Position numbers and translations under genes: made by a program | In this document: positions 1 through 64,000 of the stretch, in pieces | Position numbering within the stretch: the first letter of the stretch is position 1 | How the letters are laid out: each line of letters starts with the position of its first letter | Notes under the pieces: model-generated | Database searches by the model: none | What the model was told of the DNA's origin: nothing | What the model saw: only the letters and a program-made list of their open reading frames with translations | NCBI RefSeq assembly: GCF_000814005.1 | Contig: NZ_JWLK01000005.1 | Location: 186,001 to 250,000 of the forward strand | Source: Ruegeria sp. ANG-S4 | Lineage (GTDB): Bacteria; Pseudomonadota; Alphaproteobacteria; Rhodobacterales; Rhodobacteraceae | Length of the DNA: 64,000 bases | Direction: 5' to 3'

Positions 1-882
1 TGAATATTCTTTTTCTCCATGCGGCTGCGAATAACCCACCGAGTTGAGATATTCAGCCTCGTCAAATCCGCAATTTTCCCATTGGCGCAGCTGTTCCGCT
101 GGCACTTCATGAACGCCGTCATAGAAACCTTCCACGGCAATACGTCCGGTTTCATCGTCGTAGAACGACGCGACAATTTTTGACATCTCTCTGAGCGGGT
201 TTAGGCCGGGACCGCCATAGTGGCCCGAGTGCAGGTCGATGCGGGGACCGATAATTGTGAACTCATCCTTGAGCATCCCGCGCAGCTGCGACGCAATCGA
301 CGGCACGCCGCGCGAGACCATAGAGGTATCGCAGACCAATGCCAGATCTGCCTTAAGCTCTTCCTTGTTCGCCTCAAGAAACGGAACGAGCGATGGCGAG
401 CCCGACTCCTCTTCGCCTTCAAAGAAAAAGGTGATGCGGCAGGGCAGGGTGCCGTTCACGGCCTTCCAGGCGCGACATGCTTCGACAAAGGTCATCAGCT
501 GGCCTTTGTCGTCCGATGATCCACGGCCGCGAATGACCTGACCATTTTCGGTCTCTTCAAGCGCCGGGTCGAACGGATCGCGGGTCCACAGTTCCAACGG
601 ATCAACGGGTTGCACGTCGTAGTGCCCGTAAAACAGAACGTGCGGCCCTTCGTTGCCCTCTCCGACATGGCCAACGACCATAGGGTGGCCGGGCGTGGTG
701 CGTTTTTCGCAAGTGATGCCAATGCTTTGCAGGTCCGAGACCAACCAATCTGCGGCCTGATCCACTTGTTTTTTGTAAGCCGGGTCGGTCGAAATCGACG
801 GGATGCGCAAGAACTCCATCAACCGGTCGATGGAATTTGAAAGGTCGGTGTCGATCCTGTTCAGAACAGCGTCAAGCGACAT
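1..882 (-). CDS. M20 family dipeptidase, partial (C-terminus off the left edge)
   Basis: Zinc-dependent exopeptidase of the M20/CNDP-dipeptidase type, predicted to cleave small peptides in the cytoplasm. The 294 codons present begin at an ATG preceded by a good Shine-Dalgarno sequence (AGGAGA, 5 nt spacing) and remain open to the first base of the window. Visible family motifs are GHYDVQP (residues 86-92, metal-binding His and Asp), GRGSSDDKG (about 116-124, bridging Asp) and EGEEESGS (about 150, catalytic and metal-binding Glu), followed by DLHSGHYGG in the dimerisation/lid region. Family members are about 460 residues, so roughly a third is missing. It is divergent from hemA and shares the 883-1205 intergenic region with it. 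Substrate cannot be told from sequence. Confidence 0.9.
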   Translation of the reverse strand, partial: MSLDAVLNRIDTDLSNSIDRLMEFLRIPSISTDPAYKKQVDQAADWLVSDLQSIGITCEKRTTPGHPMVVGHVGEGNEGPHVLFYGHYDVQPVDPLELWTRDPFDPALEETENGQVIRGRGSSDDKGQLMTFVEACRAWKAVNGTLPCRITFFFEGEEESGSPSLVPFLEANKEELKADLALVCDTSMVSRGVPSIASQLRGMLKDEFTIIGPRIDLHSGHYGGPGLNPLREMSKIVASFYDDETGRIAVEGFYDGVHEVPAEQLRQWENCGFDEAEYLNSVGYSQPHGEKEYS

Positions 883-1205
883 AGGCTTCTCCTGGATAGT
901 CGTGAATTTTGGCGGAGCCTATCAGCGCGCGCGGTGCCGTCCAGTGCATATCGGTGTGAATTTTGGTACATTAACGGAAACCCCGAGATGCGGCGCACAG
1001 GTGCCTGCGTCGTTTCCTCGCGTCTGATGGCCGTAACTTTACTTGTCCGGCGGGCAGATCAGAGATAATTGATGCAAATCAATGCTGCGACTCTGATTTC
1101 GCCAATAGTCATGGTAATACAGGGGCGCAAACCTCGGGAATGTTAGCCGGGGGACGAATGGGTCTGGTGGCGGCAATGCAAAGCCAGGCGCTAAAGGAGA
1201 ATTTG
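883..1205. other. Divergent intergenic region between M20 peptidase and hemA
   Basis: This 323-base stretch carries no convincing ORF. It must hold the promoters of both flanking genes. The only strong site I see is the FNR-type box at 1069-1082. The AGGAGA at 1195-1200 is the hemA ribosome-binding site. Possible weak -10 elements for hemA lie around 1104-1118 but none is convincing. Confidence 0.6.
1069..1082. promoter_or_regulatory. FNR/FnrL-type binding site upstream of hemA
   Basis: The sequence TTGATGCAAATCAA is a perfect TTGAT-N4-ATCAA dyad, the FNR/FnrL consensus. It is centred about 130 bp upstream of the hemA GTG start. In Rhodobacter sphaeroides and R. capsulatus hemA is known to be under FnrL-type oxygen control through such boxes, so anaerobic or low-oxygen activation of hemA is the natural inference here. 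An AATAGT hexamer at 1104-1109 would put the site near -41, the class II activator position, but this promoter assignment is tentative. Confidence 0.75.
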
Positions 1206-2429
1206 GTGGACTATACTGCTCAGCTCGATACTGCGATCGCCAGGCTTCACGAAGAGGGACGGTATCGGACCTTCATTGATATCGAACGTCGCAACGGGCA
1301 TTTCCCGCATGCGGTCCGCACCTGTCCCGACGGATCTCAGCAAAACATCACCGTGTGGTGCGGTAATGACTACCTGGGCATGGGGCAAAACCCTGTTGTC
1401 CTGAATGCGATGCACGAAGCCGTGGATGCAGCGGGCGCCGGATCAGGGGGCACGCGCAACATCTCGGGCACCACGGTCTATCACAAGCGGCTCGAGGCCG
1501 AGTTGGCGGATCTGCATGGCAAAGAGGCCGCGTTGCTGTTCACCAGCGCCTACATTGCCAATGACGCGACGCTTTCAACGCTGCCGAAGCTTTTTCCCGG
1601 TCTGATCATCTATTCCGACGAACTGAACCATGCTTCGATGATCGAAGGCGTGCGGCGCAATGGTGGGGCCAAGCGAATTTTCCGGCACAATGATGTGGCC
1701 CACCTGCGCGAACTGCTTGAGGCCGATGATCCCGCAGCCCCGAAACTGATCGCGTTCGAATCTGTCTATTCGATGGACGGCGATTTTGGTCCGATCGAAG
1801 AAATCTGTGATTTGGCCGACGAATTTGGTGCGTTGACCTATATTGACGAAGTTCACGCGGTTGGCATGTACGGGCCGCGCGGTGGCGGCGTCACCGAACG
1901 GGATCGTCTGGCACATCGTATCGACATCATCAACGGAACCTTGGCCAAGGCTTTCGGTGTCATGGGCGGATACATCGCAGCCAGCGCAAAGATGTGCGAC
2001 GCCATTCGGTCTTATGCGCCCGGTTTCATCTTCACAACGTCTTTGCCGCCCGCAGTTGCCGCCGGAGCAGCGGCGTCGGTTGCGTATCTCAAGGGCGCCT
2101 CCGAGCTGCGCGAGCAGCATCAAACCCAGGCCAAGGTGCTCAAGCTCAGGTTGAAAGGGATGGGTCTGCCGTTGATCGATCATGGCAGTCACATCGTTCC
2201 GGTGATTGTGGGCAATCCGGTTCACACGAAAATCCTCAGCGACAGGCTGTTGGAGGACTATGGAATCTACGTACAACCGATCAATTTCCCGACGGTTCCG
2301 CGAGGCACGGAACGCCTGCGCTTTACGCCGTCGCCGGTTCACGGACCGGGCGAAATGAACCGTTTGATCCACGCGATGGACGAACTTTGGTCACATTGTG
2401 CGCTAAATCGCGCCGAACTTGCCGGTTAA
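1206..2429 (+). CDS. hemA: 5-aminolevulinate synthase
   Basis: PLP enzyme that condenses glycine and succinyl-CoA to 5-aminolevulinate, the first step of tetrapyrrole synthesis by the C4 (Shemin) pathway. I choose the GTG at 1206: it follows AAGGAG with 5-6 nt spacing and gives 407 residues with the N-terminus [10 protein letters not shown], matching Rhodobacter HemA proteins in length and start; an upstream ATG at 1140 is in frame but has no such support. Conserved blocks include [34 protein letters not shown] and the PLP lysine K248 in NGTLAKAFG. The C-terminus carries [19 protein letters not shown], the substrate-binding region of the family. An FNR-type box lies upstream, suggesting oxygen-linked regulation. 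Confidence 0.97.
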
Positions 2430-2558
2430 CCTCACGCCAAAGTGTGCATTACGTTTGACGCGTGTTAAGCTTACGCTAACAAAAGTGGCGGACGAATCGT
2501 TTGGGATATGATTCGCCGTTGGCGTGTAACACGCATAGGGCAGAATGGGGCAGCAGGA

Positions 2559-3773
2559 ATGATTGGGCGCAGATCACAGCGCGATTCCGAAGAGGGCACG
2601 GACGTCAGGCCAAAGGGCTTTGATGACTACGAAGTGCGGCTCGGCGATGTCATGCGCGGTGAACGCGCGACGATGGGCAAGTCGCTTCTCGACGTTCAGC
2701 GCGAATTGCGGATCAAGGCCAACTACATCGCTGCAATAGAAAACGCGGACCCCGACGCCTTTGACACACCCGGCTTCATCGCCGGGTATGTGCGTTCTTA
2801 CGCACGCTATCTGGGTATGAACCCGGACGAAACGTTTGCGACCTTCTGTGAGGAAAGCGGTTTCGAGGTCGCACACGGTATGTCGGCCCAGGCATCTGTG
2901 GTGCGAAAGTCGCCGGGCGATTTGCCGTCGCGCGGACCGATGGGGCGTGATCCGTTTATTTCACCCAATACGCCATACATTCCGGGCAAACAGTCCTTTG
3001 TCAGTCAGATCGAACCCCGGGCCATCGGGTCCTCGCTGGTGTTGCTGGCTGTGATCGGCGGCATTGGCTATGGCGGCTGGTCTGTTCTGAATCGCATTCA
3101 GCAGGTTCAGGTCAGCCCGGTCGAGCAGGCGCCGGTCGTGTTGACTGACCTCGACCCGTTGGAGGCCGCGCGCACCCAGTCTGACACAGCCGAGATTGCC
3201 AGCGTTGATGCTCCGAGCGCCGAGGCCCTTGATCGTCTGTACCGCCCGCAGGCGTTGGATGTCCCGGTGCTGGTTGCGCGGGACGCTCCGATCTCGACCC
3301 TTGATCCGCGTTCAGTTGGCACGTTCCGTGCGCCCGAGCCGCCCCAGATCGAAGTCGCTGATGTGCATACGGTCGAGCGTTCGACCTTGCCTCAGGTTGT
3401 CGAACAGGTCGACACGACACTGAAGATCGTGGCCGTGAACCCCGCCTGGATGCGTGTGACCGCAGCTGACGGCAGCGTCATTTTTGAAGGTACTTTGGGC
3501 ACCGTCGAACAGGGCAGCGTGTTCGAAGTCCCACTGACCGAAGAGCCGCCGCAACTGCGCGCAGGTGCCTCGGGCTCTGTCTTCTTTTCGATGAACGGCG
3601 AACACTTTGGGCCTGCTGGCGCGCCCGGGACTGTGGCCAAGGGTGTCGTACTGTCCAAGGACGCCGTGGCTGAGCGTTTTGAGGTGGCAGACCTCGAAGC
3701 CGAGCAGAACAGCGCCTTGAAACAATTGGTGGCCGAGCTTCAGACTCAGGCAGCGGAAGAACCCACCGAGTGA
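2559..3773 (+). CDS. RodZ-like helix-turn-helix membrane protein (HTH_25 plus DUF4115)
   Basis: 404 residues from the ATG at 2559. The N-terminal 110 residues form an HTH of the RodZ/Cro-like type (LGDVMRGERATMGKSLLDVQ followed by the IKANYIAAIENAD stretch), then a proline-rich linker, one transmembrane helix (about 155-178) and a periplasmic C-terminal beta domain (about 300-390) like DUF4115. RodZ is a cytoskeletal linker of the MreB elongation machinery, with the HTH binding MreB and not DNA. Whether this protein does that is inferred from domain order only. An in-frame ATG at 2508 would add 17 residues; I prefer 2559 because homologues as I recall them start MIGR. The gene precedes ispG by 72 bp. 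Confidence 0.75.
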   Translation: MIGRRSQRDSEEGTDVRPKGFDDYEVRLGDVMRGERATMGKSLLDVQRELRIKANYIAAIENADPDAFDTPGFIAGYVRSYARYLGMNPDETFATFCEESGFEVAHGMSAQASVVRKSPGDLPSRGPMGRDPFISPNTPYIPGKQSFVSQIEPRAIGSSLVLLAVIGGIGYGGWSVLNRIQQVQVSPVEQAPVVLTDLDPLEAARTQSDTAEIASVDAPSAEALDRLYRPQALDVPVLVARDAPISTLDPRSVGTFRAPEPPQIEVADVHTVERSTLPQVVEQVDTTLKIVAVNPAWMRVTAADGSVIFEGTLGTVEQGSVFEVPLTEEPPQLRAGASGSVFFSMNGEHFGPAGAPGTVAKGVVLSKDAVAERFEVADLEAEQNSALKQLVAELQTQAAEEPTE

Positions 3774-3845
3774 TCTGACCATTGCGAAGCGCCAGTCGTC
3801 GGACTATCTAAAGGCGCAAAGCTGGCTATCGCGGACCTCGCCCTT

Positions 3846-4967
3846 ATGTCCCTCAATCACGTGCGCCCTTGGCGCGACATTTATCGCCGCAAGTCCCGCC
3901 AGATCATGGTTGGCAACGTGCCCGTGGGGGGGGATGCGCCGATTGCGGTGCAGACGATGACCAACACTCTGACCACGGATGTTGCTGCCACCGTTGCGCA
4001 AGTGCAGGCCGCGGCCGAAGCCGGTGCCGATATCGTGCGGGTCTCCGTCCCGGATGAGGCGTCTTCGAAAGCCTTGAAAGAGATCGTGCGCGAAAGCCCG
4101 GTGCCGATCGTGGCGGACATTCACTTTCACTACCGGCGCGGCATTGAAGCCGCCGAAGCGGGCGCCGCCTGTTTGCGGATCAACCCCGGAAACATCGGCA
4201 GCGAAGATCGCGTGAAAGAGGTCATAAAGGCGGCACGCGACCACAATTGCTCGATCAGGATCGGCGTGAACGCTGGCAGTCTGGAAAAACACCTGCTTGA
4301 GAAATACGGCGAACCGTGCCCAGAGGCGATGGTCGAAAGTGGGCTGGAACATATCCGTATCCTGCAAGACAATGATTTCCACGAATTCAAGATCAGCGTG
4401 AAGGCCAGCGACGTCTTTTTGTCCGCCGCCGCTTATCAGGGCATTGCCGAGGCGACGGACGCTCCGATCCACCTTGGCATTACTGAAGCCGGAGGATTGG
4501 TTTCGGGCACCATCAAATCCGCCATCGGACTTGGCAACCTGCTGTGGATGGGCATCGGTGACACGATCCGTGTCAGCCTGTCCGCGGATCCGGTCGAAGA
4601 GGTAAAGGTCGGCTTTGAAATCCTCAAATCACTGGGTCTGCGCCACCGCGGCGTGAACATCATCTCTTGCCCATCGTGCGCCCGGCAGGGGTTTGACGTG
4701 ATCAAAACGGTCGAGGCGCTGGAACACCGGCTGGAGCATATCAAGACGCCGATGTCCCTGTCGATCATCGGTTGCGTCGTGAACGGCCCGGGTGAGGCGC
4801 TGATGACCGATGTCGGCTTTACTGGCGGCGGGGCCGGGTCGGGCATGGTCTATCTGGCGGGCAAGGCCAGCCATAAAATGTCCAACGATCAGATGATCGA
4901 CCATATCGTGGAAGAGGTCGAGAAGAAGGCGGCGGAACTGGACGCCGCAGCCGAGGCAGCAGAATAG
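3846..4967 (+). CDS. ispG: 4-hydroxy-3-methylbut-2-en-1-yl diphosphate synthase
   Basis: Iron-sulfur enzyme of the MEP isoprenoid pathway that reductively converts 2-C-methylerythritol 2,4-cyclodiphosphate to HMBPP (also called GcpE). The 373-residue length is normal for the bacterial two-domain form. The TIM-barrel half is recognisable from [15 protein letters not shown] through [16 protein letters not shown]. The [4Fe-4S] ligands are visible as Cys275 and Cys278 in SCPSCARQ and Cys310 in [12 protein letters not shown], with the fourth ligand Glu at about 317. It follows the RodZ-like gene on the same strand and may be cotranscribed with it. Confidence 0.97.
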
Positions 4968-5069
4968 GTTTTCTGCCAGCTATTCACATGCCTTTGCAAA
5001 GCGCCATGTTGTGGCCCGATTTGCAATTACTAGTGGCTGCAAAGAAACACGATTCTGGAGCAGTAAACG

Positions 5070-5639
5070 TTGCAATACAAAGCAATTTTTGCGGGCGTTC
5101 TGGCCGCGACTTTGGCCGCTTGCAGCAGCCCTTCTGGCAACTACAATGATCGGCCGAGCTTTATTCATGTCCCGGTTCCGCCAACCCAGGGGACGCAGCT
5201 TGGTTACCTATCCGTCGATGTATCGGGTTGGAGCGAAAACGGCACCACCACGCGCGCAGATGTACGGATCAGCCCGGGCGGTACGGGCAAGCCACGGGGG
5301 AAATTGACGCCGGTCATGACCGTTGATCCGCAGTTGACCTCTCGGGTCGCACTGTCGCTGCGCGATGGTCAGGATTCAAGCGCAGCTTTTGCGTTTGCCC
5401 AACAGATCGCGCGCGCGACCTATTGCCCGTCGGGACCGATTACGAAGAATACCGGGATCCGAAAATACTCCCGTCCCCAAGATTTGCAGGCCATTCTGGC
5501 GGAAAGTCATCGGCAGGGCCGTGATGTAATCCCCGCCGGCGTCAAAGGCGAAACAGTCTCTGCCGTCGATTTCAGAACAACCGGTACCCCGACTTGGGTG
5601 GTGTCGATGAAATGTGACGCGCCTTATCCATACGACTAG
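5070..5639 (+). CDS. Putative lipoprotein of unknown function
   Basis: 189 residues, starting at a TTG (5070) with GGAG 9 nt upstream. The N-terminus MQYKAIFAGVLAATLAAC is a textbook lipoprotein signal with a lipobox (LAAC) and lipidation at Cys18, so the mature protein should be anchored in a membrane facing the periplasm. The rest has no motif I recognise; there are further cysteines near residue 119 and at MKCDAPYPYD at the C-terminus that could pair. Lies between ispG and a terminator-like hairpin and has no clear functional partner. Confidence 0.65.
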   Translation: MQYKAIFAGVLAATLAACSSPSGNYNDRPSFIHVPVPPTQGTQLGYLSVDVSGWSENGTTTRADVRISPGGTGKPRGKLTPVMTVDPQLTSRVALSLRDGQDSSAAFAFAQQIARATYCPSGPITKNTGIRKYSRPQDLQAILAESHRQGRDVIPAGVKGETVSAVDFRTTGTPTWVVSMKCDAPYPYD

Positions 5640-5643
5640 AAAG

Positions 5644-5668
5644 TAATGGGCGGCAAGGCCGCCCATTA
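5644..5668. terminator. Bidirectional terminator-like hairpin
   Basis: Perfect 11-bp inverted repeat TAATGGGCGGC / GCCGCCCATTA around a 3-nt loop, sitting between the 3' ends of the convergent lipoprotein gene and dsbA-like gene. Neither side has a long T-run, so termination efficiency is uncertain, but its position fits a shared terminator. Confidence 0.65.
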
Positions 5669-5691
5669 TCGGTCGTCAAAAAGGTCTCTCA

Positions 5692-6450
5692 TCAACCCTG
5701 TTCTGCGCGCACGCCGTTTGCGATCTGCTGCATCTGGTCGGCGGGCAGGAAGCCGCGCAACATTTCGGTGCCCAGCACGAAAGACGGCGTGCCGGAGATG
5801 TTGAGTTTGCGGGCCAAGGCGCGGGTCTTGTTGATCTCTTCGGTGACAGCATCCGTGTCCATCGCCGCAATAATGGCGTCACTGTCCAGCCCCAGCCCGT
5901 CCGAAATGCGGCGCAAAGTGACTTCGTTTGGTTCGCCGCTGAATTCAAGCAGCGCGTCGTGCACTTGCTTATAGGCGTCGTCGCCGGCCACCTGTTTGGT
6001 TGCCACTGCGAACCGCGATGACTGCACCGACGCATCGCCCAAAATAGGCAGTTCTTTTATGACCAACCGGATGTTGCCGTCGGATTCCAGCAGGCTTGCG
6101 ACTTCGGGTACGGCGCGACGGCAATAACCGCAGCGGTAGTCCATGAACTCGACCAGCGTGATGTCGCCATCCGGGTTGCCACCGACCCAGCTGTATCCGT
6201 CGTTGATCAATTCTTCCAGATTGTCCGCAACCAGTTGCTTGTCAGCCTCGGCCTCGGCCGCTGCATTGCGTTCTTCAAGAATATTGATCGCCTCGATGAT
6301 CACCTCGGGGTTTTCCAGCAGGTATTCACGGACCTGTGCGCCGAATTCGGCCTTCTCGGCGTCGCTGAGCGCGTTGAGGTCCAGCGCCTGGGCGGGGCCG
6401 GTGATTAAGGAAAGCCCCAGCAGGGCGGGTGCAGCATGTCTGAGGATCAT
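5692..6450 (-). CDS. DsbA-family periplasmic thiol:disulfide oxidoreductase
   Basis: 252 residues from the ATG at 6450, with GGAG 6 nt upstream. Residues 1-22 (ending GPAQA) form a Sec signal peptide. A helical region (about 30-90) precedes a thioredoxin-fold domain whose active site is CGYC (Cys107-Cys110, within EFMDYRCGYCRR). The cis-Pro loop is visible as ISGTPSFVLG near the C-terminus. Such BdbD/ScsC-like DsbAs oxidise or isomerise disulfides in periplasmic proteins. The start codon overlaps the stop of the upstream M48 protease gene (ATGA), so the two are translationally coupled. Whether it acts as oxidase or isomerase is not visible. Confidence 0.9.
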   Translation of the reverse strand: MILRHAAPALLGLSLITGPAQALDLNALSDAEKAEFGAQVREYLLENPEVIIEAINILEERNAAAEAEADKQLVADNLEELINDGYSWVGGNPDGDITLVEFMDYRCGYCRRAVPEVASLLESDGNIRLVIKELPILGDASVQSSRFAVATKQVAGDDAYKQVHDALLEFSGEPNEVTLRRISDGLGLDSDAIIAAMDTDAVTEEINKTRALARKLNISGTPSFVLGTEMLRGFLPADQMQQIANGVRAEQG

Positions 6451-7805
6451 TTCCGTCTCCTTTTCTTTTTCTCTGCGCGCTCCGCAGCAATCAGCACATC
6501 CTGCGCCCTTTGCCAACCCGGAGACCCAACGGGCAATTGCCCGACGGCGCGTCTTGCGTGGATACCTGCATCGGCCAACCGGCCTTGCAAGGCATATCGT
6601 TCTGCTGTCACGGCCGAGGCCATGCCGTTATTTCCGATCTGGGCGTAAGCGACGCCCAGATCCCGCATAAGTCTTAAGTTTCGGTAATCCCTTGCGCGGG
6701 CTTTCTCAAGAACTTCCAGAGCCTTTTTTGTCTGACCATTCGCCAAAAGAGCGCGCCCGTATCCAGCCAGTATCAGAGAGTCTCGCGGCGCCATCTCGAC
6801 CGCTTTGCCGTATGCTTTAACAGCCTCCGATACTCTTCTGTTTTCCAACAAAATTTGCCCCTTTAATTCGTAAAAGAACGGGTCATCGGGGCGGATTTCC
6901 AAGGCGGCATCTATAGCGGCACGCGCCTGAGCCAGATCACGATTTTGGTGGTGTGCCGATGCGGTGCGCATCAGGCGGATGTCATTGTGGTCTTCCTCGG
7001 CTGCCCGGCGCAAAGTCCAGCCCGGAGCACGCAGAAATGCAGACAGCTTGCCTTTGACGCGCGCAAACCAGTAATCGGCATTGGGGTTTGGCTGTGCCTG
7101 ATCCCCGAATTCATCCAAAAATGCCTCGGCCGCGCGAAGGCGTTCGCGGCTTGTGGGGTGCGAGCGCATGTATGGGTCTTGGTTCACTTCGCTTAACAAT
7201 TCTTGTCCTGCGAACTTGCGGTGCAGCTTGACCATTCCGCTGGGCGAGATGTCGGCCCACCGCAGATAGCTGGCGGCGCTGCGATCTGCCGCGGCCTCTT
7301 CCGCGCGGGTGTGGCCCAAGAAACTGCGCAGAGCTGACGAGTTTGTCCCCACGGCAATTCCGGCGGCAGCCTCTCCGCCACCCGCCAACCCGACAATCAG
7401 GGCCAGCGCAGTGCCAAACTGTGCGTTGCGCTGGGCCGCTCGCAGGTTTTCGGCACGTCGTGCCAAATGACCGTTGGCAATATGCGCGGCCTCGTGGGCA
7501 ATCACGGCCTGCAGCATCTCGGGGCTTTCCACAGACAGGATCAGCCCGTAATGCAGGTAAATGGCATTGTAATCGATGACAAAGGCGTTGAACGTGCTGT
7601 CATTAACCACAAAAATCCGCACTCTGTTGGTATTCAGCCCCGCCGCGCGCAGCAGCGGAAAGGCCAATTCGCGCAGACCGTGCTCGATATCAGGATCGCG
7701 AATAAGGCCTTGTGAACTGGCCTGAGACGCGCTTGTGATCCATGTCACTGCCACCAGCAGCAGGGCCGGGATTGACGCCAGCCTGGATACGCGTTCAAAA
7801 GCCAT
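6447..7805 (-). CDS. Periplasmic M48 metalloprotease with TPR repeats (BepA/YfgC-like)
   Basis: 452 residues from the ATG at 7805, which gives a signal peptide (MAFERVSRLASIPALLLVAV to about residue 30). The zinc site is HEAAH (104-108) with the third-ligand glutamate in TRAEEAAADR; the C-terminal half holds tetratricopeptide repeats (about 290-430), the architecture of BepA, which in E. coli degrades stalled LptD and BamA assembly intermediates. The last residues are the basic run EKKKRRRK. Longer in-frame starts upstream would overlap the divergent aminotransferase gene and would not produce a signal peptide. The stop overlaps the start of the dsbA-like gene. Confidence 0.88.
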   Translation of the reverse strand: MAFERVSRLASIPALLLVAVTWITSASQASSQGLIRDPDIEHGLRELAFPLLRAAGLNTNRVRIFVVNDSTFNAFVIDYNAIYLHYGLILSVESPEMLQAVIAHEAAHIANGHLARRAENLRAAQRNAQFGTALALIVGLAGGGEAAAGIAVGTNSSALRSFLGHTRAEEAAADRSAASYLRWADISPSGMVKLHRKFAGQELLSEVNQDPYMRSHPTSRERLRAAEAFLDEFGDQAQPNPNADYWFARVKGKLSAFLRAPGWTLRRAAEEDHNDIRLMRTASAHHQNRDLAQARAAIDAALEIRPDDPFFYELKGQILLENRRVSEAVKAYGKAVEMAPRDSLILAGYGRALLANGQTKKALEVLEKARARDYRNLRLMRDLGVAYAQIGNNGMASAVTAERYALQGRLADAGIHARRAVGQLPVGSPGWQRAQDVLIAAERAEKKKRRRK

Positions 7806-7827
7806 GGCTGCAACATGGGAGATGGGC

Positions 7828-8991
7828 ATGAGAAACTCAACCCGGTCCGGGGTCGATCCCTTCATCGTGATGGACGTGATGGAGGCGGCCAGACGCGCCG
7901 AAGAGGCAGGCCGCCACATAATCCACATGGAGGTCGGGCAGCCGGGAACCGGTGCACCAAAAGGCGCGACAGCGGCGCTGGCCCGGGCAATGGAGCAGGG
8001 GCCCTTGGGCTATACGGTCGCCCTTGGGCTGCCGGCGCTGCGCCAGCGGATCGCGCGGCTGTACGGAGACTGGTACAATGTTGATCTGAATCCCGAAAGG
8101 GTTGTTGTCACGCCCGGGTCTTCGGGCGGCTTTTTGTTGGCGTTCACGGCCCTTTTCGACAGTGGCGATCGTGTCGGGATCGGCGCACCGGGGTATCCAT
8201 CATACCGTCAAATTCTAAAAGCGTTGGGTTTGGTTCCGGTGGACCTGCCGACCGCGCCGGAAAACCGGCTGCAGCCTGTTGCGCAGGACATTGCAGGAAT
8301 GGGTTTGCAGGGCTTGATGGTGGCCTCTCCGGCCAACCCAACCGGAACCATGCTGGATCACGAGGCCATGCGTGCATTGATCGAGGCGGCGCAAGCCCAA
8401 GAGGCGTCGTTCATCAGCGACGAGATTTACCACGGGCTGGAATACGAAGCCAAAGCGGTCACCGCACTTGAATTGATGGATGATTGTTATGTGATCAATT
8501 CGTTCTCCAAATACTTTTCGATGACCGGTTGGCGGGTCGGGTGGATGGTTGTGCCCGAAGATCAGGTTCGCGTGGTCGAACGGATTGCGCAGAACATGTT
8601 CATCTGCGCGCCTCACGCCAGTCAGGTTGCAGCCTTGGCGGCGATGGAATGCGAAGGTGAATTGCAGGCGAATCTGGATGTCTACCGGGCGAACCGTGAC
8701 TTGATGCTAACGGGTTTGCCGCAAGCAGGATTTACCAACATCGCGCCCCCGGACGGTGCGTTCTATGTTTACGCCGACGTGTCCGAGCTAACGGATGACA
8801 GTCGCGCGTTTGCGGCTGAGATCCTGGAAAAGGCCGGTGTCGCAGTGACGCCCGGGCTGGATTTTGACCCCGAACGCGGACACAAAACGCTGCGCTTTTC
8901 CTACGCACGGTCAACTGCGGACATTCAAGAGGGGCTGAGCCGTCTGCGCGAATTCATGATCAACCGGGGTGCGGTTACCACCGTGGCTTAA
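7828..8991 (+). CDS. Class I/II PLP-dependent aminotransferase
   Basis: 387 residues from the ATG at 7828, preceded by GGGAG at 6 nt spacing. The fold-type I features are clear: MEVGQPGTGAP at the N-terminus, GSSGGF, ASPANPTGTM, the SDEIYHGL aspartate that contacts the pyridine nitrogen, and SFSKYFSMTGWRVGW with the Schiff-base lysine. It transfers amino groups between an amino acid and a 2-oxo acid in the cytoplasm; substrate specificity is not evident, although aspartate/aromatic-type aminotransferases look most similar. The start codon is only 22 bp from that of the divergent M48 protease gene, so the promoters must lie within the opposing coding sequences. Confidence 0.9.
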   Translation: MRNSTRSGVDPFIVMDVMEAARRAEEAGRHIIHMEVGQPGTGAPKGATAALARAMEQGPLGYTVALGLPALRQRIARLYGDWYNVDLNPERVVVTPGSSGGFLLAFTALFDSGDRVGIGAPGYPSYRQILKALGLVPVDLPTAPENRLQPVAQDIAGMGLQGLMVASPANPTGTMLDHEAMRALIEAAQAQEASFISDEIYHGLEYEAKAVTALELMDDCYVINSFSKYFSMTGWRVGWMVVPEDQVRVVERIAQNMFICAPHASQVAALAAMECEGELQANLDVYRANRDLMLTGLPQAGFTNIAPPDGAFYVYADVSELTDDSRAFAAEILEKAGVAVTPGLDFDPERGHKTLRFSYARSTADIQEGLSRLREFMINRGAVTTVA

Positions 8992-9058
8992 GGCGTTCAC
9001 AAAATCGGGCAGGTGCGTTAGGGTCAGATCAAACGATCTCGAAAAAAAACTTGAGGCC

Positions 9059-10279
9059 ATGAGCAGGATTTTCTACGCAATCGCGCTGATATGGGTGCTG
9101 AGCAGTGCTGCCCTTGCGCACGACTTCAGTGCGCTGGCACGCGTGTTGCCGGATCAATCGAAGATTACCGATCAAGGGCGTGCGGGCGTTCGCGTCGAAC
9201 TTGCGCTTACTCAGGGTGTGCCGTATCGGATTTTCACGCTGCAGGACCCCTACCGAATGGTGCTGGATTTTCAAGAAGTTGACTGGACGGGGCTGGACCA
9301 CGAAACGTTTCTGCAAAGCCGCCGCATCAGCGACGTCCAATACGGCGCCTACGTGCCCGGATGGTCGCGGATGGTTTTGGAACTGGGCGCGCCACTCGCC
9401 GTTGACACGGCTGATCTGCGCGTTGATCCCGCAGACGGGAGCGCACGGCTTGCCCTGAACCTCAAAGGCACGGATTTCACCGCGTTTGCCGCTGGTGCGG
9501 GTGCGCCGCGTCAACCGGGTTGGGACTTGCCGGAACCCGCCGTCGCACCAGCGAAGCCCGGACACAGCATAGCGCGTACATTGCGCGTGATGCTCGACCC
9601 CGGTCATGGCGGCATTGATCCGGGGGCCGAGGTTGGTGGGACCGACGAAAAAACCTTGATGCTGACGTTCGCGCGGGAACTGCGCGAAGTGCTTTTGCGG
9701 TCGGGGCACTACGAGGTTGTGATGACCCGCGTCGACGATCACTTCGTTTCGCTGGAACGTCGCATCGCGCTGGCAAACAGGGCGGGTGCCGATATTTTTG
9801 TGTCGCTGCACGCTGATATCCTGTCTGACGGGCGGGCCCACGGCGCAGCGGTTTATACGCTGTCCAAGGACGCGTCAGATGTCGCCAGCCTGCGGTTGGC
9901 CGAACGGCATGATCGCGGGGATCTGATCTCGGGCATAGACCTGAGCGGATCGGATGATCAGATCGCGGATGTATTGCTGGACATGGCGCGCCGCGAAACG
10001 CGTCCTCGGACAACGGCTTTGGCGCGCGCCTTGGCGGATGGCATGGCGCAGCAGGGCGGGCCAATGAACAATAAGCCCATCCGGACAGCGTCGTTTTCCG
10101 TGCTCAAAGCCGCCGACATCCCGTCAGTTCTGATCGAGCTTGGGTTCCTGTCCAGCCCGAGAGATTTTGAAAATATCCAGGACCCGGAATGGCGGGCCAA
10201 GATGGCAGTCGGAATTTTCAACGGGCTTGAGCAGTGGCGTCAGGACGATCTGGTCATGAGATCCCTGATTGGCCAGTGA
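9059..10279 (+). CDS. N-acetylmuramoyl-L-alanine amidase (AmiC-like, AMIN plus Amidase_3)
   Basis: Periplasmic zinc amidase that cuts the lactyl-amide bond between MurNAc and the stem peptide, used in daughter-cell separation. 406 residues from the ATG at 9059, giving a signal peptide ending SSAALA. An N-terminal AMIN domain (about 25-140) is followed by a linker and the Amidase_3 catalytic domain (from about 175): LDPGHGGIDPG (zinc His), TDEKTLML (zinc Glu), SLHADI (zinc His) and IELGFLSS (catalytic Glu). A longer start at 8969 would lack a signal peptide. It lies 95 bp upstream of the PBP1A gene, consistent with a peptidoglycan cluster. Confidence 0.92.
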   Translation: MSRIFYAIALIWVLSSAALAHDFSALARVLPDQSKITDQGRAGVRVELALTQGVPYRIFTLQDPYRMVLDFQEVDWTGLDHETFLQSRRISDVQYGAYVPGWSRMVLELGAPLAVDTADLRVDPADGSARLALNLKGTDFTAFAAGAGAPRQPGWDLPEPAVAPAKPGHSIARTLRVMLDPGHGGIDPGAEVGGTDEKTLMLTFARELREVLLRSGHYEVVMTRVDDHFVSLERRIALANRAGADIFVSLHADILSDGRAHGAAVYTLSKDASDVASLRLAERHDRGDLISGIDLSGSDDQIADVLLDMARRETRPRTTALARALADGMAQQGGPMNNKPIRTASFSVLKAADIPSVLIELGFLSSPRDFENIQDPEWRAKMAVGIFNGLEQWRQDDLVMRSLIGQ

Positions 10280-10317
10280 CCCTGCGGCGCAAACCGGCTA
10301 TTATTGGCCATCGTGTT

Positions 10318-10346
10318 TTGACCCTGCGCAAGGCGAACACTATATA
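10318..10346 (+). promoter_or_regulatory. Candidate sigma-70 promoter for PBP1A
   Basis: TTGACC (10318-10323), a 17-bp spacer and TATATA (10341-10346) sit 29 bp upstream of the GTG start of the PBP1A gene. The -35 matches consensus at 5 of 6 positions and the spacer is ideal; the -10 matches 4 of 6. Confidence 0.5.
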
Positions 10347-10374
10347 GGCGGCACCGCGAGCAAAAGGCAGTAAC

Positions 10375-12864
10375 GTGATCCGTTTCATTCTTTCGATTTT
10401 CGGGGCGATCTTCAGCCTCGTGACACTGGGTATATTTATGGCCGCACTGGTGATCGGTGCGATCTTCTGGATGTATGGCCGCGACCTGCCGAGCCATGAA
10501 TCGCTGGCGCAGTACAAACCGCCGACGATCAGCCGGATTTACTCGGGCGAGGGGCAACTGATCGACGAATTCGCACAGGAACGCCGCCTGTTCACGCCAT
10601 CCGAGGAAATCCCCGATCTGGTGAAACAGGCGTTTATTTCGGCAGAAGACAAGAATTTCTACACCCATCAGGGCTATGACCCGCGCGGGATCATTGCCGC
10701 TGGCGTCGAGGCCGTGCGCACCAAGGGTGAAACCGTGCGCGGCGCGTCAACGATCACGCAGCAGGTTATGAAGAACTTTCTGCTATCGGGCGACCGCCGG
10801 GCCGAGCGCAAGATCAAGGAAATCATCCTCGCCACACGGCTTGAGGATACGCTGGACAAGGAACAGATCCTCGAACTTTATATGAACGAGATTTTTCTGG
10901 GCCAGAACTCCTATGGCGTGACCGCCGCCGCGCAGACTTATTTCAACAAGACCCTGCAAGAGTTGGAACCGCACGAAGCCGCGATGTTGGCCGCGATGCC
11001 CAAGGCGCCGTCAGATTATCACCCGGTCCGCCAGAAAGAGCGTCTGCTGAACCGCCGGAACTATGTTCTGCGGGAAATGCGGCAGAATGGCTATATTGAT
11101 CAGGCGACTTTCGAAGCTGAGGTCGATATGCCACTGCGCTCGGTTCAGAACGGCGATTTCGAGAGCTTCCGCACCGCGCTTCCTCCCCGTGATTACTTCA
11201 CCGACGAAATCCGCCGCCAGCTGAGCGAAGATTTCGGCGAGGGCGAATTCTTTACCGGCGGTTTTACCGTACGCGCCTCGGTGGACGAAGAAATGCAGGT
11301 CGAAGCGGCGCGCGCGCTGCGCGAGGCCTTGCAGAAATATGACCGCTCGCGTGGTAGATGGCGCGGCACGGGCGAGGTGATCCCCGAGGAAAAGCTGGCT
11401 GATGAAACCCAGTGGCGCGAGGCTCTGTCGATCATCGAAATCCCGCGCGATGTGGTGCTGCCGACCCAGTGGTATCCCGCCGTGGTGCTGAACGTGGCCG
11501 ATCAGTCGCTGACCGTCGGGATCGAGGATGGTCCGGCGGATGGAACCATTCCGCGCGAAGACATCAAGTGGATGCAGGGTAATTTCCAAGACAACTTCAA
11601 ACGCGGCGATGTCATACTTGTCGTGGCGGGTGAAGAAGGCCAGTGGTCTGCTCGCCAGGTGCCCGAAGTCCAAGGCGGCTTTGTTGCGATGGATGTGAAC
11701 TCCGGTCGCGTTTTGGCGATGCAGGGCGGGTTCTCGTATCAGGACACCGTGTTCAACCGTGCCACGCAGGCGCAGCGCCAGCCCGGTTCCAGCTTCAAAC
11801 CCTTTGTCTATGCCGCCGCGCTCGACAGCGGGTACAGCCCGGCAACAATCGTTGTGGATGCGCCGATTGAGGTCAACACGCCGCAGGGCCTGTGGCGACC
11901 CAAGAACTCGTCCAACAAGTTCTATGGCCCGACACCGCTGCGCACGGGGATCGAGCAGTCGCGGAACCTGATGACCATCCGTCTGGCACAGGAAATCACC
12001 ATGCCGGTGGTTGCGGGTTATGCCGAACGCTTTGGCGTCTATGACCGGATGGGCGCGTTCCTTGCGAACTCGCTTGGGTCCGAAGAAACCACACTTTACA
12101 AGATGGTTGCGGCCTACGCGATGTTTGCCAATGGTGGTGAGCGGGTAGAACCGACACTGGTTGACCGTATTCAGGACCGGTTCGGCAAGACGATCTATCG
12201 CCATGATGACCGGGAATGCCTGGACTGTAATTCCAGCTGGTTGGAGCCGGATGAGTCGCCGACCATCATTACAGACCGCAGCCAGGTCATGGACGCAATC
12301 ACCGCGTATCAGCTGACATCAATGATGAAGGGTGTGGTGGATCGTGGCACCGCCTCGCGTTACGTGAATCTACCGGTGCCGACAGCCGGCAAGACAGGCA
12401 CGACGAACGAATCCAAGGATGCTTGGTTCATTGGCTTCACCTCGAACATCGTAGCAGGTTGCTATATCGGGTATGACCGTCCGCGCCCGATGGGGCGGGG
12501 CGCTTACGGCGGCACGATGTGCGGCCCGGTGTTCCAGAGCTTTATGGAAAAAGCGGTCGACAAATACGGTGGCGGCCCGTTTGATGTCCCACCCGGCGGT
12601 CACTTCATCAAGATTGACCGATTCAGCGGCGCTCGTCTGCCCGATGGTGCAAGCGGTGAATATGTTGTCGCTGAATACTTCCGCGACGGGGTCGACGGCT
12701 TTATCGACCGCGTGTTCGACGGTGGCTTTGCGATGGGGTCTGACCTGCCGCTGTTTGAAGAGGCGCGTGGTTCGGCCAGACAGGTCACCACGTCGACCGG
12801 TGATCAGATTATCGTCGGCCCCAATGCCAGCCAGGGCGAGTTGCAGGGCGGCGGGCTTTATTGA
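10375..12864 (+). CDS. mrcA: Penicillin-binding protein 1A (bifunctional transglycosylase/transpeptidase)
   Basis: 829 residues from a GTG start; class A PBP that polymerises glycan strands from lipid II and cross-links them. An N-terminal membrane anchor (about 5-30) is followed by the GT51 domain with AEDKNFYTHQGYDP (catalytic Glu near residue 90) and ASTITQQVMKNFLL. An OB-like insert precedes the transpeptidase domain, where the active-site serine is Ser472 in SSFK, the second motif is SRN (in EQSRNLMT) and the third is KTGT near residue 672. Its stop codon overlaps the 3' end of the convergent kinase gene by a few bases. A candidate promoter lies just upstream. Confidence 0.95.
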   Translation: MIRFILSIFGAIFSLVTLGIFMAALVIGAIFWMYGRDLPSHESLAQYKPPTISRIYSGEGQLIDEFAQERRLFTPSEEIPDLVKQAFISAEDKNFYTHQGYDPRGIIAAGVEAVRTKGETVRGASTITQQVMKNFLLSGDRRAERKIKEIILATRLEDTLDKEQILELYMNEIFLGQNSYGVTAAAQTYFNKTLQELEPHEAAMLAAMPKAPSDYHPVRQKERLLNRRNYVLREMRQNGYIDQATFEAEVDMPLRSVQNGDFESFRTALPPRDYFTDEIRRQLSEDFGEGEFFTGGFTVRASVDEEMQVEAARALREALQKYDRSRGRWRGTGEVIPEEKLADETQWREALSIIEIPRDVVLPTQWYPAVVLNVADQSLTVGIEDGPADGTIPREDIKWMQGNFQDNFKRGDVILVVAGEEGQWSARQVPEVQGGFVAMDVNSGRVLAMQGGFSYQDTVFNRATQAQRQPGSSFKPFVYAAALDSGYSPATIVVDAPIEVNTPQGLWRPKNSSNKFYGPTPLRTGIEQSRNLMTIRLAQEITMPVVAGYAERFGVYDRMGAFLANSLGSEETTLYKMVAAYAMFANGGERVEPTLVDRIQDRFGKTIYRHDDRECLDCNSSWLEPDESPTIITDRSQVMDAITAYQLTSMMKGVVDRGTASRYVNLPVPTAGKTGTTNESKDAWFIGFTSNIVAGCYIGYDRPRPMGRGAYGGTMCGPVFQSFMEKAVDKYGGGPFDVPPGGHFIKIDRFSGARLPDGASGEYVVAEYFRDGVDGFIDRVFDGGFAMGSDLPLFEEARGSARQVTTSTGDQIIVGPNASQGELQGGGLY

Positions 12865-13691
12865 TCCGCAGCGTGCAGGAGCAGGTTGAGAAGATCTGCC
12901 TCGGCATCGACGTCAATCGCGCCTCCGGAACGCCAAAAGATCGACAGCGCGCATTTTGCGGCGGCCCATCTCGCCTGTCGCGAACGGTCGACCTTCATTG
13001 CCTGCGCGTAAACCGTCAGGCAATTCCTGATATGGTCCGGCTGCCGCAGCAAGTCTGTTAGTTCTTTGGGATTGCGCAGGGCGTTGGCGAGTTCAAAAGC
13101 GGGATCGCCCAAGTATCCTTTGGCGTCGATGACTTTCAGTTTGCCACCATCCGCGATGACATTGTCAAAGTGCAGGTCCCCATGCAGCGGAACCGTGGAC
13201 GGTTGCGAGGCTAATAATTCCCGTGCCATTTCCTGCCCGCGGGTGATGTCTTTTTTCAAACCGGACGGGCATTCCGGTGCGAATATACAGTCGAAGAATG
13301 CCTCATACACTTCGTCCAGTGGGGTTAAACCTGCTGTTTCAGGGTTGGGTTCTAAATGCAATCGGGCGGCTGTTTCAGCGAGCAGTTTCGTTGCGCGTTC
13401 GTGCTCGCCGCCGCGCGCAATATCACCGAGCGACGGACCGCTCAGCCATTCCATCAATATGGCGGTTTCCTCAGCCGCAAGAATTTCGGCAGCGCCCCGG
13501 TCGCGCCAATCCTGCAACAGTTGGATACCCGGCCCTTCGTTCCCCAAGTCGTCACGGTTGTAGAGCTTCAATGCAGCAACCCCACCGCCTGCTGTTTGCA
13601 CCTTCCAAACCTGCGCATGTGGGGATTCGGCAACCTGTTCGACCGCCACCAGTTGCCATGTTGTCAGAAACTCGCTCAACACATCCGCCAT
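12858..13691 (-). CDS. APH(6)/hydroxyurea-type phosphotransferase family protein
   Basis: 277 residues from the ATG at 13691 (AGGA 5 nt upstream). Kinase-like fold of the aminoglycoside/hydroxyurea phosphotransferase family: the Brenner-type motif LHGDLHFDNVI (catalytic Asp and Asn) and VIDAKGYLGDPAFELAN (metal-binding DxxG-like segment) are clear, as is ALKLYNRDD with the ATP-site lysine. The family includes streptomycin 6-kinase, but chromosomal relatives in environmental bacteria are often of unknown substrate, so antibiotic resistance should not be assumed. It is convergent with, and overlaps by 7 bp, the PBP1A gene, and is divergent from prfB with 77 bp between start codons. Confidence 0.8.
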   Translation of the reverse strand: MADVLSEFLTTWQLVAVEQVAESPHAQVWKVQTAGGGVAALKLYNRDDLGNEGPGIQLLQDWRDRGAAEILAAEETAILMEWLSGPSLGDIARGGEHERATKLLAETAARLHLEPNPETAGLTPLDEVYEAFFDCIFAPECPSGLKKDITRGQEMARELLASQPSTVPLHGDLHFDNVIADGGKLKVIDAKGYLGDPAFELANALRNPKELTDLLRQPDHIRNCLTVYAQAMKVDRSRQARWAAAKCALSIFWRSGGAIDVDAEADLLNLLLHAADQ

Positions 13692-13768
13692 TCGCATCCT
13701 GCCCGTCTTGTGGTGGTTCCAAGCTCTTGCTATCACGCAACCCTGATTGAGCAAGTTGGGACCTGACC

Positions 13769-14896
13769 ATGCGCGCCGAAACCCAGAATACCGTGGCGGA
13801 GATCGAAAAGTCGCTGGAGCTGCTGGCGCAGCGCATGGACTATGAAACCGCGCCGCATCGGCTGGAAGAGTTCAACGCGCGGGTGGAAGATCCGAACCTG
13901 TGGGACAGCCCTGAAAACGCACAGAAGCTGATGCGCGAACGTCAGATGCTGGTGGATGCCATCGAAACCTACGAGTCGATCAAGACCGATTTGAACGACA
14001 ATGTCGAACTCATCGAATTGGGTGAGATGGAGGAGGACGAGGAGGTCGTCGCCGACGCCGAAGCCGCGATCAGTCAGTTGCAGGAAAAGGCCGCAAAGAA
14101 GGAACTTGAGGCACTTTTGGACGGCGAAGCCGACGGCAATGACACCTTCCTTGAAATCAATTCAGGCGCGGGTGGCACAGAAAGCTGCGACTGGGCGTCG
14201 ATGCTGGCGCGGATGTACGTGCGCTGGGCCGAGAAAAAAGGCTACACGGTCGAGCTGCAATCCGAGACAGCTGGTGAAGAGGCAGGTATCAAATCCGCCG
14301 CCTACAAGATATCGGGTCACAATGCCTATGGCTGGCTGAAATCGGAAAGCGGTGTGCATCGTCTGGTGCGGATTTCGCCCTTTGACTCGGCCGCCAAACG
14401 GCACACCTCGTTCAGCTCGGTTTGGGTCTACCCCGTGGTGGACGACAATATCGAGATCGAGGTGAACCCGTCGGACATTCGTATTGATACCTATCGTTCG
14501 TCTGGTGCCGGCGGGCAGCACGTGAACACGACGGACTCGGCGGTCCGGATTACCCACATTCCGACCGGGATCGTTGTGACAAGCTCGGAAAAGTCTCAGC
14601 ACCAGAACCGCGACATTGCGATGAAAGCGTTGAAGTCACGCCTTTATCAGCAGGAACTGGACCGTCGCAATGCCGACATAAACGCCGCGCACGAAGCCAA
14701 AGGCGATGCAGGCTGGGGCAACCAGATCCGGTCTTATGTCCTGCAGCCTTATCAGATGGTCAAGGACCTGCGAACCAACCATGAAACATCCGACACCAAG
14801 GGCGTTCTGGATGGCGATCTGGACGGGTTCATGGCCGCCACCCTTGCGATGAACGTGGCGGGCAAAAGCCGGTCAGAAGCGCAGGGTGAGGGCTGA
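13769..14896 (+). CDS. prfB: Peptide chain release factor 2
   Basis: RF2 recognises UGA and UAA stop codons and triggers peptidyl-tRNA hydrolysis. The 375-residue product is full length. The codon-recognition tripeptide SPF is at about residues 202-204 ([11 protein letters not shown]) and the catalytic GGQ at 248-250 ([15 protein letters not shown]). The reading frame is continuous from the ATG, so the autoregulatory +1 frameshift found in E. coli prfB is absent here. The next gene starts 15 bp downstream, suggesting cotranscription. Confidence 0.97.
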
Positions 14897-14911
14897 TAAC
14901 AGCGCCGTGTG

Positions 14912-15604
14912 ATGTCCGCGATCAACCAGATCAAAGGCCATTGGCAACTGATTGCGATCGTCGCACTGGTCTTTGTGTTCTGGAGCACGCCTGTTGTTCT
15001 GCCCTTGAAGATCCTGATCGTCTTCCTGCATGAATTGTCACACGCCATCGCGATTGTGCTGACGGGCGGTTCGGTCGAAAGCTTCTCGGTGTCGCCGCAA
15101 CAAGGTGGCCTTGTGATCGGGCGGGGCGGAAACCGGTTTATCAGCCTGTCTGCGGGCTACCTCGGGTCGCTCGCACTTGGGATGGGTCTGTTGGTTATTG
15201 CGTTGCGGACGCACTGGGACAGGGCTGTGTTGGGTGGTTTCGGTTGTGTCATGCTTCTGGTCGCCGCGCTTTACGTCCGCGAGGCTTTTGCGATCGCGTT
15301 CTGCGCAGGCGTTGGAGCCGCAATGATTGGCATGGCCTGGTTTCTGAGCCGCCCTGTTTGCGATCTGGTTCTGCGGATCATTGGTCTGACCAGCATGATT
15401 TACGTGCCCTATGACATCTTCGACGACACAATCCAGCGCGCGGGAATTCGATCTGACGCGTTTATGCTGGCCGAAGAGTTCGGCGGCACAACGATGATGT
15501 GGGGTGGTCTGTGGTTGATGCTCAGCCTCGTCCTGATTGTCTGGTGCCTCCGCCGCTGTCTCGGGCAGGCCAGCAACTTGCGTTTTGAGCGGAAAACACG
15601 CTGA
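14912..15604 (+). CDS. M50-like (M50B) membrane peptidase family protein
   Basis: 230 residues from the ATG at 14912 (a GTG at 14909 is also in frame). Mostly hydrophobic, with about six predicted membrane segments. The second segment contains HELSHA, an HExxH zinc motif, placing it in the M50B/site-2-protease-like family (PF13398 type). A second metal-ligand aspartate expected for S2P may be that in MIYVPYDIFDD near residue 170. The gene begins 15 bp after prfB. Substrate and activity are unknown; intramembrane proteolysis is inferred from the motif alone. Confidence 0.72.
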   Translation: MSAINQIKGHWQLIAIVALVFVFWSTPVVLPLKILIVFLHELSHAIAIVLTGGSVESFSVSPQQGGLVIGRGGNRFISLSAGYLGSLALGMGLLVIALRTHWDRAVLGGFGCVMLLVAALYVREAFAIAFCAGVGAAMIGMAWFLSRPVCDLVLRIIGLTSMIYVPYDIFDDTIQRAGIRSDAFMLAEEFGGTTMMWGGLWLMLSLVLIVWCLRRCLGQASNLRFERKTR

Positions 15605-15708
15605 CTTCTGGTCGCCGCCTGAAAAGATGTATGCAAACTGCGGGTTTAAATGCGTGTTGAGCCCCGCTAGGCTGGGCTGAAACGGCACCGGTACAGGCAC
15701 TGAAATCT

Positions 15709-17106
15709 ATGAATCTCGCCCGCGCATCTGCTGTCACGTTGCAGGAAGAATTGTCTTCGCGTCGTTTGACAGCAGAAGACTTAATGCAAGCCACGCTTGA
15801 ACGTATTGACGCGGTCAACGGCACCGTGAATGCCATCGTTGCGCTGCGCAACCCGGATGAGCTGATGGCCGAGGCGCGCAGTATGGATGCGGGCAGCCCG
15901 AAAGGGCCCTTGCACGGGATGCCGATGGCCGTGAAAGACCTTGTCAACGCGGCCGGCATCGTTTCGACTGAGGGCTCGCCGATCTTTCGGGACCGCGTAC
16001 CCACGTCTGACGATCTGCTTGCAGCGCGACTTCGGGCTGCAGGTGCGATCCTGATTGGCAAAACCAACACACCCGAGTTCGGGTTGGGATCGCACACGTT
16101 CAACCCGGTCTACGGGGCGACGCGAAACCCGTATGACGCTGCGCTGTCCAGTGGGGGCTCGTCGGGCGGTGCGGCCGTGGCACTGGCCACAGGCATGGTG
16201 CCTCTGGCGGATGGGTCCGACATGATGGGCAGCCTGCGCAATCCGGCGGCTTGGAACAACGTGTATGGGTTCAGGCCCAGTTGGGGCCGAATCCCGTCCG
16301 AGCCCTTGGGAGACGGGTTTTTGCATCAGCTGTCCACGGCAGGTCCGATGGCCCGTAGCCCGCGGGATCTTGCGCTCTTGTTGGACGTTATGTCCGGGCC
16401 AGACCCACGGCAGCCGCACAGCCGCGAGGTCGATCCTGTCAGTCCGCTGATGCCCATTGACATGACGGGTATGCGTGTCGGCTGGCTGGGCGACTGGGGC
16501 GGTGCCTTTCCCTGCGAAAGGGGCGTGTTGGAAACTTGCCAGAATGCAGTGCGCGTCATGGCCGACCTTGGTGCGCAAATCGACGAGGTGCCACCGCCCT
16601 TCGATGCAGATCTGATCTGGAACAGCTGGATCACCCTGCGATCATGGAGTGTGGCCGCCGGGTTGTTGCCGTATACGGACCGCCGCGCGATGCTGAAAGA
16701 CAGCGCACAATGGGAACTGTCGCGCGGTCTGGCCATGAGCGCGATGGATGTCCATCAGGCCAGTGTGATCCGTTCGGAATGGTTTCGGCAGTCCGTGAAA
16801 GTGTTCGAGGCATATGACGCGCTGATTTTGCCTGCTGCGCAAGTCTGGCCTTTCGAAATCGAAATACCTTACCCGACCGAAATCAATGGTACGATGATGG
16901 ACACCTATCATCGCTGGATGCAGATCGTCACGCCCGTCAGTTTGCTGGGATTACCTTGTATTTCCCTTCCCGCCGGTTTCGGGACGCAAGGATTGCCAAT
17001 GGGTGTTCAGTTGTTTGGTCCGCGCGGGGCGGATGCGCGATTGTTGTCGATCGGATCAGCCTATCACGAGGCAACAGAGTGGCCGCAAAACCGTCCGGCC
17101 ATGTGA
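15709..17106 (+). CDS. Amidase signature family protein
   Basis: 465 residues with the Ser-cisSer-Lys amidase fold: catalytic lysine in MAVKDLVN (about residue 78), the glycine/serine loop [14 protein letters not shown] and the nucleophile region [15 protein letters not shown]. These enzymes hydrolyse amide bonds of small molecules or serve as GatA of the tRNA amidotransferase. With no gatB or gatC nearby and the variant motif GSDMMGS in place of the common GSDxGGS, it is more likely a stand-alone amidase. The substrate cannot be predicted. Conserved [13 protein letters not shown] and [11 protein letters not shown] occur near the C-terminus. Confidence 0.82.
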
Positions 17107-17135
17107 CATTCGACGAGGGGGAGGAGATAACGAAA

Positions 17136-17897
17136 ATGGATAGACCATTTGGCGTACCGGCACTCAAGCCTGTCAGCGTTGCGATGCTGCGCCAATCCCT
17201 TGCGCTGGGATGGAAGGACTTTCGCCGTGCACCTGTTTTTGGGCTGCTGTTTGCCGGGTTCTATGTCCTCGCAGGTTGGCTTATGGCATGGGTCACCTTG
17301 TGGACAGGAACGTCTTTCTGGTTGGTTCTGGCCGCGATTGGATTTCCCTTGATCGGGCCTTTTGCAGCCGTTGGCCTTTATGAAGTTTCGCACAGGCTGG
17401 GGCAGGGCGAACCCCTTAAATTCGGGGCTATTTTTGGCGTCGTCCTACAACAAGGTCGCCGCCAGCTGCCATCGATCTGCGCGATTATCGTGGTGATGTT
17501 TTTGTTCTGGTTCTTTCTGGGCCACATGATTTTTGCACTTTTCATGGGGCTTTCGACGATGACGAACATCTCGTCTTCGCACGAGGTTCTCCTGACAACC
17601 AATGGGTTGACCATGCTGGCGTTCGGATCGGCGGTAGGTGCGGTTTTTGCGTTGGTGCTTTATATGATCACTGTACTTTCGATCCCGATGTTGCTGGATC
17701 GCGAGCTGGATTTTGTAACCGCGATGATCACCAGCTATTCCTACGTCGCGTCGAATTTCCGCGTCATGGTGATGTGGGGGGCATTTATCGCAGTCACGAC
17801 ATTTCTTGCAATGATACCCTGGTTTCTTGGGCTGTTGGTGGTATTGCCGGTCCTGGGCCATGCAAGCTGGCACCTATACAGGCTCATCTCTGACTGA
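17136..17897 (+). CDS. DUF2189 family integral membrane protein
   Basis: 253 residues from the ATG at 17136, preceded by AGGAG. The N-terminal segment ([20 protein letters not shown]) and overall pattern of six or so transmembrane helices match DUF2189, a family of cytoplasmic-membrane proteins of unknown role often near respiratory genes in alphaproteobacteria. No catalytic motif is visible. It follows the amidase gene by 29 bp and ends 23 bp before a perfect GC-rich hairpin. Confidence 0.75.
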
Positions 17898-17920
17898 CGC
17901 ATACCGAGATAAAGGTTACT

Positions 17921-17940
17921 TCGCGCCGCACCCGGCGCGA
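17921..17940. terminator. Terminator-like hairpin after the DUF2189 gene
   Basis: Perfect 8-bp stem TCGCGCCG / CGGCGCGA with a 4-nt loop, 23 bp beyond the stop codon. No T-run follows, so it may act as a weak terminator or a 3'-end stabiliser. Confidence 0.4.
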
Positions 17941-18056
17941 TGCTCAGCGGGGTGCAATTTTTACCGCAGCCTATGCCTGCCGCGCCAAGTGAACCTGGCG
18001 CTGAATCAAGCGCCGTTGATTGCTTTCGTCAGGATGCCCGATCAAGAGTAAAGGCA

Positions 18057-18074
18057 GCCCGACTTCTTTCGGGC
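18057..18074. terminator. Hairpin downstream of ilvN
   Basis: GCCCGA / TCGGGC stem (6 bp) with a 6-nt loop, about 50 bp past the ilvN stop codon on the minus strand. Read on the minus strand it is followed by a short TTT. Plausible end of the ilv operon; weak. Confidence 0.35.
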
Positions 18075-18126
18075 GGCGGTGCCATGGCTCCGACCGGGCT
18101 CATCCGTTCACTACGTGAAATGAGGG

Positions 18127-18687
18127 TCAGTCACCTCGCAACAGCGCCGCGACGCCGGTGCGTGCAACTTCCACCAAGCCCAACGGGCGCATCAGGTCGG
18201 CGAAGGCATCAATTTTGTCCGGGGCGCCGGTGATCTCAAAGATGAAGGAGTTCAGAGTGCTATCCACAACATTCGCCCGGAAAATATCTGCGAGTCGAAG
18301 CGCTTCGACCCGTTTTTCCCCTTCTCCAACCACCTTGATGATGGCCAGTTCCCGCTCGACCGATGGTCCTTCCACCGTCAGGTCGTGCACGTCGTGCACG
18401 GGCACAATCCGACCCAGCTGCGCCTTGATCTGTTCGATCACCTGCGGGGTGCCGGTGGTGACGATGGTAATTCGGCTCAGATGACCGGTGTGGTCCACCT
18501 CGGCCACGGTCAGGCTTTCGATGTTATACCCGCGCCCCGAGAACAGACCGATCACGCGGGCAAGCACGCCGGGTTCGTTTTCGACAAGCAGCGCAAGTGT
18601 GTGACGCTCCTGCGTGTCTGAAAAAGTAGGACGAAGGTTATAGGCCGAGTGGCGGGTTGAGCCTTTGACGATGTTTAGCGGGGTCAT
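18127..18687 (-). CDS. ilvN: Acetolactate synthase small (regulatory) subunit
   Basis: 186 residues from the ATG at 18687 (AGGA 6 nt upstream), the usual size for the alphaproteobacterial subunit. It holds an N-terminal ACT domain (LALLVENEPGVLARVIGLFS with the GRGYNIESLTV valine-binding loop) and a C-terminal ACT-like domain (ERELAIIKV onward). It activates IlvB and confers feedback inhibition by valine. A longer ORF from 18756 exists but that start lies inside the upstream gene and lacks support. The ATG overlaps the stop of the GT87 gene (ATGA), so ilvN is translationally coupled to that gene and not directly to ilvB. Confidence 0.96.
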   Translation of the reverse strand: MTPLNIVKGSTRHSAYNLRPTFSDTQERHTLALLVENEPGVLARVIGLFSGRGYNIESLTVAEVDHTGHLSRITIVTTGTPQVIEQIKAQLGRIVPVHDVHDLTVEGPSVERELAIIKVVGEGEKRVEALRLADIFRANVVDSTLNSFIFEITGAPDKIDAFADLMRPLGLVEVARTGVAALLRGD

Positions 18688-19952
18688 GGATTTTCCTGTG
18701 AAGCAAAAGGAGCGGGAAAAGGGGACCGTATGCGGCGGACAAGTGCCGTGACGCAAACGACGATGGCGGCCAACGCGACCGGAGCGAAGAAAAACCTAAC
18801 GGATAGAAAACTGATATCAGTCAGCAGCAAAATCGCGATAGCGGGGGCAAGCCCCAACCACATAAGCGCGGCCAGTAGAAGCCCAAAGCGGCTCTCTGTC
18901 AAAACACCGGCCCTTAGCAAGAACAACGACGCGGGCGCAAGTATGGCCGTTTCGTAGTGCCAGAAGTAAGGGCTTGAAACCATGATCCCCAAAAGCAAGG
19001 TTGCGGCCCGTAAGTCGAATTCGATTTTTGGGTTAGACCAGGCAACCGCTATGGTCGCGGCGGCCAAGGCAGTGGTCGTCCACTGAGCAGAGAGCGCCCA
19101 AGGCTCTGGGAAGCCGATCCCGGCAAGCACAGAATACACGCTAGTCATCTTATGCGTTTCAATTGCGGCGTCTCGTATGCGCTCAAAGTGGTGCTGAGCG
19201 AGGCTATTCATTTCGATCCAATAATCCACACCCATTATGAAGGTGGATATCGCGGCCAACAAAATCGTTGTCACCGCAGCAGAAACGACAGTGCGCCACG
19301 CGAAACACGCCAAAAGGGCCACTGGAATCAAGAGACCCAACTGAGGTTTCAAGGTCAGGAAACCAATCAAGACACCTGCCATGACCGGTCGGCCTCCGCG
19401 AAGGGCCGCCAGTGCCGCAAGCAGGCAGGCGATCCACAAGACGCTGGTCTGTCCTACGATGAGCGCGGGAAACGTTGCCGGCGCGAAACCAAAACCGATC
19501 CAAACTGGGGTGACGCCACCAGCGAAAGGGCGGACGGCAGCAAGCATAGCCAAGCTCGACAGCCCGATAAAAATCACCCACGCGACCGGAAATGAAAAAG
19601 CACCAAGAGGCAGAATCGCAAGCATAAAGCCGGGCGGGTAAAGCCAGGGCATCCAAAAGTCGCCTTGTACGCCGTGCACTGCCGCCAGGTTGTCTGGATC
19701 AAAGGCGGCCACTGGGTCGCCGGCAAATGCCAATTTTGCTGCAGACCAAAAGACCGTGAAATCAATGGCCAGTGCGTCGTGATCGCCGGTGACAATTTCC
19801 CGCCAGCTATTCCCAACCCAGATGATGACCACGATCACAAAAAAGGCGGGAACCAATGCACCCAATTGCCAGCCGCGCCTGGAATCAAAAATCCTTAGGC
19901 GCGCATCTGCTGCGGACTGACCCGCATTGGATGGCAAGGTTTCGCGATGCAT
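18684..19952 (-). CDS. GT87-family (DUF2029) membrane glycosyltransferase
   Basis: 422 residues, with ten or more predicted transmembrane helices and a GT-C type layout: a periplasmic first loop containing DFTVFWSAAKLAFAGDPVAAF (acidic residues near 70) and the WMPWLYPPGF segment typical of the DUF2029/GT87 family. Family members use polyprenyl-phosphate sugars, for example polyprenyl-phosphomannose in mycobacterial mannosyltransferases; acceptor and sugar are unknown here. It lies 68 bp after ilvB and overlaps ilvN by 4 bp, so it is probably transcribed from the attenuated ilv promoter, although its function has no obvious link to branched-chain amino acids. Confidence 0.78.
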   Translation of the reverse strand: MHRETLPSNAGQSAADARLRIFDSRRGWQLGALVPAFFVIVVIIWVGNSWREIVTGDHDALAIDFTVFWSAAKLAFAGDPVAAFDPDNLAAVHGVQGDFWMPWLYPPGFMLAILPLGAFSFPVAWVIFIGLSSLAMLAAVRPFAGGVTPVWIGFGFAPATFPALIVGQTSVLWIACLLAALAALRGGRPVMAGVLIGFLTLKPQLGLLIPVALLACFAWRTVVSAAVTTILLAAISTFIMGVDYWIEMNSLAQHHFERIRDAAIETHKMTSVYSVLAGIGFPEPWALSAQWTTTALAAATIAVAWSNPKIEFDLRAATLLLGIMVSSPYFWHYETAILAPASLFLLRAGVLTESRFGLLLAALMWLGLAPAIAILLLTDISFLSVRFFFAPVALAAIVVCVTALVRRIRSPFPAPFASQENP

Positions 19953-20020
19953 TGCATTGCCTTTCTTCGTGCACTTACAGCCCTATCGAGTGGTGGGAAA
20001 TCCGCCTCGGATCGTGGATG

Positions 20021-21772
20021 TCATACAAGAACCGAACCTTTGGAGTCGATCACGCCTTGGGTTTCGGCCTCGCCCAACAGCATCTCGTTATGCGCTTTGC
20101 CTGACGGGATCATGGGGAAGCAGTTTTCGTGTTTTTCCACCACACAGTCGAAGATCACCGGCCCGTCGTAGTTGATCATTTCCATGATTGCGTCGTCCAG
20201 ATCGGCTGGGTCGGAGCACAGGATACCCTTGGCGCCGAAGGCTTCGGCGAGCTTGACGAAATCCGGCAAGGCCTCGGACCAGGAATGCGAATAGCGTTCA
20301 CCATGCAGAAGTTCCTGCCATTGGCGCACCATGCCAAGGCGTTCGTTGTTCAGGATGAATTGTTTGACCGGCAAACGATACTGAACGGCGGTTCCCATTT
20401 CCTGCATGTTCATCAGCCATGATGCCTCGCCGGCCACGTTGATGACCAGAGCATCAGGATGAGCCATCTGCACGCCCACCGAAGCCGGAAAGCCATACCC
20501 CATGGTGCCGAGCCCACCGGATGTCATCCAACGGTTGGGATCTTCAAAACCCAAATACTGCGCGGCCCACATCTGGTGTTGGCCGACCTCGGTCGTGATA
20601 TAACGGTCATGGTTTTTGGTCAGTTCCTCAAGCCGCTGCAACGCGTGCTGGGGTTTGATCGTCTTTTCGCTGGCGGTGTAAGCCAGACAGTTGACCTTGC
20701 GCCAGCCGGCGATTTGGCTTTGCCATTGCTTGACGTTTGCCGCGTCAGTTTTGCGACCACGAGCCTTCCAGACCTTCAGAACATCTTCCAGAACATGGGC
20801 CACGTCGCCCACGATGGGAATGTCCACACGGATCACTTTGTTGATCGACGAGGGGTCAATGTCGATATGTGCCTTCTTCGAATTTGGAGAGAAGGCGTCG
20901 ATCCGGCCGGTGATCCGGTCGTCGAACCGGGCGCCGACATTGATCATCAGGTCGCAGTCATGCATTGCAAGATTGGCCTCATAAAGGCCGTGCATGCCCA
21001 GCATTCCCAACCAGTTCTCGCCCGAAGCCGGATAGGCGCCCAGCCCCATCAAGGTCGACGTGATCGGAAATCCGGTCGCATCAACCAGTTCGCGCAGCAA
21101 TTGGCTGGCTGCCGGACCCGAATTGATGACACCGCCGCCTGTGTAGAAGACCGGCTTTTTGGCGGTTTCTATTGCCGCGACAAGTTCGGTGATCTCTTCC
21201 AGATCGCCTTTCAGAACCGGCTGGTAGTGCGAAGTTGACGGCTTGGGGGTGCTGTATTGGCCAGTGGCGAACTGAACGTCCTTTGGAATGTCGATCAACA
21301 CCGGACCCGGGCGGCCGGATGTGGCGACGTGAAACGCCTCGTGCATTGTGGAGGACAAAGAATCCGTGTCCTTGACCAACCAATTGTGCTTGGTGCAGGG
21401 GCGGGTGATGCCAACGGTGTCAGCCTCCTGAAACGCATCCGATCCGATCATGAACGTCGGTACCTGTCCGGTCAGAACAACAATCGGGATCGAGTCCATC
21501 AGCGCATCGGTCAACCCGGTTACGGCATTTGTGGCGCCCGGGCCGGATGTCACCAGCGCAACACCGGGTTTGCCGGTCGAGCGGGCATAACCTTCGGCCG
21601 CGTGAACCGCGCCTTGTTCGTGGCGCACCAGAATGTGGCGAATATCGTTTTGCAGAAAAATCTCATCGTAGATCGGTAGGACGGCGCCGCCCGGGTATCC
21701 GAATACTGTGTCCACGCCCTGATCCTTGAGGGCCTGAACCACCATCTTTGCGCCGGTCATCTCACGTGTCAT
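20021..21772 (-). CDS. ilvB: Acetolactate synthase large (catalytic) subunit
   Basis: 583 residues from the ATG at 21772 (GGAG 8 nt upstream). ThDP-, FAD- and Mg-dependent enzyme that condenses pyruvate with pyruvate or 2-ketobutyrate, the first common step of valine, leucine and isoleucine synthesis. Visible are VFGYPGGAVLPIYDE, the catalytic glutamate in LVRHEQGAVHAAEGYA (about residue 50), TSGPGATNAVTGL, and the ThDP motif from GLGTMGYGFPASVG to the downstream Mg-binding region ending NNERLGMVRQWQE. A longer ORF from 21844 would start inside the attenuator and is rejected. It is first in the operon with the GT87 gene and ilvN. Confidence 0.97.
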   Translation of the reverse strand: MTREMTGAKMVVQALKDQGVDTVFGYPGGAVLPIYDEIFLQNDIRHILVRHEQGAVHAAEGYARSTGKPGVALVTSGPGATNAVTGLTDALMDSIPIVVLTGQVPTFMIGSDAFQEADTVGITRPCTKHNWLVKDTDSLSSTMHEAFHVATSGRPGPVLIDIPKDVQFATGQYSTPKPSTSHYQPVLKGDLEEITELVAAIETAKKPVFYTGGGVINSGPAASQLLRELVDATGFPITSTLMGLGAYPASGENWLGMLGMHGLYEANLAMHDCDLMINVGARFDDRITGRIDAFSPNSKKAHIDIDPSSINKVIRVDIPIVGDVAHVLEDVLKVWKARGRKTDAANVKQWQSQIAGWRKVNCLAYTASEKTIKPQHALQRLEELTKNHDRYITTEVGQHQMWAAQYLGFEDPNRWMTSGGLGTMGYGFPASVGVQMAHPDALVINVAGEASWLMNMQEMGTAVQYRLPVKQFILNNERLGMVRQWQELLHGERYSHSWSEALPDFVKLAEAFGAKGILCSDPADLDDAIMEMINYDGPVIFDCVVEKHENCFPMIPSGKAHNEMLLGEAETQGVIDSKGSVLV

Positions 21773-21813
21773 CTGCTTTGCTCCGTTCGCGACATGTGTC
21801 TTGCGTTTAGCAT

Positions 21814-21840
21814 AAAAAAAGCCCCCGATTTTTCGGAGGC
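21814..21840 (-). terminator. Rho-independent attenuator terminator of the ilv operon
   Basis: On the minus strand GCCTCCGA - AAAA - TCGGGGGC forms an 8-bp stem (one G-U pair) followed directly by seven T residues (21820 down to 21814). It lies between the leader peptide and the ilvB start codon, 42 bp before the ATG, where it can end transcription prematurely. It is the clearest intrinsic terminator in the window. Confidence 0.88.
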
Positions 21841-21881
21841 GCATGGGTTCGATTATGGTTTACCGTTACCGGCCCATGCGC
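21839..21881 (-). promoter_or_regulatory. Competing (antiterminator) hairpin in the ilv leader
   Basis: A perfect 9-bp inverted repeat, GCGCATGGG (21881-21873 on the minus strand) with CCCATGCGC (21847-21839). The first arm lies within leader-peptide codons 11-14. The second arm overlaps the 5' edge of the terminator stem, and pairing could extend past one mismatch into its first four bases. A ribosome stalled at the Val/Leu/Ile codons leaves the first arm free to pair; a ribosome reaching the stop codon covers it. Confidence 0.7.
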
Positions 21882-21913
21882 GTCTTTCCTACGATTACGA
21901 CTAGCGCTTTCAT
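21866..21913 (-). CDS. ilv operon leader peptide
   Basis: A 15-residue ORF, MKALVVIVGKTRMGR, with a strong Shine-Dalgarno sequence (AAGGAG, 21928-21923, 9 nt before ATG). Codons 4-8 are Leu-Val-Val-Ile-Val, exactly the amino acids made by the downstream pathway. It is followed by a competing hairpin and a rho-independent terminator. This is the arrangement of a ribosome-mediated transcription attenuator, as in enterobacterial ilvBN and ilvGMEDA; similar ilv attenuators have been predicted in alphaproteobacteria. Its job is to sense charged Val/Leu/Ile tRNA levels by ribosome stalling. Confidence 0.88.
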   Translation of the reverse strand: MKALVVIVGKTRMGR

Positions 21914-21945
21914 CGCCAGAGGCTCCTTTTCTGCTTGCAGGCGAC

Positions 21946-21972
21946 ATTATGGGCGGCAAGTGGGGGCGTCAA
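21946..21972 (-). promoter_or_regulatory. Candidate promoter of the ilv leader transcript
   Basis: On the minus strand TTGACG (21972-21967) and CATAAT (21951-21946) each match the sigma-70 consensus at 5 of 6 positions; the spacer is 15 bp, shorter than ideal. A start site near 21938 would leave a short 5' UTR before the leader ORF Shine-Dalgarno, as expected for an attenuator. Confidence 0.5.
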
Positions 21973-22195
21973 CAGGCAATTGGGCCTGTTTTGTGACTGG
22001 AAAGTCGATTTTTGCGACATTTTATTGCGCGGCGGGTCGTGCGCCGGGAATTTTCAAGAATCGCGTCCGGCCGAGATTGGCCGCATCGGCGATTATCCGG
22101 TCAAAATGCGTCAGGTGGATGTCTGAAACGGGCATGACCGATCTTGTGCGCTGCGACAGGCTTGTTCTGATAGCGGCAATAGGGAGGGTCGGGTC

Positions 22196-23041
22196 ATGTT
22201 GCATGATCTGATTGACGTTGGGCGGTATCCAATTGATCGGCCGGACTCGCGGGCGTACGCGCAACTGATCAAGGATGTTCAGCGTGATCTGGGTGCAGAG
22301 GGCTGCGCCGTTCTGACCGGGTTCGTTCATGAAAAGGGGTTGGAGCCCATCCTGAAGGAAGCTGATGCGGTTGCCGGCAAAGCGCACCGGTCCTTCAATC
22401 GTACAAATCCGTATTTTACGCAGGATGACCCGCGGTTTGGGGTCGGTCACCCCATTCGACGGTTCTATGATCGATCAAACGCATTTGTGCCCGCCGACAA
22501 TTTTGCCAAATCCGGACCGTTGCGCCGAATATACGAAGACCCGACCTTTATGCCGTTCATACGCGCAGCTTTGGGTGAACCGGCAGAGCGGTTCTTTCGT
22601 TACGACGACCCGCTTGCTGATGTCATCGTCAATGTCGTTGAGGCGGGGCAGGGCTTCCCCTGGCACTTCGACACCAATAACTACACTGTAACGCTGGCGA
22701 TCCAGAACGGCGAAGATGGCGGAGCGTTTCAGTATGTTCCCAACCTCCGAACGCCGGAGGACGAAAACTTTGCCGGGGTCGCGTCAATTCTCGACGGCGA
22801 TATGAACGCGGTTCGCCAATTGGATTTGCAGCCCGGCGATCTGCAGATTTTCAAAGGACGTTATGCGCTGCATCGGGTTGCTCCGGTTGAAGGGGCGCGC
22901 AAACGCTATGTCGGCATATTCTCGTTCGTTGAGGCCGAAGGCATGTGTGGCGGGGTCGAGCGGACCCGCCAATTGTACGGTCGTGTCTTGCCGCATCACT
23001 ATGAGCGCGAAGGCAATCGCGCAGACCAACTTTTGGACTAA
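22196..23041 (+). CDS. Fe(II)/2-oxoglutarate-dependent oxygenase (HalD/BesD-like family)
   Basis: 281 residues, ATG preceded by GGAGG. The double-stranded beta-helix iron ligands are visible: His157 and Asp159 in GFPWHFDTNN and His226 in RYALHRVAP, with Arg237 positioned to bind the 2-oxoglutarate carboxylate. Overall it resembles the group that includes the amino-acid halogenase BesD/HalD and StrG/ArpA-like proteins. True halogenases of that group replace the Asp by Gly or Ala to leave room for chloride; this protein keeps Asp, so hydroxylation or another oxidation is the expected chemistry. Substrate is unknown. It is divergent from the ilv operon and sits 45 bp before a VOC gene. Confidence 0.72.
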   Translation: MLHDLIDVGRYPIDRPDSRAYAQLIKDVQRDLGAEGCAVLTGFVHEKGLEPILKEADAVAGKAHRSFNRTNPYFTQDDPRFGVGHPIRRFYDRSNAFVPADNFAKSGPLRRIYEDPTFMPFIRAALGEPAERFFRYDDPLADVIVNVVEAGQGFPWHFDTNNYTVTLAIQNGEDGGAFQYVPNLRTPEDENFAGVASILDGDMNAVRQLDLQPGDLQIFKGRYALHRVAPVEGARKRYVGIFSFVEAEGMCGGVERTRQLYGRVLPHHYEREGNRADQLLD

Positions 23042-23086
23042 AGCGGTCCGGTGTATTCTGGGTTTGATTATGTTCAGGAGACCCAG

Positions 23087-23479
23087 ATGACCAACATAGT
23101 TCAACTGACGCCCTTTGTTTTGTGTTCTTCTTTGGAAAAACAAATTTCCTTCTATTGTGATCGGCTGGGGTTTTCCTGTGGGTTCAAGCAGGACAATTAT
23201 GCGTTTCTATCCAACGGACCGGTCGCCATTCGTCTTCTGGAGTGCCCTCCGCGCCCGGATGGTCGGCCGTTGGGCGAAAACCAGTCCTTTTACATTGATG
23301 TTGCCCGTATTGATGATCTGTACGCCGAACTGGAACCGCGCCTGTCGGATTTGCCGGATGGGCGCGTGCGCGCACCGTTTGATCAACCCTACCAACAGCG
23401 CGAGTTTCACGTGATCGACGAAGATGGCACGCTGATTTTTTTCGGCCAGGACATCCGCGCAAGAGTTGACGGCGAATAA
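23087..23479 (+). CDS. VOC-family (glyoxalase/bleomycin-resistance-like) protein
   Basis: 130 residues from the ATG at 23087 (AGGAG upstream). It shows the paired beta-alpha-beta-beta-beta pattern of the vicinal oxygen chelate fold: LEKQISFYCDRLGFSCGF in the first module and QREFHVIDEDGTLIFFGQ in the second. Family members include bleomycin-binding proteins, glyoxalases and ring-cleaving dioxygenases; the metal-ligand set of an enzyme is incomplete here, so a binding role is possible. It lies 45 bp after the 2-oxoglutarate oxygenase gene and is probably cotranscribed with it. Confidence 0.72.
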   Translation: MTNIVQLTPFVLCSSLEKQISFYCDRLGFSCGFKQDNYAFLSNGPVAIRLLECPPRPDGRPLGENQSFYIDVARIDDLYAELEPRLSDLPDGRVRAPFDQPYQQREFHVIDEDGTLIFFGQDIRARVDGE

Positions 23480-23627
23480 GCATCGCGCGCAGGGCAATTA
23501 TTGCCACAATCTGCTCGGATCGCCCTGCAGTTTTTACGAAATAGCTTCGCTTAAAAGTCTTGATTTCCTCGCTGGAACGGTCCAACCTTTGCGCATTAAA
23601 ACATTGTTTTTCTAAGGAGATTTGAAG

Positions 23628-24425
23628 ATGCCATTTACGGTTATCAAAGGAAGATTTGCACCCGAATTCGGTCGTCCGGACGGGGATTCAATGCGCTTTG
23701 TTCCGGATGATCCATCGCCAATATTCTCGCTTCGCAGACGCGGTAGACCTCCAAAGGTCAATGGCACCAACGGCAGTATTCAGTTGCGTTACGAAGCAAT
23801 CGACACAATGGAAAGCGCGGCCTTGATGCCGTTTTCCTCTGATGCGACAGAATCGAATATTCAACTGGCTACTGCGGATGGCGGGCGCGGTTACATATGT
23901 TCAAACCAATTGGGTCCGAATGGTCGCCCTATCTGCTTTGTTTTCGCCGGTGACACGCCTGCAGCAGACGGCGATGACGTTTTCCTGAGCCCGGATGACA
24001 TCATGGACAGTATCAATGTCAAACAACTGGAACGCGGGCATGCCTATCCTCTTTTCTATGACACACTTTTTGATGATCTGCGGGATCGCTGTGCACAGGT
24101 TTCTGTCGCAGCCAAAGCCGCAAATCTGAATGTTTGGGCGGCAGACGAAACCAATTCGGGCACAGCATGGACCGGCGATGTTGGAACGCTTGCCCCAATC
24201 TTCCCGAAGCTTTGGCGTCGTATCGACAAGTTCGTCGACGACGATACATTTTTTGATGAAAACAGACCCTTCGCCAATCTGAAAGACTGGATCGAACAGC
24301 AGTCGGACGAACGGGTTAGCATCCCCAGTCAAGGTATTTTCACAGGTCTCGACAACATCATCGAAACCACGGATACGACGGTCAGGATGACATTCGAGCC
24401 GCACGAACTGGTTGTTGTTTCCTAA
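23628..24425 (+). CDS. SNase-like (thermonuclease-fold) protein
   Basis: 265 residues from the ATG at 23628, with AAGGAG 8 nt upstream. The layout resembles a bacterial nuclease family with a staphylococcal-nuclease-like fold: RFAPEFGRPDGDSMRFVPDD (the GDS-type acidic strand), LRYEAIDTMES (counterpart of the LxGIDxPE strand), GRGYICSNQLGPNGRPICFV and GHAYPLFYDTLFDDLR. The Arg/Asp catalytic set is not clearly complete, so nuclease activity is uncertain. No signal peptide is seen. The coding sequence looks visibly richer in A and T than its neighbours. The gene stands alone between a VOC gene and a convergent response-regulator gene. Confidence 0.55.
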   Translation: MPFTVIKGRFAPEFGRPDGDSMRFVPDDPSPIFSLRRRGRPPKVNGTNGSIQLRYEAIDTMESAALMPFSSDATESNIQLATADGGRGYICSNQLGPNGRPICFVFAGDTPAADGDDVFLSPDDIMDSINVKQLERGHAYPLFYDTLFDDLRDRCAQVSVAAKAANLNVWAADETNSGTAWTGDVGTLAPIFPKLWRRIDKFVDDDTFFDENRPFANLKDWIEQQSDERVSIPSQGIFTGLDNIIETTDTTVRMTFEPHELVVVS

Positions 24426-24522
24426 AAGGATGGCCCGCAGGCTTCGGCTTCGGCATCGCCTTTTTTGGTTTGTCTTGGCAAAGATGTGCTGAGTGTATCT
24501 GCGCTGAAGGTTAAGGGGCCTT

Positions 24523-25170
24523 TTAGAACCCCGGGCTGGTGCCCTGAAGGACGCCATGCTCCATTGCGTACCGTGTCAAACCTGCCGTCGACGATATCCC
24601 AAGTTTGCGTTTGATATTCTTGCGGTGGGTTTCGACCGTACGCACCGAGATTTCCAGGGTTTTTGCAACCTCTTTGTTCGATTTGCCCTGTGCCAATTCA
24701 AGCAGGATCGTTTGTTCGCGTCCGGTCAAAGCCTCTCGGGCATCATCTTCTTTGGGCTCCAAAGATCCGCTTGCGCCGGTGCAAAGGTACTTTTCGCCGC
24801 GCATGACCGCGTCGATAGCCTGTTTGATCTCGTCGGTCGGAACATCTTTGAGCACGTAGCCGCGCGCCCCGTGGCTGAGCGCAGTTGAAATGTATTCCGG
24901 ACTGTCATGCATGGACAGGATCAGGATGCGTGTGTCCGGCAGGCGTTCAAGAATGATTTCGGTTGCATTCAGCCCGCTGAGCCCCGGCATATTGAGATCC
25001 ATCAGGATCACGTCCGGCTTTAACCGCGTGGCTTGATCGACGGCCTCCTGCCCATTTGAAAGCGTGCCAACCACGTCGATTTCATCAAAGCTTTCGAGCA
25101 GCGATTCAATGCCTTCCGCGACCATGGGGTGATCGTCGACAATAAGAACCCGAATGGTTGTGTCGGACAT
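24523..25170 (-). CDS. NarL/FixJ-family response regulator
   Basis: 215 residues: an N-terminal receiver domain with the acidic pair Asp12-Asp13, phospho-acceptor Asp58 (ILMDLNMPG) and a conserved lysine in YVLKDVPTDE, followed by a GerE/LuxR-type HTH (about 148-208, LTGREQTILLELAQGKSNKEVA and VRTVETHRKNIKRKLG). It is the transcriptional output of the adjacent Cache-domain histidine kinase, whose stop codon overlaps this start by one base (TGATG). The divergent TRAP operon is the likely target. Confidence 0.93.
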   Translation of the reverse strand: MSDTTIRVLIVDDHPMVAEGIESLLESFDEIDVVGTLSNGQEAVDQATRLKPDVILMDLNMPGLSGLNATEIILERLPDTRILILSMHDSPEYISTALSHGARGYVLKDVPTDEIKQAIDAVMRGEKYLCTGASGSLEPKEDDAREALTGREQTILLELAQGKSNKEVAKTLEISVRTVETHRKNIKRKLGISSTAGLTRYAMEHGVLQGTSPGF

Positions 25171-26603
25171 CAGAAACCGGCCTTTCGTTTCGGTGTTGCG
25201 TCTTCCTGCGGTGGCAGCAAATGGCTCAGCGGCAGGCTGACCTCAATCACTGTTCCGCTGCCCCCGCCGCGCGAGGACAGGATTCGCAAGGTGCCATCCA
25301 GCTGTTCAATACGCTCTTGCATATTGCGTAATCCGATCCCGGCGCTGACGTGCCCCGGCTCGCTGCGCAACCCGCGCCCATTGTCCGTGATCCGCATCGT
25401 TGCACCTTTCATGTGGCCCCGCAGGTCGATGGTAACACGCGTGGCACCCGCGTGGCGCTCGATATTGGTCAACGCTTCCTGGGCAATCCGGTAGAGCGCA
25501 ATCTTGCTGTCCTGATCCAGCCGATTTCGGAACACGACGGTCGAGAACTCGGTCTCGATGCCCGTACGTTCGCTGAAATCGTCGGTCAACGCCTTCAGTG
25601 CAGGACCAAGACCCAGATCGTCCAGCACACCGGGACGCAGATCGCGGCTGATGCGGCGGACCTCGGTAATTGCGGTACCCAAGTTGTCGATGCCTTTTTG
25701 CAGCGGCACCTGCGCCGCCTGGTCATCACCGCGATCGAGCCGTCTGCGTGCGTTGTCCAGCGCATAACGAACGCCGACGAGTATCTGGCTGATGCCGTCA
25801 TGCAATTCGCGTGCGACCCGTCCACGCTCTTCTTCCTGCGTGTCCAACACCCGCTGCGTCAGTTCCTTAAGCTTGGCATCCGCCAGCCGGCGTTCGCGGA
25901 AATTCAGCAACATACCAGAGGCAAACACGATAAGTACCGCGGCCAGAACGATGCCGCCGATATACATGAATGTTCTTTGAACACGGGCTTCGACATCTGC
26001 ACGCGCGTTGGCGACCGTTGCAACGATATCGTCGATGAAAACGCCGGTTCCAACCACCCAGCGCCAGTCGTGCAAACCGATGACATAAGCGATCATCTGC
26101 GCTTCTTCTCCGGTTGACGGTTTTTCCCAAAGGAAGTTGTGCCACCCCGATCCTTGCCGGGCGATGCGTATGAATTCATCAACCACGGGGGTCCCCTCAC
26201 TGTCTTTCAGACCAACCCAATTGCGATTGATAAATTCCGTTTGCCTTGGACTGACAAGGTTGTTGCCGTCATAGTCATAGACGAAGAAGAAACCATCCTG
26301 ACCGTAAATCATCGCGGCAAGTTCTTGCGCCACCAGTTTCTTTGCTTCTTCGTCATCAGGCGCCGCGCGACCGTAAATATAGGCAAATCCATTGCGTGCC
26401 TGGGTGACATAGTTGCGAAGCTCATCTTTCTTGGCTTCGATCAACTGCCGTTCAAGCGCTTTGATCTCGCTATCTGCTGTGGCCCGCGATTCGTACGCAA
26501 CCACGCCCGCGATTGCCGCCACCGCGACAAGCAAGGGAATGGCCGCCACCAATGAGAGCTTTTGCGCGTATGTCAGCGTTATAAGATCGCGAATGGTTTT
26601 CAT
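25170..26603 (-). CDS. Cache-domain sensor histidine kinase (HisKA_3 type)
   Basis: 477 residues from the ATG at 26603. Transmembrane helices at about 15-37 and 212-234 flank a periplasmic single-Cache (sCache_2-like) domain that includes IYGQDGFFFVYDYDGNNLVSP and WRWVVGTGVFIDDI. A linker with coiled-coil character leads to the HisKA_3 dimerisation helix with phospho-acceptor His268 (RVARELHDGISQ) and an HATPase domain with N-box EALTNIERHAGA and ITDNGRGL. Cache domains of this type often bind carboxylates. It is coupled to the downstream regulator and divergent from a TRAP operon with a keto-acid-type binding protein, so sensing the TRAP substrate is a reasonable inference. A longer ORF start (26687) lacks a good ribosome site. 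Confidence 0.9.
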   Translation of the reverse strand: MKTIRDLITLTYAQKLSLVAAIPLLVAVAAIAGVVAYESRATADSEIKALERQLIEAKKDELRNYVTQARNGFAYIYGRAAPDDEEAKKLVAQELAAMIYGQDGFFFVYDYDGNNLVSPRQTEFINRNWVGLKDSEGTPVVDEFIRIARQGSGWHNFLWEKPSTGEEAQMIAYVIGLHDWRWVVGTGVFIDDIVATVANARADVEARVQRTFMYIGGIVLAAVLIVFASGMLLNFRERRLADAKLKELTQRVLDTQEEERGRVARELHDGISQILVGVRYALDNARRRLDRGDDQAAQVPLQKGIDNLGTAITEVRRISRDLRPGVLDDLGLGPALKALTDDFSERTGIETEFSTVVFRNRLDQDSKIALYRIAQEALTNIERHAGATRVTIDLRGHMKGATMRITDNGRGLRSEPGHVSAGIGLRNMQERIEQLDGTLRILSSRGGGSGTVIEVSLPLSHLLPPQEDATPKRKAGF

Positions 26604-26739
26604 GCGTAACTCGTTAAGCAAGCATAACGCAAATTGCAAAGAACAGAAGATTGCCATGTTCGTCGGGCGCGCGGTTTGCCGTCGCAAAACCCGCAGAGAA
26701 AGGGCAATCTGGAAGAAAAACAGCCAAAAAATGTCATTT

Positions 26740-26755
26740 CCTACGTAGTACTAGG
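26740..26755. promoter_or_regulatory. Overlapping palindromes in the kinase/TRAP divergent region
   Basis: Two perfect 8-bp palindromes overlap: CTACGTAG (26741-26748) and TAGTACTA (26746-26753), within CCTACGTAGTACTAGG. GerE-type regulators commonly bind TAC-containing repeats, and this lies in the 248-bp region between the NarL-type two-component genes and the TRAP operon. Assignment to that regulator is inference. Confidence 0.35.
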
Positions 26756-26851
26756 TATTCACATCGCGAAACTCATCAGTAGGGTTGCGACCACTGTAAA
26801 TGACTGTCGTGAACTTATCTGGACAGGAAATATCAAGGGAGGATGACCTGA

Positions 26852-27934
26852 ATGGATCGTCGTAAGTTTCTAAAAACATCTGCGTTGGGCGGATCGGCAG
26901 CTGCCGCAACATCTCTGGCGGCACCAGCCTATGCCCAAGGCAAGCGGACGCTGACCATGGTGACAACATGGGGCAGAGGCGCAGCTGGTGTTTTTGATGC
27001 CGCCGCCAAAGCCGGTGAACTTATCACACAGATGTCGGATGGCGATCTTACGATCGACGTAAAGGCCGGTGGCGAGTTGGTTGGCCCGTTCGAAGTGTTC
27101 GACGCCGTGACCGCGGGTCAGGCCGACATGTATCACGCAGCCGACTATTACTTCCTCAACCAGTCGCCGGCGTTGGCGTTCTTTACTGCGGTGCCTTTCG
27201 GCATGACCGCGACGGAAATGCACAACTGGTGGTATCAGGGCAACGGTATGAAGTTGCACCACGAAGTCGGTGAGATTTTTGGCCTCAAGAGCTTCTTGTG
27301 CGGAAACACAGGGTCTCAGATCGGTGGATGGTTCCGCAAGGAAATCAACTCACCGGAAGACTTCCAGGGCTTGAAATTCCGCATGCCGGGAATTGGCGGT
27401 CAGGTGCTCGGAAAATTGGGCGCTTCGGTGCAGAACATCCCGGGTGCAGAAACATATCAGGCTTTGGCCTCTGGCGCGATTGACGGAACCGAATGGATCG
27501 GACCCTGGGCAGACGAGAAGGCCGGTTTCTTTGAGATCACCAAGATCTACTATACGGTTGCCTTCCACGAGCCCGGTGCGGGCCTGTCGCTTGGCGTCAA
27601 CAAGGAAGTGTTCGACTCACTGACGCCGGCCCAGCAGGCAATGATCGAAACCGCGGCGGGTTACACCAACGTCTGGAATCTGTCTCAGTACCTGAACAAT
27701 AACGGCGCGGCCCTTGATCGCCTGAAGGCATCGGGCGTCCAGGTCTATGACTTCCCGGACACCGTTTGGGATGCATTTGGTGCAGCAACCAAAGAAGTAT
27801 ATGAAGAGATGCGTCAGGATGAGCTTTTTGCGAAGATCTATGACGACTACTTTGCTTCGATGCGGGCGTCTGCCGGATGGCTGGAACAGTCAGAAAACGC
27901 CTATACCGCTCAGCGCAACCGGGTGATGGGCTAA
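26852..27934 (+). CDS. TRAP transporter substrate-binding protein (DctP/TakP-like)
   Basis: 360 residues. The N-terminus MDRRKFLKTSALGG followed by a hydrophobic stretch and PAYA is a twin-arginine (Tat) signal peptide, as in Rhodobacter TakP. The mature protein matches the DctP family; the segments ALAFFTAVPFGMT, KFRMPGIGGQVL (conserved ligand-binding arginine) and GAIDGTEWIGPWADE resemble TakP-type proteins that bind 2-oxo acids such as pyruvate in a cation-bridged site. It captures substrate in the periplasm for the QM permease encoded by the next two genes. The substrate class is inferred from resemblance. Confidence 0.9.
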   Translation: MDRRKFLKTSALGGSAAAATSLAAPAYAQGKRTLTMVTTWGRGAAGVFDAAAKAGELITQMSDGDLTIDVKAGGELVGPFEVFDAVTAGQADMYHAADYYFLNQSPALAFFTAVPFGMTATEMHNWWYQGNGMKLHHEVGEIFGLKSFLCGNTGSQIGGWFRKEINSPEDFQGLKFRMPGIGGQVLGKLGASVQNIPGAETYQALASGAIDGTEWIGPWADEKAGFFEITKIYYTVAFHEPGAGLSLGVNKEVFDSLTPAQQAMIETAAGYTNVWNLSQYLNNNGAALDRLKASGVQVYDFPDTVWDAFGAATKEVYEEMRQDELFAKIYDDYFASMRASAGWLEQSENAYTAQRNRVMG

Positions 27935-28049
27935 CCTGACACGAAAGATTTCGTTTCCCCTGCTTCGGCAGGGGAAATTCGCCAGTTGCGTATCGGCGAT
28001 CCGATAAACAGAAAAAAGCCGCGCAACCAAAAAACGACCTGGGGACAAC

Positions 28050-28976
28050 ATGCAGGACGAAAACGGTATCTCGTTCTTCGGCGCCCTGTGGAATGGACTG
28101 GTTTGGTTCGTTCAAAACATAGCCGAAGCTTTCTTAAATTTCGGATACGCGATCACGCATCCGCAGCTCTGGCTGGACTGGTCGGACAAAGAAGCGATCA
28201 TGCGCTTTGTTTACTACGGCGGTTCGGTTGAGTTCTTCTTTGTCGTCTTCACCCTTTTCCTGATCCTGACAGCGATAGGCCTTTATTATCGCTCGTTCAT
28301 GTGGGGAATGGTGCGGGCGCTTGAAGGCTTTGCAAACACAACTGGTCGCTTTTTTGCATGGGCCGGGTTGCTGATGGTGGTTCAGCAAATCGTGATCGTG
28401 TTCATGCAGCGGGTCTTCGCGCGTCCCGATATGGCCTTTGGTCTGGGTATTCCGTTCAATCAGGACATCAGCTGGTACTCGGAAGAACTCAAGCTCTACA
28501 ACGCGATGGTCGTTTGTCTTTGTTGTACCTACACCTTCGTGCAAGGGGGGCATGTGCGTGTGGACCTGATTTATGCCGGGATCAGTCACCGTGCCAAACG
28601 TGTCATCGATATGTGTGGCTCAATTGTGTTCATGATGCCGATGGCAGTGCTGACATGGATGTACGGATGGTTTTTCATGTGGCGGCATTTGATTGTTCCT
28701 AAGCCCTCGGCCAGCAACTCGCTGGATCAGTTGCTGACCAGATCTAAGGCGCTGCGTTGGAACGTCGAAACCATCGGTTTCAGCCCGAACGGGTTCAACG
28801 CTTACTTCCTGTTCAAGATACTTCTGGTGGTTTTCGCGGCCATGGTGTTCCTGCACGCGATTGCATTTCTGTACCGCTCCTATCTGGAATACGTGGAAGG
28901 GCCGGAGAGCACCGGAAAATACCTCGACAAGGACAGCCTTGGCGCGGGTGAAGAAGCCTACGAAGGCGCGCATTAG
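28050..28976 (+). CDS. TRAP transporter small permease subunit (DctQ/TakQ-like)
   Basis: 308 residues, markedly longer than the typical 160-200 of DctQ. It shows at least four transmembrane segments: FVYYGGSVEFFFVVFTLFLI, a segment near FAWAGLLMVVQQIVIVF, IDMCGSIVFMMPMAVLTW and FKILLVVFAAMVFLHAIAF; the charge pattern GGHVRVDLIY is the conserved DctQ signature. The extra length comes from an N-terminal amphipathic region and a long central segment. It pairs with the large permease that begins 17 bp later. RBS GGGGA lies upstream; the binding-protein gene ends 115 bp before. Confidence 0.88.
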   Translation: MQDENGISFFGALWNGLVWFVQNIAEAFLNFGYAITHPQLWLDWSDKEAIMRFVYYGGSVEFFFVVFTLFLILTAIGLYYRSFMWGMVRALEGFANTTGRFFAWAGLLMVVQQIVIVFMQRVFARPDMAFGLGIPFNQDISWYSEELKLYNAMVVCLCCTYTFVQGGHVRVDLIYAGISHRAKRVIDMCGSIVFMMPMAVLTWMYGWFFMWRHLIVPKPSASNSLDQLLTRSKALRWNVETIGFSPNGFNAYFLFKILLVVFAAMVFLHAIAFLYRSYLEYVEGPESTGKYLDKDSLGAGEEAYEGAH

Positions 28977-28993
28977 GGACGGAGAACCAGACA

Positions 28994-31348
28994 ATGCTAT
29001 TCGGACTTGATGGCGTCGAGATAGGCCTCATTATCGTATTTTTCTGCCTTTTCGGAGGCATCCTCTCGGGTTTCCCGGTGGCGTTTGCCATCGGCGGCGC
29101 CGGTGTTATTTCCTTCGGAATCATCGCGGCACTGGACAGCGCCGGGTTGCTGATCCATCAGGCGATCGACACAGGATCACAAGCCTACCGCGATCTGGTG
29201 AATTCGGGGATCAAACCGGACACCGTATCAGTGTTCCGATACCCCGATTTGCCGAGGATCGCCGAACCGGTCTTTGTGCAGGGCTGGGAAACCGCGCTGG
29301 ACCGCAACGTTTCCTTCATCGTGAACCGCATGAACGAGCGTGTTCTGGCCGGGCAATCCATCGAAACCCTTTTGGCCGTTTTGATGTTCGTCCTGATGGG
29401 TATCACCCTCGAACGCTCGAAGATCGCAAACGACCTGCTGACAACAATGGCGCGCGTCTTTGGCCCGTTGCCGGGTGGTCTGGCCGTGTCGATTGTGGTC
29501 GTGGGGGCCTTCCTTGCGGCGTCTACCGGGATCGTGGGGGCGACTGTTGTAACGATGGGCCTGTTGGCTCTGCCGACCATGTTGCGGAACAATTACTCGC
29601 CGGAGCTGGCGACAGGTGTGATCGCAGCTTCAGGGACGTTGGGGCAGATCATTCCGCCCTCTATCGTGATCGTTCTGCTTGGCACGCTGGCGGGTGACCT
29701 ATACTCGGCAGCTCAGGAAACACGGGCAGTTGAGGCGGGCTGCACTGATGCTTTGACCTATTTGGGCGAACCGGCCGTTGTTTCGGTGGGAACGCTGTTC
29801 CAGGCTGCACTGCTGCCGGGCATTATGCTTGCTCTGCTTTACGCGCTTTATGCCTTTGGTTACGCGCTTTTGAATCCGGAAAAAGCACCAGCCGTGGAAA
29901 TCGCCGGAGGTTCGGGGGAGACAATTACGCGGTCAGAAGGCCTGACCTGGTTGTTGGGTGCCCCGGTTGCGTTGATCGTTGGTGCCGTCCTGCTGGGTAA
30001 CGTGGGTATCATCGGCAGCCAGAACATCTCGGTCTCTGCCTTTTCAGATATTGGGCAAGGGGCATCCTTGCGCACCAACGTGTCTGAAGAGTGTAAGGCG
30101 TCGATGATCGAACTGCATGGCCAATCGGCCTGGGATCAGGCCGTGGCCGAGCAGGAAGCGATTGATGCTGCAGGCGGAGTCACAAACGCGGAACGTCTGA
30201 GTGAGGAGGAATTGGCCGCCGCGCAGGAGGCCAAGATTGCTGCCGCCCCACCGATTGGAACCGGCGTTGGCGTGCTAGTCGTGCTGCTTGGGTTGTCGCT
30301 GATTATGGCGCGGGGCATCGCACCGTCCAGGTCGCCGCAGCCCTTGATTCTGGGCGCAATTGGTTTGCTGCTTATGCTGTTCGTAGATGTGCTGCTGATT
30401 GCGCCAACCACGTCGTCCGGCGCGACATTCCTGCTTTTGGCACTTCCGTTTGCGCTTGCGGCATACGGCTGCGCAGAGGCGGCGAAACGCTGTGCAACGA
30501 ACGATTTGATCCGAGTGGTCTTCCCCCCTCTGGTTCTGATCGTCGCGGTGCTTGGCTCGATCCTCGGCGGAATTACCAACCCGACACCTGCAGCGGCGTT
30601 GGGCGCCGGCGGCGCGATCATGCTGGCGGCATACCGAAAACTGCATGATCAGGGACGGTCGGGCAAAGTGATTATCTGGGCTACGTTTGCCGTAATCATC
30701 TGCCTTTTGCTGGGAGTGAACTTTGATCTTCGTGTCAATCAGGACAGTGTGGCAGTCGAGACTTGGATTGCGTTCCTATTTGCCTATGCAACCTACCTTT
30801 ACGCCTTGTTCGGCCTGATCTTTGCCTGCTGGGTGCTGTTCTCTAGCGGTGTTCTGACCCCTGTGGTGCGCGAAACAGCCAAGGTCACATCGATGGTCTT
30901 CACCATTCTGATCGGGTCGCAATTGTTGAACCTCGTTGTGATCTCGTTCGGTGGCGAGCACTATATCCAGCAGTTCCTGCGCAGCTTTGACAACGAATTC
31001 ACGGTCTTCCTGATCGTGATGCTGGTGCTGTTCATTCTGGGATTCGTGCTCGATTTCCTCGAGATCATCTACATCGTGATCCCCATCGTGGGCCCGGTGA
31101 TCTATGGCGGATCGTTCGATCCGAAATGGGTGACGATCATGGTGGCGGTGAACCTGCAGACATCGTTCCTGACGCCACCTTTCGGGTTTGCGCTGTTCTA
31201 CCTAAGGGGCGTCGCGCCAAAAGAGGTGACGACCGGGCATATCTATCGCGGCATCATTCCGTTTGTGATCATTCAAGTGGTCGGAATTGCGATCTTGTGG
31301 TTCTTCCCGTCGATTGTGACCATTGTTCCGGACCTGATCCCGAACTGA
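28994..31348 (+). CDS. TRAP transporter large permease subunit (DctM/TakM-like) with central insertion
   Basis: 784 residues against about 430 for a usual DctM. The N-terminal half (to about residue 255) has family features such as ASTGIVGATVVTMGLLALPTM and SGTLGQIIPPSIV, and the C-terminal half resumes near residue 505 with GSILGGITNPTPAAALGAGG and ends with NLQTSFLTPPFGFALFYLRG. Between them are about 200 extra residues with several hydrophobic helices and an acidic alanine-rich loop (about 365-415). A further loop of roughly 50 residues (about 60-110) interrupts the first two helices. It forms the sodium-driven translocation channel with the small subunit. Confidence 0.88.
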   Translation: MLFGLDGVEIGLIIVFFCLFGGILSGFPVAFAIGGAGVISFGIIAALDSAGLLIHQAIDTGSQAYRDLVNSGIKPDTVSVFRYPDLPRIAEPVFVQGWETALDRNVSFIVNRMNERVLAGQSIETLLAVLMFVLMGITLERSKIANDLLTTMARVFGPLPGGLAVSIVVVGAFLAASTGIVGATVVTMGLLALPTMLRNNYSPELATGVIAASGTLGQIIPPSIVIVLLGTLAGDLYSAAQETRAVEAGCTDALTYLGEPAVVSVGTLFQAALLPGIMLALLYALYAFGYALLNPEKAPAVEIAGGSGETITRSEGLTWLLGAPVALIVGAVLLGNVGIIGSQNISVSAFSDIGQGASLRTNVSEECKASMIELHGQSAWDQAVAEQEAIDAAGGVTNAERLSEEELAAAQEAKIAAAPPIGTGVGVLVVLLGLSLIMARGIAPSRSPQPLILGAIGLLLMLFVDVLLIAPTTSSGATFLLLALPFALAAYGCAEAAKRCATNDLIRVVFPPLVLIVAVLGSILGGITNPTPAAALGAGGAIMLAAYRKLHDQGRSGKVIIWATFAVIICLLLGVNFDLRVNQDSVAVETWIAFLFAYATYLYALFGLIFACWVLFSSGVLTPVVRETAKVTSMVFTILIGSQLLNLVVISFGGEHYIQQFLRSFDNEFTVFLIVMLVLFILGFVLDFLEIIYIVIPIVGPVIYGGSFDPKWVTIMVAVNLQTSFLTPPFGFALFYLRGVAPKEVTTGHIYRGIIPFVIIQVVGIAILWFFPSIVTIVPDLIPN

Positions 31349-31362
31349 CGCGCAAAATCTGA

Positions 31363-31391
31363 CGGAGGCCCCAATGGGGCCTCCGATCTTT
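31363..31391. terminator. Terminator between TRAP operon and convergent symporter gene
   Basis: Perfect 10-bp stem CGGAGGCCCC / GGGGCCTCCG with a 3-nt loop, followed on the plus strand by ATCTTTCT and on the minus strand by a T-containing stretch. It lies 14 bp after the large permease stop and just before the stop of the convergent gene, so it probably serves both. Confidence 0.75.
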
Positions 31392-32744
31392 CTAGGCTTG
31401 CGGGTGGGTCAGGCGTGCAAACTCCTGCTCCGCCTCGTGATCAATCTGGAAATGCGAGGCGTCGATGGTCCCTGCGTCAGGATCATCGAAGACAGTCTTG
31501 TCCAGCATCCCGACCTTCTTTCCGACGATGGTGGTCACCACCGCATCCCCGGTCACATTCACAACCGTCCGCATCATATCGAGGATACGGTCGACGGCGA
31601 GGATAATGCCAATGCCTTCCAGCGGCATTCCCAGCTGGTTGAGGACCATGGCCAGCATCACGATACCAACACCGGGAACCCCGGCCGTTCCGATTGAAGC
31701 CAGAACCGAGATAGAGATCACGGTCAGGTAGCCGCCCAATCCGAGGTCGATGCCATAGACGTTGGCCAAGAACACGGTCGCAACGCCATGCATGATCGCG
31801 GTTCCGTCCATGTTGATCGTCGCCCCAAGCGGAATACCGAAGGAGGCTACGGATCGGTCCACCCCAACGCGCTGTGTCACGCACTGCATGCTGGCCGGGA
31901 TCGTGGCATTCGAGCTGGATGTCGAGAAGGCAAAGACCTGCGCTGCACGCATTTTCCGCAGGAACACGCGCGGGCTTAGTCCGGTAAACAGGTACAACAG
32001 CGCCATCAGCGTCACGCATAGGTGGAACACCAAGGTCAGGCTGATCGTGGTCAGGTATCCGATAACCGGTCCGAACAGGCCAAATCCTTCGAGCGCAAAG
32101 GTCTTTGCGATCAGGCAGAAGACGCCGATTGGCGCAAAAGCCATGACGATTTCGACGATTTTCATCGCGAGTTCGTTCATGAACTCACAGCCCTGCACAA
32201 AGGACTTGGCGCGGCTTCCCATCATCAGAACGGCAATGCCCACAACGATCACATAAAAGATGATCTGCAGCATTTCCCCGTTCGCCAGAGCATGCACTGG
32301 GTTCTTGGGCACAATGTTGGCCAAAATCTCCCAGGTCGATTGCGGCGCTGCGACGGTTACGCCATCACCGACTGCCTGCAATCCGCCAAAACCGGTGCCG
32401 GGTCCGATGAGATTCGCAAAGATCAATGCCGTCGTGACGGCCAGCGCAGTTGTCGCCAGATAGGTAACAAAAGTCATCCCCCCGACGCGTCCCAACAGCT
32501 TGACGTCACCGATACCGACAACGCCACAAAGCAGTGAGAACACGACCAACGGCACAACAAGCATCTGAAGGGCATTCAGGAACATCTGGCCGACCATGGA
32601 AAACAATCCATCGACCAGGTTTGTCTGAACAGCGGCGATATCCAGATAGTTCAAAATCAGACCCAAAACCGAGCCCAATGCCAGGGCGATCAAAATCTGA
32701 GTCGTCAGATTGGCCGAAACCAATCGGCGTGTGGCTTTTACCAT
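31392..32744 (-). CDS. Dicarboxylate/amino acid:cation symporter (DAACS family)
   Basis: 450 residues from the ATG at 32744, preceded by a strong purine-rich site (GAAGGAGG). Secondary transporter of the GltP/DctA family. The re-entrant hairpin motif SSSNATIPASMQ, the NMDGTAIMHGVATVFLAN segment and GVPGVGIVMLAMVL plus LDMMRTVVNVTGD (cation and substrate-binding TM8) are all visible. It imports C4-dicarboxylates or acidic amino acids with H+ or Na+. A longer in-frame start at 32900 is unlikely because the added N-terminus is not membrane-like. It is convergent with the TRAP operon and shares its terminator. Confidence 0.93.
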   Translation of the reverse strand: MVKATRRLVSANLTTQILIALALGSVLGLILNYLDIAAVQTNLVDGLFSMVGQMFLNALQMLVVPLVVFSLLCGVVGIGDVKLLGRVGGMTFVTYLATTALAVTTALIFANLIGPGTGFGGLQAVGDGVTVAAPQSTWEILANIVPKNPVHALANGEMLQIIFYVIVVGIAVLMMGSRAKSFVQGCEFMNELAMKIVEIVMAFAPIGVFCLIAKTFALEGFGLFGPVIGYLTTISLTLVFHLCVTLMALLYLFTGLSPRVFLRKMRAAQVFAFSTSSSNATIPASMQCVTQRVGVDRSVASFGIPLGATINMDGTAIMHGVATVFLANVYGIDLGLGGYLTVISISVLASIGTAGVPGVGIVMLAMVLNQLGMPLEGIGIILAVDRILDMMRTVVNVTGDAVVTTIVGKKVGMLDKTVFDDPDAGTIDASHFQIDHEAEQEFARLTHPQA

Positions 32745-33000
32745 CGCTCCCCCTCCTTCAGTACCCTTGCGACAGGGTGGGGACCTGCCGCAGACACAAA
32801 AACAACCACTCCAGAACGATCTGGACCTGATCGCAGGTTTCAAAACTGGAGTGAAAATTCCGAAGTCTGCCTTATTTGGTGACGTTGGGTAACTTTTCAA
32901 CTGCCTAAAATGTAATCGGTTGCAAAAATATTAACCAAATCGCACTCGGCCTTGAGTGACTTTTGAATATCTTTCTATTTTCAATGCCTTACGTGTTCTT
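32745..33000. other. AT-rich intergenic region upstream of the symporter gene
   Basis: 256 bp with no supported ORF. Noticeably AT-richer than its surroundings, so it likely carries the symporter promoter. I see no clear operator or hairpin. Confidence 0.4.
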
Positions 33001-33393
33001 CTAATCCCGGAACTCGATCAGGTCCCACCTGTTTCCGAATGGATCGTTCCAAACAGCGACGGTTCCATAGGGCTCATGTCGTGCGGGCTCTTCGAACGCG
33101 ACACCGGCTTCAAGCATCGCGGAGTGGTCACGGTTGAAATCATCGGTTTCAAGAAAGAACCCGACACGCCCGCCTGTCTGATTGCCGATCGCAGCCGCTT
33201 GCCTGTCACCATCGGCTTTGGCAAGTAAAAGCGAGCCGCTCTTGGCACCTGGTGGCGCCACGCGAACCCACCTTTTTCCATCACCAAGGTCAAGGTCTTG
33301 CAAGAGCTTGAAATTCAGGACTTTTGTGTAGAATGCGATGGCTTTGTCATAGTCGGGAATGACAAGCGTGACCGCGTGCAAGTTCTGCCGCAT
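33001..33393 (-). CDS. VOC-family (glyoxalase-like) protein
   Basis: 130 residues with the vicinal oxygen chelate pattern: LVIPDYDKAIAFYTKVLNF, then a second module ending GTVAVWNDPFGNRWDLIEF, which carries the conserved glutamate before the end. The first metal-ligand His could be that in QNLHAVTLV. This pattern is common in lactoylglutathione-lyase-like proteins of unknown substrate. The ATG lies 3 bp after the stop codon of bpt, so it is probably expressed with that gene. Confidence 0.8.
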   Translation of the reverse strand: MRQNLHAVTLVIPDYDKAIAFYTKVLNFKLLQDLDLGDGKRWVRVAPPGAKSGSLLLAKADGDRQAAAIGNQTGGRVGFFLETDDFNRDHSAMLEAGVAFEEPARHEPYGTVAVWNDPFGNRWDLIEFRD

Positions 33394-33396
33394 CTC

Positions 33397-34221
33397 TTAT
33401 CCCTTGGTCGGGTGACGGTCCGGCAGCTGAATGTTTGCGACTTGCTCGGCAATGGGTGGCGAAGACAGCGGGTGATGCGCCGTGTCGTCAAACTTGCTGG
33501 GGTCTTTTACGGCTTGCCAGACCCCGCCCATATAGGCCTGAAAACCAGAAAACTTGGCCTTGTAACCCATTTTAGGGCTGCCTGGGACCCAATACCCCAG
33601 ATAGACGAAGGGCAGGCCGGCCTCGCGCGCGATCTCGATATGATCAAGGATCATATAGGTGCCCAACGAGTCCTGCTGTTTCAGCGGGTCATAGAAAGAA
33701 TAAACCATGCTGAGGCCGTCATCCAAAACATCCGTCAGGCTGACAGCGATCAAATCGTCGGTTTCGGGGTCGGCGTATTCCACGACGCGACTGCGGATCG
33801 GGGTTTCTTCGATCATCGCGGCGAATTCGAACACATCCATGTCGGCCATGCCGCCGTCTGCGTGACGCGCGTCCAGATATTTGCGAAACAGGTCAAACTG
33901 TTCGTCGGTGGCCCAGGGCGATGTGGCCCGCCGTTTCAGGTAGGAATTGCGCCGCAACACGCGCTTTTGGCTTTTGCCCGGGCGAAAAGCAGTCACGTCT
34001 ATGCGCGCAGACAAACATGCGGAACAATCGGTGCAAGACGGCCGGTACAGGACGTTTTGCGAGCGCCTAAACCCTTGCTGAGACAGGCTGTTGTTCAATT
34101 GATCCGCGCCTTCACCCTGCAACGCAGTGAACAATTTACGCTCCATCCTGCCCTCAAGATAAGGGCAGGGTTGGGGTGCCGTCACATAGAATTGTGGCGC
34201 GATAGGCAGCGTGTGTCGCAT
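33397..34221 (-). CDS. bpt: Aspartate/glutamate leucyltransferase
   Basis: 274 residues starting at [14 protein letters not shown]; a longer ORF to 34257 is unlikely given the family N-terminus. Bpt transfers leucine from leucyl-tRNA to proteins with N-terminal Asp or Glu, marking them for ClpS/ClpAP degradation in the bacterial N-end rule pathway. Family features are [17 protein letters not shown], the cysteine cluster [27 protein letters not shown], and the C-terminal [16 protein letters not shown] with the [15 protein letters not shown]-like core. It is followed by a VOC gene 3 bp away. Confidence 0.95.
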
Positions 34222-34297
34222 GAAGGTTCCGATTTTCCCGTTGCCGGATGATAGCAACGGTTTTGGGGCCCGCCAAGTGATTCACGCAACGTTGGTT

Positions 34298-34729
34298 TCA
34301 GGCGCGCTGGTTCATCATGACGGTTCCCAGGAAGGCATCGGTCAGACCCTGGCACCGCGCACTTGTCAGCATCATCACGACCGAGATGATCTGGATAACC
34401 GGAAAGGCCATGCTGACGAAATAACCGGCGGTGTGCGCCACGGCTTTGCCCATGTCCATACGCTCACCAAACGAATCCCGCAGCTCGATGCCCATAAAGC
34501 GCATGCCCAAAGTGGCCGAGCCGTTTGCGATCGTGACAACGCGGTAGACGAAGCTGACCACGGCGTAAATCAATGCGAGAATGAAGAAACCCATGCCAAA
34601 CGTCAGCAGGATGGCAACGGTGCAAAGCAGCGAAATAAAGGCGATGTCAAACAGCCAGGCAATGAACCGCTTGGTTGCGACGGATTGGTAGAATTCTGGC
34701 TGACTGTCTGGGTCGGGCAGGTGGGTCAT
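34298..34729 (-). CDS. RDD family membrane protein
   Basis: 143 residues. The N-terminal RFIAWLFDIAFISLL is the RDD motif (Arg, then Asp in TM1) of this family. Two further hydrophobic helices follow (about 40-62 and 100-125), with the conserved SATLGMRFMGIEL loop between them. RDD proteins are small cytoplasmic-membrane proteins; some members act as sodium/proton antiporters, but most are uncharacterised. It lies between bpt and the DUF2852 gene on the same strand, 76 bp upstream of bpt. Confidence 0.85.
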   Translation of the reverse strand: MTHLPDPDSQPEFYQSVATKRFIAWLFDIAFISLLCTVAILLTFGMGFFILALIYAVVSFVYRVVTIANGSATLGMRFMGIELRDSFGERMDMGKAVAHTAGYFVSMAFPVIQIISVVMMLTSARCQGLTDAFLGTVMMNQRA

Positions 34730-34797
34730 TTCTGGTTTTTTCCGGGTAACAAACTGGGGTTACCCTGTCCCGAAAGGCGGAACAGGGCAAGTCTGGA

Positions 34798-35220
34798 TCA
34801 GGCGCGTTCGCCGTTTTCCGCTTCGTCGTGGTTTTCGCGGGCGCGTTCGTCCATGAATTGGTCGAACTCGGCCTTGTCTTTTGCCTCACGCAGACGGTGC
34901 AGGAACGCTTCAAAGTCTTTTTGCTCGCGCTCCAGACGGGCCAGCGTGTCTGCCTTGTAGGCGTCAAACGCGCTGTTGCCCGAAGGCTTCATTGCGCTCA
35001 TGTGGCTGTTCCAGGATTTGCGGCGACCGCAGGATTTGCTGAACATACGTTTGCTCCAGATCATGTAAGCCAAAAAGGCGAGGCCGATGGGCCAGAAGAA
35101 GATAAAGCCAAGGACCATGGCGGCGATCCATGCCCCTTTGCCTTTGCTGTCCAGCCAGGCTTCGGCACGATATAGCCATCCCGGATTTTCAGGGACGGCG
35201 GTGTCGGACAATGCGGTCAT
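34798..35220 (-). CDS. DUF2852 family membrane protein
   Basis: 140 residues from the ATG at 35220, with GGAG 8 nt upstream. The hydrophobic core AWIAAMVLGFIFFWPIGLAF (about 32-55) and following basic WSKRMF match DUF2852, an alphaproteobacterial family of unknown function. The C-terminal half is charged and predicted helical or coiled-coil (LEREQKDFEAFLHRLREAKD). It is divergent from the DUF4440 gene, with two 19-bp palindromes in the shared upstream region that suggest repressor or activator control. Confidence 0.8.
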   Translation of the reverse strand: MTALSDTAVPENPGWLYRAEAWLDSKGKGAWIAAMVLGFIFFWPIGLAFLAYMIWSKRMFSKSCGRRKSWNSHMSAMKPSGNSAFDAYKADTLARLEREQKDFEAFLHRLREAKDKAEFDQFMDERARENHDEAENGERA

Positions 35221-35238
35221 TTTTTGGTCTCCGGGTTG

Positions 35239-35257
35239 ATGTAAAAACTGTTTACAT
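35239..35257. promoter_or_regulatory. Operator-like palindrome, copy 1
   Basis: ATGTAAAAACTGTTTACAT has perfect 7-bp arms ATGTAAA / TTTACAT around 5 nt. It lies directly upstream of the DUF2852 ribosome-binding site. A second copy lies 59 bp away at 35298-35316. The motif does not match the FNR, LexA or PpsR consensus. Confidence 0.55.
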
Positions 35258-35297
35258 TCCCTAGATGGGTCAGCGTTGGCCTCGTTGCAAGGGGTCA

Positions 35298-35316
35298 ATG
35301 TGAAAAAGATTTACAT
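35298..35316. promoter_or_regulatory. Operator-like palindrome, copy 2
   Basis: ATGTGAAAAAGATTTACAT matches copy 1 in 15 of 19 positions, with 6 of 7 arm positions paired. It lies on the DUF4440 side of the divergent intergenic region, 59 bp centre-to-centre from copy 1. Confidence 0.5.
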
Positions 35317-35374
35317 CACGTTTGATCCGGTCTGAGTGGTTGACGTCCCGCGGGAACGGGCGCACTTTCCGATC

Positions 35375-35764
35375 ATGCAAAATACTGAAAACAAGCCATC
35401 TCCGACGCTCGACGAAATCCTCTCGCTGGAAAAGCAGGTTTGGGACGCTTTGGTCGAGGGCGATGCGCAGGCAGACCGTGCATTGCTGGGACCGGACTTC
35501 CTGGGTGTTTATCCAACCGGATTTGCCAATCGCGACGACCATGTCGGTCAGTTCGCCGACGCCCCGACAATGGCGAAATACGATTTGAGCGAGGCAAAAC
35601 TGCGCGTGCTGACCAGTGACATCGTTTTGCTGTCCTACCGCGCCGATTACCAACGCCCCGGGTCAGATATCACGCAGACCATGTTCATCTCGTCGCTGTG
35701 GGAACGGCGGAACGATGTTTGGATCAACAGTTTTAGTCAGGACACCCCGTTGGAAGGTCAATGA
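35375..35764 (+). CDS. DUF4440/SnoaL-like (NTF2-fold) protein
   Basis: 129 residues from the ATG at 35375. The pattern LDEILSLEKQVWDALVEGDAQADRALL then a series of short strands ending RRNDVWINSFSQDTPL is that of DUF4440 proteins with the cone-shaped NTF2-like fold. Members are small ligand-binding proteins or enzymes of unknown role. The stop codon overlaps the glnE start (ATGA), so translation of glnE is coupled to it. Start choice is not firm: no strong ribosome-binding site is visible. Confidence 0.72.
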   Translation: MQNTENKPSPTLDEILSLEKQVWDALVEGDAQADRALLGPDFLGVYPTGFANRDDHVGQFADAPTMAKYDLSEAKLRVLTSDIVLLSYRADYQRPGSDITQTMFISSLWERRNDVWINSFSQDTPLEGQ

Positions 35765-38553
35765 GTGCGCCCCTGTCCATTCAGCGGCTGCCATGCGCCT
35801 TTGATGCCTCGCTGGGTGCCGAAACATGCGCGCTAATTGGTGATCTGACGTCTGAACACTCCGATTTGATTGCCGGGACCGCAGGATCCAGCCCATACCT
35901 GAAAGGGTTGATCGAGCGCGAGAAAGAGTGGTTGCCCGAAGCGATTCAAAACCCTGACAGTGCTCTGGTCGACGTGATGAACGCGGCCCGTGCCCTGCCG
36001 CCGGATCGGCTAAAGCCCGGATTGCGGATGGCCAAAAGGCGCGTGGCCCTTCTGACCGCTCTGGCTGATCTGGCCGGTGCATGGCCCTTGGAGCGAGTGA
36101 CAGCCGCCCTGACCGATTTTGGCGCTTTGGCTGTGGATGTGGCCGCAAAAGCCGAGATCGAAGTTTTGATACGCCGCGGCAAGCTGCCGGGTATGGAACC
36201 CGATGACGTGGAAACCGCCGCTGGCCTGGTCATTCTTGCGATGGGAAAGATGGGCGCACACGAGCTGAACTACAGCTCTGACATAGATCTAATCGTCCTG
36301 TTCGACGAAACGCGTTTTGACCCGGATGACTTCTATGACGCGCGGCATGGCATGGTGCGTGCGACGCGAAATTTCTGCGCGACTCTCAGCGACAAAACAG
36401 CAGACGGCTACGTTTTTCGAACCGATCTTCGCTTGCGCCCTGACCCGGCGGTGACACCGGTTTGCATGGCGATGGAGGCGGCCGAACGGTATTACGAAAG
36501 CCTCGGCCGAACGTGGGAGAGGGCCGCGTATATCAAGGCGCGCCCTTGCGCGGGTGATATCGCAGCGGGTGACAGGTTTCTGGAGGCCTTGCGACCCTTT
36601 GTCTGGCGCCGTCATCTGGATTTTGCCGCGATCCAGGATGCTCATGACATGCGCCTTCGCATACGCGAGAACAAAGGCACCGGTGGCACGTTGGCGATCC
36701 CGGGGCATGACATGAAGCTGGGGCAGGGCGGTATCCGAGAGATCGAGTTTTTCACCCAGACGCGGCAACTGATCGCGGGCGGGCGTGACCCCGATTTGCG
36801 CCAACGCGGGACCGTGCCGGGTTTGTCGGCCCTGGCCACCAAAGGTTGGGTGCCACAGGATGTTGCAGACAGGCTGACCGATCACTACCGCGCGCATCGC
36901 GAGGTCGAACACAGGATTCAGATGGTCCACGATGCGCAAACCCACAAGGTGCCGCAATCCGAGGATGGAATTGAACGCGTCGCCTGCCTGATGGGTATCA
37001 GCAGCGCCGATCTTACCGCGGGTCTTACGCGCCGATTGACCGAAGTGCATGCGTTGACCGAAGGGTTCTTTGCGCCCGGCCAGACTGTCCCGGCCCCCAA
37101 AGCGCAAGAAGTCGAATTCGACAAGAGTATCCTGGCCCGCTGGCCCACCTATCCCGCACTGCGGTCGCAAAGGGCGCGGCGCATTTTTGAGCGTTTGCGG
37201 CCAGAATTGCTTTCGCGTCTGGCTAAAACGGCGAAACCGGCTGAGGCTTTGCTGGCTCTTGACGGGTTTCTTGCAGGGCTGCCTGCAGGCGTGCAATTGT
37301 TTTCCCTGTTCGAGGCCAATCCGCAATTGATCGATCTTTTGATTGATATCGTCGGAACCTCGCACGCTTTGGCGTCGCACCTGTCTCGCAATGCGTCGGT
37401 CTTCGATGCCGTGATTGGCGGCAGTTTCTTTGTCGATTGGCCCGGGCGCGAAACCTTGCAAGGCGAGTTGACTGCGGTTCTGGAAGCAGAAAATGACTAC
37501 GAGTCCCAATTAGATCTTGCACGGCGATGGTGCAAAGAGTGGCACTTTCGTATTGGCGTCCACCACCTGCGGGGTCTGATTGATGGCACTGAGGCAGGGC
37601 GGCAGTATGCGGATCTGGCGCAGGCCGTTATCGCAGCCATCCTGCCCTGCGTCGCGGCCCAGTTCGCCGAAAAACATGGACCTGCGCCGGGGCGCGGCGC
37701 AGCGGTTTTGGGCATGGGATCACTGGGGGCAGGGCGGATCAATTCCCAGTCCGATCTGGACGTCATCGTCATCTATGATCCGCAAGATCAGGACATGTCG
37801 GATGGCCCGCGCCCTCTCGCCACGCGCACGTATTACGCACGTTTCACTCAGGCTCTTATCACTGCATTGACTGCACCCATGTCGCAAGGGCGGCTCTACG
37901 AGGTCGACATGCGCCTGCGTCCGTCGGGCAATCAGGGGCCCGTGGCGACCAGTTGGGCCAGCTTCACGAACTACCAGCAGAACGAGGCCTGGGTCTGGGA
38001 ACATCTGGCCCTGACCCGCGCTCTGGTCGTTGCCGGCGATCCCGGCTTGGCGTCGGATATCGAAGCGTTTCGTGCCAAATTCCTGTCTCGCCAACGCGTT
38101 CGTGGCAATGTTCTGCGCGAAGTGGCTGACATGCGCGACCGGCTGGCCGCTGCGAAATCTCCTGCCGGTATCTGGGACGCCAAGAACGGACCGGGTCGGA
38201 TGATGGATATCGAACTGATCGCGGAAACCGGCGCCCTGCTGTCAGGAACGGTGCGGCGTGATGTTCACGCGGGCCTCGACGGTGCCGTCGCTGTCGGTCT
38301 GTTGAATGTCGCGCAAGGGCAGACACTCAAAGAGTGCTACGATCTATGCTGGGCCGTGCAATGTGCAGCGCGTCTGCTGTCCGGTAAAGTGATCGAGGCG
38401 GACAAGATCGGGGAAGGGGGGGCGGCGTTTCTGTGCCGCGCAACCGGGTTTGACAAAGTCCACGATCTTCAGGCGGCATTGGCAGACACATACGCAACCG
38501 CCGGAGCTTTGATCGCGGCGGTGGTCGAGGAGGGCAAAAATGGCGCGCAGTGA
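35761..38553 (+). CDS. glnE: Bifunctional glutamine synthetase adenylyltransferase/adenylyl-removing enzyme
   Basis: 930 residues, full length for the family. GlnE attaches AMP to, and removes it from, a tyrosine of each glutamine synthetase subunit in response to PII state and glutamine. The adenylyl-removing domain is in the N-terminal half, with MGKMGAHELNYSSDIDLIVL (GxxDxD, about residue 165-180). The adenylyl-transferring domain is in the C-terminal half, with GMGSLGAGRINSQSDLDVIV (about residue 650-665). Both metal-binding Asp pairs are intact. The start overlaps the DUF4440 gene by 4 bp and the end overlaps the next small gene by 14 bp. Confidence 0.96.
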   Translation: MSAPLSIQRLPCAFDASLGAETCALIGDLTSEHSDLIAGTAGSSPYLKGLIEREKEWLPEAIQNPDSALVDVMNAARALPPDRLKPGLRMAKRRVALLTALADLAGAWPLERVTAALTDFGALAVDVAAKAEIEVLIRRGKLPGMEPDDVETAAGLVILAMGKMGAHELNYSSDIDLIVLFDETRFDPDDFYDARHGMVRATRNFCATLSDKTADGYVFRTDLRLRPDPAVTPVCMAMEAAERYYESLGRTWERAAYIKARPCAGDIAAGDRFLEALRPFVWRRHLDFAAIQDAHDMRLRIRENKGTGGTLAIPGHDMKLGQGGIREIEFFTQTRQLIAGGRDPDLRQRGTVPGLSALATKGWVPQDVADRLTDHYRAHREVEHRIQMVHDAQTHKVPQSEDGIERVACLMGISSADLTAGLTRRLTEVHALTEGFFAPGQTVPAPKAQEVEFDKSILARWPTYPALRSQRARRIFERLRPELLSRLAKTAKPAEALLALDGFLAGLPAGVQLFSLFEANPQLIDLLIDIVGTSHALASHLSRNASVFDAVIGGSFFVDWPGRETLQGELTAVLEAENDYESQLDLARRWCKEWHFRIGVHHLRGLIDGTEAGRQYADLAQAVIAAILPCVAAQFAEKHGPAPGRGAAVLGMGSLGAGRINSQSDLDVIVIYDPQDQDMSDGPRPLATRTYYARFTQALITALTAPMSQGRLYEVDMRLRPSGNQGPVATSWASFTNYQQNEAWVWEHLALTRALVVAGDPGLASDIEAFRAKFLSRQRVRGNVLREVADMRDRLAAAKSPAGIWDAKNGPGRMMDIELIAETGALLSGTVRRDVHAGLDGAVAVGLLNVAQGQTLKECYDLCWAVQCAARLLSGKVIEADKIGEGGAAFLCRATGFDKVHDLQAALADTYATAGALIAAVVEEGKNGAQ

Positions 38554-38812
38554 CGATCCGAACGATCCCAAGGGCTTGATCCGCGAGGCATATCGCATCG
38601 ACGGCATCGCCTTGCCCGAATGCCGCAGCATTTTTCTTGACTGGGCGTTGGGCTTTCCGCCCGACCGCGATCAACAAGAGGCTCTCACGGTCCTGCACTC
38701 CGCCTATTCAGCTCAATACTCCGAACATCCGATGACACAGGTTTTGCGCGAAGGGTTGGAAACCGCCCAAGCGCCAAAGCGGCGCGGCGGCTGGCGCAGT
38801 CGCGCCCGGTAA
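38540..38812 (+). CDS. Small conserved protein of unknown function downstream of glnE
   Basis: 90 residues, ATG preceded by AGGAGGG inside the glnE 3' end; the two frames overlap by 14 bp. The body (IREAYRIDGIALPECRSIFLDWALGFPPD followed by a helix) looks compact and soluble, and the C-terminus is strongly basic (PKRRGGWRSRAR). No family is recognised with confidence. The strong ribosome-binding site and coupling to glnE argue that it is real. Confidence 0.7.
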   Translation: MARSDDPNDPKGLIREAYRIDGIALPECRSIFLDWALGFPPDRDQQEALTVLHSAYSAQYSEHPMTQVLREGLETAQAPKRRGGWRSRAR

Positions 38813-38854
38813 GAGGGGCTTTCCCCAAGGCGCTTTCCTGATTAAGAGGGCGCA

Positions 38855-40057
38855 ATGACACAGACCGCCGATCGTCCCCGTATCCGCCTGAAACCCAAAG
38901 CCAATGCGCGTGGCCTGCGTCACGGCTTTCCCTGGGTCTATGCCAACGACATCGTGACCGACCGCCGCACGCGCAAGATCGAACCGGGCGCTTTGGCTGT
39001 GCTGGAGGACGACAAGCGCAGCCCGATCGCCCTGGTTGCGGTCAATCCGAATTCAAAAATCATGTGCCGGGTGCTGGACCGTGACCTGAACACCGAGTTG
39101 ACCCCAGACTGGTTCGAGGACCGCATTCGCGGGGCGCATGAGATGCGCAATCAGCTGTTTGACGCGCCTTACTACCGTCTGGTTCACGCCGAGGCAGACG
39201 GGTTTCCCGGTGTCATTGTTGATCGGTTCGGCGAGGTCTGCGTGATCCAACCGAACGCGGCTTGGGCGGAAAAGCACCTTGAGGTGTTGACTGACGCCTT
39301 GGTGACAGTGACCGGGGTGCAAACCGTACTGAAAAATGCCGCCGGGCGCACACGCGGGCTTGAAGGTCTCGATGACATCAGCCTGACCCTTCGCGGTGCG
39401 GCACCCGATGCACCGGTGCCGGTGCCGATGAATGGCGCAACCTTTATGGCGGACCTGACCGGTGGGCAAAAGACCGGGCTTTTCTATGACCAAAGACCGA
39501 ACCATGCATTTGCGGCGCGTCTGGTCAAACCCGGCGCGCGGGTTCTGGACGTCTTCAGCCATGTCGGCGGCTTCAGCCTGGCGATGCTGGCGGGCGGGGC
39601 GGGGCAAGCGCTCGCAGTCGATGGTTCCGCTGCAGCATTGGATCTGGCTGCGCAAGGGGCGGCGCTTTCGGGCTTTGACGACCGCTTCCAAAGCCGGCAA
39701 GGCGATGCGTTTGATGCCCTGACACAATTGAATGAAGAGGGCGCGCAATTCGATGTCGTCATTTGCGATCCGCCCGCGTTTGCGCCATCAAGACAGGCGC
39801 TTGATGCCGGTTTGCGGGCCTATGAACGCATTGCCCGACTGGCGGCACCTCTGGTCGGACAGGGCGGATATCTGGGGCTCTGTTCTTGCTCGCATGCGGC
39901 CGATCTTGGCCGGTTCCGCGATGCATCCGCGCGTGGTATCGGGCGCGCCGGTCGGCAAGCTCAGGTCATCTACACCGGTTTTGCGGGGCCGGATCATCCT
40001 CAACTGCCGCAACTGGCGGAAAGCGGTTACCTCAAGGCCTTGTTTTTCCGGCTATGA
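38855..40057 (+). CDS. RlmI-like 23S rRNA (cytosine-C5) methyltransferase family protein
   Basis: 400 residues. An N-terminal PUA-type RNA-binding domain (about 5-80, with RHGFPWVYANDI) is followed by an EEHEE-like linker and a class I SAM methyltransferase domain: DVFSHVGGFSLAML (motif I, about residue 232), VICDPPAFAPS (motif IV) and LGLCSCSHAAD (motif VI with a catalytic-type Cys). RlmI methylates C1962 of 23S rRNA in E. coli. This family assignment is by domain order and motifs. Its stop overlaps the start of a PIN-domain gene (ATGA). Confidence 0.85.
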   Translation: MTQTADRPRIRLKPKANARGLRHGFPWVYANDIVTDRRTRKIEPGALAVLEDDKRSPIALVAVNPNSKIMCRVLDRDLNTELTPDWFEDRIRGAHEMRNQLFDAPYYRLVHAEADGFPGVIVDRFGEVCVIQPNAAWAEKHLEVLTDALVTVTGVQTVLKNAAGRTRGLEGLDDISLTLRGAAPDAPVPVPMNGATFMADLTGGQKTGLFYDQRPNHAFAARLVKPGARVLDVFSHVGGFSLAMLAGGAGQALAVDGSAAALDLAAQGAALSGFDDRFQSRQGDAFDALTQLNEEGAQFDVVICDPPAFAPSRQALDAGLRAYERIARLAAPLVGQGGYLGLCSCSHAADLGRFRDASARGIGRAGRQAQVIYTGFAGPDHPQLPQLAESGYLKALFFRL

Positions 40058-40596
40058 AGGCGGTTCTGGACACCTGCGTCATTTATCCAACAGTGATGCG
40101 CGAGATGCTGCTCGGGGCCGCCAAACTGGGGCATTTCACCCCGGTCTGGTCGGCGCGCATTCTCGAAGAATGGGCGCGCGCGGCCCGCAAGATCGGCCCG
40201 GACGGCGAGGCCCAGGCGCGGGCCGAGATTGCCCTGACCCGTTCAAATTGGCCAAACGCCATTCAACCGCCCGCCCTGGGCCTTGAACAGCGGCTATGGT
40301 TGCCGGACACTGCAGACATCCATGTCTTGGCCACCGCCGTGGCGAGTTCGGCGGACGTAATCGTCACAGTCAATGCAAAAGACTTTCCCAAGAACATTCT
40401 GGCAGAAGAAGGGGTTGAGCGGCGCGACCCCGATGCATTTTTGCTTGGGTTCTTTCTTGACGACGCAGATGGCATCACCGAAATCGCCGTCAATGTCTTG
40501 TCAGAAGCCAATCGTCTGTCGGGCGCGCACTGGACCATGCGCGCTCTGATGAAAAAGGCCCGCCTTCCGCGATTGGGCAAAGCCTTGTCCAACTGA
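40054..40596 (+). CDS. PIN-domain ribonuclease-like protein
   Basis: 180 residues from the ATG at 40054. The acidic residues of a PIN nuclease are visible: Asp6 (AVLDTCVIYP), Glu38/39 (LEEW), Asp near 90 (LPDTADIHVLATA) and Asp near 110 (VTVNAKDFP). These coordinate Mg or Mn for RNA cleavage. The type resembles stand-alone PIN proteins, not short VapC toxins (about 130 residues). No antitoxin-like gene is adjacent; the gene is translationally coupled to the rRNA methyltransferase upstream, which hints at an RNA-processing or ribosome-related role. Confidence 0.78.
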   Translation: MKAVLDTCVIYPTVMREMLLGAAKLGHFTPVWSARILEEWARAARKIGPDGEAQARAEIALTRSNWPNAIQPPALGLEQRLWLPDTADIHVLATAVASSADVIVTVNAKDFPKNILAEEGVERRDPDAFLLGFFLDDADGITEIAVNVLSEANRLSGAHWTMRALMKKARLPRLGKALSN

Positions 40597-40637
40597 AGGC
40601 GGATCCCTTCATCTGGCCAAAAATATCCCGGGGAGCG

Positions 40638-40657
40638 CGAGGGGCTGGCCCCTCGCT
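40638..40657. terminator. Hairpin between convergent PIN and M48 genes
   Basis: Perfect 9-bp stem GCGAGGGGC / GCCCCTCGC with a 2-nt gap, midway between the two stop codons. No T-run, but the location fits a shared terminator. Confidence 0.5.
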
Positions 40658-40665
40658 GTGCGGAC

Positions 40666-41355
40666 CTATCCGCTCGTCCCCCAGCGCCGCTCCAGGGCTT
40701 CCAGTGCCGCGATCCGTTCGTTGGTTTTGGGGTGGCTCATGAGCCAGGCCGGTACAACACCCGCGCGCTGTTGCGTCAGGTCTTCCAGTTTGTGAAACAA
40801 CGATTTCTGAGGCCCAATTCCAATCCCGGCCTTGGTCAGCAGGGCCGCGGCATATTCATCCGCCTCGTATTCATCCCCGCGCGACAGTCGCGAGGCGAGC
40901 AGTGCAGTCAGCGCATTTGCAATCCAGGCGCCGATAAAGGGAATGAACCGGCTGAGCAGCATCATGAGGGCTGCGCGCATCGCATTCTGGCCCGAGAAGT
41001 CAATCATGCGACGGCGTGCGTGACCCAGAGCGACGTGACCCAACTCATGCGCGATCACGCTGGCCATTTCTTCTGCGGACACATCGCCATTTCTGAACTT
41101 GCGGTAAAATCCGCGCGTAATGAAAATCCGACCATCCGGCGCGGCCAGTCCGTTCACCGGGTCGATTTCATAGATGTAGACGGGCACACGGTCGATCTCC
41201 AACGCTGCGGCCAAGCGGTCGGTCATACGTTTTAACACGGGATCGGCAAGTTCGGTGGATTTTGCATCCAGCTCTCGGTGCGTCCGCCAGACCGAGATCC
41301 GGTACATTGCAAGAGCATAGACAACGGCCAGCAGGATCGGGGCGATACGAAGCAT
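40666..41355 (-). CDS. M48 family metalloprotease (short form)
   Basis: 229 residues. A single N-terminal membrane helix (MLRIAPILLAVVYALAMY) is followed by the gluzincin domain: HELGH in VIAHELGHVALGHARR (about residue 104) supplies the two zinc histidines, and RGDEYEADEYAAALL gives the third-ligand glutamate. It lacks TPR repeats, unlike the BepA-like protease at 6447-7805. Members include membrane-anchored quality-control proteases of the HtpX/LoiP type. It is convergent with the PIN gene. Actual substrates are unknown. Confidence 0.87.
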   Translation of the reverse strand: MLRIAPILLAVVYALAMYRISVWRTHRELDAKSTELADPVLKRMTDRLAAALEIDRVPVYIYEIDPVNGLAAPDGRIFITRGFYRKFRNGDVSAEEMASVIAHELGHVALGHARRRMIDFSGQNAMRAALMMLLSRFIPFIGAWIANALTALLASRLSRGDEYEADEYAAALLTKAGIGIGPQKSLFHKLEDLTQQRAGVVPAWLMSHPKTNERIAALEALERRWGTSG

Positions 41356-41478
41356 AATCTAGATATGGTCGGTTTTGGCCAAATCGCAAGCTGGATTGCC
41401 GCCAATTTTAGAAGGCGTTTCATCCGAACAGCCATAACCCTTGGTCGGAACGGCATTCACCTTGGCATTTACAGCAGC

Positions 41479-41500
41479 GGGTCGCGGATTGCCGCGACCC
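41479..41500. terminator. Hairpin downstream of the small secreted protein gene
   Basis: Perfect 9-bp stem GGGTCGCGG / CCGCGACCC with a 4-nt loop, 9 bp past the stop codon of the minus-strand gene at 41509-41856. No T-run is seen, so this is a possible terminator only. Confidence 0.45.
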
Positions 41501-41508
41501 AACACGTT

Positions 41509-41856
41509 TCAGGACTGTGTGCAGGTGCCGCGGTCATGAGTTTGCGTCGTGCTTTTCACCATCATGTTGTACTTCAGACTCTCATAGTTCATGACAAACG
41601 TAACGACGGTTTCATCTTTGATCAGCACGTAGGTCATCGATTCTCCGGCCGGATAGATATCTGCTTCGCCTTCGATTGTGGGGGTCGTGATATGCCCTTT
41701 GTCTGTGCCGGCGGTTCGCGCCAGTGTGACCGTGCTTCCGTCCAGTTCCGACACGCAATTGACGGTGAATTCGTCTACCTCAAGCGCAGAGGTGGCATGG
41801 CTTGCAAGAGGCGCAAGGGTGGAAACAGCGATCAGCGATAGGCGTTGCAGCAGCAT
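41509..41856 (-). CDS. Small secreted protein of unknown function
   Basis: 115 residues with a Sec signal peptide (MLLQRLSLIAVSTLAPLASHATSA, cleavage near residue 24). The mature part is about 90 residues, rich in short beta-strand-like segments, with two cysteines (CVSELDG near residue 34 and GTCTQS at the C-terminus) that could form a disulfide. No family is recognised. It is divergent from the TAXI TRAP operon across a 400-bp intergenic region. Confidence 0.62.
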   Translation of the reverse strand: MLLQRLSLIAVSTLAPLASHATSALEVDEFTVNCVSELDGSTVTLARTAGTDKGHITTPTIEGEADIYPAGESMTYVLIKDETVVTFVMNYESLKYNMMVKSTTQTHDRGTCTQS

Positions 41857-42256
41857 GTAAGTCGTCCAGGTTTTGCAGTGGTTTAGGGGGTTTAACCTGC
41901 CCCATTCGGGGCAGCGGGGGTCTTGTTGTGCAACTGGCGGCTATCTGGCAATTGCGTCCAGATTGCGGCCCTTATTTGGTCTGCGCATGGCGACGGCGCA
42001 GAAACGCGACGCGATGACTTTACGGGGAAAGTTCCGTCTTTCCTGTCATATGTGCGGATTGGCTGGCATGAGTGGTGACCGGGGGTTGACAACAATAGTG
42101 TCTGAATGAAACCTCGGAAATGTTGGGAGACATTGGAAAATTCACAAAGCTGCACCTGCTGAACGGCAGACCGTAAAAGGAATTCCGGCAGACGTCTGGA
42201 ATAACGTGCAGACGATACGAAATCCTTCTCCCCCAAAATAAGTTGGGAGTTCTTAG
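41857..42256. other. 400-bp intergenic region upstream of the TAXI TRAP operon
   Basis: No supported ORF. It contains a CTGCCCC / GGGGCAG hairpin (41897-41914), a GGAAAG / CTTTCC hairpin (42026-42043), a TTGACA hexamer (42086-42091) without a matching -10, the CAGACG repeats at 42189-42214, and a short hairpin (CTCCC at 42228-42232 with GGGAG at 42245-42249) that overlaps the ribosome-binding site of the binding-protein gene. A small RNA or regulated 5' UTR is possible but unproven. Confidence 0.45.
42189..42214. promoter_or_regulatory. CAGACG repeats upstream of the TAXI TRAP operon
   Basis: CAGACGTCTG (42189-42198) is a perfect 10-bp palindrome, and a third half-site CAGACG follows at 42209-42214, so CGTCTG and CAGACG also form a dyad with a 10-nt spacer. 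The cluster lies about 45 bp before the start codon, suiting an operator. Confidence 0.35.
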
Positions 42257-43225
42257 ATGAAAAACAGCAGCAAGCTTAGCCTCGGCGCATTTGTGACTGC
42301 GGCCATGATGGCTCCGGCGGCCTATGCCGAAGAGTTCATTACAATCGGCACAGGGGGTGTGACCGGCGTTTATTATCCGACAGGTGGTGCAATCTGCCGT
42401 CTGGTGAACAAAGGTCGTAAAGAACACGGCGTGCGTTGTTCGGTCGAATCGACCGGCGGTTCGGTCTACAACATCAACACCATCCGCGAGGGCGAGCTGG
42501 AGTTCGGTGTGGCGCAGTCCGACTGGCAGTATCACGCTTACAACGGCAGCTCGAAGTTCGAAGAGGCGGGTCCGTTTGAAAACCTGCGCGCGGTATTCTC
42601 GGTACACCCCGAGCCGTTCACCGTTGTGGCCCGCGCTGATTCCGGCATTGCCAATTTTGAGGACCTCAAAGGCAAGCGTGTCAACATCGGCAACCCCGGT
42701 TCCGGTCAGCGTGGCACGATGGAGGTTCTGTTGGGCGAAATGGGCTGGACCACCGGTGATTTCGAATTGGCGACCGAATTGAAGGCGGCTGAACAGTCGG
42801 CGGCTCTGTGCGACAACCAGATCGACGCAATGGTCTACACTGTTGGTCACCCGTCCGGCTCGATCCAAGAGGCCACCACGGCCTGTGACTCGGTTCTGGT
42901 GAATGTCAGCGGCGACGCCGTTGACAAGCTGGTCAATGACAACTCGTTCTACCGCACGGCAACGATCCCCGGCGGCATGTACCGTGGCTCAGACGGTGAC
43001 ACGGCAACCTTTGGTGTTGGTGCCACCTTCGTGACATCGGCGGACGTTTCGGAAGATGCGGTTTACGCGGTTGTCAGCTCGGTCTTCGAAAACTTCGATG
43101 ACTTCAAAAAGCTGCATCCGGCGTTTGCCAACCTCAAGCCCGAAGAAATGATCGCGGACGGCCTTTCGGCGCCGCTGCATCCGGGTGCCGAGAAGTACTA
43201 CAAAGAAAAAGGCTGGGTTCAGTAA
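42257..43225 (+). CDS. TAXI-family TRAP transporter solute-binding protein
   Basis: 322 residues with a Sec signal peptide (ending PAAYA). The opening [21 protein letters not shown] and the stretch [28 protein letters not shown] are the hallmark of TAXI binding proteins, the second class of TRAP receptors. [20 protein letters not shown] supplies the substrate loop. Such receptors deliver dicarboxylates, glutamate or other carboxylates to fused DctQM permeases, but the ligand here is unknown. GGGAG lies 7 nt before the ATG. It is followed by a hairpin and the fused permease. Confidence 0.93.
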
Positions 43226-43236
43226 ACCTTGCCATA

Positions 43237-43260
43237 GCAGGGCGCCTTTGGGCGCCCTGC
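43237..43260 (+). terminator. Intercistronic hairpin between binding protein and permease genes
   Basis: Perfect 10-bp stem GCAGGGCGCC / GGCGCCCTGC with loop TTTG, 11 bp after the binding-protein stop. With no T-run it is more likely a partial terminator or an mRNA stabiliser that raises binding-protein output relative to the permease. Confidence 0.5.
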
Positions 43261-43324
43261 CACTCAAAACCCGTATCAAACGGGTGAATCAGAAGGCCAA
43301 AAAGGCCGCGACGGGGAGACTTCC

Positions 43325-45934
43325 ATGAGTTCCGATTCACAAACCAATCGTCCGTTATCCGAAGAAGAACTGCAGGATCTGGTCGCCTCATCCGACGCGG
43401 GCGGACGCAATCCGGTCGGCAATGTCGGAATTTTTCTTGCGGTTGTGGCCGCAATCTGGTCGATCTTTCAGGTCGTTCTGGCGTCGCCGCTGGCGAACTA
43501 CGTGCTTCCCGGAAGTGTTGTGAACAATGCCCGCCAGTTTCACTTGGCTTTTGCGATGTTCCTGGCCTTTGCGGCTTATCCGGCGCTGAAGTCCAGCCCG
43601 CGCGACTACATCCCAATTCAGGACTGGATCATGGGCCTGTTGGGCACGTTCGTCGCGCTTTATGGGTATTTTTTCTATAACAAGATTGTCGATGCGGGCG
43701 GTCTGGCCGACGACACGGACAAATGGGTTGCGTTGGTCGGCCTGCTGCTGCTGTTCGAGGCCGCGAGACGCGCGCTTGGCCCGGCGATGGCGATCATCGC
43801 GACAATCTTTCTGGCCTATGTCTTTTTTGGTTCTTCCGAGTGGGTGCCCGAGGTTATTCGCTGGAAGGGTGCCAGCCTGAAAAAGGCCATGAGCCACATG
43901 TGGATCACGTCCGAGGGTGTGTTCGGCATTGCTCTTGGCGTTTCGACGAAATTCGTCTTCCTTTTCGTCCTGTTCGGTGCCTTGCTCGATAAGGCCGGGG
44001 CAGGGAACTACTTTATCAAAATGGCGTTTGGCGCCCTTGGCCACCTGCGCGGTGGTCCGGCCAAAGCTGCCGTTGTCGGGTCGGCAGCCACCGGTCTGAT
44101 TTCGGGCTCGTCAATCGCGAACGTTGTGACCACCGGAACCTTCACGATCCCGTTGATGAAGCGCGTTGGATTCAGCAGCGAACAGGCGGGCTCGGTCGAG
44201 GTTGCCTCGTCCGTGAACGGACAGATCATGCCGCCCGTTATGGGGGCTGCGGCCTTCCTGATGGTGGAATATGTCGGCATCTCGTATGTCGAGGTGATCA
44301 CTCACGCCTTCCTTCCCGCGGCGATTTCTTACATCGCGCTGGTCTATATCGTGCACCTCGAAGCCGTGAAGCGGAACATGCCGACTCTCGGAGATCGCGA
44401 CGTTCATCTCGCCCGGACCGTCGTCGGAATGCTGTCCTTCTTCCTTGTGTTCGCCGGTCTGTGCTACGGCTCGCAATTCCCTGTCGACGCGGTGACGTCG
44501 TGGGTGCCCTCGGCGGCTGGTCTCGTCCTCAGCCTGATCGTGTGTGCGGTCTATGTCGGCCTTTTGTACCTGGCCGCGCAAGTTCCCGATCTGGAGCCTG
44601 ATGATCCGAATGCCAAAGAGGTGACGCTGCCCGTTATCGCGGACATCTACAAGGCGGGCTTGCATTACCTGCTGCCGATCATCGTGCTGGTCTACTTCCT
44701 GATGATCGAACAGAAATCTCCGGGCTTGTCGGCCTTCTGGGCGACGTCGCTGTTGTTCGTGATCCTGTTGACTCAGAAGCCGCTCAAGGCGATGTTCCGT
44801 GGACAAAGCAACCTCTACGACACGTTCATCGATGGGGTGGCCGACTTGTGGCAGGGCCTGATCGACGGCGCGCGCAACATGATCGGCATCGCCTTGGCGA
44901 CGGCAACAGCGGGCGTGATCGTTGGCACGGTTACACTTACGGGTGTCGGGCAAGTCATGGCTGATCTGGTCGAGTTCCTGTCGGGCGGCAACCTGATCCT
45001 GATGTTGGTCATGGTTGGTCTTCTCAGCCTGATCCTTGGAATGGGGCTGCCGACAACGGCGAACTACATCGTTGTCAGCTCGCTGATGGCAGGCGTTGTT
45101 GTCGAGCTGGGTGCGCAAAGCGGTCTGATTGTGCCGTTGATCGCGGTTCACCTGTTCGTCTTCTACTTCGGTATCATGGCCGATGTGACACCGCCGGTTG
45201 GTCTTGCGAGTTTTGCCGCCGCCGCCGTATCCGGCGGCGACGCGATCAAGACGGGATTCACCGCGTTCTTCTACAGCTTGCGCACCGTGGCGCTGCCATT
45301 CGTGTTCATTTTCAACACCGATCTGCTGCTGATTGACGTGACATGGGTCGAAGGGATCGTTGTCGCCATATTCGCAACCATCGCCATTCTGGTCTTCACG
45401 GCCGGCACGATGGGTTATTTCCTGACCCACAGCCGCATCTACGAAAGCATTGCGCTGATCTTGGTCGCTTTCGCGCTGTTCAGGCCCGATTATTTGATGG
45501 ATCGGGTCGCGCCTCCCTTCACATCTGTCGAGCCAGCGGCGTTTGTCGAGACGATAGGCGAGACGCCACCGGGGACCGAGATACGTCTTGTGATCAGCGG
45601 TCCGGACTTCGATACCCTTGAAATGACGGATACAACCGTCGTCGTTCCGGTTGGAAGCGAAGAAGGCGGTGCGGCGCGTGTCGAGGCGATGGGCCTTCTG
45701 ATGTTCGAAGAGGACGGTCTTATGAAGCTGGAGGAGCCAATGTTCGGCTCGCCGGTCGCAGATGATCTGGATATCTTCGACTATTACGGTGATGACGCCG
45801 TTCGCCTGACCTCGGTCAGCCTGCCATCCAGCCAGCCGCCCAAGCAGCTGATGTACATCCCGGCACTGATCCTGTTGGGTCTGATCGCCTTCCTGCAACG
45901 CGGCCGCGCCGCAAGACAAGAGGTGCCCGCATGA
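43325..45934 (+). CDS. TRAP transporter fused permease (4TM/12TM)
   Basis: 869 residues carrying the small and large subunits in one chain, as is usual for TAXI-type TRAP systems. The N-terminal 200 residues hold the four-helix DctQ-like part; the DctM-like part starts near residue 210 with FLFVLFGALLDKAGAGNYF and includes SGSSIANVVTTGTFTIPLMK, SSVNGQIMPPVMGAAAFLM and MGLPTTANYIVVSSL. A soluble C-terminal tail (about 735-850) with beta-rich character precedes a final hydrophobic helix. The stop codon overlaps the UspA gene start (ATGA). Energy comes from a sodium or proton gradient. Confidence 0.93.
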   Translation: MSSDSQTNRPLSEEELQDLVASSDAGGRNPVGNVGIFLAVVAAIWSIFQVVLASPLANYVLPGSVVNNARQFHLAFAMFLAFAAYPALKSSPRDYIPIQDWIMGLLGTFVALYGYFFYNKIVDAGGLADDTDKWVALVGLLLLFEAARRALGPAMAIIATIFLAYVFFGSSEWVPEVIRWKGASLKKAMSHMWITSEGVFGIALGVSTKFVFLFVLFGALLDKAGAGNYFIKMAFGALGHLRGGPAKAAVVGSAATGLISGSSIANVVTTGTFTIPLMKRVGFSSEQAGSVEVASSVNGQIMPPVMGAAAFLMVEYVGISYVEVITHAFLPAAISYIALVYIVHLEAVKRNMPTLGDRDVHLARTVVGMLSFFLVFAGLCYGSQFPVDAVTSWVPSAAGLVLSLIVCAVYVGLLYLAAQVPDLEPDDPNAKEVTLPVIADIYKAGLHYLLPIIVLVYFLMIEQKSPGLSAFWATSLLFVILLTQKPLKAMFRGQSNLYDTFIDGVADLWQGLIDGARNMIGIALATATAGVIVGTVTLTGVGQVMADLVEFLSGGNLILMLVMVGLLSLILGMGLPTTANYIVVSSLMAGVVVELGAQSGLIVPLIAVHLFVFYFGIMADVTPPVGLASFAAAAVSGGDAIKTGFTAFFYSLRTVALPFVFIFNTDLLLIDVTWVEGIVVAIFATIAILVFTAGTMGYFLTHSRIYESIALILVAFALFRPDYLMDRVAPPFTSVEPAAFVETIGETPPGTEIRLVISGPDFDTLEMTDTTVVVPVGSEEGGAARVEAMGLLMFEEDGLMKLEEPMFGSPVADDLDIFDYYGDDAVRLTSVSLPSSQPPKQLMYIPALILLGLIAFLQRGRAARQEVPA

Positions 45935-46362
45935 CCAATTCTGTTCTTTGTGCCATCGACATCAGCAACGGCAATCTGGACGCGCAAGTTCTGAAGAAGG
46001 CGGCATCTTTGGCTGATTTCGAAGGGGCCGGGCTCGACGTGGTGACGGTGCTGCCCGACTTTGGAGAGTCGTTTGTGAGCAGCTTTTTTGAGCCGCACCA
46101 CCACGAACAGGCGATGGAGGAGGCGCAGGAAAACCTGACACAGCTGTGCATCTCGACGTTGGGGGAAGACCGCAATGCGTCGATCCGGCACGTTGTTGCA
46201 ACCGGAACGGCTTATCAGGAAATCCTGAAAACGGCCGAAAGCGCGGGCAGCGACCTGATCGTGATCGGGGCGCACAAGCCGGACCTGAAAGATTATCTTT
46301 TGGGTCCCAATGCCGCCCGTGTTGTGCGGCATTCGAATGTGTCGGTTTACGTTGTCCGGTAA
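45931..46362 (+). CDS. Universal stress protein (UspA family, TRAP-linked)
   Basis: 143 residues of the Usp alpha/beta fold. It has VLCAIDISNGN at the start and the ATP-site pattern GAHKPDLKDYLLGPNAARVVRHSNVSVYVV (Gly-2x-Gly-9x-Gly type, partly modified). It is coupled to the TRAP permease by a 4-bp overlap. In Halomonas elongata the UspA protein TeaD is encoded with the ectoine TRAP transporter TeaABC and modulates its activity; the gene order suggests a similar regulatory role here, though the transporter is of the TAXI type. Confidence 0.88.
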   Translation: MTNSVLCAIDISNGNLDAQVLKKAASLADFEGAGLDVVTVLPDFGESFVSSFFEPHHHEQAMEEAQENLTQLCISTLGEDRNASIRHVVATGTAYQEILKTAESAGSDLIVIGAHKPDLKDYLLGPNAARVVRHSNVSVYVVR

Positions 46363-46368
46363 GGGACC

Positions 46369-47403
46369 TCAGTAGCCTGTCATTTCAAGATAGCCCTGCC
46401 CGGTGTGACTGCCTGAAACGCGCACCGGGCCCTCCCAGTACTCAAAGCGTGTGCCCATCCACGCGCTGGGCGTGATGGCATTCACGTCAACCTCAACCCC
46501 CTTGTCCGGCAGGGATACGCGCCACCGTGTCGGGACGTCCCGGTCTGCGACGTTGTGCGTCGCCAAGGGCGTGAACTGCACCGATCCGTCATCCAGCGTG
46601 GCGCTTTTCCCATCCGCTTCGATCCATGTTGCCGAGGTAAAGTCGCCTCGTTCCCCCCGAAGCCGGAATGCCATGAGCTTCTGCCCGCTGTCGAAGCTGA
46701 GCGAGAACCAGTCCCATCCGCTTTGATCCTCGGACAAGGGTTGAGACGACCATTCCCGATCCAGCCACCCCTGTCCGGTGACAGCGACATCGCCGGTTGG
46801 CAATCGCAAGACACCCTCGACCGTGTAGAACGGTTGAGAATAATAGTGGCTGGCCTGACCGTCAGCAGATTTGACCGAGTAGCCTCGGTCGCCATGAAAC
46901 ACCAGTGGGCCCGATGCGGTCAGCGTCAGGTCATAGCTGAACTCGGTACCGCTTGCGGCCAGGGCCAAATGATCCAGTCCGTCGCCCCGCATATGCCAAT
47001 CGTCGATCCAGGCGTCGAACGGGTCCGCTTGAACACCGGCCTGCCCGATGCCACCGCGCGACAGCCGTTCTGAAAAATAGTGGTTGTCCGGTGTCGTGAC
47101 AGCGGCGTGACCCATCCAAAGCTGCGGGCTTTGCCACCCGTCGCTTTCGAAAGGCTTCAGGGCCGAGCGAAACAAGGTCCATTGTATGCCATAGTCTTGC
47201 CCGTCCGCGCCCTGCAGGTTTGCCGTCAGGTACCACCACTCGATGCGATAATCGGGATGCGGGCCATGATCTTGCGGGAATTGAAACTCGTACCCGGGCT
47301 TGGGTGTGCTGAACCCTTCGGCGCTGGTCCCCAAACCGGCATAGCCCTGTGCGAAGGCACTCAACGGGAAAACCAGAAACACCAGAAGGGCCCTAACGTT
47401 CAT
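46369..47403 (-). CDS. CrtC/AttH-like lipocalin-fold secreted protein
   Basis: 344 residues from the ATG at 47403, with a Sec signal peptide ending SAFAQG. The N-terminal lipocalin-like domain begins PDYRIEWWYLTANLQ, the signature shared by hydroxyneurosporene synthase CrtC and AttH (COG5621), and a second beta-rich domain includes TGQGWLDREWSSQPL and SGWDWFSLSFDSGQKL. With the two upstream genes it forms the AttEFGH-like ABC set, whose substrate is unknown. No carotenoid genes are nearby, so a CrtC enzymatic role is unlikely. Its start overlaps the 3' end of the permease gene by 11 bp. Confidence 0.8.
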   Translation of the reverse strand: MNVRALLVFLVFPLSAFAQGYAGLGTSAEGFSTPKPGYEFQFPQDHGPHPDYRIEWWYLTANLQGADGQDYGIQWTLFRSALKPFESDGWQSPQLWMGHAAVTTPDNHYFSERLSRGGIGQAGVQADPFDAWIDDWHMRGDGLDHLALAASGTEFSYDLTLTASGPLVFHGDRGYSVKSADGQASHYYSQPFYTVEGVLRLPTGDVAVTGQGWLDREWSSQPLSEDQSGWDWFSLSFDSGQKLMAFRLRGERGDFTSATWIEADGKSATLDDGSVQFTPLATHNVADRDVPTRWRVSLPDKGVEVDVNAITPSAWMGTRFEYWEGPVRVSGSHTGQGYLEMTGY

Positions 47404-49807
47404 TGGCAAATACCTTCAAAAGATCTGCAGGCGGCAGACGCAACAGGCGCAATGCGGGCAAGGCGGCGGCGACGGCTGCCGCCAGCATCGTAAGAAGAAA
47501 CAAACGCAACCAGTCGGCGGGAAACAAGTGCATTGGCAGCCGCCACCCGAATGCCTGTACATTGATGACAGCCAGCAATACCCACGCCAACAAAAGGCCC
47601 AGTGGCAAAGCAAGGACAGCAGTCAGGCCCGCCAACAGCACACTACGCACCAGCTCCAGCCGGGCAAGCTGTGCCCGGGTCTGGCCCAGAGCCCAGATCG
47701 GCGCGACCTGAGGTAAGCGTTGTGTCCAAAGGGTCAACAGACTTGTCAGAATTGCGAACCCGGCGACGCCCAACGTCAGAACGTTCAGCGCGGATGTCAC
47801 GACAAACGTCTTGTCGAAAATCGCCAGTGATTGGGCCTTCATGGCGCTTTGTTGCACCACGGCAGACGTGGGCAGGCCGAACCTGTCTCTGAGCGTTTGC
47901 GCCAGATCGGTTGCGACCGAAGGGTCCACCCGAATGCCAAAGCGGCGAGTCGGAACCTTTGGCACGATACTGTCCAGTACGGGCATGGCGACGATAGCCT
48001 GCCCGGTTGGGTTGCCGTAGTCGGAATAGACGCCGACGATCGGCAGCGTGTGATCGGGGGGAAGGGTCAGAACATCTCCCGGCCAAAGGTTTGCACGACG
48101 GGCCAATTGTTCGTTGATCAGAACAGCCCGGTCGTTGTGTACCCGCGCCCATGCCTCTGGCGAACGTGCAATCAGGGGCCAATGCTCGCTGTAGGTCGGG
48201 TCATCCACAACACCGTACAAGAACAGCGGGCCGGTTTCGTGGGGCAGTTCGACACTGCGGATGGGCAGAATTGCGTCCGTTTTTGGCGCCAGCCACTCAG
48301 AAATCAGCTGACCCTGTGCGTCATCTCCGGCGGTTATGTAAAGCTCGGATACCAACCGTTGATCGAGCCAACCGGTAAAGGTCAGACGAAAGCTTGATAC
48401 CATTGTGCCCACGCCGATATTGGCGGCCAGCGCCAGCAAGAGAGCCATCATAGCCAATGACAGGCCGGGCAACTGAGACCACATGTCCGCCCAGACCCAC
48501 TGCGCGACAGGACCGTTGGCGCGTCGCGACAAAGCGGCCAGCAACAGGGAAAGCACCAAGGGCAACAGCAGGGCCGCACCGGTCAACAGGCCCGCCAGCA
48601 TCACGAACCCGGCCAAAAGCCCGCCGAACATCGCAAAGCAGATGCCGCCACCGGCGATCATGGTGACGCCTGTTACTGCCGTGATCCGCCAGGACGTTGC
48701 GCTGCCGCGCCACGCCTGGACCCCGGGACCGGCCAGAAGTGGCATTTCAGACAGGCGCCACAATGCGTGAACGCTTGCTGCCAGCGTGCCCCCAATGGCC
48801 ATGAGAAGGCCGGCCAAAGCCCAAGCCGGGCGCAGAGACAGCTGGCCATCCACGGGCGCGCCGTAGAGACCACGCAGCGTCGCGGCCACATCGGGCAACA
48901 GGGCCCCGGCGATGAAGAACCCCAGCACCAGGCCCAGCACGCCGCCAACAAGTGCCAGCGTCACAAGTTCGAACAGAATGATCCGAACCAGGTGCGGCAT
49001 CGCGACCCCGAGGGCCCGAAGGGTTCGGATCATGCCGCGACGATGGGAAAAAGCCAATCCGACCGTTCCGTGAACGATGAACAGCCCAACTGCAAAGGAC
49101 AGCAATCCAAACGCCGACAGGTTCAGGTGGAAACTGTCCGTCAGTTGCGCTGTGTCCAATTGCGAGGCAGGGCTGGTGCGGATCAGGCCGGGGGCGACGT
49201 CACCCAACGACGGTATATCCAAAGGTTGCTCCGGCAGGACAATCAGGCGGGAAATCTGCCCTGATCGGTCCAGCAGGCTTTCGGCGACGCCGATATCGGT
49301 CAGCACAAAACTGGGCGGCAGGGCCGTGCTGACAATTACGGGCGGATAGCCGTCTAACCCTTCAAAAACAGGCGCAAGGTCGGGTGAAACAAGCAGACGT
49401 CCCGGCGCGGTCAAAATGTCGGCGGGCTCTGGCGGTGTCGCGCTTTGTTCCGTCTGGGTCACGGCGGGCAAGGCGGGGGCCGAAACCATGTCGATGCCCA
49501 TCACACGCACAGTCTGACCCTCTATACGGATCGACCCATCCAGAACCGCAGCGACCTGCCAGCCCGCACGCCGCAGATCGACGTATCGCGACAGCGATAT
49601 GCTGCCGGCAGGATCGCGGATTTCGTCGAACTGACCCAGTGCAAGCTGGTCGCTGGCGCGCGCATAACTGGCGCGGGCCTCGGCATTGATGGCCTGTACG
49701 GCAGACCAAAGCCCGGTCGCCAAAGCGATCCCCGTAAGCAGCGTGACCAGCTGCAGCCGGTGCATGCGCCAATGAGACAGCAGGACCAGAAGGATCGCGC
49801 GTGTCAT
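47393..49807 (-). CDS. FtsX-like ABC transporter permease
   Basis: 804 residues. An N-terminal helix (LVTLLTGIALATGLWSAV) is followed by a periplasmic domain (about 35-230), a first set of FtsX-type helices (about 230-340), further helices near 380-450, a second extracytoplasmic domain (about 470-660) and a terminal FtsX domain (about 670-800, with LNVLTLGVAGFAILTSLLTLW and LRLLRLPPADLLK). This is the duplicated MacB/LolCE-like layout, expected to work mechanically on envelope substrates. The ATG overlaps the ATPase stop by 4 bp, and the end overlaps the AttH-like gene. Confidence 0.88.
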   Translation of the reverse strand: MTRAILLVLLSHWRMHRLQLVTLLTGIALATGLWSAVQAINAEARASYARASDQLALGQFDEIRDPAGSISLSRYVDLRRAGWQVAAVLDGSIRIEGQTVRVMGIDMVSAPALPAVTQTEQSATPPEPADILTAPGRLLVSPDLAPVFEGLDGYPPVIVSTALPPSFVLTDIGVAESLLDRSGQISRLIVLPEQPLDIPSLGDVAPGLIRTSPASQLDTAQLTDSFHLNLSAFGLLSFAVGLFIVHGTVGLAFSHRRGMIRTLRALGVAMPHLVRIILFELVTLALVGGVLGLVLGFFIAGALLPDVAATLRGLYGAPVDGQLSLRPAWALAGLLMAIGGTLAASVHALWRLSEMPLLAGPGVQAWRGSATSWRITAVTGVTMIAGGGICFAMFGGLLAGFVMLAGLLTGAALLLPLVLSLLLAALSRRANGPVAQWVWADMWSQLPGLSLAMMALLLALAANIGVGTMVSSFRLTFTGWLDQRLVSELYITAGDDAQGQLISEWLAPKTDAILPIRSVELPHETGPLFLYGVVDDPTYSEHWPLIARSPEAWARVHNDRAVLINEQLARRANLWPGDVLTLPPDHTLPIVGVYSDYGNPTGQAIVAMPVLDSIVPKVPTRRFGIRVDPSVATDLAQTLRDRFGLPTSAVVQQSAMKAQSLAIFDKTFVVTSALNVLTLGVAGFAILTSLLTLWTQRLPQVAPIWALGQTRAQLARLELVRSVLLAGLTAVLALPLGLLLAWVLLAVINVQAFGWRLPMHLFPADWLRLFLLTMLAAAVAAALPALRLLRLPPADLLKVFANER

Positions 49808-50451
49808 GTGATCTTGCCGCCTGAAAGATGCGCACGTCGGTCCAACCGGGCCGCGATGTCCATTGAATGCGTCACCAAGAGCAGCGCAGCACCAGTTTCA
49901 GCGACAAGTCCGAGCATCAGATCCAGAACAACGGCGCTGGCGGTTTCATCCAGGTTTCCGGTCGGCTCGTCCGCCAACAGCAGGGCCGGTTTTGACGCCA
50001 TCGCGCGCCCAATCGCGACCCGCTGTTGCTGCCCACCGGACAGATGTTCGGGATACCGATCCACAAGCTCGGTCAGGCCCAGCCGATCGGCCAGATGCGC
50101 GACCCAATCCGGATCGTATCGGTCGGCAAGACGTGCGTGCAGCGCAAGGTTTTGCGCAACGGTCAGCGAAGGGATCAAATTGAACTGCTGAAAGACCAGA
50201 GACAGGCTGTTACGCCGCAATTCGGCCCGTCCGGCATCGTCCAATGGTGACAGGGGGCTGCCCTTCAGCGTGACCTCGCCGCCGTCGAACCCGTCCAGTG
50301 CGGCCGCCACGTGCAGCAGTGTGCTTTTGCCGCTGCCGCTTTCTCCGGTCAGGGCCAGCGTTTGCCCGGCATCCAATGACAGTGACACATCGTTCAGAAC
50401 GGGCCGCCCGCCGGGATAGGATTTCCGTACATGGTCAAGTGTCAGCAGCAT
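49804..50451 (-). CDS. ABC transporter ATP-binding protein (LolD/MacB-like)
   Basis: 215 residues from the ATG at 50451 (GAGG 6 nt upstream). Walker A GESGSGKST, signature LSGGQQQRV, Walker B ALLLADEPTGN and the H-loop VTHSMD are all intact, and LVFQQFNLIPSLTV is the Q-loop of the LolD/MacB/FtsE group. It powers the FtsX-type permease encoded next, with which it overlaps by 4 bp (ATGA). A longer ORF to 50613 would add residues with no family match. Confidence 0.93.
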   Translation of the reverse strand: MLLTLDHVRKSYPGGRPVLNDVSLSLDAGQTLALTGESGSGKSTLLHVAAALDGFDGGEVTLKGSPLSPLDDAGRAELRRNSLSLVFQQFNLIPSLTVAQNLALHARLADRYDPDWVAHLADRLGLTELVDRYPEHLSGGQQQRVAIGRAMASKPALLLADEPTGNLDETASAVVLDLMLGLVAETGAALLLVTHSMDIAARLDRRAHLSGGKIT

Positions 50452-50617
50452 GATCAGCCTCATCCGGTGCCCGACACAATGTGCAACCCGCATCGTATCT
50501 GTCCAGAGTGGTGATTGGTGCCATTCGCCGCAGGCTCCGACCGAGTGCAGGGTTGTCCTGCGCGGCGTCAGGGCGCATTCTGCTCCGACGACCCAAGACC
50601 AGCAAAGGATCAATTAC

Positions 50618-51052
50618 ATGTCTCTATCACAGCAGATTTTCTGGGGGAGCCTGTATTTGGGGATCTGCTTTCTGATCGAAATCCTGCTGCTGACGTGGAG
50701 CGTTCTGATCATCCGCCGCGTGTTGGAGAAATGGGAAAACAGAAGCACGGTCCTGACCACAGCCGGGCCAATTTGCATCGCGCTTTTGTTCATCGTTCTC
50801 ACTCATACAGTGCAGGTCTGGATATGGGCCATCGTCTGGGTCACGCGAGATGTTTTGCCGGACTGGAACTCGGCGCTCTATTTCTCGCTGGTGACGTTTA
50901 CCACACTGGGATACGGGGACATCGTTCTGGGTGATGGGTTGCGCATATTCGGGGCATTCGCCGCTGTGACCGGGCTTTTGGCTTTTGGCTTGTCGACGGC
51001 ATTCCTGGTTGCCTTGATGACCCGGGTCTTTCAGGAAAAGTTCATCAATTAG
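50618..51052 (+). CDS. Potassium channel-like protein (Ion_trans_2)
   Basis: 144 residues from the ATG at 50618 (AAAGGA upstream). It has a helix at about 8-33, a second at about 48-75, then the pore loop with the selectivity filter TTLGYGD (95-101) and a final helix at about 107-135. This is a two-TM-pore unit with an extra N-terminal helix, expected to assemble as a tetramer and conduct K+. No RCK or cyclic-nucleotide domain is attached. It is convergent with the cardiolipin synthase gene and overlaps it by 4 bp. Confidence 0.87.
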   Translation: MSLSQQIFWGSLYLGICFLIEILLLTWSVLIIRRVLEKWENRSTVLTTAGPICIALLFIVLTHTVQVWIWAIVWVTRDVLPDWNSALYFSLVTFTTLGYGDIVLGDGLRIFGAFAAVTGLLAFGLSTAFLVALMTRVFQEKFIN

Positions 51053-52461
51053 AGAATTGGCGCCACCAGCCGCGCAAGCGGGGCGCCATAGCGGATGTGG
51101 ACCGGTTGCTGGGGCAGGCGGCGGGTCAACTCGTAGCTATTGCCGAAATCGGTCTCGAGCATGTCGGAAACAGCCTTGGCCGCACGTTCGTCAAAGAACA
51201 ACGCCATCGCTTCAAAGTTCAGCCGAAAGGATCGGTTGTCGAGATTTGTTGTGCCCACGGCCGCCAGAGTGTCGTCGACCACGAACGCCTTTTGGTGAAG
51301 GAACCCGTCGGTATAGCGCAGGACCTTGACCCCACACTCGCGAATTTCATCGAAATAGGCAAAGGCAGCAAGCCAGGGCAATCTGTGATCAATAACCTCG
51401 GGCACCAGGATGCGCACATCCACACCCCTCAGCGCCGCATGCTGCAAGGCAGACATGATGTCGATATCGGGCACGAAATACGGAGAGGCGATCCACACGC
51501 GCTCCTTGGCTCCGGCAATAGCGGAAAAGAACAGCATCGAACCGGTTTCGGTCTCGTCACCAGGACCCGTCGCGACCAAAAGTGCGTTCATGTCTTGCTC
51601 AGATTCGCTGCCAGCCCAATCCAGTTGATCAATCAGGTCTTCGTCGCGCGCCCAATGCCAGTCTTCGGTGAAAATCAATTGCAACTGGCGAACGATGTGC
51701 CCGGTCATCTTGATGTGCGTGTCGCGCCAGCGCCCGAAGCGGGGGCTTTGGCCCAGATACTCGACACCCACGTTATGACCACCGATGAACCCGGTTTCTC
51801 CGTCAACAATCACGGTTTTGCGGTGGTTGCGATAGTTCAGTTGGAACCGGAAATTCGGACCCCGCTGTTCGCGCGGGGCTGCGACGTCGATGCCTTCGTC
51901 GCGCATCTTGGCAATGTAGCTGTCCGGCAGCCCATAGCTTCCGACCCGGTCTGTCATGAACCGGACGTGAACACCGCGTTGGGCCGCGGCAATCAGTTTC
52001 TGCTGCAACTGCTGGCCCAATGCATCATCGCGAACGATGTAGAATTGGATCAGAATATAGGATTCAGCCGCGTCTATGGCTTCAAAGATCGAGGCGAACG
52101 TTGCGTCTCCGTCAATCAGCAACTCAGCACCGTTTCCGCGGGACACCGGCAGATGTGCGAGCGCTTCGAACGGGCGGGGATTGATCCGCATTTTCTGCGG
52201 GTCCGGGCGCGAAAAATCAGCGAAGGTCTTGATCCCTTCGACAACCCGCTCGCTTTCACGCCGCGCGATGCGATAGCCGCGAAATCGGTGATGACCCAAA
52301 AACAGATAGGCGGGGACTCCGATCATCGGCGCGGACAAAAGAAACACCACCCAACCCACGGCACCCTGCGGCGTACGTGCGGTCTGCGCCGCACGCACGG
52401 AAAAGACGACCGCCGTGCAGTAGAGACCAAATACGAATAGCGAAACAAACAAGGTCCACAT
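51049..52461 (-). CDS. cls: Cardiolipin synthase
   Basis: 470 residues. Two N-terminal transmembrane helices (SLFVFGLYCTAVVFSV and GWVVFLLSAPMIGVPAYLFL) precede two phospholipase D domains, each with an intact HKD motif: NHRKTVIVDGETGFIGG (about residue 213) and HQKAFVVDDTLAAVGTTNLD (about residue 389). The enzyme makes cardiolipin from phosphatidylglycerol at the inner membrane. It stands 23 bp after the HAD phosphatase gene on the same strand and may be cotranscribed with it. Confidence 0.94.
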   Translation of the reverse strand: MWTLFVSLFVFGLYCTAVVFSVRAAQTARTPQGAVGWVVFLLSAPMIGVPAYLFLGHHRFRGYRIARRESERVVEGIKTFADFSRPDPQKMRINPRPFEALAHLPVSRGNGAELLIDGDATFASIFEAIDAAESYILIQFYIVRDDALGQQLQQKLIAAAQRGVHVRFMTDRVGSYGLPDSYIAKMRDEGIDVAAPREQRGPNFRFQLNYRNHRKTVIVDGETGFIGGHNVGVEYLGQSPRFGRWRDTHIKMTGHIVRQLQLIFTEDWHWARDEDLIDQLDWAGSESEQDMNALLVATGPGDETETGSMLFFSAIAGAKERVWIASPYFVPDIDIMSALQHAALRGVDVRILVPEVIDHRLPWLAAFAYFDEIRECGVKVLRYTDGFLHQKAFVVDDTLAAVGTTNLDNRSFRLNFEAMALFFDERAAKAVSDMLETDFGNSYELTRRLPQQPVHIRYGAPLARLVAPIL

Positions 52462-52484
52462 CAGGGCGACTTTATCCGGGTCGT

Positions 52485-53459
52485 TCAGTTCGCCCCAGTG
52501 TAGACGCGTGACCAGTCGTTCGCCATATCAACAATGACCCATCCCATGTCAGGGCCCTTGTCCAACCCGTCGACAAGCTTTCCAATCGGGCTTTCGCGGT
52601 CATAGGCCCATTCGCGTTCGGCGTCCGTATGGTGAACAAGGATCCCAAGACGCGGCCCGTCGCCTGTGGTTGTCCATTGCATCATTGCAAAGTCGCCATC
52701 CGAGTTTCCGCCAGCCAGAATTGGGCGGCGCCCGATGGTGCGTTCGATGTTTATGGGTTTGCCTTCCTTGTCGTCGATAAAGGCAATACCCGGCGCCTTG
52801 GAGATGACCGGTGTTGCGCCATCCGTGTCAAATGTCGTTTCGCCGTACGTGCCCAGAACTTGTTCCGGCGGGATACCATAGGCTTCTTCCGCGAAAACCC
52901 GCATAAAATGCAGACCGCCGCCCGAGACTATGTAGGTTTTGAACCCCTCGTCGCGCAAATAGCGCAGCAGCTCGACCATTGGCTGGTATGTCATCTGATC
53001 ATAGGGCAGGCCGGTATCTGCGTGTCGGGCACTGTCCAGCCAGTTGGCAACATCAAGCTGGAAGTCTTCGACGCTCATGCCCGAATGTGACGCGTTCACG
53101 ACTTCGATCAGCGCATCATGACCACCCTGCAACACCGTCGCCAAATCGCCTTTCGCCGCCGCCTCCAATGTCGGGCTGCTGAGGATCGAGGGATCATCGG
53201 CGGCCATTTCTGCAAGCCGATCCATCGCGAAGATGAACTGGAAATAGACAGGCTGCTCTGCCCAGAGGGTGCCATCGTTGTCAAACACAGCGATCCGTTC
53301 TGCCGGCGTCACGTAATCCGTGCCTTCCGGGTCGGTCACGGCGGTCACGAAGTCGATGATCTGTGACTTTGTTTCCGTGCTGTTCCAACTTGGCAACGGG
53401 TCGGCGTGGGTTGTGAATGCGGCACAGGACAAGAACGCGGTTAGAAAAAACTGTCGCAT
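52485..53459 (-). CDS. Secreted HAD-superfamily phosphatase-like protein
   Basis: 324 residues with a Sec signal peptide (MRQFFLTAFLSCAAFTTHAD). HAD motif I is AVFDNDGTLWAEQP with nucleophile Asp60 and acid/base Asp62; motif II is in KTYIVSGGGLHFMR; motif IV in ILAGGNSDGDFAMMQW. The length and residues around motif I place it with periplasmic HAD acid phosphatases of the phosphoserine-phosphatase type. It follows the arylsulfatase gene, with a terminator between them, so the two are probably expressed separately or by read-through. Confidence 0.85.
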   Translation of the reverse strand: MRQFFLTAFLSCAAFTTHADPLPSWNSTETKSQIIDFVTAVTDPEGTDYVTPAERIAVFDNDGTLWAEQPVYFQFIFAMDRLAEMAADDPSILSSPTLEAAAKGDLATVLQGGHDALIEVVNASHSGMSVEDFQLDVANWLDSARHADTGLPYDQMTYQPMVELLRYLRDEGFKTYIVSGGGLHFMRVFAEEAYGIPPEQVLGTYGETTFDTDGATPVISKAPGIAFIDDKEGKPINIERTIGRRPILAGGNSDGDFAMMQWTTTGDGPRLGILVHHTDAEREWAYDRESPIGKLVDGLDKGPDMGWVIVDMANDWSRVYTGAN

Positions 53460-53481
53460 GAAATTCTCATTCGTTTCTCAG

Positions 53482-53514
53482 ATGAAAAGGGCCGCCACGT
53501 CTGCGGCGGCCCTT
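53482..53514 (-). terminator. Rho-independent-like terminator of the arylsulfatase gene
   Basis: On the minus strand AAGGGCCGCC / GGCGGCCCTT forms a perfect 10-bp stem with an 8-nt loop, continuing into TTTTCATC. It lies 20 bp after the arylsulfatase stop codon. Confidence 0.65.
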
Positions 53515-53533
53515 GGGATTTGATGCGTTCGTT

Positions 53534-55144
53534 TTAGTTGTTTGTCGGCGTGGTCAACTTCTCCATCACCTGATCCAGGTTAAAGCTTGCCGCTTTCTGG
53601 CGCGGCGGGAATTCCTGGAACGTGGACAGGAAGTTGCCGACGTATTGCTGTGCCGGGACCAGGAAGTACGCGCGATCCAGCAGCCAGTCGTAGTAGGTGT
53701 TGGACGTGCGGTATGCCCGCTCATAGGGATCGCGACGCAGGTTGACGATCAACGGAATGCGCAGCTCGGTCCAAGGCTCGATCCACGCGCGCAGGGTTGC
53801 CCAGGCTTTCTGCTCGAGGAAGATCAGCTTCCAGTCGTCGTAGCGCAGCGCCGTCAGGTCGCCGTCATCCGAGAAATAGAAGATCTCGGCGCGCGGGCTT
53901 TCGGTGGTTTCACCTGTCAGCAGGGGCAGGATGTTGTAGCCATCCAGATGCACCTTGTAGTCGCGGCCCATACCGGACGAGCTATAACCGGCTTTCAGCT
54001 TTTCCTTAATGTCGGGATCGCCGGCAACCGCAAGATAGGTCGGCAGCCAGTCCATGTGGTGGACGATCTCGTTCGTGACCGAGCCTGCCTCGATCTGACC
54101 GGGCCAGCGGACCATCGACGGCACACGCCATCCACCTTCCCAATTGGTGTTCTTTTCGCCCCAGAACGGCGTCGCCGCGGCATCGGGCCATGTATTCATG
54201 TGCGGACCGTTGTCAGTCGAGTAGTGCACGATGGTGTTGTCCGCGATGCCAAGCTCATCCAGCAGGTCCAGCAATTGTCCGACATGCATGTCATGTTCGA
54301 TCATGCCTGCCGTGTATTCGTCGGCAACGCCTCCGACAATCTCATTCGCCTGCGCGCGCATCTCGTCCTTGACGTGTGTCCGGAAGTGCATGCGCGTGCC
54401 ATTCCACCAGACATAGAAGGGCTGACCCTGCTCATGTGCACGCTGGATGAAATCGATCGCCGCGGCGACAGTTTCGTCATCCACCGTTTCCATACGCTTG
54501 CGCGTCAGCGGCCCGGTGTCTTCAATCGTGCCATCCGCTTTGGACTTGATTACGCCACGCGGGCCATAGGCCTCGCGGAAGGTGCGCCCATCGGCGAGAA
54601 CCATGTCGCCGGGATAGTCTTCATTTTCCGGTTCTTCTTCGGCGTTCAGGTGGTAGAGGTTCCCGAAAAACTCGTCAAATCCGTGGTTTGTGGGAAGATG
54701 TTCATCCTTGTCGCCAAGGTGGTTTTTACCGAATTGACCGGTGACATACCCGTGGTCCTTCAGCAAACCGGCGATGGTCGGGTCTTCGACCTGCATGCCA
54801 AGATCGGCACCAGGCAAACCAACTTTGGAAAGGCCGGTACGGAACACTGATTGGCCCATGATGTACGAGGACCGACCAGCGGTACATGACTGCTCGCCGT
54901 AATAGTCGGTGAATATCATTCCCTCTTTCGCAACACGGTCGATATTTGGCGTCTGATACCCCATCAGGCCCATCGTATAGGCCGAGATGTTGGATTGACC
55001 GATGTCATCCCCCCAGATCACCAGAATATTGGGCTTTTGATCCTGTGCCCAAGCGGGCACTGCCAGCGCAACAGCGACAGACGCCACAGCAAAACGACGC
55101 AAGCTGCTGCGCCATGTGTCTAAGATAGAACGAGGTGGTGACAT
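53534..55144 (-). CDS. Arylsulfatase (formylglycine-dependent type I sulfatase)
   Basis: 536 residues with a signal peptide (hydrophobic core about 18-33, ending AWAQ), so it is likely periplasmic. The metal-binding start NILVIWGDDIGQSN has Asp46 and Asp47, and SCTAGRSSYIMGQ contains the Cys87 to be oxidised to formylglycine in the CxAxR signature, with the catalytic histidine and lysine further on (GKNHLGDKDEHLPTNHG). It hydrolyses sulfate esters, possibly of algal polysaccharides or aromatic sulfates. No formylglycine-generating enzyme or sulfatase-maturase gene lies in this window. CAGGAG precedes the ATG. It is divergent from a Crp/Fnr gene. Confidence 0.92.
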   Translation of the reverse strand: MSPPRSILDTWRSSLRRFAVASVAVALAVPAWAQDQKPNILVIWGDDIGQSNISAYTMGLMGYQTPNIDRVAKEGMIFTDYYGEQSCTAGRSSYIMGQSVFRTGLSKVGLPGADLGMQVEDPTIAGLLKDHGYVTGQFGKNHLGDKDEHLPTNHGFDEFFGNLYHLNAEEEPENEDYPGDMVLADGRTFREAYGPRGVIKSKADGTIEDTGPLTRKRMETVDDETVAAAIDFIQRAHEQGQPFYVWWNGTRMHFRTHVKDEMRAQANEIVGGVADEYTAGMIEHDMHVGQLLDLLDELGIADNTIVHYSTDNGPHMNTWPDAAATPFWGEKNTNWEGGWRVPSMVRWPGQIEAGSVTNEIVHHMDWLPTYLAVAGDPDIKEKLKAGYSSSGMGRDYKVHLDGYNILPLLTGETTESPRAEIFYFSDDGDLTALRYDDWKLIFLEQKAWATLRAWIEPWTELRIPLIVNLRRDPYERAYRTSNTYYDWLLDRAYFLVPAQQYVGNFLSTFQEFPPRQKAASFNLDQVMEKLTTPTNN

Positions 55145-55295
55145 TGTGTGCTCCTGAACTGACCGGGTCTTAATGACCCCTTGATTGAAAACTCATTGAA
55201 GGCGACCCAGATAGCGGAACGAGCTGCCGTCAAGTTGCTGATTCTCGGCAGGAAAAATTTGGACTAGACCGGGAATCGAACGCATTTATCTTAGG

Positions 55296-55327
55296 ATATG
55301 ATAATGACCGGAAACCTATCATATGAT
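55296..55327. promoter_or_regulatory. Dyad upstream of the Crp/Fnr-family gene
   Basis: ATATGATA (55296-55303) and TATCATAT (55317-55324) are perfect 8-bp inverted arms with a 13-nt spacer, and ATCATATGAT (55318-55327) is itself a perfect 10-bp palindrome. The site ends 17 bp before the Crp/Fnr start codon and is in the shared upstream region of the arylsulfatase. Position suggests repression of the regulator; binding protein unknown. Confidence 0.45.
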
Positions 55328-55344
55328 GAGATTGAAGAATACTA

Positions 55345-56025
55345 ATGTTTGATAATCCGGGTGATAAACAACTGCTTCTTGGCTCTGCCTGGTTGTCGGC
55401 GCGGGATGCACGATTTCAGGAAGACCTGCTGGAATGCGGGGTCAAGAAGAACTTCGAAACGGGTGAAGCCCTGTATCATTTCGGTGATCCGGCCAATGGC
55501 GTTTACGGCGTGTTGGACGGCGCGGTTCAGATTACGGCTCCCGCTGATGATGGACAGGAATTCGTTGTCCATCGTCAGGGCGGTGGGTTCTGGATCGGCG
55601 ATCTGGCGCTGTTTGCGGGTGCGTTGCGCCTTGTCAGCGTCGTCGCGACACAGGATACACGCACTTTGTTTCTGTCCAGCGCGCGCGTGGACCGGTTGAT
55701 CCGGGACAACCCGGAATATGTTCGCGATTTCTATGCCTTGTCGCATGAGAACATGCAAACCGCGCTGCGGATCATGGCCAATCTGGCGGTGACGGGAACC
55801 GAGAAACGGCTTGTGCTGCGACTGCTGCATCTGGACGAGGGTTCATCGAAATCCGACGGGTGGATAATCGTGTCGCAGGATGAGCTTGCGGAAATGGTCG
55901 CCGTTTCGCCGCCGACATTGCACAGAACGCTGCATCGTTTGGTTGATATGGACCTGATCGAGCTTGGCTATGGGCGGGTCCGCTTGAAAGACCGCAGAAA
56001 ACTCATTGCAAGCTGTCAGAGCTGA
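55345..56025 (+). CDS. Crp/Fnr-family transcriptional regulator
   Basis: 226 residues: an N-terminal cyclic-nucleotide-binding-like beta-roll (about 20-120, with ALYHFGDPANGVYGVLDGAV), a long dimerisation helix and a C-terminal winged HTH (about 165-215, SQDELAEMVAVSPPTLHRTLHRL). There is no FNR-type N-terminal cysteine cluster (only one Cys, LLECGV), so it is not an oxygen-sensing FNR. It is divergent from the arylsulfatase gene across 200 bp and may control it. The HTH sequence differs from the FNR recognition helix, so it is not expected to bind the TTGAT box at hemA. Confidence 0.88.
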   Translation: MFDNPGDKQLLLGSAWLSARDARFQEDLLECGVKKNFETGEALYHFGDPANGVYGVLDGAVQITAPADDGQEFVVHRQGGGFWIGDLALFAGALRLVSVVATQDTRTLFLSSARVDRLIRDNPEYVRDFYALSHENMQTALRIMANLAVTGTEKRLVLRLLHLDEGSSKSDGWIIVSQDELAEMVAVSPPTLHRTLHRLVDMDLIELGYGRVRLKDRRKLIASCQS

Positions 56026-56027
56026 CC

Positions 56028-57251
56028 TCAGGGGTTGAGCGGAGGCAGTTGTTCGGTTTTGGGCCGATGGGATTGCCCGAGAAGGCCCAAGGCAGACTTT
56101 GCGGCTTGCCAGTGTTCAACTGTGTTCAACGCATGCACGCCGTAACGTGCCGCCCCGATCTGCGTCAGTTCCCGTTCAAGATCCGCAGCGGTCGCAGGTG
56201 ACGCTGCACGCGCTTTCCAAAGGTCCAGCGCCGCATAGGTGGCGGACAAGTTCCTCTGCTGAATGGCTTCTTTCAACCGTTTCAAAGCGAACTCCGGTGA
56301 AGACAGGTATTTTTCGCGGCGCGCATGGTGCCAGGCAACGACCCTTGGGCGAGACCAACGCACGAATGCCCAAGCGCCCAACGCGGCAACCGCGGCCCAG
56401 ATTGCAATCGTCGCAAGGGTCCTGGCATCCGGCGGTGTCCACTTGGGAGGTGCAAGCGTCAGATCAATGGCGTCTATCTCGATTGTCTCGACCTGATTGG
56501 TGCCGAGATTGTACCACTGAACGGATATAGCAGGCAGTTGTGTTTCGCCGCCGTCCTGCGCAAGGTAAACGACCTCATCCTCGCGCTGACCCGAAAGGAT
56601 GCCCCTGTCTTCGCTCTCGGTAAAGCGCGGTTCCTTTGGATAAGCCTTCAGCAACGGGTCCTGAATTACCGGAATCAGATCGGGGACCAGCATGGGCGTG
56701 GTTCCAGTTATCTCTGCGGTCAGTCGGCGCGTTATGGCCCCGCCGAATTCCATGTCGGTTCCCCCTTCGATCTGCTGGTCCAGACCAAACCCGGTCGCGA
56801 TTATCAGCGGGTTCAGATTGCGGGCGGCGTCGGGGACATCCGCCGTCAGCCTGATATTCGGCAGTTCGACGCTGACTTTGACCGGTGCGTTGGTGTCCGG
56901 ATCGGCGAAGGTGACGCCAATGGATTGTGGTCCCAGATCGACCTGTCCGGCGTTCAACGGATACAACCGATAACTGCGCTGAACGCCCGACCATGTTTCG
57001 CCTTCTACAGTTTCGCTGATTGGGCCCGTTGCCCGTTCCGGCAGGCGGACCAACAGGTTCTCTTGCTCCATCGATGGAAAGACCGGCGGTTCGGGCATGA
57101 AAGTCGGGACCAACACCTTGATCCTGACCAAGGCCGGTTGTCCGACCGTCACGGCCTCGGTGGGCGTCTCTACGGTGATTTTCGGCTGAACGTCAGTCTG
57201 CGCCAGCAGTCCAGAAGGTAAGAGCATCATGAGGAACAGAATGTATCTCAT
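56028..57251 (-). CDS. batD: BatD-family (oxygen tolerance) membrane protein
   Basis: 407 residues with a signal peptide (MRYILFLMMLLPSGLLAQ). The periplasmic part is beta-rich, with the BatD pattern EAVTVGQPALVRIKVLVPT and ENLLVRLPERATGP, followed by a transmembrane helix (about 275-297, TIAIWAAVAALGAWAFV) and a cytoplasmic helical tail. It is the last gene of the moxR-bat cluster, coupled to batB by a 4-bp overlap. The Bat system is tied to aerotolerance and envelope stress in Bacteroides and Leptospira, but its molecular job is unsettled. It ends 2 bp from the convergent Crp/Fnr gene. Confidence 0.85.
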   Translation of the reverse strand: MRYILFLMMLLPSGLLAQTDVQPKITVETPTEAVTVGQPALVRIKVLVPTFMPEPPVFPSMEQENLLVRLPERATGPISETVEGETWSGVQRSYRLYPLNAGQVDLGPQSIGVTFADPDTNAPVKVSVELPNIRLTADVPDAARNLNPLIIATGFGLDQQIEGGTDMEFGGAITRRLTAEITGTTPMLVPDLIPVIQDPLLKAYPKEPRFTESEDRGILSGQREDEVVYLAQDGGETQLPAISVQWYNLGTNQVETIEIDAIDLTLAPPKWTPPDARTLATIAIWAAVAALGAWAFVRWSRPRVVAWHHARREKYLSSPEFALKRLKEAIQQRNLSATYAALDLWKARAASPATAADLERELTQIGAARYGVHALNTVEHWQAAKSALGLLGQSHRPKTEQLPPLNP

Positions 57252-58753
57252 TGCTGTTGCTCCTGATTTTCCAGCAGAAAGCGATTGCGCAAGAAATCCT
57301 GCATATCCGTGTCAATCGTACTGATCCATTGATCGGCAGACAGGGCTTGGGCACCGTCTGTCGGGGCTTGCACGGTGGTGTCCTCGCCGCGACCGGCCTC
57401 GTTGTCGAAAACCGTATCGTCGGCTCCAATACCAGCCTCTTCGCCCGTGTCGGATTGCTCGCGTGTGGTTTCGACAAAAGCCAGGATTGCGTTTGCAACC
57501 TCCAGATTATGCTGCGCTTCGGGCCAGTCCGGTTGCCGTTCCAACGCGGTCTCGAACGCGGAAATCGCAGGCCGGTATTCGCGGTTGCGGATACGGGCCA
57601 TGCCTTCAGCAAACGCGGCGTCCGGTGTGTCCAGTTCGGCGAAAATCGCCGCGGCCTCGGGGTATTGCCCGGCTTTTAGATGGGCATAGCCCTTGTGGTA
57701 GGGGTCCTTAAACAAATCGGCGGCATCCGCGTATCTTTTCTGGTTCATCGCAATCTGGCCTTGCTGATCCGGCGTCAGAAACCAGTCGCGCCAACCGCCG
57801 GCAAACGCGGGGCCAGAGGGCGGTATCAGGAGCAGCGCCAAAAAGGCCCAGCGTATCACCCAACCTTTCCGGAACCACAACAACGACAAAAGCGCCGCGG
57901 GCCAGGCCAGTATCCAACCGCGATCCTGCCAATCCAACCGGTCGTCGTCATCAAGTGCTGCGGAATAGGCCGAGTGAATAACACGTTGCAGCCGCGCGAT
58001 ATCCCGGTCGTCCTCTGAGAACGGGACGACAGTTGTGTTACCCAAGCCATCCAATTGTGCGACGCGCTCACCATTGGGGCGCATCGTAAGAACGAAAACC
58101 GGAGCGGTTGCCGCCTCGATCCCCGGCACTTGGGACGGGTCGATATCGTCCAGAACGAACAGAATAGCGCCGGGTGTCTCACTATCGCTCAGGATCGTTT
58201 CCGCAACGGACAGTGCATCGCTTGCGGCATCGCCGGGTTTTGGCATCACCGCAGGGGTCAGCCCCTCCAACAACGGACGCAGAATGTTCGCATCTTCTGT
58301 CAAAGGGGCCACGCGGTGCGGCGTGCCAGCATAAGCAATCAGGGCTGTTCGTGCGTCCGCACGGGCGTTTATCAAATCGGTGATCTTGAATTTGGCACGC
58401 TCAAGCCGCGACGGAGGCAGATCAGCCTCCTCCATGCTGTCGGTCACTTTCAAGGCAATGACCAAAGGCGCGGTGTCGGCGACCAGAGGATTTGGCGAGC
58501 GGGACCATGTGGGGCCGGCTGCTGCCAACGCAATCAGGATGGCTGCAATCATTGCGACATCAATCGGATAAATCCGCCGCGTGTCGTCTGCGCCCAGTTG
58601 AAGCGCCTCTGCCAGGTGCGGGGCGATGCCCGATGCCGAATTGGCTTGTTTCGAGGGCTTTGGCCGGATCAGCCACCAAAGCAGACCAATCGGGGCCAAG
58701 AGAAGCAGCCATGCCGCCCGAATGAAGTGAAACTCTGACAAGGCGTCGATCAT
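57248..58753 (-). CDS. BatB-like von Willebrand factor A / TPR fusion protein
   Basis: 501 residues. Two N-terminal transmembrane helices (about 10-30 and 66-80) precede a VWA domain (about 94-280), then helices near 295-330 and a TPR region (about 345-420), with an acidic C-terminal tail. The VWA-TPR arrangement fuses BatB and BatC functions. The MIDAS motif is degenerate: where BatA has Asp101-Ser103-Ser105, this protein has Lys102-Thr104-Ser106 (ALKVTDSM), so classic metal binding is probably lost. It overlaps batA and batD by 4 bp each, and is likely a membrane adaptor in the complex. Confidence 0.82.
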   Translation of the reverse strand: MIDALSEFHFIRAAWLLLLAPIGLLWWLIRPKPSKQANSASGIAPHLAEALQLGADDTRRIYPIDVAMIAAILIALAAAGPTWSRSPNPLVADTAPLVIALKVTDSMEEADLPPSRLERAKFKITDLINARADARTALIAYAGTPHRVAPLTEDANILRPLLEGLTPAVMPKPGDAASDALSVAETILSDSETPGAILFVLDDIDPSQVPGIEAATAPVFVLTMRPNGERVAQLDGLGNTTVVPFSEDDRDIARLQRVIHSAYSAALDDDDRLDWQDRGWILAWPAALLSLLWFRKGWVIRWAFLALLLIPPSGPAFAGGWRDWFLTPDQQGQIAMNQKRYADAADLFKDPYHKGYAHLKAGQYPEAAAIFAELDTPDAAFAEGMARIRNREYRPAISAFETALERQPDWPEAQHNLEVANAILAFVETTREQSDTGEEAGIGADDTVFDNEAGRGEDTTVQAPTDGAQALSADQWISTIDTDMQDFLRNRFLLENQEQQQ

Positions 58754-59733
58754 GCCAAACCTCTGCCCCGGTGTGCGACGTGCAACCCTGTCGCGCCCAC
58801 CAAAAACAGCAACAGCGCCAGGATAAGCGGATAGTGCGCCAGGCTTTCGCGCGGGCGATAGCTCTGTGTTTCGACGATCCGTGGGTTGAGCTGGTCGATG
58901 CGTTGATAGGTCTGCGCCAAAGCGTCTTCATCATCGGCATAGAAATACGCGCCTCCGGTACGATCTGCGATGTCCTGCAAAGCGCCCAGATCAACGCGAT
59001 CCTCGCCCGACGCTTCGGGGTCGCCGACGCCAATCGTGTAGATGACAACGCCCTTGTCGGCTGCAATTGCCGAAGCATTCACAGGAGTCATACGGCTGGA
59101 CGTGTCGGCGCCATCGCTCAGAACAATCATCAGGCGCTGGTCGACTTCGCTGGACTCAAATGTCCGGATACCAAGGCCGATCGCGTCGCCCAAAGCGGTG
59201 TTTGGCCCGGCCATTCCGACCTGAGTTTGATCCAGAAAGCCATTCAAACTGTTCAGATCTTCGGTAAACGGGGCCTGCACAAAAGCCCGTGTACCGAATA
59301 TGATCAGCGCCATGCGATCTCCCTGCCGCTGGGCAATGAAATCGCGCAATACATCCTTGACTGCGGCCAATCTCTGTTTCGGAGTTCCGTCCGTCGACTG
59401 GAAGTCACGCTGATCCATTGATCCCGAGATATCCAGGGCCAATACCACGTCGCGGGCCGATTTCTCGATCACAACCGGTTCGCCCAGCCGTTCCGGTCGG
59501 GCAAGCGCGATCACCAGCAAAACCCAGATAAGGACAACCAAAACCGCAGGGAACCTGGCCCGATTTGGGATGATTGATCCTGCCTGTGGGTCAACACCGG
59601 CAGCTTGCGCAACGTGGCGGAAGAAAGGAATACGAATGGCGCTGCTTTCCTCGCGATGAGGGGGCGCAAGGAAATAGATCAGCAATGGAAGCGGAAGCAA
59701 AAGGAAAGCCCACAAAGCAGCGAATGTGATCAT
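58750..59733 (-). CDS. batA: BatA-like von Willebrand factor A membrane protein
   Basis: 327 residues. Helices at about 5-24, 62-78 and 305-322 flank a VWA domain (about 93-290) with an intact DxSxS MIDAS (Asp101, Ser103, Ser105 in LALDISGSMDQRDF) and the later metal-binding TVLS-type loop near LMIVLSDGADTSSR. It pairs with the degenerate BatB and acts with the MoxR ATPase, a recurring MoxR-VWA chaperone arrangement. The gene overlaps the DUF4381 gene by 4 bp (ATGA) and batB by 4 bp. Confidence 0.9.
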   Translation of the reverse strand: MITFAALWAFLLLPLPLLIYFLAPPHREESSAIRIPFFRHVAQAAGVDPQAGSIIPNRARFPAVLVVLIWVLLVIALARPERLGEPVVIEKSARDVVLALDISGSMDQRDFQSTDGTPKQRLAAVKDVLRDFIAQRQGDRMALIIFGTRAFVQAPFTEDLNSLNGFLDQTQVGMAGPNTALGDAIGLGIRTFESSEVDQRLMIVLSDGADTSSRMTPVNASAIAADKGVVIYTIGVGDPEASGEDRVDLGALQDIADRTGGAYFYADDEDALAQTYQRIDQLNPRIVETQSYRPRESLAHYPLILALLLFLVGATGLHVAHRGRGLA

Positions 59734-60206
59734 CGCGCGTGCCTTTCCCGTTTGTGGGTTTTGACCCAGTGCTTTGCAAGTGCGGTCACTTCCGGGTCCG
59801 GCGCGGTTGGCTTGTAGGGCGCTTCGGTCAGGCGTTGATACGTGCTTGCAGGAAATCTATTTTTTTCAGAGGTTTGTCTGAGAAATTTCAACCAATCGTC
59901 GCCGTACAGCCCAGCAATTTTTCGACGCGGGTAGGCAACCAATGCAGCACGGCGCAGAACCTCTGCGGATTTTGTCGCGCTGATGCCAGGGGCTGCAAGT
60001 TCGGTCAGCGCTGCGCGTCGGTACGCGTTAGACCGGCGATGCCTCAGGACCGTGAGAAGGCCCGCGACGATGCAGATTGCCAATAGAACGGCCAGTACGG
60101 CCCAGCCCAACGTTTGCGGCGTCATGGACACCGGGGCGGGCACCGGTGCCGGTTCCAGCATTGCCAGCAGTTCGACAAGGGATTTGCCTTCGACATCCAC
60201 GCTCAT
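59730..60206 (-). CDS. DUF4381 membrane protein of the bat operon
   Basis: 158 residues. A short N-terminal segment rich in proline (APVPAPVSMTPQTLG) leads into one transmembrane helix (about 33-55, WAVLAVLLAICIVAGLL) and a cytoplasmic helical domain with RRAALVAYPRRKIAGLYGDDWLKFL, the typical DUF4381 pattern. The family occurs almost only between DUF58 and VWA genes in this type of cluster, so it is presumed part of the Bat complex. It shares one base with the DUF58 stop codon (TGATG) and overlaps batA by 4 bp. Confidence 0.85.
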   Translation of the reverse strand: MSVDVEGKSLVELLAMLEPAPVPAPVSMTPQTLGWAVLAVLLAICIVAGLLTVLRHRRSNAYRRAALTELAAPGISATKSAEVLRRAALVAYPRRKIAGLYGDDWLKFLRQTSEKNRFPASTYQRLTEAPYKPTAPDPEVTALAKHWVKTHKRERHAR

Positions 60207-61150
60207 CAGCGCCCTCCACGGTGGCCGAACAGCCGCAGCATCTGATCCAGCGTGGGTTCAGCCGTCGTCAGCGGAACAATCGGGAACCCATAGCGGCGCG
60301 ACCAATCCTTCAGCCGCGCGAGGCGATCATCGAGCGTATTACGGATGCGCTGCGACAGGCCGGGGTCGGTGCTGTCCAGTTCGATCTGCTCGTTCCCGTC
60401 GGACACTGTCAGCTTCAAGCCGGGGGCCAGTTGTTGCGCGCTGGGGTCCGAAACCTGGAACAGGATCAGGTCATTTGCGCGGGCCAAACGGCGAAGCCGG
60501 GTTTCAGACGCGTCATCAATGCCGTCAAAGTCCGAAAACACGCAGACAAGCGCGTTGGTGTGCACAATACGCGCGGCTTGGTTCAAAACGTCGTTCAGAA
60601 ACACGGTAGGCTCGCGCCGCATGTCCGCCCTCAGGCTTACGTTCAATGCGCCCACGGACGATAGAAACTGGCTCAGCGCTGCGGCGCGGCGTTGGGGGCG
60701 GTGTTCCGCCAGATCGGTGTCACCAAACACAACCCCGCCGACCCGGTCACCCTGTCGCAATATGCAGTGGGCGGCGATCGCAGCCGCTTCGGCCGCAATC
60801 ACTGATTTCATATAGACCTGCGTTCCGAAAAACATTGAGACACGCTGATCCACCAGCAAAAGAGCCGGACGGTCGCGCTCCTCCGTGTAGATCCTTACAT
60901 GCGGCTCGCCTGTCCGTGCGGTGACCTTCCAGTCGATTGTGCGAATGTCGTCGCCGGGCATGTAATTGCGGAGTTCCTCAAAGTTCAGCCCTCGACCGCG
61001 CAAGCGAGATGCGTGGCGACCGTTCAGAATCGAGCGCGCCGGTTGCCGCGGCAGAAGGCTCAGCGCTCGCGACCGGGCACCAAGGCGCAATAGATGGTCC
61101 GCGTCGGCGTGGATGCGAGGATCACTGCGATATGTGACGCTCTGGGCCAC
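60206..61150 (-). CDS. DUF58 domain protein of the bat operon
   Basis: 314 residues, no membrane helix. The DUF58 signature RLRGRGLNFEELRNYMPGDDIRTIDWKVTART is complete (about 45-80), followed by a VWA-like C-terminal part (ERDRPALLLVDQRVSMFFG) in which the metal motif is not intact. DUF58 proteins are regularly encoded next to MoxR ATPases and are thought to be their adaptors or substrates. It starts 3 bp after the moxR stop. Confidence 0.9.
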   Translation of the reverse strand: MAQSVTYRSDPRIHADADHLLRLGARSRALSLLPRQPARSILNGRHASRLRGRGLNFEELRNYMPGDDIRTIDWKVTARTGEPHVRIYTEERDRPALLLVDQRVSMFFGTQVYMKSVIAAEAAAIAAHCILRQGDRVGGVVFGDTDLAEHRPQRRAAALSQFLSSVGALNVSLRADMRREPTVFLNDVLNQAARIVHTNALVCVFSDFDGIDDASETRLRRLARANDLILFQVSDPSAQQLAPGLKLTVSDGNEQIELDSTDPGLSQRIRNTLDDRLARLKDWSRRYGFPIVPLTTAEPTLDQMLRLFGHRGGR

Positions 61151-61153
61151 GCG

Positions 61154-62143
61154 TCACGGAAGCGCCACAAGGCGCAGCATCTCGGCGGTCACGTCGTCGG
61201 CTGTTTTGGCCGCGCCCTGCGCTTCAAAACTCAGCGTGATGCGATGACGAAAAACGTCATGTGCTATCGCGCGGATATCGGCCGGATCGACATAATCACG
61301 CTGGTTCATCCAGGCATGTGCGCGACCGCATTTGTCCAGCGCGAGCGAGGCGCGGGGACTCGCCCCGATTTCGATCCACGCGGCCAGTTCGTCGCTTAGC
61401 GCGGCGGGTGTCCGGGTTGCCTGGACCAGATCAGCCATGTACCGATCCATCGCATCAGACACGTGCACCTGGCCGATTTCCGCCCGCGCAGCAAACACCG
61501 CGTCCTGAGGGATCGCGGGCGCTGGTTCCCCAGAAGATGCGCCGCTTGCCGCGTTGTCCTCGCCGCGCACCAATCGGATCACTTCAACCTCGTCCTCGAC
61601 CGGGGGATAGGTGATTTGCACATGCATCAGAAACCGATCCATCTGCGCCTCGGGCAATGGATAGGTGCCTTCTTGTTCGATCGGGTTCTGCGTCGCCATC
61701 ACGATGAAAAGCGGTTCCATCTTGTGCGTCGTGCCTGCCACGGTGACTTGCCGCTCCTCCATCGCTTCGAGCAGAGCGGCTTGCACCTTGGCTGGGGCGC
61801 GGTTGATTTCGTCCGCCAGCACAATGTTGGCAAAGATCGGGCCCGGCTCGAAACGAAAGGTGCCGCCATCGTCGGTTTGCTGAAAAACCTCGGTGCCGGT
61901 CACGTCCGACGGCAACAGATCAGGGGTGAACTGAATTCGGCTGAAACGTGCGTCCAGATTGCGTGCCATGGCTTTCACGGCGCGGGTTTTGGCGAGACCG
62001 GGCAGACCTTCGATCAGCAGGTTTCCGTTGGCCAACATCCCGATCAACAGGCGGTCAATCACCTCGGTCTGGCCGATAATGGACTGTCCCATTCGGGCCT
62101 TGAGATCATTTATCTGATTAAGTGCATTCATCATTCGGTCCAT
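61154..62143 (-). CDS. MoxR-family AAA+ ATPase
   Basis: 329 residues (in-frame ATGs at 62134 and 62131 are possible alternatives). Walker A is GLPGLAKT, Walker B VLADEINRAP, sensor 1 VMATQNPIEQEGTYPLPEAQMDRF and the C-terminal lid follows. MoxR ATPases act as chaperones for assembly or activation of VWA-domain proteins and oxidoreductases. As first gene of the operon moxR-DUF58-DUF4381-batA-batB-batD, all with overlaps or gaps under 4 bp, it is expected to drive the Bat complex. A 7-bp dyad (62193-62210) lies about 50 bp upstream. Confidence 0.93.
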   Translation of the reverse strand: MDRMMNALNQINDLKARMGQSIIGQTEVIDRLLIGMLANGNLLIEGLPGLAKTRAVKAMARNLDARFSRIQFTPDLLPSDVTGTEVFQQTDDGGTFRFEPGPIFANIVLADEINRAPAKVQAALLEAMEERQVTVAGTTHKMEPLFIVMATQNPIEQEGTYPLPEAQMDRFLMHVQITYPPVEDEVEVIRLVRGEDNAASGASSGEPAPAIPQDAVFAARAEIGQVHVSDAMDRYMADLVQATRTPAALSDELAAWIEIGASPRASLALDKCGRAHAWMNQRDYVDPADIRAIAHDVFRHRITLSFEAQGAAKTADDVTAEMLRLVALP

Positions 62144-62192
62144 TCGACGTCAATTGAGAATCTGCGTGGCGAGACTGGCGTTGGCTGAAAAT

Positions 62193-62210
62193 ATTCCGTG
62201 ATGACGGAAT
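62193..62210. promoter_or_regulatory. Dyad upstream of the moxR-bat operon
   Basis: ATTCCGT (62193-62199), GATG and ACGGAAT (62204-62210) form a perfect 7-bp inverted repeat. It may be an operator for the bat operon or a hairpin at the end of the deacetylase gene; no T-run follows. Confidence 0.35.
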
Positions 62211-62240
62211 GTTAGCAGGCTTTGTTTCGCCGATCCACCG

Positions 62241-63347
62241 TCATATCCGCGCTGCAAGGTACTTCAGATCGGCCCTCAACTCCGGGCGGACAGAGCCGGT
62301 GTTTGGGATATCCCGCAGTGTTTCCAGCCAAAGCGCAGGCGGCTGGCGCCCCGCCGCCCTGTTCCAATTCAGACCGCGCAGAATGTGTTGTGCTTCGGTC
62401 TCCAGCCGGTCTGGAATGTCGAAGCCATTCAACGTTGCCCAAACGCCGCTCCAAAGCCGTCCGACGGACCAGGGGTTATAGCCACCGCCGCCCAGAACCA
62501 GAAACCTTGGTGCCAAATGCATGAGCGCTGCGGCTGTTCTCCAATGGCAGTTGTTGGACAAGGCAAGACGCGACAGCGGGTCTTCGGCTACCGCATCGGC
62601 CCCACATTGCAGAACAATCGCTTGCGGTCTGAACGCGTCGGTCGCGGGGAGAATGAGATGGTCGAGGATGAGCGCGAATTCGTCATCATTCAGGTTTCTT
62701 CCGACAGGCAGGTTCAGCGCCGCGCCACCGGCGTCGTCGTGTAGTGCGCCGGTGAAAGGCCACCGCCGCGTCTCGTGAACCGAGATCATGCGCACGCGAC
62801 CCGAACCGTGAAACGCGGCCTCGACCCCGTCGCAGTGATGGGCGTCAATGTCGACGTAGACAATTCGATCCAGCCCCATTGCCTGAAGCGTCAGTATCGC
62901 CAGCACCGGGTCGTTCAGATAGCAAAACCCGTTGGCCCGATCGCGTAGGCCGTGATGGGTGCCGCCGGCAGGGTTGTACACAATACCGCCGTCACGGATC
63001 AGTTCAGCGCCCAGCATGGAACCGCCGGCAGCGGTTGCCGGTCGGCGGTACATTTCGGGAAACACGGGGTTGGACAAGGTTCCCAACCCATAATTCTCGC
63101 GTACGGCGTCGGTCACGTGTTGCGTGTCTTCAGCTTTTTGCAGTTCGGATATGTACTCCCGCGCGTGAAATGCGCTGAGCGCGCTTGGTTTGGCGCAAGG
63201 GCTGACCCGATAATTCCCGGTCGTCAGCCAGCCCAGGGCACGGCAAAGGTCGATAACGGTCGAAACGCGCGGAATTGCCAGCGGGTGTTTTGAACCATAG
63301 GTGGAGTTCCGATAGATCTCGGACCCTATGAAGACGGGCGCCTGCAT
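62241..63347 (-). CDS. Histone-deacetylase-family protein (AcuC/HDAC-like)
   Basis: 368 residues of the zinc-dependent arginase/deacetylase fold. The charge-relay and zinc-binding motifs are visible: NPAGGTHHGLRDRANGFCYLND (His pair and Gly-Phe-Cys-Tyr loop), VYVDIDAHHCDGVEAAF (Asp and His zinc ligands), LQCGADAVAEDPLSR (third Asp ligand) and GGGGYNP near the C-terminus. Bacterial relatives include acetoin-utilisation AcuC and polyamine deacetylases; the substrate here is open. It starts 3 bp after the stop of the AI-2E-family transporter gene. Confidence 0.92.
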   Translation of the reverse strand: MQAPVFIGSEIYRNSTYGSKHPLAIPRVSTVIDLCRALGWLTTGNYRVSPCAKPSALSAFHAREYISELQKAEDTQHVTDAVRENYGLGTLSNPVFPEMYRRPATAAGGSMLGAELIRDGGIVYNPAGGTHHGLRDRANGFCYLNDPVLAILTLQAMGLDRIVYVDIDAHHCDGVEAAFHGSGRVRMISVHETRRWPFTGALHDDAGGAALNLPVGRNLNDDEFALILDHLILPATDAFRPQAIVLQCGADAVAEDPLSRLALSNNCHWRTAAALMHLAPRFLVLGGGGYNPWSVGRLWSGVWATLNGFDIPDRLETEAQHILRGLNWNRAAGRQPPALWLETLRDIPNTGSVRPELRADLKYLAARI

Positions 63348-63350
63348 CGC

Positions 63351-64000
63351 TCAAAGGGTAGTTTTTGGCCTGTTGTCATCACCCAGACGACCGTCCAGGG
63401 ACATCAGAATAGCCACCGGCCTGAGTGCCGGGATGTGGCTGAAAATGATCAGGATGCAAACCGTCAACGGAACGCTCAGGAACGCGCCGATCAATCCCCA
63501 CACCGTGGTCCAAAAGGTCAGGGCAAGGATGACCAGAAAGGTCGACATATTCAGCGACCGACCCAGCATCGCGGGGTCCAGAAAGTTGCCGATCAGGAAC
63601 TGTATCGTTCCGCAACCCAGAACAATGATCAGGAACGGGCCGATGGTTTCGAACTGCACGAGGGCAATCAAAGCAGGGAACAGAACCGCGATGATCGACC
63701 CGATTGAGGGGATGAAGTTCAGTGCAAAGGTCAGCACTGCCCACGTTTCGGCATATTCAAGGCCCAGAACGCGAAAAACGGTATAGCTGATGCCAGCCGT
63801 AGTCAGACTTATAAAGGTTTTGACACCAACATACCGCTGCAAGCTGTAAGAGATCGCGTCCAACACCGATGCAAATTCGCTGCCAAGCTGCGGGTTGCCC
63901 GCCGCCAGCTGGATTTTCTTTCGAAAGGCGAGACGCTCGGCCATCAGAAACGCGACATACAGGCTGATCAGGAAGAATTGATTAAGCAGCGATGTCGCGC
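63351..64000 (-). CDS. AI-2E family transporter, partial (N-terminus beyond the right edge)
   Basis: The frame is open to the end of the window; an internal ATG at 63944 is not the start, because the residues before it (LLNQFFLISLYVAFL) extend a transmembrane helix typical of the family. The segment shown holds ALNFIPSIGSIIAVLFPALIAL and the conserved NFLDPAMLGRSLNMSTFLVILAL motif, ending with SHIPALRPVAILMS. Family members transport AI-2, Na+ or other small substrates; the function cannot be assigned. About 216 C-terminal codons of a roughly 350-residue protein are present. Confidence 0.88.
   Translation of the reverse strand, partial: ATSLLNQFFLISLYVAFLMAERLAFRKKIQLAAGNPQLGSEFASVLDAISYSLQRYVGVKTFISLTTAGISYTVFRVLGLEYAETWAVLTFALNFIPSIGSIIAVLFPALIALVQFETIGPFLIIVLGCGTIQFLIGNFLDPAMLGRSLNMSTFLVILALTFWTTVWGLIGAFLSVPLTVCILIIFSHIPALRPVAILMSLDGRLGDDNRPKTTL

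Follow-up and report, generated by a model that had tools for sequence, protein, structure and literature searches.

A predicted ribosome-mediated attenuator with branched-chain amino acid codons upstream of ilvB in Ruegeria sp. ANG-S4, and related leaders before Bcr/CflA-type transporter genes

The window analysed here, a stretch of 64,000 nucleotides to which all positions refer, carries on its minus strand the gene ilvB, coding for the large subunit of acetolactate synthase, and further downstream the gene of the small subunit. IlvB was 97% identical to its counterpart in Ruegeria atlantica, the nearest named relative among the matches listed. Its start is likely the ATG at 21772, at which the alignments with most named relatives also start. 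A gene for a GT87 glycosyltransferase-like membrane protein (18684-19952) lies between ilvB and the small-subunit gene. The two synthase genes and the elements recognised upstream of ilvB are as follows, each with the evidence on which it was assigned.

18127-18687, minus strand: acetolactate synthase small-subunit gene (ilvN/ilvH), downstream of ilvB; Pfam ALS_ss_C and ACT_AHAS_ss
20021-21772, minus strand: ilvB, acetolactate synthase large subunit, 583 amino acids; Pfam TPP_enzyme_N, M and C
21967-21972, minus strand: -35-like TTGACG of the putative leader promoter; sequence, with a conserved TTGAC position
21946-21951, minus strand: -10-like CATAAT, separated from TTGACG by a 15-nt spacer; sequence
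21923-21928, minus strand: Shine-Dalgarno-like AAGGAG of the leader ORF; sequence
21866-21913, minus strand: leader ORF MKALVVIVGKTRMGR*, 15 codons, with its ATG at 21913 and stop codon TAA at 21868-21866
21890-21904, minus strand: regulatory codons CTA GTC GTA ATC GTA (Leu Val Val Ile Val); codon conservation
21873-21881, minus strand: 5' arm of hairpin P1, GCGCATGGG, within the last leader codons; sequence and comparison
21863-21872, minus strand: small hairpin P2, CCG-GUAA-CGG, whose GNRA-type loop contains the stop codon of the leader; pairing and covariation
21839-21847, minus strand: 3' arm of P1, CCCATGCGC, forming 9 bp with GCGCATGGG; sequence and comparison
21839-21840, minus strand: two nucleotides claimed by both P1 and the terminator base, the P1 partner of 21839 being a wobble G
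21821-21840, minus strand: terminator hairpin GCCTCCGA-AAAA-TCGGGGGC, 8 bp including one G-U; terminator scan and covariation
21814-21820, minus strand: T7 tract of the terminator; sequence and terminator scan

The promoter pair, AAGGAG, the 15-codon ORF, the 9-bp hairpin and the 8-bp terminator with its T7 tract all read as the initial annotation had described them. The terminator scan recovered the hairpin at 21840-21821 together with T7, and the transcription start is predicted near 21939. Zero sites were listed at the leader promoter by the promoter scan; the 15-nt spacer falls outside its accepted range of 16-18. At the gathering threshold, Rfam gave no match anywhere in the window; this would extend to the motifs ilvB-OMG and ilvB-II if Rfam contains them. 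The region displayed the components of a ribosome-mediated attenuator for branched-chain amino acids (BCAA), i.e. a leader ORF with ribosome binding site and cognate codons, a pathway gene and an intrinsic terminator.

Conservation was followed in 143 ilvB upstream regions, all belonging to family f1. This sample was not random: it was composed of the window, the best 80 of at least 596 matching stretches (named loci), two regions from a class-wide draw and 60 from an order-wide draw, the latter hand-picked from the lower-identity part of a 158-genome list. The same species may occur twice, and three regions were exact duplicates. Leader tail, P1 and terminator with T-run were common to 127 of the 143 regions (124 distinct rows and the 3 duplicates), which bears out the conservation of leader codons and stems in relatives that had been put forward as a check. 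Since the arrangement recurs to this extent, with TTGAC placed alike 84-95 nt before P1 in 113 of the 124 aligned rows, it goes beyond chance. In three rows, the last TTGAC was located 29-33 nt before P1, i.e. within the leader. The letters of the -10 core T-A-A-T were the commonest ones in 107, 114, 78 and 73 of the 124 rows, respectively (ungapped columns).

Covariation was counted on the 124 rows, which were selected by a pattern including the P1 core. The 19 regions omitted consisted of 10 diverged ones, 1 cut by a contig end (L040), 5 without the element and the 3 duplicates. The diverged regions (L067, L069, L071, L152, L160, L161, L173, L190, L191 and L198) displayed a leader and hairpins with altered sequence. 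Two covariance models were built, R1 from the 124 ilvB leader rows and R2 from twelve transporter-type copies alone (see below). They clearly matched L069, L161, L173, L190 and L191, and weakly L067, L071, L152 and L160; the match to L198 was not significant. No recognisable element was found upstream of ilvB in L022, L053, L192, L195 and L200, where R1 and R2 were silent up to E 1. The three members of genus g172 that were read (L192, L195 and L200), together with L053, have no attenuator and retain a promoter-like TTGAC a short distance before ilvB, which would fit a loss of the leader.

At E <= 0.01, R1 matched 179 of the 198 genomes of family f1, with positions relative to ilvB checked for part of them, but this threshold is unspecific, as 161 of 385 class genomes pass it too. 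At 1e-10 or better, 158 of the 198 were retained (our own count of the table). The class-wide draw comprised 133 other genomes with IlvB; among 59 further upstream regions read from it, the RMGR leader was found in two only, both from family f1. One genome (G590, with locus L259) displayed two R1 matches of 81.4 and 65.5 bits, the second of which precedes an ilvB-like gene; the pair may reflect duplication or contamination. Other BCAA leaders were also encountered. L129 (G189), from another alphaproteobacterial family, carried a different one, MSLLIVPCAPNEGLA*, 5' of ilvB with its own hairpin and terminator, as well as a weak Atu_C8 match (32 bits). Loci L100 and L110 carried other short BCAA-rich ORFs upstream of ilvB (MNRTLVLIPWSLSEWS and MTTQLVLIRQPLSGRD), and no run of five T was found there.

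The five consecutive Leu/Val/Ile codons reported in the initial annotation were present. At positions -8 to -4 from the RM codons, Leu, Ile or Val occurred in 124, 123, 119, 120 and 118 of the 124 rows, thus in at least 118 at each position, and dropped to 15 rows at -9 and 6 at -3. The five positions keep a fixed three-codon distance from P1. Rare codons were enriched: CTA represented 44% of leader Leu codons, versus 1.9% in background ORFs of the window and 2.8% in those of the 80 loci, and GTA 51% of leader Val codons, versus 5.1% and 7.9%. Rare control codons raise the sensitivity of the Salmonella leu attenuator, according to the excerpted text of PMC1183508. An in-frame start precedes the regulatory codons in all 124 rows (ATG in 103, GTG in 14 and TTG in 7). 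An N-terminal extension of IlvB from the ATG at 21844, inside P1, was considered and rejected because its frame is not conserved: the ORF from this position was in frame with ilvB in 35 of the 124 rows, 21 of which were open.

The compensatory changes that had been expected in both stems were observed in the terminator and not in P1. For the terminator, 31 cells were changed on both sides of a pair, versus 11.6 in shuffles, and none of 500 shuffles reached 31; 25 of these cells belonged to the loop-closing pair, which does not form in 39 rows. P1 was 98.7% paired in the 124 rows, themselves selected by its core, and lacked statistical covariation because it hardly varies (73 of 500 shuffles reached the observed count). 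For P2, all three pairs were found in 119 of the 124 rows when loops of 3-9 were allowed; on fixed columns, 10 both-side cells were counted versus 1.0 in shuffles, a value reached by 0 of 500. The minimum-energy fold of the window prefers another inner pairing over P2, and the RNAalifold consensus contained P1 and the terminator, with P2 absent.

Better evidence for P1 is provided by the diverged members than by the 124 pattern-chosen rows. In L069 and L191, a P1-like stem was rebuilt from other sequence and still reached the terminator base. In L173 and L190, the leader ends at an in-frame TAG ahead of the RM tail, yet the sequence of the P1 arm is still present, as would be expected if the tail were conserved for its RNA and not for its peptide. 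Given these two loci, a function of the conserved RMGR peptide is unlikely.

P1 and the terminator share 2-4 bases: the two basal nucleotides of the terminator in the window, and three bases in relatives with TGG, AGG or GGG before RMGR. Like the leader, its codons, the terminator and P2, this overlap and its conservation were read directly from the aligned sequences. The codon before RM ended in a wobble G in 123 of the 124 rows (55 of 56 after reduction to <80% identity), yet it encoded 12 amino acids, with Trp (TGG) in 37 rows. This G, which was not in the pattern that selected the rows, pairs with the second base of the terminator.

The initial annotation had also predicted that pairing of the two outer arms competes with the terminator. 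At equilibrium this competition is weak, since P1 and the full terminator coexist: for the closing pair of the window terminator, the probability was 0.85 when P1 could form and 1.0 when the 5' side was masked. Over the 124 rows, its median was 0.81 with P1 free (below 0.5 in 32 rows), and it exceeded 0.9 in 112 rows when masked. What stands is the overlap, and the competition would be kinetic. In folds ending before the terminator 3' arm exists, the two basal bases of the 5' arm were paired upstream with means of 1.0 and 0.99, and the next two at 0.47 and 0.08. Freeing the first four bases of the terminator cost 3.0-10.3 kcal/mol over the rows, with a median of 5.9 and a value of 5.8 for the window; the cost fell to 2.0 kcal/mol once the wobble G was changed in silico. 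Among diverged members, the hold on the terminator base amounted to 2.1-6.2 kcal/mol in L067, L069, L071, L173 and L191. It was small in L198 (0.2), L161 (0.6, a value for which the script misplaced the terminator), L190 (0.6), L160 (1.1) and L152 (1.2 kcal/mol). In the full-length window fold, the terminator 3' arm partly pairs with the 5' region, the whole transcript having a z-score of -3.02. Pairing of this arm and the U-tract with the Shine-Dalgarno region was rejected because it exceeded 0.5 in 43 of the 124 rows only (median 0.28), and also because the RNA it requires is not yet transcribed when the decision falls.

Outside family f1, R1 gave twelve matches at E <= 1.5e-7 in the 385 class genomes. 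Eleven of them (L225-L234 and L236, 33.9-65.2 bits), in as many alphaproteobacterial genomes, immediately preceded an MFS gene. The twelfth (L235, 34.1 bits, E 8.8e-8, thus ranking above L236) was discarded as a generic terminator without leader. Five of the eleven MFS genes were scanned with NCBIfam TIGR00710 (Bcr/CflA efflux) and four passed; that of L236 remained just under the cut-off (195.7 vs 200.9). The MFS genes of L230 and L233 were recognised by sequence only. Weaker R1 matches (L237-L239, and L214-L217, L219 and L220 in the own genome) looked like generic terminators or coding sequence. Within family f1, the element was carried by 2 of the 19 transporter upstream regions read (L240 and L245), and it was absent upstream of the own genome's two transporter homologues (L256 and L257).

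Transporter-type leaders were mostly Val-rich (e.g. MNPKSVVVVVSRRCMVR and MTVTTVVVGAWRLDR), with L233 displaying one Val and L236 two before the arm. GTA represented only 8 of the 38 Val codons in the twelve transporter-type leaders (L240 of family f1 included), so they are less biased towards rare codons than ilvB leaders. The wobble G was invariant in these twelve copies, which were found by a model favouring this G or picked beside such matches. Five P1 pairs at the terminator end were kept in 11-12 of the 12 copies, the two middle pairs in 7 and 5; this retention of terminator-end pairs and not of middle ones was counted in favour of a P1 acting on the terminator base. In the reciprocal direction, R2 found the ilvB leader of the window with 58.2 bits (E 2e-17). 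Its sixteen best matches in the 385 genomes (E <= 2.4e-15) were the eleven transporter loci, which are found by construction, and the ilvB leaders of the five members of family f1, which are not; all five were at the IlvB places of those family members. Of the further R2 matches L276-L285, the two read (L276 and L277) looked like generic terminators or coding sequence. None of the strong R1 or R2 matches outside family f1 was located at ilvB in the 385 class genomes, among which Caulobacter may not be sampled.

Below the gathering score of 50, the window (21804-21914) matched RF02502 (Atu_C8) with 27.2 bits. This Rfam family is annotated as a Rhizobiales sRNA, but we interpret its consensus as possibly encoding a leader peptide rich in BCAA, MIILVVGPRMGRAV*, and it contains a T-run and a GCGCAUGGGC hairpin, the latter similar to that of the ilvB leader. 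Six copies above threshold (L201 and L207-L211) were found among 36 genomes of the family of G107. Each is followed by an MFS gene of the kind found behind the transporter-type elements, and that of L201 passes TIGR00710. R1 gave these copies 16.9-21.6 bits and R2 10-15 bits, L209 being missed by R2. In a class-wide draw, Atu_C8 matched 3 of 190 genomes at E <= 0.001, 1 of them above its threshold. Unlike in ilvB leaders, P1 and the terminator lie several bases apart in Atu_C8 copies, and their overlap is thus not universal among possible relatives. A pairing of GGAAGG with the terminator, seen by eye in these copies, failed across them. A shared origin of Atu_C8 and the ilvB leader is possible, and Atu_C8 may function as a leader attenuator and not as an sRNA in its own right. 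Sub-threshold matches to the Rfam families isrK, ar9, SpF41, OmrA-B and Spot_42 look like terminator or chance matches and were set aside.

It is probable, in our judgement, that ilvB is preceded by a ribosome-mediated transcription attenuator in which P1 holds the terminator base when the ribosome stalls. Ribosome footprint sizes imply that the 5' arm of P1 would be hidden entirely once a ribosome sits on the stop codon, and that, after a stall on the last regulatory codon, the edge of the ribosome would fall roughly at the start of P1. In intrinsic terminators, blocking the last pairs beside the U-tract should hinder termination. Having read the leader through to its stop codon, the ribosome would occupy the 5' arm of P1 as well as P2; with this arm covered, the terminator would close fully and the transcript would end at about 125 nt. 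A shortage of Leu-, Val- or Ile-tRNA would make the ribosome stall on the five regulatory codons, leaving the P1 arm free. P1 would then form while the 3' arm of the terminator is still untranscribed and hold the two basal nucleotides of the terminator. Since the held pairs must close next to the U-tract, the terminator would be left incomplete and RNA polymerase would read through into ilvB. In this scheme, P1 would itself be the antiterminator. Masking by the ribosome, kinetic blocking of the terminator and control by amino acids are inferred from this arrangement, and because the full terminator still forms at equilibrium, a strong switch would have to rest on kinetics.

A classical three-hairpin attenuator, where P1 would be a pause or protector hairpin and another antiterminator would pair with the terminator 5' arm on stalling, appears unlikely. 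P1 and the terminator can indeed coexist, just like the 1:2 and 3:4 hairpins of a classical attenuator, and in Atu_C8-type copies they do not overlap. Yet, in folds starting just before P1, no strong partner of the terminator 5' arm other than P1 was present, the wobble G pairing with the second terminator base in 123 of 124 rows would be left unexplained, and pairing of the terminator 3' arm with the 5' region is the minority case mentioned above (43 rows). No separate 2:3 antiterminator was found in the equilibrium folds of the 124 rows, where P1 was the sole consistent upstream partner; a weak or kinetic 2:3 pairing may exist at the ilvB leader.

Still less credible is a terminated leader acting mainly in trans, as a small RNA or leader peptide in the manner of rnTrpL/peTrpL from Sinorhizobium meliloti. 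Such a role could account for the strong conservation of the RMGR tail and P1, and the weak Rfam match belongs to an sRNA family. A dual-function attenuator RNA is moreover described in an alphaproteobacterium, in the part of PMC10117765 consulted. However, L173 and L190 keep the RNA arm and yet stop before the tail peptide, and rare regulatory codons with constant placement before ilvB fit action in cis. A constitutive terminator or chance hairpins without regulation would agree with the small equilibrium difference between masked and free P1 in the window, but conservation, rare codons, fixed spacing and covariation make this very improbable.

The favoured reading, P1 holding the terminator base, has to be seen beside systems already described. 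By the comparison of ilvB upstream regions, the BCAA leader-peptide attenuator of ilvB appears real, and its kind is already known. The initial annotation considered attenuation of ilv operons as known in enterobacteria and predicted in alphaproteobacteria, which understates earlier work: a passage of PMC4117421, citing Tarleton et al. 1994, treats attenuation of Caulobacter crescentus ilvBN as known. By that account, this operon, which likewise codes for acetolactate synthase in an alphaproteobacterium, has a Rho-independent terminator and a leader in which Ile and Val codons stand in tandem. Passages in PMC1273637 and PMC2573895, citing Vitreschak et al. 2004, mention a predicted alphaproteobacterial ilvB/ilvIH leader. 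In these passages, the ilvIH/ilvB elements are likewise leader peptides or cis-regulatory elements before acetolactate synthase genes, predicted by comparison. The ilvB-II motif of Corynebacterium, as given in the excerpted text of PMC10272879, also comprises a leader ORF (15-17 codons), P1, P2 and a terminator upstream of ilvB. Its antiterminator, according to the same excerpt, is formed by the lower terminator stem and the P1 loop region, whereas P1 itself reaches the terminator base in Ruegeria. No description of the same RNA on both ilvB and an MFS gene was found in the open literature, most subscription papers being outside this search. While BCAA attenuation is known, the architecture with a base-invading P1 and a stop-codon hairpin, as well as its sharing with transporters, look new.

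More tentatively, ilvB leaders, transporter-type copies and Atu_C8 could form one alphaproteobacterial RNA class, made of a leader ORF, a base-invading P1, a stop-codon hairpin and a terminator, which would report an unfinished leader. Within this reading, and with the same reserve, it would act on ilvB in Rhodobacteraceae as a switch sensing BCAA starvation, and elsewhere as a switch on a Bcr/CflA-type MFS transporter. Given their common Val codons, transporter copies may respond to valine or to translation inhibitors; through them, a switch sensing amino acids would be connected with a transporter from the Bcr/CflA efflux family. A possible function would likewise be offered for Atu_C8, listed in Rfam only as an sRNA. 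The arrangement suggests a minimal attenuator design in which the last two or three terminator pairs are held, instead of half of the terminator being hidden. Since P1 would form in every transcript on which no ribosome gets as far as the stop codon, a leader that is not translated should be ON, and the design predicts that loss of translation turns the gene on, not off. For Rhodobacteraceae, which are major marine bacteria, it would provide a concrete and testable control point of branched-chain amino acid synthesis.
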